A stretch of DNA of 37,793 bases from an uncultured Bacteroidales bacterium (GTDB lineage Bacteria > Bacteroidota > Bacteroidia > Bacteroidales > UBA4417). The stretch is from the NCBI GenBank assembly GCA_903946925.1, contig CAJAXK010000485.1, forward strand, positions 1 to 37,793, written 5' to 3'. The position numbers and the translations under genes were made by a program. Below the pieces are notes generated by a model. That model was given only the letters and a program-made list of their open reading frames with translations, did not search any database and had not been told where the DNA came from. Shown in pieces: positions 1-37,793 of the stretch (positions are counted from its first letter, which is position 1; each line of letters opens with the position of its first letter).

Positions 1-198
1 GCTGGCCAGTGTAAACTCGAAAGCATCCCCTGCTTTCAACGCGTTGAGGTATTCCTCGAATTTTGGCAGCATTTGTCCATTTCCGTAAAGGAAAACCAAT
101 GGGTCGCCAGCTCTGGTTTCTTCAATAATTTCACCATTTGCATCATCGCGTTTCAGTATATAACTGAGGGAAACTACCGTGTTTTTTGTGATTTGCAT
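1..198 (-). CDS. slyD: SlyD-like FKBP-type peptidyl-prolyl isomerase (3' end outside window)
   Basis: Reading the minus strand from the ATG at 196-198 gives 66 uninterrupted codons to the window edge, so only the N-terminal part is present. The segment PLVFLYGNGQMLPKFEEYL and the following ALKAGDAFEFTL are typical of the SlyD/FKBP fold, in which a small FKBP domain carries an insert-in-flap chaperone domain. Members of this family catalyse cis-trans isomerisation of proline bonds in the cytosol and some bind metal through a His-rich tail, which would lie outside the window. The upstream region toward the next minus-strand gene contains the heptamer repeats. The family call is fairly secure; the exact symbol is less so. 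Confidence 0.75.
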   Translation of the reverse strand, partial: MQITKNTVVSLSYILKRDDANGEIIEETRAGDPLVFLYGNGQMLPKFEEYLNALKAGDAFEFTLAS

Positions 199-257
199 CC
201 GTTAAGATTTAGTTGTTTAGAAATTGATTTATGTTGGAAAGCTTTTTGTTGGTTGAT

Positions 258-315
258 GGTTATTGGTTATTGGTTATTGGTTATTGGTTATTGGTTATTG
301 GTTATTGGTTATTGG
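258..315. repeat. Heptamer microsatellite (GGTTATT)8
   Basis: Eight perfect tandem copies of GGTTATT followed by GG. The same heptamer, on the opposite strand (CCAATAA), recurs at 19208-19242. It lies between the penicillin-binding protein gene and slyD. Out-of-frame translation gives a meaningless VIGYWLL repeat peptide. Confidence 0.95.
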
Positions 316-342
316 CAATCAGCAATCTGCAATCCGCAATCC
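315..342. repeat. Second 7-bp tandem repeat, (GCAATCN)4
   Basis: Four units GCAATCA, GCAATCT, GCAATCC, GCAATCC directly abut the GGTTATT array and keep the same 7-bp period, so the whole 258-342 block is a compound heptamer tract. No function is visible. Confidence 0.85.
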
Positions 343-346
343 CTTC

Positions 347-2752
347 TTATTCCCCAATCTCAATCCCCGTAGAATCAACACTTTCGACCAAAGTATCCAC
401 TTTTGGAAGTATTGTGTGGCAACCATATTCCTTGCTAATTTTGATCGTTGGCTTTGGGAATTTTTGTCTGTATTCTTTTAAACTTTCGTCTTTAAGCATT
501 TTTGCCATAAATTTCCCGAAAACCGGCTGCGCTGTCCGTAACCCTTCACCAATGTGCGACGATTTAAAATGTATGGCCCTATCATCGTTCCCAACCCAGC
601 AACCTGCAACAAGTCCGGGAGTTACACCAATAAACCAACCATCGGTATAATCTGACGAGGTTCCGGTTTTTCCGCCAAACTCAGTGCCATACCTAAAAAT
701 ATCGTATTCAAACAACCCTTGGGTTGTGCCACCAGGTTCGGTAAGTCCCGACCTCAACAAGATGCTCATCAGGAAAGCTGTTTCAGGCGATAGAACCTGT
801 TTTTTCTGTGGGGTTGCTTCGTAAATTATATTGCCATTGCGGTCTTCGATACGGGTTACAAGCAACGGTTTTACAAGCGATCCATCATTAACAAAGGTGC
901 AATATGCATTAACAATTTCGGCAAGTGTTACATCGCTCGACCCCAGGCATATAGATGGAACCATCGCCAAATCCGATTTTATCCCAAGTTTATGCGCATA
1001 CTCTATTACTTTTTCCCAACCAATTTTTTGAGCCAATTGAACCGCAACCGAGTTCACCGATCGCGCAAATGCATGTTTCAACGTCATACTGCCAGCATGG
1101 CTGCGGTCCACATTTTTCGGGATCCATTCTTTATCTTCACCATTCTCCTTGTATTTTATCGAAACCGGCTGGTCCGTTATCAGATCGCAAGGGCCAAAAC
1201 CCTGGTCGAATGCAGCAGCATAAACAAAAGCTTTGAACAGTGACCCCGGCTGCCGTTTTGACTGGCTTACATGATCGTATTTGAAATATTTATAATTAAT
1301 TCCCCCAACCCATGCCTTGATATTTCCGGTGTTGGGTTCCATTGCCATAAAACCAGTTTGGAAAAATTTCTGGTAATATTTCAGCGAATCAAGAGTTGAC
1401 ATAGTTGTATCGCGTTCGCCACTAAAGGTAAACACCTTCATGCTATGTTTAACACTCAAACTTAGGCGGATGCTATCGCTGTTTTCGCCAAAGCGTTTCA
1501 CAAGGCTTTTATACTCGGGTAAATCGGCAGCTTTTTTCAAAAAGTATTCTGGAACATCTTTTCCATTTTCATCTTTCCATGGAACAACGGCCTGGCTCCC
1601 AGCTTGATTAAAAATCCGCTGCAGGCTTTTCATGTGTTCTGCCACTGCATCTTCAGCATATTTCTGCATCCGCGAATCTATTGTGGTATAAATCTTTAAG
1701 CCGTCTGTCCACACATCGTTCCCTGTTTCTTTGCTCCACGCCTGCAAATCCCTTACAATGGCATCGCGCAAATAAGTCATATTGCCTTTCGAGAAACTCT
1801 TTCGCTGAAATTTCAGTTTTAACGGTAGTTCAATCAGCGAATCTTTTTCGGTTTGGCCGATAAAACCATATTTTTCGAGTTGGCTGATAACCTGGTTTCT
1901 GCGCGACATTGAACGGACCGGATTTGCCACAGGACTATAAGACGAAGGCGCTTTTAACAAACCTACCAACACAGCCGATTCGTTATAAGTGAGTTGAGCT
2001 GGTTTTTTGCTAAAGAATGTTGACGCTGCAGAATTTATCCCATAAGCATGGCTACCAAAATCAACCGTATTGAAGTACATGATAATAATATCTTGCTTGG
2101 AATAATACATTTCGATTTTCACCGAATTTATCCATTCTTTCGCTTTACTTATTAAAGTAGAAATACCTGGTATATAACCAAATAGCCCTGTAGAATAATC
2201 TTTTCGGGTTTTAAAAAGATTCTTTACCAGTTGCTGTGTAATGGTGCTTCCGCCTCTTCTGTCGCCTTGCAATACCGACCACAATGCGGCAAAAGTGGCT
2301 TTAATATCAACCCCGTGATGCTGGTAAAACCTGACATCTTCTGTTGCTATCAATGTATTGATAAGGTTTTGCGGCAAATCTTCGTAAACGGCAGGCGTTC
2401 GATTTTCGGTATAAAGCGTGCTTATTTGTTTCCCATCGGCTGAAAATATTTCGGATGTAAGGCTTATATCAGGGTTTTTTAACTCACTTATATTAGGTGA
2501 CCTGCCAAAAAGCCACAAAAAATTAATGTCAATTGCCAAGGTCAACAACAAGAAAAAGGCAAGGCCATAAATGCCTAACAACAGCATTTTCATCCAAATG
2601 GTTGCTTCGCGCGGTATGCGCACCCAATCCTGGATAAAGTACTTGGTTTTATAAAACCAACGCAATAAAATTTCGAGCACACGGCCAACTATCCCTTTAA
2701 GGCCCTTGTCGTCCAAACCCCTTATTTTCTTATCCTTATTTTTGGAAATCAT
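347..2752 (-). CDS. mrcA: Class A penicillin-binding protein (PBP1A-type transglycosylase/transpeptidase)
   Basis: An 801-residue bifunctional peptidoglycan synthase that polymerises lipid II and cross-links stem peptides at the outer face of the inner membrane. It has a basic cytoplasmic N-terminus, one membrane anchor at about 55-75, and a GT51 glycosyltransferase domain with the EDVRFYQHHGVD motif (catalytic Glu138) and GGSTITQQL at 167-175. The transpeptidase domain has SLFK (Ser504 nucleophile, Lys507), SVN (565-567) and KTGT (695-698). All catalytic motifs are intact and the length is normal for the family. The start is an ATG at 2750-2752. The gene reads away from its own upstream region (2753-3044), which holds no other gene. 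mrcA is used as a generic symbol; Bacteroidota often have several paralogues. Confidence 0.93.
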   Translation of the reverse strand: MISKNKDKKIRGLDDKGLKGIVGRVLEILLRWFYKTKYFIQDWVRIPREATIWMKMLLLGIYGLAFFLLLTLAIDINFLWLFGRSPNISELKNPDISLTSEIFSADGKQISTLYTENRTPAVYEDLPQNLINTLIATEDVRFYQHHGVDIKATFAALWSVLQGDRRGGSTITQQLVKNLFKTRKDYSTGLFGYIPGISTLISKAKEWINSVKIEMYYSKQDIIIMYFNTVDFGSHAYGINSAASTFFSKKPAQLTYNESAVLVGLLKAPSSYSPVANPVRSMSRRNQVISQLEKYGFIGQTEKDSLIELPLKLKFQRKSFSKGNMTYLRDAIVRDLQAWSKETGNDVWTDGLKIYTTIDSRMQKYAEDAVAEHMKSLQRIFNQAGSQAVVPWKDENGKDVPEYFLKKAADLPEYKSLVKRFGENSDSIRLSLSVKHSMKVFTFSGERDTTMSTLDSLKYYQKFFQTGFMAMEPNTGNIKAWVGGINYKYFKYDHVSQSKRQPGSLFKAFVYAAAFDQGFGPCDLITDQPVSIKYKENGEDKEWIPKNVDRSHAGSMTLKHAFARSVNSVAVQLAQKIGWEKVIEYAHKLGIKSDLAMVPSICLGSSDVTLAEIVNAYCTFVNDGSLVKPLLVTRIEDRNGNIIYEATPQKKQVLSPETAFLMSILLRSGLTEPGGTTQGLFEYDIFRYGTEFGGKTGTSSDYTDGWFIGVTPGLVAGCWVGNDDRAIHFKSSHIGEGLRTAQPVFGKFMAKMLKDESLKEYRQKFPKPTIKISKEYGCHTILPKVDTLVESVDSTGIEIGE

Positions 2753-3044
2753 AATCCCACTTGGCTATTTTCGTGTGTAAAGGGCAATTGATTCCAGATT
2801 TCCTGATTTTTCATGCAAATTTATAATCATTTTCTGTTGATTTTTTTATTTGATGTTTTCAATCAATGGCAAAACAATTTAAAAGTATCCATTTAATTTG
2901 GCAACACTTTTATTAAAACCGAATTGATCCTCGTTTATGTCATTATCCGAAAAAGGGAATCGTTTAATTGGTTTCAGGAAACACGACAGCAAAAATACTC
3001 CATTTTTGTTTTAAATTTTGGTACAGACAAATTTCGGCGCTATT

Positions 3045-4295
3045 TTACTCCTTTTCAACTTCAACTGACTGAATTGCCGCAAGCCGCTGTAAAAGTGCAG
3101 GATGTGAATAATGCACAAAAACGTACCATGGATGTGGGGTGAGGTTACTAAGGTTTTTTACCGAAAGCCGTTTTAAAGCTTCCTGTAATGCTCCAGGTTT
3201 TGAAATGCTTAATGCAAAGCGGTCGGCTTCATACTCATGGTTTCTCGACATACCGTTGAGAACTATTCCCAAAACTGTTGAAAAAGGACTGTATAATATC
3301 CCAAACGCGACCACAGCAAGATGGAACGACTGCACCGAAGCCCCTAAGGCAAAAGCCAACAATGGGCTTTTGAGCAAAAGTGATAACACAAAAAGCAAAA
3401 CTCCAGTTTGCATTATCCCCGACAGCAATCCTTTCAGTACATGCTTCTTCTTATAATGTCCAATTTCGTGCGCAAGTATGGCAGTTAATTCGTCAACACT
3501 ATGATCGTTAATTAAAGTATCAAATAGCACAATACTTTTTTTTCGTCCAAAACCACTGAAATAGGCATTCCCGTGGGTGCTGCGCTTTGAACCATCCATT
3601 ATACTGATGTCCTTGAGGTTGAAATTTGTTTTTCGGGCAACTTGTTCAATGGAATCGCGAAGCTCGCCTTTTGGAAGTGGCTCAAGTTTGTTAAACAACG
3701 GCACCAAAAGTGTTGTGTAAAAATAGCTTAAGAAAAGCGTGAATATGGAAATGCTAATCCAGGCTAAAACCCAAAACCAAGCCCCCGACCGTTCGTAAAT
3801 AAATACAATAAGGGAAAGCACGCCCCCACCGACTATTGCTGCCAACAACCAGCCTTTAAGTTTGTCGTAAATAAAAGTTTTAGCGGATGTTTTGTTGAAC
3901 CCATACCGTGCTTCGATTACAAAAGTGTGATAAATATCGAAAGGGATGTTCATTAAATCGGAAACAAAACCCAATATCCCGAAAAACAACAATGCCTGAA
4001 CAATAGCCAAAGCCGAATAACCCCTTACAAGTGCATCAACCCAAGCAAAGCCTGAAAACCAAAGCATTGACATAGCAACAAAAAAAGACAAGGTTTCCGA
4101 AAGCAGTTCAAACCTGTAATTATCACGTTCGTAATCCTGTTGTTTGCTATAGGTTTGTTGGTCGTAAAAGCCTCGTAAAGAATGTGGCAAGATGTTACTT
4201 CGGGTAGTAGTGTTCAGGTAGCCGATCCACTGCTCGAAAACAAAACTTGCAATGGCGATAAAAATTATGATGACAAAAAGGGCGTTTGGGGTCAT
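3045..4295 (-). CDS. M48 family zinc metalloprotease (Ste24/CAAX-type)
   Basis: A 416-residue integral membrane protease. The zinc site HEIGH lies at 276-280 and the third ligand region is EYEADRF at 354-360, preceded by SRNH, which is the Ste24 arrangement. Hydrophobic segments lie near 5-20, 68-82, 98-112, 150-167, 172-198 and 292-345. In eukaryotes Ste24 processes prenylated CAAX proteins; bacterial homologues are thought to act in membrane-protein quality control, so the prenyl-protease name should not be taken literally here. The ATG at 4293-4295 gives the normal family length. It lies in a minus-strand row with the penicillin-binding protein and the vWA protein, but gaps of 100-290 bp do not prove an operon. 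Confidence 0.9.
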   Translation of the reverse strand: MTPNALFVIIIFIAIASFVFEQWIGYLNTTTRSNILPHSLRGFYDQQTYSKQQDYERDNYRFELLSETLSFFVAMSMLWFSGFAWVDALVRGYSALAIVQALLFFGILGFVSDLMNIPFDIYHTFVIEARYGFNKTSAKTFIYDKLKGWLLAAIVGGGVLSLIVFIYERSGAWFWVLAWISISIFTLFLSYFYTTLLVPLFNKLEPLPKGELRDSIEQVARKTNFNLKDISIMDGSKRSTHGNAYFSGFGRKKSIVLFDTLINDHSVDELTAILAHEIGHYKKKHVLKGLLSGIMQTGVLLFVLSLLLKSPLLAFALGASVQSFHLAVVAFGILYSPFSTVLGIVLNGMSRNHEYEADRFALSISKPGALQEALKRLSVKNLSNLTPHPWYVFVHYSHPALLQRLAAIQSVEVEKE

Positions 4296-4399
4296 TTAAG
4301 TTTTTAGAAGTTGTGGGTTACAAGTTAGGTTTTTGTGTTAATGGTTAATGGTGCTTGATTGCAATCGGTTATTCATTGTAAATTCATTGTCCATTGCTG

Positions 4400-6487
4400 C
4401 TAATAGCTGCCGTTCCGTTTCCGGATAAACCATTCGGCCGAAAGAAGCCCAATCAATAAAAGCAGGTATGGCAAAAGGCTTACCAGATCGGTATAGCGTT
4501 TTTGTGCATAAGCAATTGTTTTCAAATCATCGCGCGAAGCAAGAAGTTGCTCAATTTTATCCATTTGTGTAGGATAAACCATTTCGCCTTTGTGCCGTTT
4601 AGCCATATTGTTCAGGAGCAAGTGGTTGGCAACAGTGTTTAGCGATTCGACATTGAGTGAAATTACGGAAAACACACCAGTTTTTTGGAAGGATTTACCC
4701 CCAAATGAGGTATTGGCTTTGTACGAATAATCGCCAGGCGGAAGGCTCCCTGCATTGAGATAATACGAATTGGATGTACGCGAAAAGGCAAAAGGGAAAC
4801 TCTTTTTATTTCCATCAGTGATAGCCATACTAACATCAGGATCGTTAACAAGCTGATAACTATCATTATATAGTTCAGCATCAATTTCAATGGATTCATT
4901 TTCAGGAATATTGTTTTTCAAAACAACCCGAAACTGGCTTTTATCATCCTTTACGGCCAGATATTGCACTATTTTCGAAAACAATTCATCAAAAGCCTGC
5001 TGATTCCCAACTTTGGCATAATTTGCCATCCGCCAGCGCCAAATTCCTTCACCAACAATGGTTGCTGATTTCCGGTCAACGCCCTGGTTAAATAATATCA
5101 TTGGGATTTTTGTGCCCACATTTCCAATTTTTTGGTACAATAAAATCTGTGAGGCAGTCCCTGGCTTATACTGGCTAAACGGAACATGTAAGGGTGGGAA
5201 ATCGGGGATTACCTGTTGGATTTCGTTACCAAGTGCGAACAAGGTGAAATCGGGGTTTAAAATTCCGGTTGCATCGTTAAAACTGCCTACCGATTGAGGT
5301 ATCATCAATCCCGCCATTAGGTTGTTGTAGGCTGGAATATTAGATTGTGCGCCCAAAATATACAAAATAGGGACTGATGAGTTTTTCAATTGGCTTGTAA
5401 CCTGAAAGCCTACATCGGTTATCGAAGGTATCTGGTGTAAAATTATAAGACTGTACGAAGCGATTGAGCCACTAAAACCACTAAGCATGAGATTATCGAC
5501 GGTGTAATTTTTATTTTTTTCGATAGCTTGTTTTAAAGCAGAAATATCGGGGTGGGGCGCCGATTGAAGCAATAGGATTTTCTGCCTGCCATCAAGCACT
5601 TCAACAAAAATTTCCTGATAATTGTTAGCGGTACTTATTTCGCCTTCAACCGTCGAAACAGCAATCCTGTACCGCTGCATCCCTGGTTTTGAAGCATTGA
5701 GTTTAGTGGCGAAAGTATGTGTATATCGTTGTCCGTCGATGCTAAAACTCTCGGAATAAAGTTGTTGGTTACCCGACAAAATGGCAATTTTGCCCTGCGT
5801 GCCCGCGCATTGGTGTGCAGAAACTGTTATTTCAATAGGGAAATCGTTATCTAAAAACGCAATCCGGTTGTAATTAACCCGTGCTATGATGCGGTCTTTC
5901 TGTTGGGTAGTATCGCCTAATGCAACGGTATAAATGCTATATGGCGAATCCTCGGTAATATACAAAGGATCGGCACCTTGGTTGTAAACCCCATCACTGG
6001 CAAATATGAGTGCGGCAAGGTTCCGGTTCGAATAGCGATCTTTTATTTCACCAAAAATTTCTGCTATATCGGTTTGCTTTTCGGTAAAAGATGCGTTAAG
6101 CCCATTTGAAACCTTATCGCCAAAAGTATAGGTTTGCACGTCATACTTTTTTGATAGGTTTTTTGCGAGGTTGCTAAAACTACCTGCAAATTCATTTTTA
6201 TAAAATGACGAATCTTTTCCAATGGCAATGGAGGCCGAATTGTCGAGGGCGAGTAAAACTATTGGTTTTTCGGTGTACCTAAAAGTGCTTTTAAGCAGGG
6301 GCGCAAGTAATAGAAACGCTATAAGGCTAACAGAAAAACCTCGAAGTATTGCTAATATCCTGTTGGTTAAAACGCTGAATTCATTTTCGCGCTTGCGATA
6401 ATAAAGCATTACAGAATAAAGCAAGCCTGCCAGCAGACAGAGCGGCACGAACCAAATTGGATATGAAGTTATTAGCGAAAATCCCAC
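4400..6487 (-). CDS. Membrane-anchored vWA-like protein of unknown role
   Basis: A 695-residue protein with two N-terminal membrane segments (about 10-28 and 44-66), a large outer region and a C-terminal membrane segment followed by the positive tail RKRNGSY. Right after the second helix is LLALDNSASI, an intact MIDAS-type DxSxS (Asp82, Ser84, Ser86), so a metal-binding von Willebrand A-like fold is likely over about 75-200. The rest resembles beta-rich extracellular domains but has no motif I can name. The arrangement recalls BatA-like and related aerotolerance or cell-surface proteins of Bacteroidota. The listed start is GTG (6485-6487); the next in-frame ATG would remove the first membrane helix, so GTG is preferred. 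Confidence 0.7.
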   Translation of the reverse strand: MGFSLITSYPIWFVPLCLLAGLLYSVMLYYRKRENEFSVLTNRILAILRGFSVSLIAFLLLAPLLKSTFRYTEKPIVLLALDNSASIAIGKDSSFYKNEFAGSFSNLAKNLSKKYDVQTYTFGDKVSNGLNASFTEKQTDIAEIFGEIKDRYSNRNLAALIFASDGVYNQGADPLYITEDSPYSIYTVALGDTTQQKDRIIARVNYNRIAFLDNDFPIEITVSAHQCAGTQGKIAILSGNQQLYSESFSIDGQRYTHTFATKLNASKPGMQRYRIAVSTVEGEISTANNYQEIFVEVLDGRQKILLLQSAPHPDISALKQAIEKNKNYTVDNLMLSGFSGSIASYSLIILHQIPSITDVGFQVTSQLKNSSVPILYILGAQSNIPAYNNLMAGLMIPQSVGSFNDATGILNPDFTLFALGNEIQQVIPDFPPLHVPFSQYKPGTASQILLYQKIGNVGTKIPMILFNQGVDRKSATIVGEGIWRWRMANYAKVGNQQAFDELFSKIVQYLAVKDDKSQFRVVLKNNIPENESIEIDAELYNDSYQLVNDPDVSMAITDGNKKSFPFAFSRTSNSYYLNAGSLPPGDYSYKANTSFGGKSFQKTGVFSVISLNVESLNTVANHLLLNNMAKRHKGEMVYPTQMDKIEQLLASRDDLKTIAYAQKRYTDLVSLLPYLLLLIGLLSAEWFIRKRNGSY

Positions 6488-6576
6488 TATCGAATACTAT
6501 TTTGTGAATAACCCTGCAAAGGTCGCAAATTTTCCGCTCACCCGAGGCTTTTACCTAAAGCAAAGATGGTGTGACC

Positions 6577-6737
6577 AATGTTGAGTCCACTCCGAAAACC
6601 CTAAGAAATTAAAACCACGGAGATACAGAGGACACAGAGGTGCACAGAGTATTGATAATCAGCACTATAAACTTAGTGAAGCAAAGAGTTATAGCGTCTT
6701 TGTGGCGAAAAAGAGTTTTCGGAGAGTACTCAATGTT
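6577..6737. mobile_element. MITE-like element, family A copy 1, with 6-bp target duplication
   Basis: The element proper is 6583-6731 (149 bp). Its left end GAGTCCACTCCGA and right end TCGGAGAGTACTC form an imperfect terminal inverted repeat. It is flanked by AATGTT at 6577-6582 and AATGTT at 6732-6737, a 6-bp direct repeat consistent with a target-site duplication. The inside contains ACGGAG/ACAGAGG-type short repeats and GTGGCGAAAAA, shared with the copies near 9.1, 12.7 and 25.6 kb. There is no coding capacity. The right duplication shares base 6737 with the stop codon of the neighbouring minus-strand gene. Confidence 0.8.
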
Positions 6738-7429
6738 TACCTTTTCAGCTCGCTTAATACTGTGGTAGCTGCCACCTTGCCCTTTTTATCAAAAGTTTCG
6801 GTTTTTACATTGCCAACGCCCATGTTGATGTATTCAACAACGGTTGTGTTGGTTTTAAACATCATTTTTGTTTCCACATCATAAGTAAGTTTATAACAGT
6901 CGAAAGTGCCGGCTGGAACCGTAACCGATTCGTTGCCAACAACTTTTCGGTTTGTGATATTTATTATCATGTTCATTATGTTCATCCCGCCTGAACTTGC
7001 CGATATGGTAATACTGGCATTGGGTAGCGTTTCGCCTGCCGATAAAACTGAAGGGTACATCATATCCTTGCTATCAACTTTTAACTCCATGCCTTCTAAT
7101 GATTCCATTGATTTTGGGTCCATAAATCCCTGCATATCCATATAAAAATTTCCATTTTCGCACCGCAGGGTGTATTCGTGTATCGAAGGTTTGCTGTTTT
7201 TCGAGTCGGTATATTCGCTTTTTACTTTGAAGTTTGTTGCCAAACCGGCTTTAACAACATCAAGGCAGGTAGTAGTGGTTGTACCGGTTACTTTTCCTTT
7301 GGCATCAAGGTTTTGATAACCGAACACATTGCCTTTCGACAAAGTAAAATAATTACAGTCCTGAGCTTGAACAAAATTGGCCATCATTAAAGCCAAGACA
7401 AAAATGGATAAAATCAGTATTCTTTTCAT
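6737..7429 (-). CDS. Secreted TapB/DUF3108-like protein
   Basis: A 230-residue protein with a clear signal peptide (MKRILILSIFVLALMMANF, cleavage probably after VQA at about 22). The mature part starts CNYFTLSKGNVFGYQNLD and contains VPAGTFDCYKLTYDVE and a C-terminal VEYINMGVGNVKTE segment. These are hallmarks of the DUF3108-like (TapB) family, small beta-rich periplasmic proteins widespread in Bacteroidota with no known activity. A Met-rich stretch (GGMNIMNMIINI) is unusual but the function is unknown. The start is an ATG at 7427-7429. The 3' end abuts a MITE-like insertion. Confidence 0.7.
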   Translation of the reverse strand: MKRILILSIFVLALMMANFVQAQDCNYFTLSKGNVFGYQNLDAKGKVTGTTTTTCLDVVKAGLATNFKVKSEYTDSKNSKPSIHEYTLRCENGNFYMDMQGFMDPKSMESLEGMELKVDSKDMMYPSVLSAGETLPNASITISASSGGMNIMNMIINITNRKVVGNESVTVPAGTFDCYKLTYDVETKMMFKTNTTVVEYINMGVGNVKTETFDKKGKVAATTVLSELKR

Positions 7430-7563
7430 TATTGGGATTGGTTTATGGGTTTAGTCAACAAATATATTGATTTGTTTGGTTCAACCAATATTTATATTGA
7501 TTTAACTTTTGGTAAATATGCACCTTGTGCGCAAAAACCGAAAAACAGACCATTTTAAATGAT

Positions 7564-7607
7564 TTAGGCTGTAGGCTATTGGCTGTTAGGCTATAGGCTG
7601 TTAGGGC
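7564..7607. repeat. Imperfect TAGGCTN tandem repeat
   Basis: A run of roughly 7-8 bp units (TAGGCTG, TAGGCTA, TTGGCTG, TTAGGCTA, TAGGCTG, TTAGGG) in the 401-bp gap 7430-7830. The remainder of this gap holds AT-rich DNA and the promoter listed separately; no gene is seen. Confidence 0.7.
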
Positions 7608-7724
7608 TTTGCTATTTACAAAATGCCTAATTTAATCCATAATATCGCATAAAAATTTGAGCACTAACACCTAAACCCCAAAACCCAACCCCTACAAATT
7701 TAACAATATTTTTTATAAGAGTAA

Positions 7725-7753
7725 TTGTGTACTTAAATTATTTTATACCTTTG
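7725..7753 (+). promoter_or_regulatory. Bacteroidota-type promoter for the DUF438 gene
   Basis: TTG at 7725-7727 is followed after 18 bp by TACCTTTG at 7746-7753, fitting the TTG/TAnnTTTG pattern of the primary sigma factor in Bacteroidota. Transcription would start near 7760, leaving a leader of about 70 nt that contains AAAATTTACAAATTTT (7804-7819). Confidence 0.5.
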
Positions 7754-7830
7754 TCCGGAATTAGTCTAAATAAAAATAGAGTGACAGCAAAACGCCTAAA
7801 ACTAAAATTTACAAATTTTAATAACTGTAT

Positions 7831-9081
7831 ATGAGCGAATTAATAAACAATTCGAAAAGCAGGAAAGAACTGCTAAAACACATGATTTTGCAATTGCACA
7901 GTGGCGAAGCTCCCGATGCAATCAAAAAGCAACTGACAGAACTGCTCAAAGGCATCCCTTACGACGAAGTGGTGGAGGTTGAACAGGAACTTATCAAAGA
8001 AGGCCTTCCCGTAGAGGAAGTGCTAAAACTTTGCGATATACATGCTATGGTATTAGGTGGAAATATTGACCAAACCAATGCAAAACCTATCCCTGCCGGG
8101 CATCCGGTGGATACCTTTAAGAAAGAAAACCGTGAACTGGAAAAATTGGTGTTACGGCTTAATGGTATCTACACAATTATAAAGAATGGTTTGGGCACTG
8201 TCAACAACGAAGCCATTGAAGCAAATGTTTTGGAGATGCTTTCAATTTTCAATTCCCTTACCGATGTTGACAAACACTATAAGCGCAAGGAAAACCTGCT
8301 TTTCCCGTACCTCGAAGCAAAGGGCATTACCGGGCCACCAACGGTAATGTGGGGAAAACATGACGAAACACGCGCTTTCCTAAAAAATGCAATCCAAACT
8401 TTGACAGCGTTAAAAGGCACGAACACAAAGGATTTGGTCGAAATAGTTGATTCTTTGCTAATTCCAGCATCGAAAGCCATAACCGATATGATCATGAAGG
8501 AGGAGGAAATACTTTTCCCAATGACCATGGATGAGCTGAACGAACAGGAATGGTTCGATATATTGCAGCAAACCAACGAAATTGGATATTGCCTTTTCGA
8601 CCCAACCGATGAATGGGTTCCCGAAAACTTTGATACTAGCCTCCACGAAATTCAAAATCAATTTGCTGGCGGCGAGGTACGTTTGCCAAGTGGCAGTTTT
8701 TCGATAGCTGAGTTGACGCTTTTGCTAAACACTTTGCCTGTTGATATAACTTTTGTTGATAAAAACGACAAAGTAAAATTTTTCACCCAAGGCCAACACC
8801 GTATTTTTGACCGAAACAGGGCAATACTGGGCCGCGATGTGCGCATGTGCCACCCTCCGCACAGCATGCATATTGTTGATCAAATACTCAACGATTTTAA
8901 AAGCGGTAAGGAAAGCGCTGCCCCATTTTGGATTCAGATGCAAGGAAAGTTTATTTATATCATTTACCTGCCTTTGCGCGACAAGGACAATAAGTATATG
9001 GGGACTATTGAGTTTTCGCAAGACCTTACAGCTTTAAGGGCTTTAGAAGGCGAACAAAGGTTGCTCTCCTACGGGAAATAG
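7831..9081 (+). CDS. DUF438 / hemerythrin / PAS domain protein
   Basis: A 416-residue cytosolic protein with three parts. Residues 1-80 are a DUF438 helical domain. About 90-240 is a hemerythrin-like HHE domain with candidate iron ligands His91, His149, Glu154, His177 and the Glu224-226 cluster before ILFP. About 285-410 is a PAS domain (DITFVDKNDKVKFFTQ...), with CHPPHS in the middle. This architecture is known from anaerobes and is usually discussed in connection with O2, NO or redox sensing, but the output is not established. There is no kinase or DNA-binding domain. It precedes a DUF2249 gene, a frequent partner, but a MITE-like element now separates the two. The ATG at 7831 sits behind a good promoter. 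Confidence 0.88.
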   Translation: MSELINNSKSRKELLKHMILQLHSGEAPDAIKKQLTELLKGIPYDEVVEVEQELIKEGLPVEEVLKLCDIHAMVLGGNIDQTNAKPIPAGHPVDTFKKENRELEKLVLRLNGIYTIIKNGLGTVNNEAIEANVLEMLSIFNSLTDVDKHYKRKENLLFPYLEAKGITGPPTVMWGKHDETRAFLKNAIQTLTALKGTNTKDLVEIVDSLLIPASKAITDMIMKEEEILFPMTMDELNEQEWFDILQQTNEIGYCLFDPTDEWVPENFDTSLHEIQNQFAGGEVRLPSGSFSIAELTLLLNTLPVDITFVDKNDKVKFFTQGQHRIFDRNRAILGRDVRMCHPPHSMHIVDQILNDFKSGKESAAPFWIQMQGKFIYIIYLPLRDKDNKYMGTIEFSQDLTALRALEGEQRLLSYGK

Positions 9082-9122
9082 CTAACCGAAACTTTGACAA
9101 CAACCTAGTTTTTAACACCTTA

Positions 9123-9285
9123 AAAAACGAGTCCACTCCGACAACCCTAAAAAAAAGAAAACCACGGAGGCACGGAGGACACTGAGGTACACAGAGTATT
9201 GTTAATCAGCACTATAAACTTTGTGAAACTTAGTGATTTAGTGGCTTTGTGGCTAAAAAAGACATATCGGAGCGGACTCAAAAAC
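9123..9285. mobile_element. MITE-like element, family A copy 2, with 6-bp target duplication
   Basis: The element is 9129-9279 (151 bp). It begins GAGTCCACTCCGA and ends TCGGAGCGGACTC, which pair with one mismatch. AAAAAC precedes it (9123-9128) and follows it (9280-9285), matching a 6-bp target duplication, although the A-rich context weakens this one. It carries the shared core CAGAGTATTGTTAATCAGCA and GTGGCTAAAAAAGAC. It lies between the DUF438 and DUF2249 genes. Confidence 0.8.
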
Positions 9286-9298
9286 AAAAAACAAAAAA

Positions 9299-9580
9299 AT
9301 GGATACAAACAACTTGCAAGTAAAGCCATCATGGTTCAATGTTGACTCAATAGATGAAACAATGGATGCCCGCGAAATGCTAAAATCGGGCCAACACCCT
9401 TTGGCTGAAGTTATTAAACGGACGACCGACATGCAAACCGGAAAGATTTTTGAACTAATCACCCCGTTTACACCAATGCCCTTGATCGAAAAGGTTTCGG
9501 CCAATGGTTTTTTGGTTTATGTGCAACAAATTTCCGATGCAGAAGTGCATACATTTTTTATTAAAAGCAAACCACTATAA
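9299..9580 (+). CDS. DUF2249 domain protein
   Basis: A 93-residue single-domain protein. DAREMLKSGQHPLAEV followed by a GKIFELITPFTPMPLIEK segment and a conserved GF is the DUF2249 signature, a TusA/SirA-like fold. DUF2249 proteins are commonly encoded beside DUF438 and hemerythrin-like genes in anaerobic and denitrifying bacteria; the biochemical role is unknown. The protein lacks a cysteine, so a TusA-like sulfur-carrier reaction is unlikely. The ATG at 9299 is only 14 bp after the right side of a MITE-like insertion, so its upstream signals may now come from the element or by read-through from the DUF438 gene. Confidence 0.85.
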   Translation: MDTNNLQVKPSWFNVDSIDETMDAREMLKSGQHPLAEVIKRTTDMQTGKIFELITPFTPMPLIEKVSANGFLVYVQQISDAEVHTFFIKSKPL

Positions 9581-9604
9581 AACTAAATTTTTCAATTACT
9601 AATC

Positions 9605-9676
9605 AAGGGAATAGAAAGAAAAAGTCTAAAAGGAAAAAGCCTAAGCCACCTTTTGACCTTTATTTTTATTCCCCTG
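9605..9676. terminator. Long hairpin between convergent genes, candidate bidirectional terminator
   Basis: A 5' arm at about 9607-9633 (GGGAATAGAAAG...CTAAAAGG) pairs imperfectly with 9649-9673 (CCTTTTGACC...TATTCCC). The A-rich 5' arm and T-rich 3' arm would give a U-run in both directions. It lies between the plus-strand DUF2249 gene and the minus-strand aldo/keto reductase. The rest of the 9581-9985 gap holds a family B repeat and no gene. Confidence 0.45.
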
Positions 9677-9788
9677 TTAGTTGGAATACTAACACGATAA
9701 TTTGCGCACTAATTGTGACAAACTTGGCGTAAATGCAGGTACAACTGGCTTTTTGTAATAAAAACTTTATCGATCTTTTTTTGAAATT

Positions 9789-9935
9789 AGTGTCTATCCA
9801 TAAAAGCCTAGTTTTATTTCTAATTTACGATGTACGAATTGCAGTTGACCATTATGACCCGATGAAAACAAATCGTAAATCGTACACTTCGACAAGCTCA
9901 GTGTGAAAATCGCAATTCGTACATTTTTGGTTTAA
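9789..9935. repeat. Palindromic intergenic repeat, family B copy 1
   Basis: It shares TCTATCCATAAAAGCC-GTTTTATTTCT-TTTACGATGTACGAATT with copies at 11.0 and 35.5 kb. A perfect 13-bp inverted repeat, ATGTACGAATTGC (9830-9842) and GCAATTCGTACAT (9912-9924), would form a long hairpin. Its loop carries AATCGTAAATCG and the CTTCGACAAGCTCAG motif (within 9884-9904). Confidence 0.75.
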
Positions 9936-9985
9936 CCTAGATTAAAAACAAACCCTGATTAGCTGCCATTCATCTTCAACGCCAA

Positions 9986-10960
9986 TTATTTGTAAATGGC
10001 ACTTTCTTTATCCAATCTGTGCAAATCCGCGTCAGAAAGCCGGAAACCCATAGCGCCAACATTTTCTTTCACATGTTTTTCCTTTGTTGCGCCAGGAATG
10101 GCAACCACCGTGTTTCCATGAAAATTAATCAGCCAATTCAAGGCTATTTGCGAAGGGGTTGCATTATACTTAACAGCAAGTTCTTTGATAGTAGTAATCA
10201 ATGGAAGGCTTTTAGCCATACCGTTAGGTTTAAATTGAGGGCTGTATTTCCTGAAACCGATGTTTTTGAGCAATTCAGCATCATCGTGAAACTTTCCAGT
10301 TACCAAACCCTGGGCCAAAGGGGAATAGGCAATAATTGAAATGCCTAATTTTTTGGCCATATCCATCACCCCGTTTGTTTCTATCCGCCGGTCGAGGAGG
10401 TTATACCTGACCTGGTTTGAGGCAAGCTGAACGCCTTTTTTATCAAGGGTTTCCCAAGCATTTTTCATTTGTGGCGCGGAGAAATTACTAACCCCAATAT
10501 TTTTGATCAATTTCTTGTCCAAAAGTTCGGCCATAGCTGCTACTTCGCTCTTTTCATTGGAAAAACCCCAAGGCTGATGCACTTGATAAAGGTCGATAGG
10601 AAAGGGCGAAAGTGCCTTAATGCGCTCATCAATAGTTTTAGGGATATTGGAAGCGAAACGGAACATAGGCCACCACTTTGTGGCAATAAGCACGTCGCCG
10701 GGCTTTTTGCCAATATTTTGCAAGGCTTTGGACAAGGCCCTTTCCGATGCTCCATTGCCATACACTTCGGCAGTATCGAACCAGTTTATCCCTCCTTCAA
10801 TGGAAAGTGAAACCACTTCGTTAATAATATTGTCTTCGAGTGTTGGCCAGAATTTCCCGGCCAGGTTTTTTTGTTTACTGAACTGCCAGCAACCAAGGCC
10901 TATTTGGGTAACCATCAGCTTTGTATTGCCAAGGCTAACTTTGTTGTTAATGCTGTCCAT
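9986..10960 (-). CDS. Aldo/keto reductase
   Basis: A 324-residue NAD(P)H-dependent oxidoreductase of the AKR superfamily. The catalytic tetrad is visible as Asp62 and Tyr67 (NWFDTAEVYGNG), Lys95 (LIATKW) and His128 (LYQVHQP). The C-terminal cofactor segment VVAIPGATKEKHVKEN is also present. The (beta/alpha)8 barrel is full length. Sequence style is closest to the YdbC/pyridoxal-reductase-like AKRs with the SPLAQGLVTGKF motif; the substrate cannot be deduced. The start is an ATG at 10958-10960. It is monocistronic, facing the DUF2249 gene tail to tail, with a family B repeat on each side (about 9.8 and 11.0 kb). Confidence 0.93.
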   Translation of the reverse strand: MDSINNKVSLGNTKLMVTQIGLGCWQFSKQKNLAGKFWPTLEDNIINEVVSLSIEGGINWFDTAEVYGNGASERALSKALQNIGKKPGDVLIATKWWPMFRFASNIPKTIDERIKALSPFPIDLYQVHQPWGFSNEKSEVAAMAELLDKKLIKNIGVSNFSAPQMKNAWETLDKKGVQLASNQVRYNLLDRRIETNGVMDMAKKLGISIIAYSPLAQGLVTGKFHDDAELLKNIGFRKYSPQFKPNGMAKSLPLITTIKELAVKYNATPSQIALNWLINFHGNTVVAIPGATKEKHVKENVGAMGFRLSDADLHRLDKESAIYK

Positions 10961-11002
10961 AAGTTATTGTTATTAAATTAAATATGATTTTTGAGATTAA
11001 AT

Positions 11003-11120
11003 AGAGCCTGACAAAAAAGTCGGTTTTAATTTTATTTACGATGTAAGAGTTACGAGTTACGAATAGAACTCGCTAAAATTAAATCGCAAATCGTACATCG
11101 CAAATCGTACATTTTAATCA
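11003..11120. repeat. Palindromic intergenic repeat, family B copy 2
   Basis: It contains GTTTTAATTTTATTTACGATG, AGTTACGAATAGAACTCGCT and AATCGCAAATCGTACATCGC, homologous to the copies at 9.8 and 35.5 kb but more diverged. The ATTTACGATGT and ACATCGCAAAT segments are inverted with respect to each other. It lies between the minus-strand unknown gene (11161-11523) and the aldo/keto reductase. Confidence 0.65.
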
Positions 11121-11160
11121 AGCCAAGTAAATAGAAATAACAAACCAGGAGGTTAGAAGT

Positions 11161-11523
11161 TTATCCGGCTATTTGTACCTGAACTTCAGGGTCGGGAGGT
11201 TTAATTTGCTTTGTTTTCTGTTCAAACCTATATTTAATAAGATGTTTTTGCATTTCATAAAATTCACTATCCGAAACTTTTACCGATTTTTGAGTGGCAT
11301 CATCGAATAAATGTGAAATCCCGGTTGCGCGGTAAAACAAATCGCGATAAATTTTCAAAATAATCCCTTCTTTTTCAAACACTATGTTGTCGAGTTTGCG
11401 CCTTCTGAATAATTTCCCAAACCGGAATTCGTCAACTTCATCGAAATCTTCGTGAAACGAATAGCCTTCGAGGGCTAAGTCGGAAATTATTTTTTTTACA
11501 GAAGCACTCTCTTTGCTTAACAT
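11161..11523 (-). CDS. Small protein of unknown function
   Basis: About 120 residues from the ATG at 11521-11523 (MLSKESASVKK). A TTG start at 11553 would add ten residues; neither has a clear ribosome-binding site. The protein is soluble and charged, predicted alpha/beta, with a basic patch GKLFRRRKLDN in the middle and DATQKSVKVSDSEFYEMQKH before a lysine-rich end. No signal peptide, membrane segment or cysteine is present. I do not recognise a family. It is bounded by a family B repeat downstream and a gene-free stretch of about 310 bp upstream (11524-11833) in which I see nothing beyond AT-rich DNA. Confidence 0.55.
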   Translation of the reverse strand: MLSKESASVKKIISDLALEGYSFHEDFDEVDEFRFGKLFRRRKLDNIVFEKEGIILKIYRDLFYRATGISHLFDDATQKSVKVSDSEFYEMQKHLIKYRFEQKTKQIKPPDPEVQVQIAG

Positions 11524-11833
11524 TTGGTTGAGTAATACAGGCCGAAAATACAAAATTTAAAATATGTCGGGTAGGATAATACAAAAAAAACTGATCTGCA
11601 TTATTTAACTATCTGAATGCTATTTAGAAAGAATTTGTTTTGTTCTTGTTCTGTTTTAAAAAGCAGTTGACAATTTTGTACTTTCCAAGGTTTATTGCCG
11701 CAATCGAGGAAAAAGAAAAACCAGTCTTTTACATTTTTTTGAGAGATTATCTGTCATGCATCAAAATTGATTTTACCATTGTTTATTATTGGGATAGTAA
11801 TGCGAAATTGTTTTTCCTTTTTTTGATTAATGA

Positions 11834-12607
11834 TTAGAATATTGGATCAGTTGCCATTATACCATCCGGATAACCAATTCCGGTTAAGGTAAGCCCCTTA
11901 GCGGGAACTGAATAGCCTGCTTCGCCCCTATTGTGGCTATTGATAATTTGCTTAAAACCGTCAACCGTAATCCTTCCTTTTCCAACATCCAGCATTGTGC
12001 CAACAATTGCACGGACCATATTGCGAAGAAAGCGATCGGCCCGTATTGTAAATTTAAGTGTATGGCCCACGCTTTCCCATTTGGCCAAGTGTATATCGCA
12101 AAAATAATTATTCACCTGGGTGTGTACCTTACTGAAACACTGAAAATTGTGCCTCCCAAGCAACAACCCACAACAAATGTCCATAGTTTCCAAATCGAGC
12201 TTGGAAGGCTCAAAATACGCATGTTGAAAATTAAAGGGATCTTTTTGCCTGATTATAAAATATTCATATTCGCGCCATAAAGCTGTAAACCGGGCGTGGG
12301 AATCAGGTGCGACTGCACAGATGCCATAAACCACAATATCTTGTGGCAGAAACCTGTTGAGTTTATAGGTAAATTGAGCCAATTCGTCAATCTGGAAAGC
12401 CAATTCCGAATCAAAATGGACAAAAAATATCCGGGCATGAACACCTGCATCGGTCCGGCCACATCCGGTAACGCCATTTTTAATGCCGGCTATTACAGAT
12501 AAACCTTTTTCGATCCATTGCTGCACCGATACTGCATTTGGCTGTATTTGCCATCCTGCGTAGGCTGAGCCGTTGTATGCTAATGTTATAAAATACCGGT
12601 ATGCCAT
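11834..12607 (-). CDS. truA: tRNA pseudouridine synthase A
   Basis: This enzyme converts uridines 38-40 of the tRNA anticodon stem to pseudouridine. Residues 50-58, GRTDAGVHA, hold the catalytic aspartate (Asp53), and N-terminal AYNGSAYAGWQ, RFTALWREYEYFI and FLRNMVRAIVGT are TruA landmarks. I place the start at the ATG at 12605-12607, giving 257 residues beginning MAYRYFITLAYNG. An AGGAGGA ribosome-binding site lies 4-5 bases upstream, and the longer TTG start at 12625 would translate through it. The length is normal. It is divergent from hydrogenase operon A; a MITE-like element lies between. Confidence 0.95.
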   Translation of the reverse strand: MAYRYFITLAYNGSAYAGWQIQPNAVSVQQWIEKGLSVIAGIKNGVTGCGRTDAGVHARIFFVHFDSELAFQIDELAQFTYKLNRFLPQDIVVYGICAVAPDSHARFTALWREYEYFIIRQKDPFNFQHAYFEPSKLDLETMDICCGLLLGRHNFQCFSKVHTQVNNYFCDIHLAKWESVGHTLKFTIRADRFLRNMVRAIVGTMLDVGKGRITVDGFKQIINSHNRGEAGYSVPAKGLTLTGIGYPDGIMATDPIF

Positions 12608-12649
12608 TTTTCCTCCTAATTGCAAAAGTAATTTTTTTTTTTAACTATT

Positions 12650-12849
12650 GATTCCACTCCGATAAACTGAAAATGCAGAAACGCCACTATGACACTATGA
12701 CACAAAGGTTCACCAAGCATTGTTATTCAATGCTATAAACTTAGTGAACTTAGGGAAGCGGTATCACGGACACCTAAAAACAACCAATTGTGAGTAAACT
12801 TAGAGGCTTTGTGCCCTTGTGGCTAAAAAAGACTTGTCGGAGTGTAATC
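12650..12849. mobile_element. MITE-like element, family A copy 3 (longer, diverged)
   Basis: It starts GATTCCACTCCGATAA and ends GTCGGAGTGTAATC, so the outer 4 bp differ from copies 1 and 2 but match each other (GATT/AATC), as expected for paired terminal repeats. It is 200 bp because of about 50 extra bases around 12750-12800. It keeps ACTATAAACTTAGTGAA-like sequence and GTGGCTAAAAAAGACTTGTCGG. The flanks AACTAT and AACAGT are at best a decayed duplication. It sits upstream of the operon A control region. Confidence 0.7.
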
Positions 12850-12942
12850 AACAGTCAAATTATTCGGCTTCCCAATTTTAATATTGTCCCGCTTAAGTGG
12901 TCGAACAAACGTAATCGGGGTTTAAAAATTTATGGTAATAAG

Positions 12943-12981
12943 TACATATATTGGTATGTAATTATCAATTTACAAATTGAT
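12943..12981. promoter_or_regulatory. Pair of palindromes upstream of hydrogenase operon A
   Basis: TACATA-TATTGG-TATGTA (12943-12960) is followed at 12964-12981 by ATCAATTTACAAATTGAT, a perfect 8-bp inverted repeat around AC. They are about 110-150 bp upstream of the likely transcription start. The ATCAA/TTGAT half-sites recall Crp/Fnr-type operators but are in the opposite orientation to the classical FNR box. The regulator is unknown. The rest of the 12608-13157 gap holds the MITE copy and the promoter. Confidence 0.35.
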
Positions 12982-13077
12982 TATCATCACTTTATACTAC
13001 TTTTTTAGAAACGATATAAATTACGAACCTGAACCAAAATTAAAGAAGGAATCTCATGCGGATATATATAAGATACA

Positions 13078-13085
13078 TATCTTTG
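13078..13085 (+). promoter_or_regulatory. Candidate -7 box for hydrogenase operon A
   Basis: TATCTTTG fits the Bacteroidota -7 consensus TAnnTTTG and would start transcription near 13092, about 65 nt before the first gene. No good TTG at -33 is visible, which would suit activator-dependent transcription. Confidence 0.4.
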
Positions 13086-13157
13086 CCCATTCTATTGTGA
13101 ATCAATTAACAATGTATATTAATACTAATCAATTAATTACAAACAAAGCTAAATAAA

Positions 13158-13628
13158 ATGACAAACACAGAAGTATTAATTAAGGAACTGGTTGAAAAGC
13201 ATGGCAGGACGAGAAATGCCTTGATGCCGGTTTTACAGGGAGTTGTTGCCTGTGAAAAATTCCTATCGGAAGCCGCGATGATTGCCGTAGCACGCGAATT
13301 GGATTTATCGGCTGCCGACGTTTATGGCACAGCATCGTTTTACACTTTTCTTGACACAAAGCCTCGCGGCAAAAACATTGTAAGGGTCTGTAAAACAATA
13401 TCATGCCACATGCAAGGCAAAGAGGAAATTATAAAGGCAATCGAAAACCACCTTAAAGTTAAAGTAGGTGAAACTTCCCACGACAACAAGTTTACGCTTT
13501 TAACGGCCAACTGCCTCGGCTGGTGCCATAAAGGGCCGGTAATGCTTATAAATGATGAGGTATTCCCTTCCATTACTCCTGAAAAGGCAATAGCAATCAT
13601 CGAAGAATTCTCAAAAAAATCCAATTAA
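13158..13628 (+). CDS. hydC: NuoE-like [2Fe-2S] subunit of NADH-linked [FeFe]-hydrogenase
   Basis: A 156-residue thioredoxin-fold ferredoxin subunit. Cys78 and Cys83 (CKTISC) with Cys119 and Cys123 (CLGWC) are the four expected [2Fe-2S] ligands. DVYGTASFYTFL is typical of the NuoE/HydC family. It hands electrons between the flavin subunit encoded next and the hydrogenase subunit. It is the first gene of a three-gene operon (26 bp to the NuoF-like gene). Complex I is ruled out because the third gene is a hydrogenase rather than NuoG and no membrane subunits follow. The start is the ATG at 13158, with an A-rich leader. Confidence 0.93.
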   Translation: MTNTEVLIKELVEKHGRTRNALMPVLQGVVACEKFLSEAAMIAVARELDLSAADVYGTASFYTFLDTKPRGKNIVRVCKTISCHMQGKEEIIKAIENHLKVKVGETSHDNKFTLLTANCLGWCHKGPVMLINDEVFPSITPEKAIAIIEEFSKKSN

Positions 13629-13654
13629 TCCGTAAGGTCGAAATCTAAGGTAAC

Positions 13655-14824
13655 ATGGAACAGAAACCATTAAAAAAAATAGATATTATTTTTGGCTGGG
13701 ACGATAATTGCACACCAATACAGGTTGTGGAAAAATCAGTCAAAAAAACCCCGGAGAGCATTATCCTGGATATGATAGATTCAGGTCTTAAAGGCAGGGG
13801 TGGAGCAGGTTTTCCAACAGGGTTAAAATGGAAGTTTGCCCGTAACGAGGAAGCCGATGCAAAATATGTGGTTTGCAATGCCGACGAAGGCGAGCCTGGC
13901 ACATTTAAGGATCGCGAAATCCTTGACAAGGTGCCAGAAAAGATATTTGCGGGCATGACAATCTGCGCATTTGTTGTTGGTGCCCTCGAAGGCTATATTT
14001 ATGTGAGGGGCGAGTATAACTTTATGCTAAAAGCCCTACAACAAAAAATCGATCTATTCAACCAGCAGTTGCACGAATTAAAAGTTGATTTCCATATTTT
14101 CCTCCGTTCGGGCAGTGGCGCGTATGTTTGCGGCGAAGAATCGGCTTTGTTCGAGTCTATGGAAGGCAAACGTGGCGAACCCCGCAACAAACCCCCATAT
14201 CCAACGGTTTCTGGTTATAACGGAAAGCCAACGGTAATTAATAATGTTGAAACCTTGGTTTATACGTCCGAAATATGCCGCATGGGTCCTGAGCAGTTCA
14301 AAGCACTTGGCACACATGATTCAAGAGGTTCAAAGGTATTTTCCGTTTCGGGCGATACCCCCATTGCCGGCATTTATGAACTGGAATTGGGAATGCCACT
14401 TAAAGATTTTGTGGATGAATTTGGCGATGGCGACACCAAAGCCATACAAGTTGGAGGGGCTTCGGGCCACTGTGTCCCACGTAAAAAGTTCAACGACACC
14501 ATAATTGGTTTCGAGGGCATACCCACTGGTGGTTCTATGATGATTTTCAACTCAAGCCGCTCGATGTATAACGTGCTCCACGATTATCTCGAATTTTTTA
14601 CAGAGGAATCATGTGGACAATGTACACCTTGCCGCATTGGCTGCCAGCAATTGCTTAAAGGGATTGAAGCTGTGAAAAAAGGTGAACGCCCACCTACCTA
14701 TCTCGACGATTTGAAAAGATTGACCGCTACAATGAAAATTGCAGCCAAATGTGGCCTTGGGCAGTCAGTGGCCAACCCATTTACGTCAATCGTTGATAAT
14801 TTCCGCGAAGAAATCATTTACTAA
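13655..14824 (+). CDS. hydB: Short NuoF-like flavin subunit of NADH-linked [FeFe]-hydrogenase
   Basis: A 389-residue NADH- and FMN-binding subunit. GLKGRGGAGFPTGLKW (44-59) and VVCNADEGEPGTFKDR (72-87) are the nucleotide/FMN sites, SGSGAYVCGEESAL (152-165) follows, and Cys320, Cys323, Cys326 and Cys366 bind the [4Fe-4S] cluster. It lacks both the N-terminal [2Fe-2S] domain and the C-terminal two-cluster ferredoxin domain that the paralogue at 21342 has. Bifurcating HydB proteins carry those domains, so this short form suggests simple NADH-dependent hydrogen chemistry; that is an inference. The ATG at 13655 follows the stop of the NuoE-like gene by 26 bp; 35 bp separate it from hydA. Confidence 0.93.
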   Translation: MEQKPLKKIDIIFGWDDNCTPIQVVEKSVKKTPESIILDMIDSGLKGRGGAGFPTGLKWKFARNEEADAKYVVCNADEGEPGTFKDREILDKVPEKIFAGMTICAFVVGALEGYIYVRGEYNFMLKALQQKIDLFNQQLHELKVDFHIFLRSGSGAYVCGEESALFESMEGKRGEPRNKPPYPTVSGYNGKPTVINNVETLVYTSEICRMGPEQFKALGTHDSRGSKVFSVSGDTPIAGIYELELGMPLKDFVDEFGDGDTKAIQVGGASGHCVPRKKFNDTIIGFEGIPTGGSMMIFNSSRSMYNVLHDYLEFFTEESCGQCTPCRIGCQQLLKGIEAVKKGERPPTYLDDLKRLTATMKIAAKCGLGQSVANPFTSIVDNFREEIIY

Positions 14825-14859
14825 CCGAGTTTTAAAACAAAAGATAGGAGAATACCACC

Positions 14860-16653
14860 ATGGGTAAATATATGGTTAACCTAAAAATTAATAATACACC
14901 GGTGCAGGTGGAAGAAGGCACCACCATACTTGATGCTGCAAAACAATTGAACTTCCGCATACCCACCCTCTGCAACCATCCCGATCTTAGTGTTGCCGGT
15001 AACTGCCGTGTGTGCGTGGTCGAAGTTAAAGGGGCGCGTTTGCTTGCCGCTTCGTGTGCCACACCCGTTTCGGAAGGCATGGAAGTAAATACCAATAGCG
15101 AAAAAGTACGTATTGCACGCAAACATGTTCTCGAACTTCTGCTTTCGGAACATAACGCCGATTGCACCAAATGTTTTAAAAACGGGCATTGCGAATTGCA
15201 GCAACTCGCTTCCGAATATCGGTATGGAGATCATATTTTCATTGATTTGGTTAAAACGGGCGATAAAGTTTTAGACATCTCTTCGCCCTCAATTACAAAA
15301 GATGCAAGTAAATGCATCCGCTGCCAGCGCTGCGTAAGGACTTGCACCGAACTACAAGCCGTAAGCGCGTTGGCGGTTGTTCATAAAGGCGACCACCAAA
15401 CTATATCAACTTTCCTCGGAAAACCTTTGAATGATGTAGTTTGTACAAATTGCGGACAATGTATAAACCGCTGCCCGACGGGTGCTTTGTACGAACGCAA
15501 CTACATCGAAGATGTATGGCATGCAATATACGACCCTAACAAGTTTGTTGTTGTAGAAACAGCCCCGGCTACCCGTGTTGCTCTTGGCGAAGATCTTGGT
15601 ATTGAAACAGGACAGCGTGTTACTGGCAAAATGGTTTCTGCATTGCGGAAGATGGGCTTTAATAAGGTTTTGGATACCGATTTTACTGCCGACCTAACCA
15701 TTTTAGAAGAAGGCACCGAATTACTTACCCGCCTCAAGAAAGCTTTGGTTGACAAAGACGAAACAGTGAAGTTGCCAATGATGACATCGTGCTCACCTGG
15801 TTGGGTGAAATTCCAGGAACACATGTTCCCCGAACTTTTGGATAACCTTTCATCCTGCAAATCGCCACAACAAATGTTTGGTGCCTTGGCAAAAACCTAC
15901 TATGCCGATAAAATCAATATCAAGGCAGAAAATATGGTTGTAGTTTCAATTATGCCTTGCACCGCCAAAAAATTTGAGTGCAACCGCTCCGAAATGCGCG
16001 ATTCGGGGTTTAAAGACGTGGATTATGTGCTTACCACACGCGAACTTGCCATGATGATTAAGCAAGCTGGCATTGAGTTCGATAAACTTGAAGACGAATC
16101 CTACGATAGCATACTTGGCGAATCAACAGGTGCAGCCGTAATTTTCGGAACAACAGGTGGCGTTATGGAAGCTGCCTTACGAACCGCTTATGAAATTATT
16201 ACCGGAGTTGAAGTTCCTTTTACCAACCTGAATATCAAGCCAGTTCGTGGTATGGAAGGAGTAAAGGAAGCAAGTATAAAAATTAAGAATACCAAACCTG
16301 AATGGAGTTTCCTCGAAGGTGTTGAGTTAAATGTGGCTGTTGCACATGGTTTGGCTAATGCAAAACAATTGATGGAAGCCGTTAATTCCGGGAAAACGAA
16401 TTACCATTTCATTGAGGTTATGGGATGCCCTGGCGGATGTATTGGCGGTGGCGGACAACCAATCCCGACATCAGCTGAAATAAGGAAACGCCGTGCCGAA
16501 GCAATTTATGCCGAAGATATGGGCAAAGCTGTCCGTAAATCGCACGAAAACCCTGAAGTGGCCGAGGTTTACAAGGAATACCTAACCCATCCACTTGGAC
16601 ACAAATCGCATGAACTGCTGCACACCCATTACAAGGCCCGCAAACGCTATTAG
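14860..16653 (+). CDS. hydA: [FeFe]-hydrogenase catalytic subunit, operon A, with TSCSP L1 motif
   Basis: A 597-residue M3-type enzyme. Ligands are visible for the N-terminal [2Fe-2S] (Cys38, 49, 52, 66), the His-Cys3 cluster (His98, Cys102, 105, 111) and two [4Fe-4S] clusters (Cys152/155/158 with 205, and 195/198/201 with 162). H-cluster motifs are L1 TSCSPGW (309-315), L2 MPCTAKKFE (365-373) and L3 EVMGCPGGCIGGGGQP (519-534). Compared with the usual TSCCP, L1 has Ser312 next to the proline, the position of a [4Fe-4S] ligand in the Clostridium pasteurianum enzyme. L3 has MGC for MAC. The small-subunit-like C-terminus (RKSHENPEV...HELLHTHY) is present. An AGGAG site precedes the ATG. It is the last gene of operon A, before a strong terminator. 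Confidence 0.95.
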   Translation: MGKYMVNLKINNTPVQVEEGTTILDAAKQLNFRIPTLCNHPDLSVAGNCRVCVVEVKGARLLAASCATPVSEGMEVNTNSEKVRIARKHVLELLLSEHNADCTKCFKNGHCELQQLASEYRYGDHIFIDLVKTGDKVLDISSPSITKDASKCIRCQRCVRTCTELQAVSALAVVHKGDHQTISTFLGKPLNDVVCTNCGQCINRCPTGALYERNYIEDVWHAIYDPNKFVVVETAPATRVALGEDLGIETGQRVTGKMVSALRKMGFNKVLDTDFTADLTILEEGTELLTRLKKALVDKDETVKLPMMTSCSPGWVKFQEHMFPELLDNLSSCKSPQQMFGALAKTYYADKINIKAENMVVVSIMPCTAKKFECNRSEMRDSGFKDVDYVLTTRELAMMIKQAGIEFDKLEDESYDSILGESTGAAVIFGTTGGVMEAALRTAYEIITGVEVPFTNLNIKPVRGMEGVKEASIKIKNTKPEWSFLEGVELNVAVAHGLANAKQLMEAVNSGKTNYHFIEVMGCPGGCIGGGGQPIPTSAEIRKRRAEAIYAEDMGKAVRKSHENPEVAEVYKEYLTHPLGHKSHELLHTHYKARKRY

Positions 16654-16672
16654 CAGTATAGTTTATTCGCAC

Positions 16673-16710
16673 AAAGCCGCCAGTTTATTGGCGGCTTTTG
16701 CGTTTTTAGT
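16673..16710 (+). terminator. Terminator of hydrogenase operon A
   Basis: A perfect 10-bp stem, AAAGCCGCCA (16673-16682) with TGGCGGCTTT (16689-16698), and a 6-base loop. It is followed by TTGCGTTTTTAG, about 20 bp after hydA. It separates operons A and B. Confidence 0.85.
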
Positions 16711-16801
16711 GTTTCGCCACATTGGTTCCGGCTTTCTTCAATCTATTGGAAAATAAGCTTGTTTTGCCAGCCAAATATTCAAATATCAATATGTAACCAT
16801 C

Positions 16802-16861
16802 TGTTATTTAGACTTGTTATAAATACACTGTTATTTTAATAACAGTGTGAAATAAATAACA
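16802..16861. promoter_or_regulatory. Nested palindromes, candidate operator of operon B
   Basis: The inner palindrome ACACTGTTATT-TT-AATAACAGTGT (16825-16848) is perfect. An outer perfect pair TGTTATTTA (16802-16810) and TAAATAACA (16853-16861) encloses it, and another TTGTTATAAA lies between. The centre is about 68 bp upstream of the predicted start. The 18-bp core CTGTTATTTTAATAACAG has the length and TGTTA...TAACA ends of redox-sensing Rex operators, but a Crp/Fnr-type protein is equally possible. Confidence 0.6.
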
Positions 16862-16866
16862 ATACA

Positions 16867-16898
16867 TTTGTTTATCCGGTTAATTACATTTAATTTTG
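16867..16898 (+). promoter_or_regulatory. Promoter of operon B
   Basis: TTTG at 16867-16870 and TAATTTTG at 16891-16898 with a 20-bp spacer match the Bacteroidota consensus (TTTG, about 19-21 bp, TAnnTTTG) closely. The start would be near 16905, leaving a leader of about 75 nt. The palindromic operator ends 5 bp upstream of the -33 box. Apart from the terminator, operator and promoter, the 16654-16978 gap shows nothing. Confidence 0.7.
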
Positions 16899-16978
16899 CC
16901 GCTGAAATTTAACCGCTGAATATTCTTGTAACAGGTTAATATACAAGATTATAAACAACTGAACTTAGAACAGGCACA

Positions 16979-17323
16979 ATGAAATTGAAAGAAATAGCCA
17001 CCATCCTCAACGCTGAAATTGTTTGCGGGCATAGTAAACTCGACAGGGAGGTTAACGCTGTTTTTGCATCGGACTTAATGAGCGATGTACTTACCATTGA
17101 TAGTGAAAAACTCCTGCTCCTCACAGGGCTTGTAAACATTCAAACCATACGGACTTCCGAAATGTCGGACATAAAAAACATCGTGTTGGTTCGCAACAAA
17201 AAGGCCAGTCCTGAAATGATTGCTTTGGCTGAAGAAAACAGGATAGTAATCATGCAATGCAGCTATTCTATGTACAAATCGTGCGGTCTATTGTTTCAAA
17301 ATGGTTTAAACCCTGTATATTAA
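16979..17323 (+). CDS. DRTGG-domain protein, first copy
   Basis: A 114-residue single-domain protein. MKLKEIATILNAEIVCG, the following VFASDLMSDVLTI and the C-terminal segment of a DRTGG fold (INNxx-type VLVRNKKASPEM...) identify it. DRTGG domains occur in HPr kinase N-termini, phosphotransacetylase and CBS-domain proteins, where their role is unclear but probably ligand- or partner-binding. Freestanding copies are typical neighbours of sensory [FeFe]-hydrogenase-like genes. No kinase P-loop is present. It opens operon B and is only 12 bp before the ATPase gene. A related copy at 19255 shares the SDLLSDVMG-type motif, which suggests that the two could pair. Confidence 0.8.
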   Translation: MKLKEIATILNAEIVCGHSKLDREVNAVFASDLMSDVLTIDSEKLLLLTGLVNIQTIRTSEMSDIKNIVLVRNKKASPEMIALAEENRIVIMQCSYSMYKSCGLLFQNGLNPVY

Positions 17324-17335
17324 ACTTAGTACAAT

Positions 17336-17755
17336 ATGCAGTTCGAGTATTCAATAGAAGCAGGTAATTTCACCAAAGCAGGTGATGCATCCAGTAGTTT
17401 TAAAAAAATCCTGAAGCAGCTCAATGTTGACCCCCAAATCATAAAACGGATAGTAGTTTCGCTTTACGAAGGCGAAGTAAATATTGTAGCACATGCCAAT
17501 GGCGGCAAAGTTATCTGCGAAGTTGATCCCAGCCGCGTTTATATACAGCTTATTGATAAAGGGCCAGGAATACCGGATATTCCGAAAGCCATGCAAGCGG
17601 GATATTCCACTGCATCGGCTAAAGTTAGGGAGATGGGCTTCGGTGCGGGCATGGGCCTACAAAATATCAAGAATAATGCCGACGAACTTATTATCAATAG
17701 CGAAGTGGGCGTTGGTACAAAACTTGAAATAATTGTCAACCTGCCACACTCATAA
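17336..17755 (+). CDS. Anti-sigma-type (RsbW/SpoIIAB-like) ATP-binding protein
   Basis: A 139-residue GHKL ATPase with no other domain. The N box is SLYEGEVNIVAHA (Glu45/47, Asn49), the G1 box is DKGPGIPD (74-81) and the glycine-rich lid is GFGAGMGLQNIK (101-112). The size and the EGEVNIVAHA pattern are of the anti-sigma factor/serine kinase group rather than a classical histidine kinase, as there is no dimerisation helix and no phospho-histidine box. No sigma factor, STAS anti-anti-sigma or PP2C phosphatase is encoded in this window, so the partner is unknown. It is translated with tight coupling to its neighbours: 12 bp after the DRTGG gene and 3 bp before the hydrogenase-like gene. Confidence 0.85.
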   Translation: MQFEYSIEAGNFTKAGDASSSFKKILKQLNVDPQIIKRIVVSLYEGEVNIVAHANGGKVICEVDPSRVYIQLIDKGPGIPDIPKAMQAGYSTASAKVREMGFGAGMGLQNIKNNADELIINSEVGVGTKLEIIVNLPHS

Positions 17756-17758
17756 GTT

Positions 17759-19108
17759 ATGGATAGCAAACACTTTCATCATGCACTGAAAATAAGCAGC
17801 GAAATCTGTATGGGTTGTTCGCATTGCATGAGTGTTTGCCCTACCGAAGCCATACGGGTGCGCAATGGTAAAGCCATACTTTACGAAAACCGCTGCGTTG
17901 ATTGTGGCGAGTGTTTTAAAGCCTGCCCTGTGAGCGCAATATATATTGATCAGGACGATTTTGTAAGGATACAGGCATACAATTACCGTATTGCATTGGT
18001 TCCGGCGGTCTTTTTTGGGCAGTTTCCCGAAGAAGTTACCCATAACCAAATTTACAACGCTATATTGGCAAACGGGTTTACACACATTTACGAAGTGGAA
18101 ATGGGTGTTGATCTGTTAGTGGACGAAGTGAAAGCTTACGCAAAATCGCACCCGGAAAAAAAACCACTAATTTCTTCGTTCTGCCCTGCAATCATAAGGT
18201 TGGTTCAGGTAAAATTCCCGGCACTTACCGAAAATATAATACTGCTAAAACCTCCATTGGATATTACTGCTTTGTATTGCCGCAAGGAACTGACCGACAA
18301 AGGCGTGAACCCGGCTGAAATTGGCGTTTTTTACATTACCCCATGCGCTGCTAAGATTGCCGCAATCAAAAGCCCCGTTGGCGAGGACTATTCCATGATC
18401 ACAGGTGTGATAAATATGGATACGCTATACAATAAGGTGTATAAATTTATACGCAACGACAGATCGCTGAACCCTAAACAAAATTCATACAGGCCGCTTT
18501 CAAAAACAGCTTTGGAGTGGACACTCACCCGAGGCGAAGCAAGCCATGTACCAGGCAGGAGCCTTGCCATTGACGAAATCCACAATGTTATCGAATTTTT
18601 AGAAAAAATAGAAAACGATGAAATTGGCGACATTGATTTCCTGGAACTCCGGGCTTGCGACGAAAGTTGTGCCGGTGGTGTACTTTTATCAGCCAACCGT
18701 TTCCTTGTAGCCGAAAGGTTAAGGGCATATTCGAAGGCAGAAACCAAGGGATTAAATAAAACTGAAGGCATACTCGCCTATAAAGAGTATCTGTTGCGCA
18801 GAATGAACATTCAATCAATAAACCCACGCAGCATGATGAAATTGGACGAAAACATGGAAATTGCCATGCGCAAGATGGAAAAATCGGGCCGCATGCTGCA
18901 ATGCCTGCCTTTAACCGATTGCGGCGCCTGTGGAGCACCTAATTGCCAGGCATTCGCTAACGATATTGCACTTGGCGAAGCCGACATAAGGCAATGCATT
19001 TTCATCCAAAAAAACAGGGAGCAAACCGGCGAACTTTCACCTGACGAATCCCTCGAAATGCTCAAAAGCATCTGGGGCAACGATAAGTTTTTCTCCAATA
19101 GCAAATAG
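17759..19108 (+). CDS. Ferredoxin / H-cluster / FeS protein, putative H2 sensor (group C/D-like hydrogenase)
   Basis: A 449-residue protein in three parts. Residues 15-60 form a 2[4Fe-4S] ferredoxin (Cys17, 20, 23, 27 and 46, 49, 52, 56). About 75-345 is an [FeFe]-hydrogenase large-subunit C-terminal domain in which all four H-cluster cysteines survive (Cys142, 196, 300, 304). The motifs have drifted: L1 is SSFCPAI with Phe141 where the proton-relay cysteine normally sits, L2 is TPCAAKIAA without the usual Glu, and L3 is RACDESCAGG. About 385-415 is a PF04060-type FeS domain (Cys388, 391, 396, 413). The PAS domain of group C HydS is absent. Loss of the relay points to sensing or very slow turnover rather than catalysis. 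It sits centrally in the regulatory half of operon B. Confidence 0.88.
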   Translation: MDSKHFHHALKISSEICMGCSHCMSVCPTEAIRVRNGKAILYENRCVDCGECFKACPVSAIYIDQDDFVRIQAYNYRIALVPAVFFGQFPEEVTHNQIYNAILANGFTHIYEVEMGVDLLVDEVKAYAKSHPEKKPLISSFCPAIIRLVQVKFPALTENIILLKPPLDITALYCRKELTDKGVNPAEIGVFYITPCAAKIAAIKSPVGEDYSMITGVINMDTLYNKVYKFIRNDRSLNPKQNSYRPLSKTALEWTLTRGEASHVPGRSLAIDEIHNVIEFLEKIENDEIGDIDFLELRACDESCAGGVLLSANRFLVAERLRAYSKAETKGLNKTEGILAYKEYLLRRMNIQSINPRSMMKLDENMEIAMRKMEKSGRMLQCLPLTDCGACGAPNCQAFANDIALGEADIRQCIFIQKNREQTGELSPDESLEMLKSIWGNDKFFSNSK

Positions 19109-19111
19109 AAT

Positions 19112-19204
19112 AGTGAATTACGAGGTACGAATTACGAATGAAGAATTACGAATGAAGAATTACCAATAACCACTAACCATTAACACTTCGACTTCGCTCA
19201 GTTT
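19112..19204. repeat. Fragment of family B-like repeat inside operon B
   Basis: GAATTACGAGGTACGAATTACGAATGAAGAATTACG and similar units are followed by CCAATAACCACTAACCATTAA and ACACTTCGACTTCGCTCAG (19183-19201). The words are those of the family B repeats. This fills most of the only wide gap (146 bp) in the otherwise tight 5' half of operon B. Confidence 0.6.
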
Positions 19205-19207
19205 CCG

Positions 19208-19244
19208 CCAATAACCAATAACCAATAACCAATAACTAATAACC
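19208..19244. repeat. Heptamer microsatellite (CCAATAA)4 plus one variant
   Basis: Four perfect CCAATAA units, one CTAATAA and a trailing CC, ending 10 bp before the second DRTGG gene. It is the reverse complement of the GGTTATT array at 258-315. Confidence 0.9.
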
Positions 19245-19254
19245 ACTCCCCAAC

Positions 19255-19590
19255 ATGCAGGTAAAAGATATAATTTCAATACTCGATTTGAAAATATTTG
19301 GTGGAAACCAAGGATTAGAACGCGAAATTTCAGGCGGTTATACTTCTGATTTGCTGAGCGATGTAATGGGCCATGCCGATAGTGGCAAAGTGTGGATCAC
19401 CTTACAGACACATAAAAATGTAATCGCAATAGCTTCGCTAAAGGAATTGGCTGCCGTAATATTGATCAAAGGGTTGGAGCCTGATGCCGATATGCTGGCC
19501 CAAGCCGAAGAAGAAGGGATTGCTGTTTTGGGTAGCAACGAGCAGGCTTTCGAGGTAACCGGAAAACTATTTAACTTGCTAACACGCTAA
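19255..19590 (+). CDS. DRTGG-domain protein, second copy
   Basis: A 111-residue relative of the protein at 16979: MQVKDIISILDLKIFGG, then SGGYTSDLLSDVMGHA and a C-terminal QAEEEGIAVLGSNEQAFEVT. It is a complete freestanding DRTGG domain without catalytic motifs. Two diverged copies flanking the H-cluster protein suggest a heteromeric scaffold or ligand-binding pair; this is an inference. It starts at the ATG at 19255 directly after the CCAATAA microsatellite, so its translation signals lie in repeat DNA (CACTCCCCAAC precedes the ATG, no Shine-Dalgarno sequence). It is followed after 2 bp by the PHP gene. Confidence 0.8.
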   Translation: MQVKDIISILDLKIFGGNQGLEREISGGYTSDLLSDVMGHADSGKVWITLQTHKNVIAIASLKELAAVILIKGLEPDADMLAQAEEEGIAVLGSNEQAFEVTGKLFNLLTR

Positions 19591-19592
19591 AA

Positions 19593-20333
19593 ATGAACAC
19601 CTACCGGGCCGACCTCCACTTACACACAGTACTTTCTCCCTGTGGCGATTTGGAAATGAGCCCGGCAAATATGATAAGCAAAGCTTGCGAAAAAGGCCTG
19701 GATATTATTGGCATAACCGACCATAACTCAACCAAACATTGCAAGCTTATTAAAAAAATGGCCGAACCCGCCGGATTGTTTGTGCTGATGGGAGCCGAAG
19801 TTACAACACGCGAAGAAGTACATTGCCTCACGTTCTTTGAAAACGATAGCCAATTAGATGAATTTCAGCATTATCTGGAAGAACATCTGCCTCCTATCCT
19901 TAACAATATTGAAAAATTCGGGTATCAGGTAGTTGTTGATGAAAATGAGAATATACTTGAGCAGGTTGATTTTTTGTTGCTTTCGGCCCTGGATCAATCC
20001 ATTGAGCAAATCGAAAAAAAGGTTCACTCGTTGGGCGGCATTTTTATCCCTGCCCATATCGACAGGCCAAGCTACAGCATAATCAGCCAATTGGGGTTTA
20101 TTCCCGGCGACCTTTTGATTGATGGGATCGAAATATCGGCCAACTGTAAGTTGCAGTCGGCAATGCCAATGATGCCCAAAAATTTTGAAAAAGCAATAAT
20201 CAGGAGTTCGGACGCACATTACATTCAAGATATTGGAAAAGTTTTTACAGTTTTCGAGATGGAATGCCGTACTTTTAGTGAAATTAAAAAAGCCCTACAA
20301 AACACAATGGAACGTAAAGTTTCGATAGCATGA
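19593..20333 (+). CDS. PHP-domain phosphoesterase
   Basis: A 246-residue metal-dependent hydrolase-type protein. Polymerase-and-histidinol-phosphatase motifs are all present: DLHLHT (Asp7, His9, His11), ITDHN (Asp43, His44), Glu69 in GAEVTTREEVH with His77, AHIDRPS (His155) and SSDAH (Asp207, His209). This gives a full set for a two- or three-metal centre. Relatives include nucleotidases and phosphatases acting on small phosphates; the substrate here is not evident. Its conserved place between DRTGG and ATPase genes suggests that it breaks down a phospho-ligand or phosphoprotein in the regulatory module (inference). Its stop overlaps the next gene's ATG by 4 bp (ATGA). Confidence 0.85.
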   Translation: MNTYRADLHLHTVLSPCGDLEMSPANMISKACEKGLDIIGITDHNSTKHCKLIKKMAEPAGLFVLMGAEVTTREEVHCLTFFENDSQLDEFQHYLEEHLPPILNNIEKFGYQVVVDENENILEQVDFLLLSALDQSIEQIEKKVHSLGGIFIPAHIDRPSYSIISQLGFIPGDLLIDGIEISANCKLQSAMPMMPKNFEKAIIRSSDAHYIQDIGKVFTVFEMECRTFSEIKKALQNTMERKVSIA

Positions 20334-20875
20334 AAGATTTAGCTTCGCACATACTTGATATTTTGCAAAATTCGGTAACAGCCGGGTCAAGCCTGATTGA
20401 GGTCAGTATTGACGAACTGCCTGTTTCTGATAAGTATGTGTTGCGGATTGTGGACGATGGCAAAGGAATGGATGCCGAAACGATAAAACAAGTAACAGAT
20501 CCGTTTTTCACTACCCGAACAACCCGAAAAGTAGGGCTTGGATTGCCTTTGTTGAAGCAAAATGTGGAACGTACAGGAGGCAGTTTTGCCATCCATTCGC
20601 AACTCGGAAAAGGGACTGAAGTGGTAGCAGAATTCGGATTTAATCATCTTGATAGGCTCCCAACCGGCGATATTGCAGGCACTTTGGCATTAACGGCTTC
20701 GTCATATCCCGAAATTGATTTTTTCTACACGCATACCACGTCCATAGCAACATTTGTATTCGATACTATCGAAATAAAAGAAAAACTGGAAAGCATCCCC
20801 ATTAACGATCCAGAAGTTATCAATTTTATGAAAGATTTGATACGCGACAACCTAACGTCAATAAAAGCATCCTAA
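20330..20875 (+). CDS. GHKL ATPase (histidine-kinase-like ATP-binding domain without phosphoacceptor helix)
   Basis: A 181-residue protein. The N box is HILDILQNSVTAGSSLIE (Asn14), laid out like MutL/Hsp90-type GHKL proteins; the G1 box is VDDGKGMD (41-48) and the G2 region is TRKVGLGLPLLKQ (65-77). There is no HisKA dimerisation domain, so it is not an ordinary sensor kinase. Residues 110-181 form a small extra domain of unknown type. It is translationally coupled to the PHP gene by the 4-bp overlap and followed after 47 bp by the HndB-like gene. Together with the anti-sigma-type ATPase at 17336 it gives the module two different ATP-binding switches. A role in phosphorylation of a protein partner is possible but unproven. 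Confidence 0.85.
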   Translation: MKDLASHILDILQNSVTAGSSLIEVSIDELPVSDKYVLRIVDDGKGMDAETIKQVTDPFFTTRTTRKVGLGLPLLKQNVERTGGSFAIHSQLGKGTEVVAEFGFNHLDRLPTGDIAGTLALTASSYPEIDFFYTHTTSIATFVFDTIEIKEKLESIPINDPEVINFMKDLIRDNLTSIKAS

Positions 20876-20922
20876 ATAAATAATTAGCAACGATTTACCA
20901 ACAGTAAAAAAATCAAAACCAA

Positions 20923-21321
20923 ATGACAAAAATCACATCATTAGCTGATTTAAAAAACATTAAAGCGTCTGTTGAGGCCAAAATGAGTCTTCGCGAACGC
21001 AGCGAAACGCCTGATAGCATGGTGCAAATCAGGGTAGCGATGGCCACTTGCGGCATTGCATCGGGTGCCAAGATAGTAATGGATTATCTGATCAACGAAC
21101 TAGACAAACGCAGCATACCAGCCATAGTAACCCAAACAGGCTGCATGGGATATTGCTACGCCGAACCAACCATTGAGGTAACGCGCCCAGGCCAACAACC
21201 CCTGGTATTTGGGTATGTTGATTCAAAAAAAGCCGACCAGATTATTGAAAAATACATCAAAAATGGCGAGCTGCTCGATGGCATTATCCCAGTTAACTAC
21301 GAAAACATTGAAGGCAAGTAA
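20923..21321 (+). CDS. hndB: HndB-like thioredoxin-fold [2Fe-2S] protein
   Basis: A 132-residue subunit resembling HndB of the Desulfovibrio NADP-reducing hydrogenase. Three cysteines are visible at the cluster positions: Cys43 in MATCGIASGA, and Cys74 and Cys78 in GCMGYCYAEP. The spot where a classical NuoE-type domain has its second cysteine is Ser/Gly here, as I recall for HndB proteins as well, so cluster ligation may be incomplete or use another residue. The first 30 residues are a charged helix. It is 20 bp before hndC and probably belongs to the tetrameric hydrogenase rather than to the sensor module, though it could link the two. Confidence 0.8.
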   Translation: MTKITSLADLKNIKASVEAKMSLRERSETPDSMVQIRVAMATCGIASGAKIVMDYLINELDKRSIPAIVTQTGCMGYCYAEPTIEVTRPGQQPLVFGYVDSKKADQIIEKYIKNGELLDGIIPVNYENIEGK

Positions 21322-21341
21322 TAAATCCTGGAGGAATTAAT

Positions 21342-23135
21342 ATGACACAATTCAAAATGCACCTGCTGGTGTGCGGAGGTACCGGCTGCCGGGCTTCGGA
21401 AAGCGAAACGCTTTTTCTTAGCCTGAAAAAAGAAGTTTCGGAAAAAGGTTTAGAAAGTGAAGTGCAGGTAATTACAACCGGATGCTTTGGCTTTTGCGAA
21501 AAAGGCCCAATCGTGAAAGTGATGCCCGACAACACTTTTTACACCCAGGTTAAACCCGAAGATGCAATCGAAATTATTGCAGAGCACGTTATTAAAGGTC
21601 GCAAGGTCAATCGCTTGCTGTATGTGAACCCCGAAACCGAACAACATGTTTCCGATTCGAAACACATGGGTTTTTACCGCAAACAACTTCGCATCGCTTT
21701 GCGCAACTGCGGGTTTATTGATCCCGAAAACATCGAAGAATACATTTCGCGCGATGGGTATGCTGCATTGGCAAAATGTTTGACAGAAATGACTCCTGCC
21801 CAGGTTATAGAAGAAATGAAAAAGAGTGGTCTTCGTGGCCGTGGTGGCGGAGGATTCCCAACCGGGCTGAAATGGGAAATTACCAGCAAGAGCCAAGCTG
21901 ACCAAAAATATGTAGTTTGCAACGCCGACGAAGGCGACCCTGGCGCATTTATGGATCGTTCGATCCTTGAAGGCGACCCACATTCGGTAATAGAAGCCAT
22001 GGCCATTTGTGGTTATTGCATAGGCGCAACTAAAGGTGTGGTGTATATCCGTGCCGAATATCCGTTAGCTGTCGAAAGGTTGAAAATAGCCATGAAACAA
22101 GCTTCCGAATTTGGTTTGCTGGGCAAAAATATTTTCGGGACCGATTTTGAATTTGAAATAGATATCCGCTACGGCGCAGGTGCGTTTGTTTGTGGCGAGG
22201 AAACTGCCCTAATCCATTCCATGGAAGGCTTGCGTGGCGAACCAACCATTAAACCACCGTTCCCAAGCGTTTCGGGCTATCTCGAAAAACCAACCAATGT
22301 AAACAATGTTGAAACTTTTGCCAATGTTCCGGTAATCATCAACAAAGGTGCTGCCTGGTTTGCTTCCATTGGAAGTGAAAAATCGAAAGGCACCAAGGTA
22401 TTCGCATTGGCTGGAAAAATAAACAACGTTGGACTTATAGAAGTTCCAATGGGTACCACTTTGCGTGATATCATCTTCGAAATTGGCGGTGGCATTAAAG
22501 ACGGCAAAAAATTTAAAGCTGTGCAAACAGGCGGTCCTTCGGGAGGTTGCCTCACCGAAAAACACCTTGATATAGCTATTGACTTCGATTCGTTGACCGC
22601 CGCCGGTTCCATGATGGGATCGGGTGGTATGATTGTTATGGACGAAGATGACTGTATGGTTTCCATCGCAAAATTCTACCTCGATTTTACCGTTGAAGAA
22701 TCCTGCGGAAAATGCGCACCATGTCGTATAGGCAACAAGCGCTTGAACGAGATGTTGGAAAAAATATGCGAAGGGAAAGGTACCATGAAGGATCTGGACC
22801 TTTTGCGAAACCTGAGTTATGTAATCAAGGACACTTCGCTTTGCGGACTTGGGCAAACCTCGCCAAACCCGGTACTCTCGACCATGGAAAATTTTTACCC
22901 TGAGTACTTGGCGCATATTGTTGACCATAAATGCCCAAGTGGACAGTGCAAGGCTCTGTTACAATACGTAATTGAAGCCGAAAACTGCGTTGGTTGTACC
23001 GCTTGTGCCCGCAACTGCCCTGTCAACGCAATATCCGGCGAACGTAAAGGCATCCATGTTATTGATCAGGCTACCTGTATAAAATGTGGCGCCTGTTTGG
23101 AAAAATGTAAGTTCAACGCAGTGTTTATCAAGTAA
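21342..23135 (+). CDS. hndC: HndC: NuoF-type flavin subunit with extra [2Fe-2S] and ferredoxin domains
   Basis: A 597-residue subunit with three modules. Residues 1-90 are a thioredoxin-like [2Fe-2S] domain (Cys11, 16, 48, 52). About 110-520 is the NuoF core with GLRGRGGGGFPTGLKW (163-178), CNADEGDPGAFMDRS and the [4Fe-4S] ligands Cys455, 458, 461 and 501. About 540-597 is a two-cluster ferredoxin (Cys549, 552, 555, 559 and 579, 582, 585, 589). This full set matches the flavin subunit of electron-bifurcating [FeFe]-hydrogenases, where FMN splits electrons between NAD(P) and ferredoxin. A GGAGGA site lies just upstream of the ATG. The genes on both sides are 20 and 16 bp away. Confidence 0.95.
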   Translation: MTQFKMHLLVCGGTGCRASESETLFLSLKKEVSEKGLESEVQVITTGCFGFCEKGPIVKVMPDNTFYTQVKPEDAIEIIAEHVIKGRKVNRLLYVNPETEQHVSDSKHMGFYRKQLRIALRNCGFIDPENIEEYISRDGYAALAKCLTEMTPAQVIEEMKKSGLRGRGGGGFPTGLKWEITSKSQADQKYVVCNADEGDPGAFMDRSILEGDPHSVIEAMAICGYCIGATKGVVYIRAEYPLAVERLKIAMKQASEFGLLGKNIFGTDFEFEIDIRYGAGAFVCGEETALIHSMEGLRGEPTIKPPFPSVSGYLEKPTNVNNVETFANVPVIINKGAAWFASIGSEKSKGTKVFALAGKINNVGLIEVPMGTTLRDIIFEIGGGIKDGKKFKAVQTGGPSGGCLTEKHLDIAIDFDSLTAAGSMMGSGGMIVMDEDDCMVSIAKFYLDFTVEESCGKCAPCRIGNKRLNEMLEKICEGKGTMKDLDLLRNLSYVIKDTSLCGLGQTSPNPVLSTMENFYPEYLAHIVDHKCPSGQCKALLQYVIEAENCVGCTACARNCPVNAISGERKGIHVIDQATCIKCGACLEKCKFNAVFIK

Positions 23136-23151
23136 GAAAGGGGAATAAACC

Positions 23152-24924
23152 ATGGAAATGATTAACATAAAAATAGACAATAAAGAAATAAAAGTAGCCC
23201 CAGGGACTACCGTATTGGATGCCGCAAAATCGGTTGGGATTAAAATCCCGACACTTTGCTACCTCCACCTTCATGATTTTGATATCACGAACAAACCTGC
23301 AGGTTGCCGTATTTGTGTTGTTGAAGTAAAAGGACGCCGCAACCTGGCACCCGCCTGTGCAACAGATTGTTTCGAAGGCATGGAAGTTAACACACACAAT
23401 ATCCGTGTGCTCAACAGCCGCAAAACCGTTCTGGAACTTATCCTAAGCGACCACCCGACCGATTGTCTTATTTGCCCAAAAAGCGGTAGCTGCGAACTGC
23501 AAACCCTGGCTCAGGATATGGGAATCCGCCAGATTGAATACCAAGGAGAGCAATCCCATTATAAGGAAGATACTTCACCAGCCATAATCCGCGATGTGGA
23601 TAAATGTATTATGTGCCGCCGTTGCGAAATGATGTGCAACGATGTACAAACCGTTGGAGTGCTTTCGGCTGTAAACCGCGGCTTTATGTCGGTGGTAGCA
23701 CCTGCTTTTGAGATGAACCTCGACCATAGCACTTGTACCTATTGCGGGCAATGCGTGGCTGTTTGCCCAACCGGAGCATTAACAGAAGTGGACCACACCA
23801 ACCAAGTTATACGCGCATTGGCCGATCCTTCAAAAACCGTAATTGTTCAAACCGCACCAGCAGTGCGTGTTGCATTAGGCGAAGAATTCGGGATGGATGC
23901 GGGTTCGATTGTTACCGGGAAAATGGTAACTGCTCTGCGCCAGCTTGGCTTCGACTATGTTTTTGATACCGATTTTGCCGCCGACCTTACCATTTTGGAA
24001 GAAGGCACCGAATTGCTCGACCGCATAACCCGCCATTTGAAGGGCGATAAAACTGTAAAACTGCCAATACTTACTTCATGCTGCCCAGGCTGGGTTAATT
24101 TCTTCGAGCACCAGTTCCCCGAAATGAACGACATCCCATCTACAGCACGTTCACCTCAACAAATGTTTGGAGCCATTGCCAAAACATATTTCGCCGAGAA
24201 ATTAGGCATTAAACGCGAAAACCTTGTTGTTGTTTCCATTATGCCATGTTTGGCAAAAAAATACGAATGCCAGCGCGATGAATTCGAGACCAATGGAAAC
24301 CCAGATGTTGATTTTGCTGTTTCCACCCGAGAACTTGCACACCTTATCAAACAAGCAAACATTGATTTCAACATTTTGCCAGACGAAGATTTCGACCGAC
24401 CAATGGGCGAATCAACAGGGGCTGCTGTAATATTTGGAACAACCGGTGGTGTAATAGAAGCGGCCGCCCGCACCGCTTATGAAATATTTACAGGAAAAAA
24501 CCTGGAAAAAGTTGATTTCAAACAACTACGCGGGATGGAATGGATCCGTCATGCGGAAGTCGATTTTGATGGTACACCTATCAGGATTGGCATTGCACAC
24601 GGTTTGGGAAACGCCCGCAAGTTGCTTCAGGATATAAAAGACGGCAAATCCGATTTCCATGCCATAGAAATCATGGCCTGCCCCGGTGGTTGTATTGGAG
24701 GTGGCGGTCAACCGCTGCATCATGGCGATACGAGTATTTTAATGAGCCGTCAAAAAGCGCTCTATACCGAAGACACCCACAAAACGCTCAGAAAATCGCA
24801 CGAAAACCCATATATCCAACAATTATATGCCGACTTCCTTGGTAAACCGATGAGCGAAAAAGCGCATCACCTGCTTCACACACATTATTTCGACAAAAGC
24901 AAGCCAGCCGAAATAAGCGAATAA
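23152..24924 (+). CDS. hndD: HndD: [FeFe]-hydrogenase catalytic subunit, operon B
   Basis: A 590-residue M3-type hydrogenase. The [2Fe-2S] ligands are Cys36, 52, 55 and 69; the His-Cys3 cluster uses His101, Cys105, 108 and 114; two [4Fe-4S] clusters use Cys152/155/158/162 and 195/198/201/205. The H-cluster motifs are canonical: L1 TSCCPGW (308-314), L2 MPCLAKKYE (364-372) and L3 EIMACPGGCIGGGGQP (506-521). The protein is complete, with the C-terminal RKSHENP...HHLLHTHYF segment. It should be the H2-forming or H2-oxidising site of the HndABCD-type complex. A strong AAAGGGG ribosome site precedes the ATG. It is clearly a paralogue of the operon A enzyme but differs in the L1 and L3 residues noted there. 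Confidence 0.96.
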   Translation: MEMINIKIDNKEIKVAPGTTVLDAAKSVGIKIPTLCYLHLHDFDITNKPAGCRICVVEVKGRRNLAPACATDCFEGMEVNTHNIRVLNSRKTVLELILSDHPTDCLICPKSGSCELQTLAQDMGIRQIEYQGEQSHYKEDTSPAIIRDVDKCIMCRRCEMMCNDVQTVGVLSAVNRGFMSVVAPAFEMNLDHSTCTYCGQCVAVCPTGALTEVDHTNQVIRALADPSKTVIVQTAPAVRVALGEEFGMDAGSIVTGKMVTALRQLGFDYVFDTDFAADLTILEEGTELLDRITRHLKGDKTVKLPILTSCCPGWVNFFEHQFPEMNDIPSTARSPQQMFGAIAKTYFAEKLGIKRENLVVVSIMPCLAKKYECQRDEFETNGNPDVDFAVSTRELAHLIKQANIDFNILPDEDFDRPMGESTGAAVIFGTTGGVIEAAARTAYEIFTGKNLEKVDFKQLRGMEWIRHAEVDFDGTPIRIGIAHGLGNARKLLQDIKDGKSDFHAIEIMACPGGCIGGGGQPLHHGDTSILMSRQKALYTEDTHKTLRKSHENPYIQQLYADFLGKPMSEKAHHLLHTHYFDKSKPAEISE

Positions 24925-24964
24925 CAAAAGGAAACTTGGAAAATAATTTTAAAGACGAATTAGT

Positions 24965-25441
24965 ATGGCAAACATAAAAATAAACGAGCAGAAGGTTCAA
25001 CAAATTGAAGCTATCTGCAAAAAGTTCAACAACGAAAAGGGCGAACTTATCAATGTATTGCACCAAACACAAAGCTTGGTTGGCTACCTGCCTGCCGAGG
25101 TTCAGGAAATTATAGCAAAAAACCTGAATTGCTCTGTAGCCCATGTGTATGGTGTGGTTACGTTCTACTCTTTCTTCACCATGATACCTAAAGGCGAATT
25201 CCCAATCAGTATTTGCATGGGAACAGCTTGTTATGTGCGCGGTGCCGAAAAAGTGTTGGACGAATTCAAACGCATCCTCAATGTACCCGTTGGGCAAACA
25301 ACCCCTGATGGCAAATTTTCGCTAAGCTGTTTACGCTGCGTTGGTGCCTGTGGGCTTGCACCTGTGGTAATGGTTGGCGAAAAGGTTTACGGACGCGTAT
25401 CGCCCGATGGTGTTAAGGACATCATCAAAGAGTACAAATAG
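24965..25441 (+). CDS. hndA: HndA: NuoE-type [2Fe-2S] subunit, operon B
   Basis: A 158-residue thioredoxin-fold ferredoxin subunit. Cys84 and Cys89 (CMGTAC) with Cys125 and Cys129 (CVGAC) are the [2Fe-2S] ligands; VAHVYGVVTFYSFF and the GxxPVVMVGEKVYGRVSPD end are typical of NuoE/HndA. An extra Cys122 lies just before the second ligand pair. Gene order B-C-D-A differs from the A-B-C-D order of the classical hnd operon. It is the last gene of operon B, 40 bp after hndD, and is followed directly by a terminator. A complex I subunit is excluded by the context. Confidence 0.94.
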   Translation: MANIKINEQKVQQIEAICKKFNNEKGELINVLHQTQSLVGYLPAEVQEIIAKNLNCSVAHVYGVVTFYSFFTMIPKGEFPISICMGTACYVRGAEKVLDEFKRILNVPVGQTTPDGKFSLSCLRCVGACGLAPVVMVGEKVYGRVSPDGVKDIIKEYK

Positions 25442-25464
25442 AAATACCGGAACCAAAATCATAC

Positions 25465-25509
25465 AAACACAGGGCTTCGCTTTAAAGTGAAACCCTGTGT
25501 TTGTTTTTT
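25465..25509 (+). terminator. Terminator of operon B
   Basis: AAACACAGGG (25465-25474) pairs with CCCTGTGTTT (25493-25502), and further pairing is possible in the 18-base loop. GTTTTTT follows. It lies 24 bp after hndA. Confidence 0.85.
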
Positions 25510-25605
25510 GTGGAAATATGTCATAGAAAAAGATTTTGGTTTTGTCGGAAAGAGGGTTCAGCCATGTTTGTTCAGACTTCCAAAAGCTTTGAATGTTTTA
25601 ACCCT

Positions 25606-25756
25606 AATTCCGCTCCTATAACCCTGGAAAAGAGAAAACCACGGATGTACAGAGGACATAGAGGTGCACAGGGTATTGTTAATCAGCACTATAAACTTTG
25701 TAAAACTTAGAGATTAAGTGGCTTAGTGGCAAAAAAAGACGTTTGGGAGTGAAGTC
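25606..25756. mobile_element. MITE-like element, family A copy 4 (ends decayed)
   Basis: Internal sequence matches copy 2 closely (AGAGAAAACCACGGATG, GTATTGTTAATCAGCACTAT, TTAGTGGCAAAAAAAGACG). The termini, about AATTCCGCTCC and GGGAGTGAAGTC, are degraded and no target duplication is evident. It lies in the 25442-25863 gap between the operon B terminator and the hybrid kinase; no gene is seen there. Confidence 0.7.
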
Positions 25757-25828
25757 AACTTTCAATGCTTTCCCCCCAACCCTTTCAGAAAATTTTAATA
25801 ATAAAACCCAATACCGCTGTATTATTTT

Positions 25829-25836
25829 TATATTTG
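25829..25836 (+). promoter_or_regulatory. Candidate -7 box for the hybrid kinase gene
   Basis: TATATTTG fits TAnnTTTG and lies 27 bp before the ATG at 25864. No clear -33 TTG is visible, so the support is modest. Confidence 0.35.
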
Positions 25837-25863
25837 CTTGTTTTATAAACATTTTTAACCGGT

Positions 25864-27570
25864 ATGAACACAGATTCCAACAATATCGCTGCCTTGCAAA
25901 AGGAGATAGAACTTTTAAAAGCAGAAAACAACCAACTAAATGCCAGTTTGCTCAAGCAAAAAGGATTTGAACTGCTTGAACTCGAAGCAGATGAAATAAG
26001 GAAGCAGTCGGAGAAAGCCAACCGGATAAAAAGTGATTTCCTCTCGATGATGAGCCACGAGATACGGACCCCGATGAATGGGATTGTGGGCATGACAAGT
26101 TTATTGCTCGATACAAAAATTACACCCGAACAACAAAATTATCTCGAAACTTTGCGCCTCAGTGCCGATAACCTGATGGCGATAATAAACGATATCCTTG
26201 ATTTCTCAAAAATAGAAGCCGACAAACTAATCCTCGACCAAAATTCATTCGAACTCAGGAAATGCATCGAGGAAGCACTTGACGTATATGCCGTAAAAGC
26301 AATCGAAAAAGGGATCGATCTGCTCTATATGCTTCAACCTGAAACCCCGCCTTTTTTAATCGGCGACATGAAAAGGGTGCGTCAGATACTTGGCAACCTG
26401 ATAAACAATGCGGTAAAATTTACCGATGAAGGCGAAATTTTTATTTCGGTTGAAAAGAAATCGCAAAACGAAGAATATTGCGAATTGCTTTTTTCGGTAA
26501 AGGACAGCGGTATAGGTATTAAGAGCGATAAACTATTGATGATTTTTGAAGCCTTTACCCAAACCGAATCATTTGCTTCGCGCCGCTATGGCGGCACAGG
26601 ACTGGGTTTGTCCATTGCAAGGCATTTGGTTGGTTTAATGGGAGGTACCATTTGGGCCGAAAGTAAACATGGCAAAGGGGCAACATTTTATTTTACCATA
26701 AAACTGAAAATTGCCGACACACCAACTACCAAATTGTACATTAGGGGCCAAATACCGGAACTTAGAGGAAGCAAAGTATTGATTGTTGACAGCGATGCCA
26801 CTTCGCGGCAAATATTTACCGTGCAATTCGAGGCTTGGGGAATGAAGGCAATTACGGCATCGAGTGCAAAAGAAGCCATGCGCATTATCGAAACCGAAGA
26901 ATCGTACTTTGATTTGGGTATTTTAGAAATGCAGGCTGCCGGGCTAAACGGAATAGAGCTGGCACAATCCATACGCGAAATCCCTTTTAAAGGGGACATG
27001 CCGTTTATTTTGGTTTCATCGGTTGGCAAAGTCAACGACCTGCCAAAGGGGCTTTTCGATGCGCAGCTATCAAAACCGGTAAAACTTACCGACTTGTTCG
27101 AGCTTGTGCTTGGTGTAATGTCCGAAAACAGGAACAAACAAAAGAACGTGGCCGGGCATAGTATCGACAAAAAACTTTCGGACAAACTGCCTTTGCGCAT
27201 CCTTTCTGCCGAGGACAACCCCACAAACCAGGAGCTTGTTGTTACAGTAATGAAAAAAATGGGCTATACCATTGATGCTGTGGAAAACGGCAAAAAAGCC
27301 TTGGAAATAATGGAGCACAACACCTACGATATTATACTTATGGATGTGCAGATGCCGGTAATGAACGGAATGGAAGCTACCCAAGAAATTATAAATAAAT
27401 ATCCCGAAAACGAAAGGCCTTTTATTATTGCCCTTACGGCAAATGCCATGCCTGGCGACAGGGAAAGATTCCTCGAAGCAGGAATGGTTGACTATTTGTC
27501 AAAACCAATACGTTTTAAAGATGTTCAGGATGTTTTGATCCGTTGGGGAAGAAAGAAGCTAAGTCAGTAA
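25864..27570 (+). CDS. Soluble hybrid histidine kinase with one degenerate and one intact receiver
   Basis: A 568-residue protein. Residues 5-55 form a coiled coil, HisKA has SHEIRTPMNG with phospho-His65, and HATPase_c spans about 165-282 (GNLINNAVKFTDEG, DSGIGI, RYGGTGLGLS). Receiver 1 (about 303-415) has ILEMQ at the phosphorylation site, so Glu355 replaces Asp and it is probably a pseudo-receiver. Receiver 2 (about 445-562) has ILMDVQMP with Asp494 and the AEDN and KP landmarks. There is no signal peptide, membrane segment or sensory domain, so input must come through the coiled coil or a partner protein. No histidine phosphotransfer protein is in view. Its location right after operon B makes the hydrogenase sensor module a conceivable partner, but it has its own promoter. 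Confidence 0.92.
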   Translation: MNTDSNNIAALQKEIELLKAENNQLNASLLKQKGFELLELEADEIRKQSEKANRIKSDFLSMMSHEIRTPMNGIVGMTSLLLDTKITPEQQNYLETLRLSADNLMAIINDILDFSKIEADKLILDQNSFELRKCIEEALDVYAVKAIEKGIDLLYMLQPETPPFLIGDMKRVRQILGNLINNAVKFTDEGEIFISVEKKSQNEEYCELLFSVKDSGIGIKSDKLLMIFEAFTQTESFASRRYGGTGLGLSIARHLVGLMGGTIWAESKHGKGATFYFTIKLKIADTPTTKLYIRGQIPELRGSKVLIVDSDATSRQIFTVQFEAWGMKAITASSAKEAMRIIETEESYFDLGILEMQAAGLNGIELAQSIREIPFKGDMPFILVSSVGKVNDLPKGLFDAQLSKPVKLTDLFELVLGVMSENRNKQKNVAGHSIDKKLSDKLPLRILSAEDNPTNQELVVTVMKKMGYTIDAVENGKKALEIMEHNTYDIILMDVQMPVMNGMEATQEIINKYPENERPFIIALTANAMPGDRERFLEAGMVDYLSKPIRFKDVQDVLIRWGRKKLSQ

Positions 27571-27761
27571 GCATTCTTCGGCAGGCTCAGATTATTGTGA
27601 ATAGAGAATAAATCGAAGATGGTTTACCAGCGAAATGTCTTCCGGTTCAAGGAAAAGTGCACCGGAACTAAGAATAGTGGTTTCAGATACAATTAATTCA
27701 ACTTGAAAATTTGAGTTATAACCATAATAAATTTCAGGAATAAAGTTAGGTATTCATTTGT

Positions 27762-28814
27762 ATGGAAATAAAGCGGATCCTTTTGCCCGATATGCTCAAA
27801 GGCTTGGCAGCCGTGCTGATGGTTCAAGTGCATATTACCGAACTTTTTATTGATAATACTGGCCGCGAAAGCCTGTGGGGAAAGGCTTCACTATTTCTTG
27901 GCGGCCCGTTTGCAGCAATGGTTTTTATGATTGTTATGGGTTATTTTGTGGCACGGAACAAAAAAACGCCCAAAGAAAACCTGTTTAGGGGAATAAAAAT
28001 ATTTGCTCTTGGCCTCCTTCTCAACATTGGGCTTAATTTCCATTTGCTTTGGAAAATACTATTCGACGATTGGCCTTACAATCCTTGGCATTACGTGTTT
28101 GGTGTTGATATACTGTACCTTGCCGGAATAAGCATTGTTGTGCTTTCGGCCTTAAAGCGATTAAAAAAAGGACAAGAATGGGCTTCCATCGGTTTGTTTT
28201 TCCTCATTATTGGTTTTAGCGGTTTTATGAACAGTAAAATAGTGGTAAGCGAAACCAATTATGTTCTTCCTTTTCTGGCCGGTAATTTTTCCTGGTCGTA
28301 TTTCCCGGTTTTCCCATGGCTTGCGTATCCAGTATTAGGTTTTTTTCTTTCGTTACAAATTGAACGGATTAAATCTTTCTTTCTTGATCAGAAAATTTAC
28401 TCCTTTATTTTGGTAGCCATTACCGCCGTTTTGGTACTGCTTTTTGGCGAAATGGGAATAAATACCAGCATTAACCTCCCCGACTATTACCATCATACTC
28501 ATGGCTTCGCATTTTGGGCAATAGGATTGGTTTTTCTTTGGGCGATACTGCTATTTTTTGTCTCAACTTGGTTTGCCGAAACTAAGCTAATACTTTTCCT
28601 TTGTTGGATCGGAAAAAATATTACGGTTTTTTATGTAGTACAGTGGTTGATAATAGGAAATATTTCCACCGTCATATACCAGACAAAGAGCATGGATAAT
28701 TTTGTATATTATTTTTTCGGCATATTTGCGGCTACGGTGATGTTTACATTTTTATACGAAAAAGCAAAATCCAAACTAACATCCAATAAAAGGACAAGCA
28801 TACAAAACGCATAA
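27762..28814 (+). CDS. DUF1624/heparan-alpha-glucosaminide N-acetyltransferase-like membrane protein
   Basis: A 350-residue polytopic protein with about ten membrane segments, starting RILLPDMLKGLAAVLMVQVH. The family of membrane acetyltransferases related to DUF1624/HGSNAT begins with R-x-x-x-x-D-x-x-+G-x-A-x-x-x-M-x-x-x-H, which is what is seen here. FPVFPWLAYPVLGFF in the middle is another landmark. Such proteins are thought to transfer acyl groups across the membrane to sugars; the acceptor is unknown. It stands alone, with gaps of 191 bp before it and 448 bp after it. The ATG at 27762 is the first methionine and keeps the complete N-terminal motif. Confidence 0.8.
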   Translation: MEIKRILLPDMLKGLAAVLMVQVHITELFIDNTGRESLWGKASLFLGGPFAAMVFMIVMGYFVARNKKTPKENLFRGIKIFALGLLLNIGLNFHLLWKILFDDWPYNPWHYVFGVDILYLAGISIVVLSALKRLKKGQEWASIGLFFLIIGFSGFMNSKIVVSETNYVLPFLAGNFSWSYFPVFPWLAYPVLGFFLSLQIERIKSFFLDQKIYSFILVAITAVLVLLFGEMGINTSINLPDYYHHTHGFAFWAIGLVFLWAILLFFVSTWFAETKLILFLCWIGKNITVFYVVQWLIIGNISTVIYQTKSMDNFVYYFFGIFAATVMFTFLYEKAKSKLTSNKRTSIQNA

Positions 28815-29262
28815 TTACCGCTTATCAACTGCAAACCTCGGCCTGCTTAACTTACCATTATTTGTCATTTTTACACACTGAATATCAATAATATACCATT
28901 TTTACAATTAAGCCAAACTATTAGTGTTTTCGTTTTGGGATCACAATTTCCCATTATATAATTTCATTTTCGAGTCCTCTGCTGCGGACTCCAAACTCTG
29001 GGTTCACGCCTCTCTTTTCTGATTTTAATCACCCATTTCCTATTCCCCAAACCTTCAATTTCCTATCAAAAATTCTATACAATCCCTGTTCGATTCACAG
29101 GATAAATGGCGAAAGTGGCGGATTGAGTTGGTGCTGTTGAAAAAAAATTGTAATTTTATGCTTTCAAAGTATTTATGATTATTTTTTTGCTCCACTCAAA
29201 TGCAAAACGGTACGATTAAACAAACTTGAATATTCGAACTATAAAAATCAATAACCAGCTAC
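28815..29262. other. Gene-free AT-rich gap
   Basis: No gene is seen. The only structure is a small hairpin GAGTCC-TCTGCTGC-GGACTC at 28972-28991, without a U-run. GGACTC/GAGTCC recalls the outer six bases of the family A elements, but no further homology is visible. Confidence 0.5.
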
Positions 29263-30345
29263 ATGGAAAGAAATTTATACAGCAAATTTACAGGAACCGG
29301 GAGTTACATACCATCGAACAAAGTTCCAAATGTTGACTTTTTATCAAATGAATTTTACGATTCGGATGGAACGGTTACCGGAAAAATGAACAACGAAATA
29401 ATTGATAAGTTTCTGGAAATTACAACTATAGCCGAGAGGCGTTATGTTTCCGACAATCTTGTAACATCGGATATTGCTTTCTTTGCGGCTTCCGAAGCTA
29501 TCAAGAACTCAGGAATTGATCAGGAAGAATTGGATTATATAATTGTGGCACATAATTTTGGCGATGTTAAGAGCGATAACAGGCGTTCGGATTTTGTGCC
29601 CAGTTTGGCGGCCCGGGTAAAGTTTAAATTAGAAATAAAGAATCCCAGTACTGTAGCTTACGACATAACTTTTGGATGCCCAGGCTGGTTGCAAGCAGTA
29701 ATTCAGGCTGATTATTTTATAAAATCGGGCGATGCTAAAAAAATCCTGGTTATAGGCGCAGAAACTTTGTCGCGGATTTCGGACCCACACGACAAGGATA
29801 GTATGTTATATGCCGATGGAGCTGGGGCTGTGGTTATGGAGGCAACAACTAGCGAAACCCCAATCGGGATTTTGGCGCATAATACGCGATCCGATACGTT
29901 TGCATATTCAAAAATGTTGCACATGAACAAGTCGTTTAATCCGGGCTATAAAAGCCAAAAAGATCTTTTCCTTAAAATGAATGGCAGGAGGCTGTATCAG
30001 TATGCGCTCGAAACCGTTCCTCAAGCTATAAAGGACTGCCTCGATAAAAGCGGCATGCATTTGGATAATATCAGCAAAGTGCTTATTCACCAGGCTAATG
30101 GAAAAATGGATGATGCCATTTTGAAGAGGTTGTATGCGCTGTACAACATAACCGATATTCCTGCCGATGTAATGCCAATGTCAATTGCATGGCTTGGAAA
30201 TACTTCGGTGGCTACCTTACCCACTTTATTCGACCTCATACTTAAAGGAAAACTGCAATCGCAAAAAATTAACCCGGGAAACAATCTTATATTTGCTTCG
30301 GTTGGTGCCGGAATGAATATCAATGCATTGATTTACAAGATGTAA
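29263..30345 (+). CDS. 3-oxoacyl-ACP synthase III (KAS III)-like protein
   Basis: A 360-residue thiolase-fold condensing enzyme. The catalytic triad is Cys139 (DITFGCPGWLQA), His276 (LIHQANGKM) and Asn313 (WLGNTSVATLP); GAGMNINAL at the C-terminus completes the fold. KAS III enzymes join an acyl-CoA or acyl thioester to malonyl-ACP. It is longer than the roughly 320 residues of housekeeping FabH because of an insert near 20-55 and another around 205-235, so it belongs to the FabH-like or ketoacyl-synthase group of secondary lipid pathways. No acyl carrier protein or other fatty acid gene is adjacent, and the product cannot be told. Confidence 0.88.
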   Translation: MERNLYSKFTGTGSYIPSNKVPNVDFLSNEFYDSDGTVTGKMNNEIIDKFLEITTIAERRYVSDNLVTSDIAFFAASEAIKNSGIDQEELDYIIVAHNFGDVKSDNRRSDFVPSLAARVKFKLEIKNPSTVAYDITFGCPGWLQAVIQADYFIKSGDAKKILVIGAETLSRISDPHDKDSMLYADGAGAVVMEATTSETPIGILAHNTRSDTFAYSKMLHMNKSFNPGYKSQKDLFLKMNGRRLYQYALETVPQAIKDCLDKSGMHLDNISKVLIHQANGKMDDAILKRLYALYNITDIPADVMPMSIAWLGNTSVATLPTLFDLILKGKLQSQKINPGNNLIFASVGAGMNINALIYKM

Positions 30346-30654
30346 ATTTACATTGTGGGTAGAAATCCGTTCCTAATCTTTCCTTAATTGCTGATCAGCC
30401 TAATTTGTATTGGTGGATTATTTTACCAAGTGCAAATAATTGATTTGACATACGGTTCAAAAAATAAATTCTACAAAAGTTCAGGCCTGCATTCCATGTT
30501 TTGGACTTCAAACGGGTTTATCTGCTATTGAGCTAAATCAACAAAATTCTTAACTAATTCTTTTTCAAAGCAGTCCTGCCTTATTTATTAATTTATAATT
30601 TTGCGCTTTGCTTTAACAGCAATTCATTAACTTTTGCTAATCAAAAAACAATTT
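30346..30654. other. Gene-free gap with candidate -7 box for dsbD
   Basis: TAATTTTG at 30596-30603 fits the TAnnTTTG pattern and lies about 50 bp before the dsbD ATG; no -33 TTG is evident. Nothing else is seen in this gap. Confidence 0.35.
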
Positions 30655-32724
30655 ATGAAGAGAATGCAATTAAACGCCCATAAAGCGCTCATATTATCGT
30701 TTTTACTCACTTTTTCGGTTGGGTTTACATCCTTTGCGCAAGTGCTGGAAACTGTAAAATGGTCGTTCAAAACCAATAGGATAAACGACACAGTGGCCGA
30801 ATTGCAGTTTGTAGCAAAAATCCAACCCGGCTGGCATTTGTATTCGCAGAAAAAATATCCGGTTGGCGAAGGCCCTTTGGCAACCGAATTCATATTCGAA
30901 AAGATTACAGGTGCTAAACTTGTAGGTAAAGTTACTGAGCCTGAAGGACATAATGGGTACGATGAAATGTTTCAAACAAATGTGAAATCATTTGATATTG
31001 AAGCAATTTTTACCCAAAAAATAAAAATTATCAGCAATAACCCCGTTAAGTTATCTGGCCTGATTTATTTTCAAACTTGCGATGATGGTTCGTGTACTTC
31101 CGGAGAAAGCGAGTTTGATTTCAGTTTGCCCGGCGCAAAAAAAGTTTTCGCAAAAATTGAAACTGTTGATTCAACACTATTAAAAAAACCAGACACAGCC
31201 GTTGTCGCTACAACTGAAACTCCTCAAAAAGCAGTTGAGGTTACAAATGCTTCAAATAAAGGAAAAACTTCTTTGTGGGTGTTCTTCTGGCTCGCATTTG
31301 TAGGTGGTTTAATAGCAATTTTAACGCCCTGCGTTTTCCCGATGATTCCTATGACGGTTTCGTATTTCATGAAATCGGGATCCAAAGGCAAAATCCAGGC
31401 TTCTATTTATGGATTGTCCATCATATTGATTTACACGCTGTTCGGAACTCTGGTAGCGGTACTATTTGGTGCTGAGTTCAGTAATTGGCTTAGCACACAT
31501 TGGATTCCGAATGTATTGTTTTTCCTGATTTTTGTGATTTTCGCTGCTTCCTTTTTCGGTTACTTCGAAATTACCATGCCCAATTGGTTAGTGAACAAAT
31601 CCGTTTCGGCTGAGGATAAGGGAGGTACGGTTGGAACCTTATTTATGGCACTTACTTTGGTGCTGGTTTCGTTTAGTTGTACTGGGCCAATTGTTGGCAC
31701 AATATTAGTCGAATCGGTTGGTGGACAGATACTTAAACCCATTATTGGGATGGTTGGATTTTCGCTGGCTTTTGCAATCCCATTCACTTTGTTTGCCTTA
31801 TTTCCTCAATGGCTCAACAAAATGCCAAAATCGGGAGGCTGGCTCAATACGGTAAAAGTTGTGCTGGGCTTTATCGAATTGGCCTTTGCATTGAAATTCC
31901 TCAACGTACCTGACCAAACCTACCATTGGGGCATCCTCGACCGGGAAATTTACTTAGGTTTCTGGATTGTAATTTTCACCATGTTAGGGTTTTATTTGCT
32001 TGGAAAGATCAAATTCCCACACGACAGCGATTATCCGGTGGTAAAATCTTTCCCTCGTCTTATGCTTATTGTAGCTACTTTCACTTTCGTGATGTATCTT
32101 ATCCCCGGCTTATGGGGTGCGCCTTTAAAAGGGATTTCGGGCTGGTTGCCTCCGATGGAAACACAGGATTTTGATATCACAAATATTGTGCGCGAAAATG
32201 CCGGAAGTGGCGGCGCCGATAATAAAGGCAATATTGCGGAAGCACCAAATTACTCAAACACTGCACTCAAATTCCCTCATGGCTTGAAAGGCTATTTCGA
32301 TTACCATGAAGCACTGAAAGCCTCAAAAGTGTTGAACAAACCTGTCTTTGTTGATTTTACCGGACATGGCTGTACCAATTGCCGCGAAATGGAAAACCGG
32401 GTTTGGAGCGACCCTGAAGTTTTAAAACGTTTGCGCGAAAATTTTGTTTTGGTGGCTTTGTATGTTGACGACAAAGTTATTGAAATGCCAAAAGCTGAAT
32501 GGTACACTAATAAAGCCGGTCGTGAAGTGAAACTCCTTGGCAAGAAAAACACTGAAATACAGATTGAGAAATTCGGGCAAAACGCTCAACCCTATTATGT
32601 GATATTGGATGGCGAAGGGAATTCGCTGGTTGAGCCACACGCTTATGATTTGGATATAGATTCATATATTAAATTCCTCGATAAAGGTGTTGAAGCTTTT
32701 AATGCGAAGAAAGAAACAAAATAA
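30655..32724 (+). CDS. dsbD: Thiol:disulfide interchange protein DsbD
   Basis: A 689-residue electron conduit that carries reducing power from cytosolic thioredoxin to periplasmic thiol proteins. The signal peptide is ALILSFLLTFSVGFTSFAQ. DsbD-alpha occupies about 35-165, with the redox pair Cys142 and Cys147 (CDDGSC). The membrane domain at about 205-490 has its cysteine pair in TPCVFP (Cys226) and SFSCTGP (Cys342). The C-terminal thioredoxin-like domain has GHGCTNCREME (Cys573, Cys576). All six functional cysteines are present. I chose the ATG at 30655 (MKRMQLNAHK); a TTG start at 30634 would add only seven residues ahead of the signal peptide. It is monocistronic with a terminator. Confidence 0.93.
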   Translation: MKRMQLNAHKALILSFLLTFSVGFTSFAQVLETVKWSFKTNRINDTVAELQFVAKIQPGWHLYSQKKYPVGEGPLATEFIFEKITGAKLVGKVTEPEGHNGYDEMFQTNVKSFDIEAIFTQKIKIISNNPVKLSGLIYFQTCDDGSCTSGESEFDFSLPGAKKVFAKIETVDSTLLKKPDTAVVATTETPQKAVEVTNASNKGKTSLWVFFWLAFVGGLIAILTPCVFPMIPMTVSYFMKSGSKGKIQASIYGLSIILIYTLFGTLVAVLFGAEFSNWLSTHWIPNVLFFLIFVIFAASFFGYFEITMPNWLVNKSVSAEDKGGTVGTLFMALTLVLVSFSCTGPIVGTILVESVGGQILKPIIGMVGFSLAFAIPFTLFALFPQWLNKMPKSGGWLNTVKVVLGFIELAFALKFLNVPDQTYHWGILDREIYLGFWIVIFTMLGFYLLGKIKFPHDSDYPVVKSFPRLMLIVATFTFVMYLIPGLWGAPLKGISGWLPPMETQDFDITNIVRENAGSGGADNKGNIAEAPNYSNTALKFPHGLKGYFDYHEALKASKVLNKPVFVDFTGHGCTNCREMENRVWSDPEVLKRLRENFVLVALYVDDKVIEMPKAEWYTNKAGREVKLLGKKNTEIQIEKFGQNAQPYYVILDGEGNSLVEPHAYDLDIDSYIKFLDKGVEAFNAKKETK

Positions 32725-32745
32725 GAAGCCTATTACAATTTATCA

Positions 32746-32781
32746 AAAACCGGCAGTATTCGATATTGTCGGTTTTTTTTT
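32746..32781 (+). terminator. Terminator of dsbD
   Basis: AAAACCGGCAGTAT (32746-32759) pairs with ATATTGTCGGTTTT (32763-32776) with two G-U pairs and a 3-base loop, followed by a T-run. It begins about 20 bp after the stop codon. Confidence 0.8.
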
Positions 32782-32974
32782 ATTTGTTTGATTTATAATC
32801 GGATACGGCCTTGATTTGTTCTTTCTGAAATTTTTCTGGAAAAATAATTTGAGAAATTGATTTTTATGGCACAAACATTGTAATACACTTTGTAACAGAA
32901 TGCGCAAAACTGTTGTTATCATTGAGCTGAATTAATAAACGCTTTAAAAAGTAACAATTTTAAACTAACAAGCC

Positions 32975-34402
32975 ATGAAAAAGATAATCGTATTTTTGCT
33001 CCTTTCGATGGTAATTGTGCTCAGTGCAGAAGCACATAAATATAGGGCCAGAAATTCAAACCAAACCATCTCGATTCAAACTTTCTACAACCAACTTTCA
33101 CCTTATGGCGATTGGATTTATTCGGGCGATTACGGTTATGTATGGCGTCCATACTTTGAATCGCCAGAAGATTTTCGTCCATATTCATCTGCTGGAAATT
33201 GGGTTTACACCACTTATGGCTGGACATGGGTTTCGGATTATGATTGGGGATGGGCCACTTTTCACTACGGACGTTGGGATTTCGACAATTATTTAGGTTG
33301 GTTATGGATACCAGGTTACGAATGGGCTCCTGCCTGGGTTAGTTGGGGTTCGTACAACAATTATTGGGGATGGGCTCCATTAGGGCCAAATATGTATGCT
33401 GATTATAGCTCCAACTGGGAAGCTCCAAATATGTGGTGGACATTTGTTCCTCGCAACCAATTTTGTTCAAGTGGCTGGAACAGTTATATTTACGACCGTC
33501 CAGTACAAATAACAAACATCACGCACATTACTAATGTATATGTTGACAACCACAATTACCACAATAACAACTCATGGTACCACGGTCCAAGGGTTAGTGA
33601 TGTGGAGAAATACAACCGGAAAAGAGTTAAGACTATTGAAGTAGTTGATAACCAAAGACCTGGAAATTCGGGTGTGAGAAACAACAGACTGGAAGTATAC
33701 CGTCCAACGGTAGAAAACAAACGCAACGAGGATCGCCCAAACAATTATCGTACTATAGAAAATGTGAGGCCAGCTACCCGAATTCAGCAAACCAATGCAA
33801 GGTCGAATAATCCAGGTGAGAACCGTAATAGCAGACAAAATCTGGAATCAGGAAAGCCAACCCAAATATACAATGGAACAATGGAGAGAATCGGAAGGAA
33901 AAATGATTCAGATACCCGCACATCAACCCAGGTTTCAGGCAATAGGCCTACCGTAACGAGAGAAGTACCAGAATCATCACTATCAAAACCTGATCAATCA
34001 CGAAATGGTATGCAGGTTGCACCTCTAAGCACAATAAACAGGAATTCGGTTGAAACCAAAAGGGAAAATCCTACCAAGGGAAAAAATCTGGAAGGAACCA
34101 ACAATCCCAGGACAAATACAATGAGAACCGAAAACCGGAAAAACATAGATCAAAGAGGCAATGTTGCAACAGATCAAAATACAAACCGCACTGCCCAAGT
34201 TGAAAGAAACGACAGGCAGGCTCCTAAAATGCAATCTGTTGACAGGGAAAGGACTCAAAACACAATTCCTCCAACAACAGTAAGTCGCAATACCAGGGAA
34301 ACTGCCGCACAACCAAATAGGGTGGAAACTAAAGCAAATGTAACCAAGCCTTCAAATGCAAACAATGAACGGACAGCAACCGGAGACCAAAAAAGAAGGT
34401 AA
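32975..34402 (+). CDS. Secreted DUF6600 protein with long Asn/Arg/Thr-rich tail
   Basis: A 475-residue exported protein: signal peptide MKKIIVFLLLSMVIVLSAEA, then about 27-170 rich in Trp, Tyr and Gly with repeated units such as LSPYGDWIYS, YGYVWRP, YGWTWVSD, YGRWDFD, WIPGYEWAPAW and WGWAPLGP. These define DUF6600, frequent in Bacteroidota and Proteobacteria and probably a beta-rich cell-surface or periplasmic module. From about 220 to 475 the protein is a low-complexity, hydrophilic, basic tail (N, R, T, E), likely disordered. Its function is unknown. No cysteine pair, protease motif or T9SS sorting domain is evident. It is followed by a strong terminator. Confidence 0.8.
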   Translation: MKKIIVFLLLSMVIVLSAEAHKYRARNSNQTISIQTFYNQLSPYGDWIYSGDYGYVWRPYFESPEDFRPYSSAGNWVYTTYGWTWVSDYDWGWATFHYGRWDFDNYLGWLWIPGYEWAPAWVSWGSYNNYWGWAPLGPNMYADYSSNWEAPNMWWTFVPRNQFCSSGWNSYIYDRPVQITNITHITNVYVDNHNYHNNNSWYHGPRVSDVEKYNRKRVKTIEVVDNQRPGNSGVRNNRLEVYRPTVENKRNEDRPNNYRTIENVRPATRIQQTNARSNNPGENRNSRQNLESGKPTQIYNGTMERIGRKNDSDTRTSTQVSGNRPTVTREVPESSLSKPDQSRNGMQVAPLSTINRNSVETKRENPTKGKNLEGTNNPRTNTMRTENRKNIDQRGNVATDQNTNRTAQVERNDRQAPKMQSVDRERTQNTIPPTTVSRNTRETAAQPNRVETKANVTKPSNANNERTATGDQKRR

Positions 34403-34424
34403 ATTCCCTGCTGGACAGAATTAG

Positions 34425-34462
34425 AAAGGGTTGCAGTACAAATCTGCAACCCTTTTTCTTTT
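34425..34462 (+). terminator. Terminator after the DUF6600 gene
   Basis: A perfect 12-bp stem, AAAGGGTTGCAG (34425-34436) and CTGCAACCCTTT (34444-34455), with a 7-base loop followed by TTCTTTT. The next bases are the target duplication of the 310-bp element. Confidence 0.9.
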
Positions 34463-34783
34463 AAATAGGGTCTGCTGTTAAACAGCTAAATATCTGTTTA
34501 TCTATTAATTGCCTATAGCTAACTTAATAACCAATGCAGGGATAACTTGCCATTCTTTTCATAATCCTGTACGTTACCGAATTGATTTTCCCCGTCAGGG
34601 GATAAATACCAATAAAAAATTACAAACAGCAACCTGATTCCCCGTCAGGGGATTAACCTAATACAATGAATGTTAATGTCCTACGGACAATGCAATGATA
34701 CACTATTATTTAGCTATTGGTATTGATTCCCTACGGGAAAACAAAGGACTATTCAATTTTTGTTTTTCAGCAGACCCTAAATA
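34462..34783. mobile_element. 310-bp MITE-like element with 10-bp TIR and TAAATA duplication
   Basis: The element is 34468-34777. It begins GGGTCTGCTG and ends CAGCAGACCC, a perfect 10-bp terminal inverted repeat that continues with a few more matches (AAACA). TAAATA lies directly outside on both sides (34462-34467 and 34778-34783), a 6-bp target duplication. Inside are four compact palindromes: CCCCGTCAGGGG twice (34590-34601 and 34640-34651), TGTCCTACGGACA (34677-34689) and TTCCCTACGGGAA (34727-34739). There is no coding capacity. It accounts for most of the 34403-34964 gap. Confidence 0.88.
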
Positions 34784-34880
34784 GGGGAAAATGATGGTAA
34801 ACAGGGATCAGGTAGGTTTATTTTTTGTCATTAATACTTCATTCAGAATTTTTACACATTTTTCAGAAAGTGAAATTAAT

Positions 34881-34888
34881 TACATTTG
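34881..34888 (+). promoter_or_regulatory. Candidate -7 box for the four-helix membrane protein
   Basis: TACATTTG fits TAnnTTTG, about 75 bp before the ATG at 34965. A weak TTTC lies 16 bp upstream of it; no TTTG is seen. Confidence 0.4.
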
Positions 34889-34964
34889 CGAATTAATAGT
34901 TAGGTTTTTGATGCCTCTCAAACAATTTTAAATCAAATAGGATAAAACCTAAAAACCACCAAAA

Positions 34965-35462
34965 ATGAGCTGGGCTTATTTGCATTTGGCAATCAACCAC
35001 TTTCCAATAATCGGTACAATTATTGGCCTCCTTTTGCTCATTATTGGCTTCGTTACAAAACACAAAGGGGTTGAAGTTAGTGGATTAGGCACATTAGTTT
35101 TTTCAGCAATAATGGCTGTTGCCGCTTTTCTTACCGGGAATCCTGCCGAAAAAGTTGTGGAAAACATCCCAGATGTTGCTAAAAGTTTGGTAAGCCGCCA
35201 TGAAGACATTGCTTCTGTTGGGATGTATCTGCTTATCCCTACAGGCATCTTTGCGGCGTTGACGCTTTATAGCATCTGGAAAAAAGAAAAATCCGTAAAG
35301 TTTTTGGTAATCATCACGCTGATACTCTCATTGATAAGTTCTATTGCCATGGTTTTTGTTGGGCGCACGGGAGGACAAATACGGCATACCGAATTCCACG
35401 ATGAATCAGTGAAACAGTTTATAATCCAACATAAAAACGACGTGGAAGAGGATGAGGATTGA
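34965..35462 (+). CDS. Four-helix membrane protein (DUF2231-like)
   Basis: A 165-residue protein with four membrane segments (about 8-30, 38-58, 84-104 and 108-131) and a soluble acidic tail ending EEDED. Conserved-looking histidines lie at HLAINHFPI near the start, in SRHEDIA before the third helix and in GGQIRHTEFH after the fourth. LHLAINHFPIIGTIIGLLLL and GRTGGQIRH resemble the DUF2231 family, some of whose members bind haem or redox cofactors; I am not certain of that assignment. The histidine spacing would allow axial haem ligands. It is followed by a family B repeat and no terminator is obvious. Confidence 0.6.
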   Translation: MSWAYLHLAINHFPIIGTIIGLLLLIIGFVTKHKGVEVSGLGTLVFSAIMAVAAFLTGNPAEKVVENIPDVAKSLVSRHEDIASVGMYLLIPTGIFAALTLYSIWKKEKSVKFLVIITLILSLISSIAMVFVGRTGGQIRHTEFHDESVKQFIIQHKNDVEEDED

Positions 35463-35478
35463 ACCCTTAACTGTATTT

Positions 35479-35600
35479 AGAGTCTGTCCATAAAGCCGGG
35501 TTTTATTTCTATTTACGATGTACGAATTACGATTGACGATTATAACTCGCTGAAAATAAATCGTAAATCGTAAATCGAAATTCGTAAATTATGGAATAAA
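35479..35600. repeat. Palindromic intergenic repeat, family B copy 3
   Basis: It starts AGAGTCTGTCCATAAAGCC, then GTTTTATTTCTATTTACGATG, TACGAATTACGATTGACGA, and ends AATCGTAAATCGTAAATCGA and AATTCGTAAATTATGG. The left half matches copy 1 at 9789 over about 50 bases. The ATGTACGAATT and AATTCGTAAAT segments are inverted and can pair. Confidence 0.75.
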
Positions 35601-35700
35601 CCAACTCGAAAAACATACTCTATTTGGACTTATCGGCTTAAACCACAATCTAATAATACACAAAACAAACCTGACCATACCGGCATAATTTCAATTTAAA

Positions 35701-37431
35701 ATGACAAAAAAAAATCTAATACTAAGTTTTATTGTTTTGCTCTCTTACAACCTTGTCGCACAGCAATTCACGTTTGTTGATGGTGGAATGGTAAGTGTAG
35801 GCCGCAGTTCGGTTGCTTGGGGCGATTACGATAACGATGGCGATTTGGATGCTTTGATAACCGGTGATCATGGCAGCGGGCCTTACGTTGCTTCCATTTA
35901 CAGGAACGATGCCGGCGAGTTTGCAAATATAAATGCTGGTTTGACAGGCATTTACAACAGTGCAGTTGCCTGGGGCGATTATGATAATGATGGCGATCTC
36001 GACATTTTAGCCTGCGGCCGCAACAGCAGCAATTCAAAAACCTATATTTATCAGAACAATAACGGAACGTTTTTACAAAAGGAAGCAGGGTTACCAGTTA
36101 TTGGCTCCGACGGGGCTGTTGCCTGGGGCGATTATGATGGCGATGCCGACTTGGATATACTGATTGCTGGTGCTTACAGTTGCAGGGTTTACACCAACAA
36201 TTTCGGAGTATTTACAAATGCCAATTTGGGCTTGCCAGCCGTATCAAATTGTTGGGTCGATTGGGGTGATTTTGACAATGATGGCGATTTGGATATTTTT
36301 GTGATGGGTGATCTTGGCGGGATATTGGTTTCATCAATTTACCGGAATGACAAGGGTGCTTTTACCGAAATGCCTCAAACCTCAATTACCCCATTGGCAG
36401 GTGGGTCCTCGGCTTGGTGCGATTTCGACCACGACCGGGATTTGGATTTGTTGATAACAGGTTTTAACGAGTATCTCGAGCCTCAAACCACCATTTTCAG
36501 CAATCTCGGCAACATGGAGTTTATGGATGTTTTTCCAGGTTTGATAGGTGCATCGTTGGGCACGGCTGCCTGGGGCGATTATGATAACGATGGCGAAACC
36601 GATATTTTGCTCACTGGTCAGAATGCGGGTTGTGGCATTTTATCGAGCATGGTTTACCACAACGATGGCAATACAATTTTTACTGACATAAATGCACCTC
36701 TCGAAGGAGCAGAAAGAGGTTCTGCTGCCTGGGGCGACTTCGACAATGATGGCGATCTGGATTTGCTTATCTCGGGCATTACCGGTGCTGGTTCACCCGC
36801 TACGCGTTTATACTCAAATACCAATGGTAGCAATGTTTTTTCGGCCAACCAGCCACCACTTGCGCCTGATGGATTATCAATGTATATTGATTCGCACACT
36901 GTAACTTTAGGTTGGAATCCCTCAAGCGACGACCACACCCCTACAAATGGGCTAACTTATAATTTACGCATCGGAACTTCATCAGGTGCCCAGGATATAC
37001 TTACGGCTATGTCCAACCCATTGAATGGTAAGCTATTGCTCCCAAAACCAGGAAATACAGGTAACAATTCCGACTGGACAATCAATCTACCAGATGGAAC
37101 TTACTTTTGGAGCGTTCAAGCCATTGACCATTCGTTTGCTGCATCTGAATTTTCGGAAGAGCAAACATTTACAATACTTAATGTAGGTAAACAGGAGAAT
37201 GAATATTTAGATATAAATATTTTCCCTAATCCAGTATCGGATATACTGAAAATAACTGCTTCTGAAGAATTTGACGGTGAAATCATTGGCCTTGATGGTA
37301 AGGTTTTGAAAACGGAATCTTCTGAAAAAAATACAATTGCGTTTGATTTATCTGATTGTATTCCAGGTATCTATATTTTAAAGATGAATTATCATCCTCA
37401 AATTGTTTTCAGAAAAATCATAAAAATGTAA
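35701..37431 (+). CDS. Secreted FG-GAP/VCBS repeat protein with T9SS type A sorting domain
   Basis: A 576-residue surface protein. The signal peptide is MTKKNLILSFIVLLSYNLVA. Seven repeats of the WGDYDNDGDLD kind follow over about 30-360; each carries an Asp-rich calcium-binding loop, which suggests an integrin-like beta-propeller. One repeat reads WCDFDHDRDLD and another WGDYDNDGETD. A fibronectin-III-like segment lies at about 385-495. The C-terminal 80 residues, with NIFPNPVSDIL, GLDGKVLKT and PGIYILKM, are a Por secretion type A sorting domain, so the protein should cross the outer membrane by the type IX system. The ligand is unknown. An unrelated exported protein follows on the same strand. 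Confidence 0.92.
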   Translation: MTKKNLILSFIVLLSYNLVAQQFTFVDGGMVSVGRSSVAWGDYDNDGDLDALITGDHGSGPYVASIYRNDAGEFANINAGLTGIYNSAVAWGDYDNDGDLDILACGRNSSNSKTYIYQNNNGTFLQKEAGLPVIGSDGAVAWGDYDGDADLDILIAGAYSCRVYTNNFGVFTNANLGLPAVSNCWVDWGDFDNDGDLDIFVMGDLGGILVSSIYRNDKGAFTEMPQTSITPLAGGSSAWCDFDHDRDLDLLITGFNEYLEPQTTIFSNLGNMEFMDVFPGLIGASLGTAAWGDYDNDGETDILLTGQNAGCGILSSMVYHNDGNTIFTDINAPLEGAERGSAAWGDFDNDGDLDLLISGITGAGSPATRLYSNTNGSNVFSANQPPLAPDGLSMYIDSHTVTLGWNPSSDDHTPTNGLTYNLRIGTSSGAQDILTAMSNPLNGKLLLPKPGNTGNNSDWTINLPDGTYFWSVQAIDHSFAASEFSEEQTFTILNVGKQENEYLDINIFPNPVSDILKITASEEFDGEIIGLDGKVLKTESSEKNTIAFDLSDCIPGIYILKMNYHPQIVFRKIIKM

Positions 37432-37450
37432 AATCATACATTTAGATTCT

Positions 37451-37458
37451 TACATTTG
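37451..37458 (+). promoter_or_regulatory. Candidate -7 box for the last gene
   Basis: TACATTTG fits TAnnTTTG, 54 bp before the ATG at 37513. No -33 TTG is evident. Confidence 0.3.
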
Positions 37459-37512
37459 TATTAACCGATAAAGAGAAAACTTCAGTCATTGATTTTTGTA
37501 AATCTAAAAAAA

Positions 37513-37793
37513 ATGAACATAAAAACACAAATACGGATAGTAATCGCAGCCATTTTTGCAGCTCTATCGCCGGTTATACGGGCACAAGTAACAAATGTAA
37601 CATGTACATTTACTGTTGCTGAAATTGTATGCGTCGATCAGGATGTAAAAGTTACTTATACCGGTAGCGCTCCTGAAACAGCAAGTTTTACATGGAGTTT
37701 CAATAATGCAACCATAATTTCAGGATCAGGACGTGGACCTTATATGCTACATTGGACAACTCAGGGCGAAAAACACATTTCGTTAAAAGTAAA
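37513..37793 (+). CDS. Exported protein, N-terminal part only (PKD-like)
   Basis: From the ATG at 37513 an open frame runs 93 codons to the window edge. The start MNIKTQIRIVIAAIFAALSP followed by VIRAQ is a signal peptide. The mature part VTNVTCTFTVAEIVCVDQDV and VTYTGSAPETASFTWSFNNA looks like a PKD-type immunoglobulin-fold repeat, as in large Bacteroidota surface proteins that end in a T9SS sorting domain. Both the length and the C-terminus are unknown. Confidence 0.75.
   Translation, partial: MNIKTQIRIVIAAIFAALSPVIRAQVTNVTCTFTVAEIVCVDQDVKVTYTGSAPETASFTWSFNNATIISGSGRGPYMLHWTTQGEKHISLKV

Follow-up and report, generated by a model that had tools for sequence, protein, structure and literature searches.

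A conserved six-gene module with a group D-type [FeFe]-hydrogenase homologue beside NuoE-HydB enzymes: a putative redox switch

Six consecutive genes in the window (the whole stretch of DNA analysed, 37,793 nucleotides from an uncultured Bacteroidales bacterium) form a conserved module encoding a DRTGG protein (DR1), a SpoIIAB-like ATPase (HATa), the [FeFe]-hydrogenase homologue HydS, a second DRTGG protein (DR2), a PHP-domain protein and a GHKL ATPase (HATb). The module accompanies the NuoE-HydB core of the neighbouring enzyme whatever the third subunit. Our preferred but tentative explanation, to which we give rather less than even weight, is a trans-acting, probably post-translational redox switch on this core (BfuBC), gated by ATP or nucleotide, with HydS as a replaceable Fe-S input. 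The functional roles in this model we infer from gene content and conservation.

Layout of the locus and head of the unit

The sequence-only reading had proposed seven co-directional genes, running directly into hndC-D-A, as a putative H2-sensing module. All seven ORFs are present in that order on the + strand, with HydB, HydA and NuoE next downstream on the same strand:

16673..16698, + strand: terminator-like hairpin after the upstream NuoE-HydB-HydA operon, 11 pairs (6 GC), T-rich tail
16825..16862, no strand: putative Rex-like operator pair, palindrome 16825-16848 and overlapping second site 16845-16862
16863..16898, + strand: two TAnnTTTG motif matches (16863-16870 and 16891-16898), which we take to be Bacteroidota-type -7 elements
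16979..17323, + strand: DRTGG-1 (DR1), 114 aa, PF07085 at 27.3 bits (cut-off 25.2)
17336..17755, + strand: SpoIIAB/RsbW-like Bergerat ATPase (HATa), 139 aa, Pfam HATPase_c_2
17759..19108, + strand: HydS, group D (M2e)-type [FeFe]-hydrogenase homologue, 449 aa, two Fer4, Fe_hyd_lg_C and FeS
19255..19590, + strand: DRTGG-2 (DR2), 111 aa, PF07085 at 26.3 bits (cut-off 25.2)
19593..20333, + strand: PHP-domain metallophosphoesterase, predicted, 246 aa, PF02811 and PF13263
20330..20875, + strand: GHKL ATPase (HATb) with C-terminal extension, 181 aa, HATPase_c at 58.7 bits
20923..21321, + strand: HndB-like [2Fe-2S] thioredoxin-fold protein, assigned to the enzyme and not the module, 2Fe-2S_thioredx below gathering score
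21342..23135, + strand: HydB (HndC, BfuB-type) NADH/FMN subunit, profile match to the HydB set, subunit named by homology
23152..24924, + strand: HydA (HndD), catalytic [FeFe]-hydrogenase, NF040763 at 910.9 bits (cut-off 765), with TSCCPGW and EIMACPGGC motifs
24965..25441, + strand: NuoE (HndA, BfuC-type) subunit, PF01257 at 165.9 bits

Both DRTGG domains, both HATPases and the PHP domain score above their Pfam gathering scores, as do the two Fer4, Fe_hyd_lg_C and FeS matches of HydS, in agreement with the H-cluster-type Fe-S protein earlier assigned to 17759-19108. The gaps among the seven ORFs are, in order, 12, 3, 146, 2, -4 and 47 bp, and 20 bp separate HndB from HydB. The genes had been described as mostly 2-47 bp apart, which is correct for most gaps but not for HydS to DRTGG-2, where the 146 bp are of low complexity (11 bp in the relative L018). 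The module and HndB-HydB-HydA-NuoE apparently form one transcription unit.

The region holds seven hairpin-like matches against 6.1 in shuffles, the one at 16673-16698 having the longest stem and lying directly 3' of a stop codon. Since this hairpin stands behind the upstream HydA, DRTGG-1 probably opens a new unit, which would extend into HndB-HydB-HydA-NuoE. Rex-like sites are found upstream of DRTGG-1 in 61 of 111 cases against 0.57 expected. Shuffle figures, like the Fisher value below, overstate significance, as related genomes are not independent. The same class of site precedes HndB in 16 of 23 module-less operons, and each other module gene and HydA in 0-4 of 78-117. What is conserved is this class of site and not the window's 24-bp palindrome as such, and no Rex-like site was found upstream of the detached modules L154, L156, L157 and L117, or of L186 and L187. 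TAnnTTTG occurs in 73 of 111 DRTGG-1 upstream regions, compared with 25% expected.

Conservation and boundary of the module

Among the best 80 of 559 loci, 62 have enough flank, and in 57 of these the six genes keep both order and strand, the median gaps lying between -1 and 9 bp, which bears out the conserved neighbourhood expected for the 17759-19108 product. One of the other five (L098) has PHP and HATb in a single ORF, and four are without at least one gene in reach. Within the same best 80, the genes continue into HndB, HydB and HydA in 49 of the 51 loci with downstream room. Across 295 genomes of the order, HydS is present in 97 and PHP in 101, both in 94, HydS only in 3 and PHP only in 7 (Fisher p = 3e-64, inflated by relatedness). 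The HydS calls start from 114 genomes with a profile match at E 1e-30 or better, 17 of which were dropped (best matches 8.4e-31 to 1.8e-36, open frames of 577-691 aa); G175 was counted as HydS-positive though its HydS is only a contig-end fragment, and G081 and G148 were counted though HydS is short and PHP was not found. Co-inheritance of HydS and PHP persists where the two halves of the module are unlinked, the two genes lying on different contigs in G209, G137, G179, G127 and G308. L165 and L167 carry DR1-HATa-HydS, with DR2 not found within about 9 kb.

HndB goes with the enzyme. We compared 35 enzyme loci from HydS-lacking genomes, 30 of which are usable after setting aside three with short upstream sequence, one without a whole HydB and one without HydA. 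Module genes above 60 bits are absent from 27 of the 30 (a HATb match in L205, at 44 bits, was not taken for a module gene), whereas HndB is present in 26. The seven-gene unit was therefore rejected. The six genes are lost as a unit from enzyme operons, and what stands of the proposed co-occurrence is the tight co-inheritance of the module genes, but not the inclusion of HndB.

The set had also been described as fused in cis to a catalytic hydrogenase, an arrangement that is common but not obligatory. In Parabacteroides distasonis the 21 kb in which the six genes lie contain no HndB, HydB or HydA, and these are also absent from the stretches L154, L156, L157 and L163, by which a strict linkage is rejected. 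The P. distasonis record bears a plasmid label yet carries gyrA, and is thus probably chromosomal. HydA of this type is present in 91 of the 97 HydS-positive genomes, and 37 of the 128 genomes with it lack HydS.

The neighbouring enzyme fits the Bfu complex, in which a NuoE and HydB core is combined with an exchangeable third subunit. Beside the module we find an HdrA-like third subunit in L186, L187 and L188, a NuoG/molybdopterin-like one in L160 and L161, and a formate dehydrogenase alpha subunit in L233 (TIGR01591, 901.5 bits, cut-off 666). With such enzymes as neighbours, H2 sensing does not hold as the common denominator of the module.

HydS, its partners and the proposed switch

DR1 contains a near-invariant SDLMSDVLT over 21 loci and matches PucR below the Pfam cut-off (21.6 against 33.5 bits), and DR2 has a separate signature with invariant W47, T49, Q51, H53 and N55. 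In HATa, E45, N49, D74-x-G-P-G and GFGAGMGL are invariant over 21 loci, the E, N and glycine boxes being intact, and the best NCBIfam match is TIGR01925 spIIAB at 46.3 bits, below the 135 cut-off. The PHP protein keeps D7, H9, H11, D43, H44, E69, H77, H155, D207 and H209 invariant over 21 loci; by comparison with PHP enzymes these are presumably the metal ligands, and the intact set supports the phosphoesterase that had been predicted. The HATb model (pLDDT 91.6) has its best PDB matches in the MutL N-terminus, and also matches histidine kinases and BCKDH kinase. None of the seven proteins matched a DNA-binding, receiver, HisKA or STAS domain over its Pfam cut-off, and by the same search neither STAS nor SpoIIE nor a sigma factor is encoded by these seven genes; the earlier view of two ATPases without a two-component pair agrees with the unmatched HisKA/DHp and receiver domains. 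DR1 and HATa are fused in L160 and L161. PHP and HATb share a single ORF in L020/L098, which stand for one genome belonging to the window's genus, and a sequencing frameshift may account for this fusion.

In its sequence features HydS agrees with the group D (M2e) [FeFe]-hydrogenases. It carries two N-terminal 4Fe-4S motifs (Fer4), as in group D, and a C-terminal Cx2Cx4Cx16C (C388, C391, C396 and C413), which 119 of 120 distinct sequences (from 125 rows holding five genomes twice) match exactly. Membership in group C was rejected, a PAS domain not being matched in the Pfam search. All 120 sequences keep the cubane cysteines and 118 keep K358, while the M353 position holds Thr in 118 and Ser in 2. 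The CpI C299 position is Phe in 116, Tyr in 3 and Ala in 1, and the CpI M497 position is Arg in 114, this Phe/Arg pocket being judged from the alignment. The HydS model reaches TM 0.61-0.66 (query-normalised) to [FeFe]-hydrogenases in most top structure matches, and the window protein is 32.4% identical to its Firmicute homologue L118.

HydS seems to be an optional part of the module. Four genomes from three families (G047, G149, G100 and G152) lack it and keep the other five genes, with a HATa-DR2 gap of at most 15 bp in three and 131 bp in one, and no HydS of this type was found elsewhere in them at E 1e-37 or better. In G304 the protein at the HydS position keeps Fer4 and FeS, and Fe_hyd_lg_C was not matched at E 0.001. 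The near-complete genomes G482 and G645, in which the searches covered HydG and PF02906, have HydS as the only PF02906 (Fe_hyd_lg_C) protein found and no HydG; both this and the persistence of the module without HydS speak against H2 as the general signal. HydG is also absent from G490, one of the three HdrA-type genomes, which holds a second Fe_hyd_lg_C protein, and its absence in G198 and G265 is read from missing entries in the match list. Phe at the C299 position and K358 are unchanged in L154, L156, L157, L186 and L187, all from HydG-less genomes.

HydE, HydF and HydG over family cut-offs are lacking in nine of the 97 HydS-positive genomes. Their value as proof of a diiron-free HydS is weakened by a HydA with canonical motifs in seven of the nine, which leaves two possibilities, a gap in the assemblies at the maturase genes or maturation of HydA by another route. 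The remaining two are G058, with a strong PF02906 protein, and G064, which showed none of the HydA motifs. G482 and G645 are free of this canonical-HydA problem.

The proposed switch would be composed of two halves, DR1-HATa-HydS and DR2-PHP-HATb, each with a DRTGG protein, a Bergerat ATPase and a metalloprotein. DR1 and HATa would act as one signalling unit and PHP and HATb as another, with the DRTGG domains sensing nucleotide. HydS would be the Fe-S input reading the redox state of the ferredoxin/NADH pool, and would respond to H2 only in those forms that carry a diiron site. HATb may be a kinase-like ATPase acting on the enzyme, an action that PHP would reverse or tune, so that Rex-like control would set the amount of enzyme and the module its activity. 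A more specific form of this reading, in which HydS is a hydrogenase homologue that has lost its diiron site and serves as a replaceable Fe-S redox sensor, and in which an ATP-driven post-translational switch gates the NuoE-HydB core alike in H2-making, formate-oxidising and HdrA-type-flavoprotein-feeding enzymes, is possible but, taken jointly, somewhat doubtful.

Group C and D [FeFe]-hydrogenases are currently viewed in the literature as regulatory H2 sensors, and the H-cluster of HydS might likewise bind H2 and signal via the ATPases to an unlinked transcription factor regulating the hydrogenase genes. The group D features of HydS are in line with this, as is the position of group D/M2e genes upstream of trimeric bifurcating hydrogenases, often with kinases between (PMC3561251). 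TamHydS, described as interconverting H+ and H2, is flanked by an AraC-family regulator (PMC8163306), which fits a transcriptional output and counts against the switch. So do the tracking of HydG by HydS (85 of 97 HydS-positive genomes against 100 of 198 others), as an H2 role predicts, the [FeFe]-hydrogenase adjoining most module loci, the presence of this HydA type in nearly all HydS-positive genomes, the PucR match of DR1 and the second Fe_hyd_lg_C protein of G490. Against a sensor of H2 count G482 and G645, the nine maturase-less genomes, the HydS-free modules and the lack of a transcription output domain in the module. The Phe and Arg in the pocket are also unlike TamHydS, whose M497 is Leu (PMC8163306), and Phe and K358 stay unchanged in the HydG-less loci. 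We regard this explanation as rather unlikely.

By analogy, the six genes could also serve to assemble or mature the NuoE-HydB core, with the ATPases as chaperones and HydS as Fe-S scaffold. The association follows the core regardless of the third subunit, "maturation and/or regulation" is assumed in print for HydD, HydP and HisK of A. mobile (PMC8880783), and the modelled HATb resembles MutL-type ATPases, which also weighs against the switch, where a kinase role for HATb derives from the fold. However, of the 128 genomes that share this type of HydA, 37 lack HydS, and 27 of 30 visible operons have none of the six genes, which are thus probably dispensable for making the enzyme; an assembly role appears unlikely. 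Partner switching, with HATa acting like an anti-sigma kinase on a STAS protein or sigma factor whose gene lies elsewhere, we consider improbable: the spIIAB match, the intact boxes and the SpoIIE phosphatase after the group C relative in R. albus favour it, but the match is well below its cut-off, STAS, SpoIIE and sigma are absent among the seven genes, and the conserved partner of HATa is DR1, not STAS, fused to it in two genomes. The switch on the NuoE-HydB core, which we prefer, is further weakened by the modules without a Rex-like site and by a PHP-HATb fusion from a single genome.

Comparison with known systems

In Halanaerobium hydrogeniformans, Halsa_1862-1871 are given as one putative operon of an iron hydrogenase, NADH dehydrogenase, ferredoxin-like protein, histidine kinase, NuoE, PHP protein, "iron-sulfur binding hydrogenase", Fe-S cluster protein, anti-sigma factor and an ORF (PMC4237134). 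Judged from this gene list, it is evidently the same set in a Firmicute; the excerpted text of that paper presents the list with no analysis or mechanism and does not name DRTGG (PMC4237134). The earlier statement that similar sets are known without a described mechanism is correct as far as this list goes.

HATa shares fold and ATP-site residues with the SpoIIAB/RsbW anti-sigma kinases, although its family score is under the cut-off and, unlike in those systems, a STAS or sigma partner is absent from the module. The group C (M2f) proteins TmHydS, R. albus HydS and HfsB have a related H-domain and C-terminal Fe-S motif, and a regulatory role has been proposed or genetically suggested for them (PMC10055695, PMC11837493). 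Group C carries PAS, which HydS does not, and in R. albus genes for a SpoIIE phosphatase and a 4Fe-4S protein come after that of HydS.

HydS resembles group D and TamHydS of Thermoanaerobacter mathranii, described with no PAS, two N-terminal [4Fe-4S] motifs, Cx2Cx4Cx16C, loss of C299 and Ser/Thr for M353, often in an operon with group A enzymes and beside a histidine-kinase-like ATPase (PMC8163306). HydS of the window type differs from TamHydS in Phe at C299 and Arg at M497, and the module departs from the published account, in its excerpted text, in the DRTGG and PHP partners, the non-hydrogenase neighbour enzymes and the HydG-less genomes (PMC8163306). Partner identification for group D hydrogenases, filed as putative H2 sensors, was called critical in 2026 (PMC13104023), and a conserved candidate partner set can now be named. 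As the signal we predict not H2 but the state, redox or nucleotide, of bifurcating enzymes; HydS-free modules, hydrogenase-less modules and the detached module of P. distasonis are natural experiments for this. If the core switch is true, anaerobes could use it to throttle the enzymes setting their NADH/ferredoxin balance.

HydD, HydP and HisK of the A. mobile NiFe-HydABCSL operon are likewise extra genes beside a Bfu enzyme, the likeness being one of description, as a group D HydS is not named there in the excerpted texts (PMC8880783, PMC9304861). By analogy, HisK may correspond to HATb and HydP to PHP.

Gene order and co-inheritance of the module

All seven ORFs of the sequence-only reading are present as described and co-directional, with gaps of 12, 3, 146, 2, -4, and 47 bp, followed by 20 bp to HydB. 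Six of them form the module, namely DR1 and DR2 (DRTGG proteins), HATa (SpoIIAB-like ATPase), HydS (group D [FeFe]-hydrogenase homologue), PHP, and HATb (GHKL ATPase), and we assign the HndB-like gene to the bifurcating hydrogenase HndB-HydB-HydA-NuoE. The following features lie upstream of DR1 (forward-strand coordinates).

13158-16653, second, different NuoE-HydB-HydA set, directly upstream of the hairpin and separate from the module unit
16673-16698, terminator-like hairpin between this set and DR1
16825-16862, Rex-like operator at the head of the unit

The HydA of the upstream set carries TSCSPGW in place of TSCCPGW. Fe_hyd_lg_C matches number seven in the genome as a whole, and three of these fall inside the window. 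Between HydS and DR2, a low-complexity AATAACC-type repeat (19109-19254) looks like a recent small insertion, the related locus L018 having 11 bp at that place. The ORF just 3' of NuoE (25864-27570) resembles, by eye, a histidine kinase of the hybrid type that includes receiver regions.

Among the best 80 of 559 loci, 62 have enough flank, and 57 of these show DR1-HATa-HydS-DR2-PHP-HATb in order, confirming a conserved neighborhood; HndB-HydB-HydA comes next at 49 of the 51 loci with room. The proposed fusion in cis to a hydrogenase operon is common in this sample but does not extend to the Parabacteroides distasonis stretch or loci L154, L156, L157, and L163, where no enzyme genes were found near the whole module. 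In the genomes of family f100, HndB-HydB-HydA-NuoE is sited elsewhere (loci L171 and L173; L172 without a NuoE match).

Across 295 genomes of the order, each at least 90% complete, HydS occurs in 97, PHP in 101, and both in 94, with HydS lacking PHP in genomes G081, G148, and G175 and PHP lacking HydS in G047, G083, G100, G149, G152, G274, and G304. A phylum sample of 394 genomes contains HydS at an E value of 1e-60 or better in 5 genomes, 3 of them outside the order. The half order is reversed at L164, with DR2-PHP-HATb ahead of DR1-HATa-HydS; the latter stands alone at L165 and L167, DR2-PHP-HATb remains with the enzyme at L191, and at L118 DR1-HATa-HydS-DR2-PHP is divergent from NuoE-HATb-HndB-HydB-HydA. 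DR1 and HATa are fused at L160 and L161, and a 427-residue PHP-HATb ORF (L020:10619-11902; also L098, same genome) is either a natural fusion or a frameshift in a single genome.

Domains and conserved residues

Pfam and NCBIfam searches place a DRTGG domain in each of DR1 and DR2, a SpoIIAB-like HATPase in HATa, a GHKL HATPase in HATb, and a PHP domain in the PHP protein. HydS matches Fe_hyd_lg_C and carries a pair of Fer4 motifs plus an FeS motif at its C-terminal end, and the HndB-like product gives a weak thioredoxin-like [2Fe-2S] match. No DNA-binding or receiver domain in the module matched over the cut-off. In alignments of 21 loci, the HATa ATP-site residues and the PHP metal-ligand set are invariant. 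The invariant signature of DR1 differs from that of DR2, so the two are distinct proteins and probably serve two roles. HATb retains its glycine motifs but has Asp at the N-box position, which is generally Glu in relatives of this fold. Its AlphaFold model (pLDDT 91.6) is nearest to the MutL N-terminus, and the top 50 structure matches include histidine kinases and BCKDH kinase.

Group D (M2e) proteins are reported to be characterized by the absence of PAS, loss of C299, exchange of M353, and a Cx2Cx4Cx16C motif (PMC8163306). HydS shows all of these, M353 being replaced by Thr. In 120 distinct sequences (CpI numbering through our own alignment), all four cubane cysteines are found in every sequence, the four C-terminal cysteines in 120, 120, 120, and 119, and K358 in 118; the C299 position is Phe in 116 and the M497 position Arg in 114. 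The Firmicute homologue from Subdoligranulum has Ala and Asp, respectively. The AlphaFold model of HydS (pLDDT 84.9) matches [FeFe]-hydrogenases with TM scores mostly of 0.61-0.66. In TamHydS, H2 reportedly did not reduce the Fe-S cluster at the C-terminal end (PMC13104023).

Rex-like operator and a possible switch on the enzyme

We scanned 330 bp upstream of each gene, allowing at most one mismatch and taking Markov shuffles as expectation. The Rex-like operator is strongly enriched before DR1 (61/111 distinct upstreams versus 0.57 expected), and is found before HATa in 0/117, HydS 0/112, DR2 1/109, PHP 0/110, HATb 4/101, HydA 0/78, and HndB 8/87; module-less operons carry it before HndB in 16/23 (0.12 expected). 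The predicted site accompanies whichever gene comes first, except that detached modules and the HdrA-type loci L186 and L187 have none. Published work names a site upstream of the Caldicellulosiruptor bescii Hyd operon among those picked for Rex binding tests (PMC6391272) and reports like sites predicted ahead of hfsABCD and hydG in Thermoanaerobacterium (PMC5886521). Together, these observations suggest that transcription is probably under the control of the NADH/NAD+ ratio already. For the module, in which no DNA-binding or receiver domain matched over the cut-off, this would make a post-translational task more likely.

DR1 and HATa, given their fusion and a median gap of 9 bp (best 80 of 559 loci), may act as a single unit informed by HydS, and DR2, PHP, and HATb, the last adjoining HndB and HydB, as a second. 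Nucleotide input through the DRTGG domains is plausible by analogy, as DRTGG occurs in CBS-pyrophosphatases responding to AMP, ADP, and Ap4A, though the nucleotide binders there are the CBS domains (PMC10742508). An action of HATb on the enzyme is conceivable because GHKL proteins include dehydrogenase-complex kinases such as BCKDH kinase.

Hydrogen sensing and known systems

The H2-sensing role proposed from the sequence finds support in several observations. A hydrogenase is present in 91 of 97 HydS-containing genomes, mostly with a maturase (HydG over the cut-off in 85/97 versus 100/198 without HydS), and the retained K358 and cubane ligands fit a full H-cluster and a bare cubane equally. 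TamHydS, the studied group D enzyme, is reported to interconvert H+ and H2 and to have an AraC-family regulator beside it (PMC8163306), and work on Ruminococcus albus and Thermoanaerobacterium indicates regulation by group C relatives (PMC11837493). Against this role stand non-hydrogenase third subunits, HydG-less genomes, and HydS-free modules. Genomes G482, G490, and G645 combine the module with NuoE-HndB-HydB and a protein of 586-588 residues in which an HdrA-like region is linked to a 2Fe-2S domain (429-445 bits against the HdrA2 model, below the full-length cut-off); HydG is absent in all three, and HydS is the sole Fe_hyd_lg_C protein found in G482 and G645. A formate dehydrogenase alpha adjoins the five-gene, HydS-free module of G100. 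Next to NuoE-NuoF and a NuoG/molybdopterin-like protein, G081 and G148 encode a DRTGG protein, a fused DRTGG-HATPase, and a shortened HydS, with PHP absent. Four genomes, from three families, retain five genes of the module and lack HydS, while relatives from two of these families have it (G228 and G288 in f33; G052 and G229 in f38), so HydS seems to be an optional part of the module. The protein at the HydS position in G304 has no detectable H-domain and retains the Fe-S motifs.

Thirteen HydS-containing genomes were queried for both HydE and HydF, and nine have no HydE, HydF, or HydG over the cut-off (G018, G058, G064, G084, G105, G114, G198, G265, and G283). Seven of the nine encode a canonical HydA. 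This points to gaps in the assemblies or to maturation by an unknown route, and it weakens the argument from maturase absence. Three are the f100 genomes among those listed (G114, G198, and G265; 99% completeness), whose HydA motifs are canonical (L171, L172, and L173), so that maturases were either missed or replaced by an unknown maturation route. We tentatively favor a post-translational ATP/redox switch on the NuoE-HydB core.

At L186, L187, and L188, NuoE-HndB-HydB is followed by the 2Fe-2S/HdrA-like fusion, a putative NADH-linked enzyme, and at L160 and L161 the DRTGG, DRTGG-HATPase fusion, and short HydS precede a NuoE-NuoF-NuoG/molybdopterin-like set.

Relative to the open-access literature searched, we have not met the near-perfect co-inheritance, the block-wise loss and gain of the module, its place beside non-hydrogenase enzymes, the HydS-free forms, the Phe/Arg pocket of HydS, or a Rex-like operator heading the unit in this order. 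Halanaerobium evidently has the same gene list, for which the available text gives no mechanism (PMC4237134). Other papers describe kinase genes separating bifurcating hydrogenases from group D genes on their upstream side (PMC3561251), name HydD, HydP, and HisK as accessory genes adjoining a Bfu enzyme (PMC8880783), and present the third subunit of the Bfu family as exchangeable (PMC9304861).
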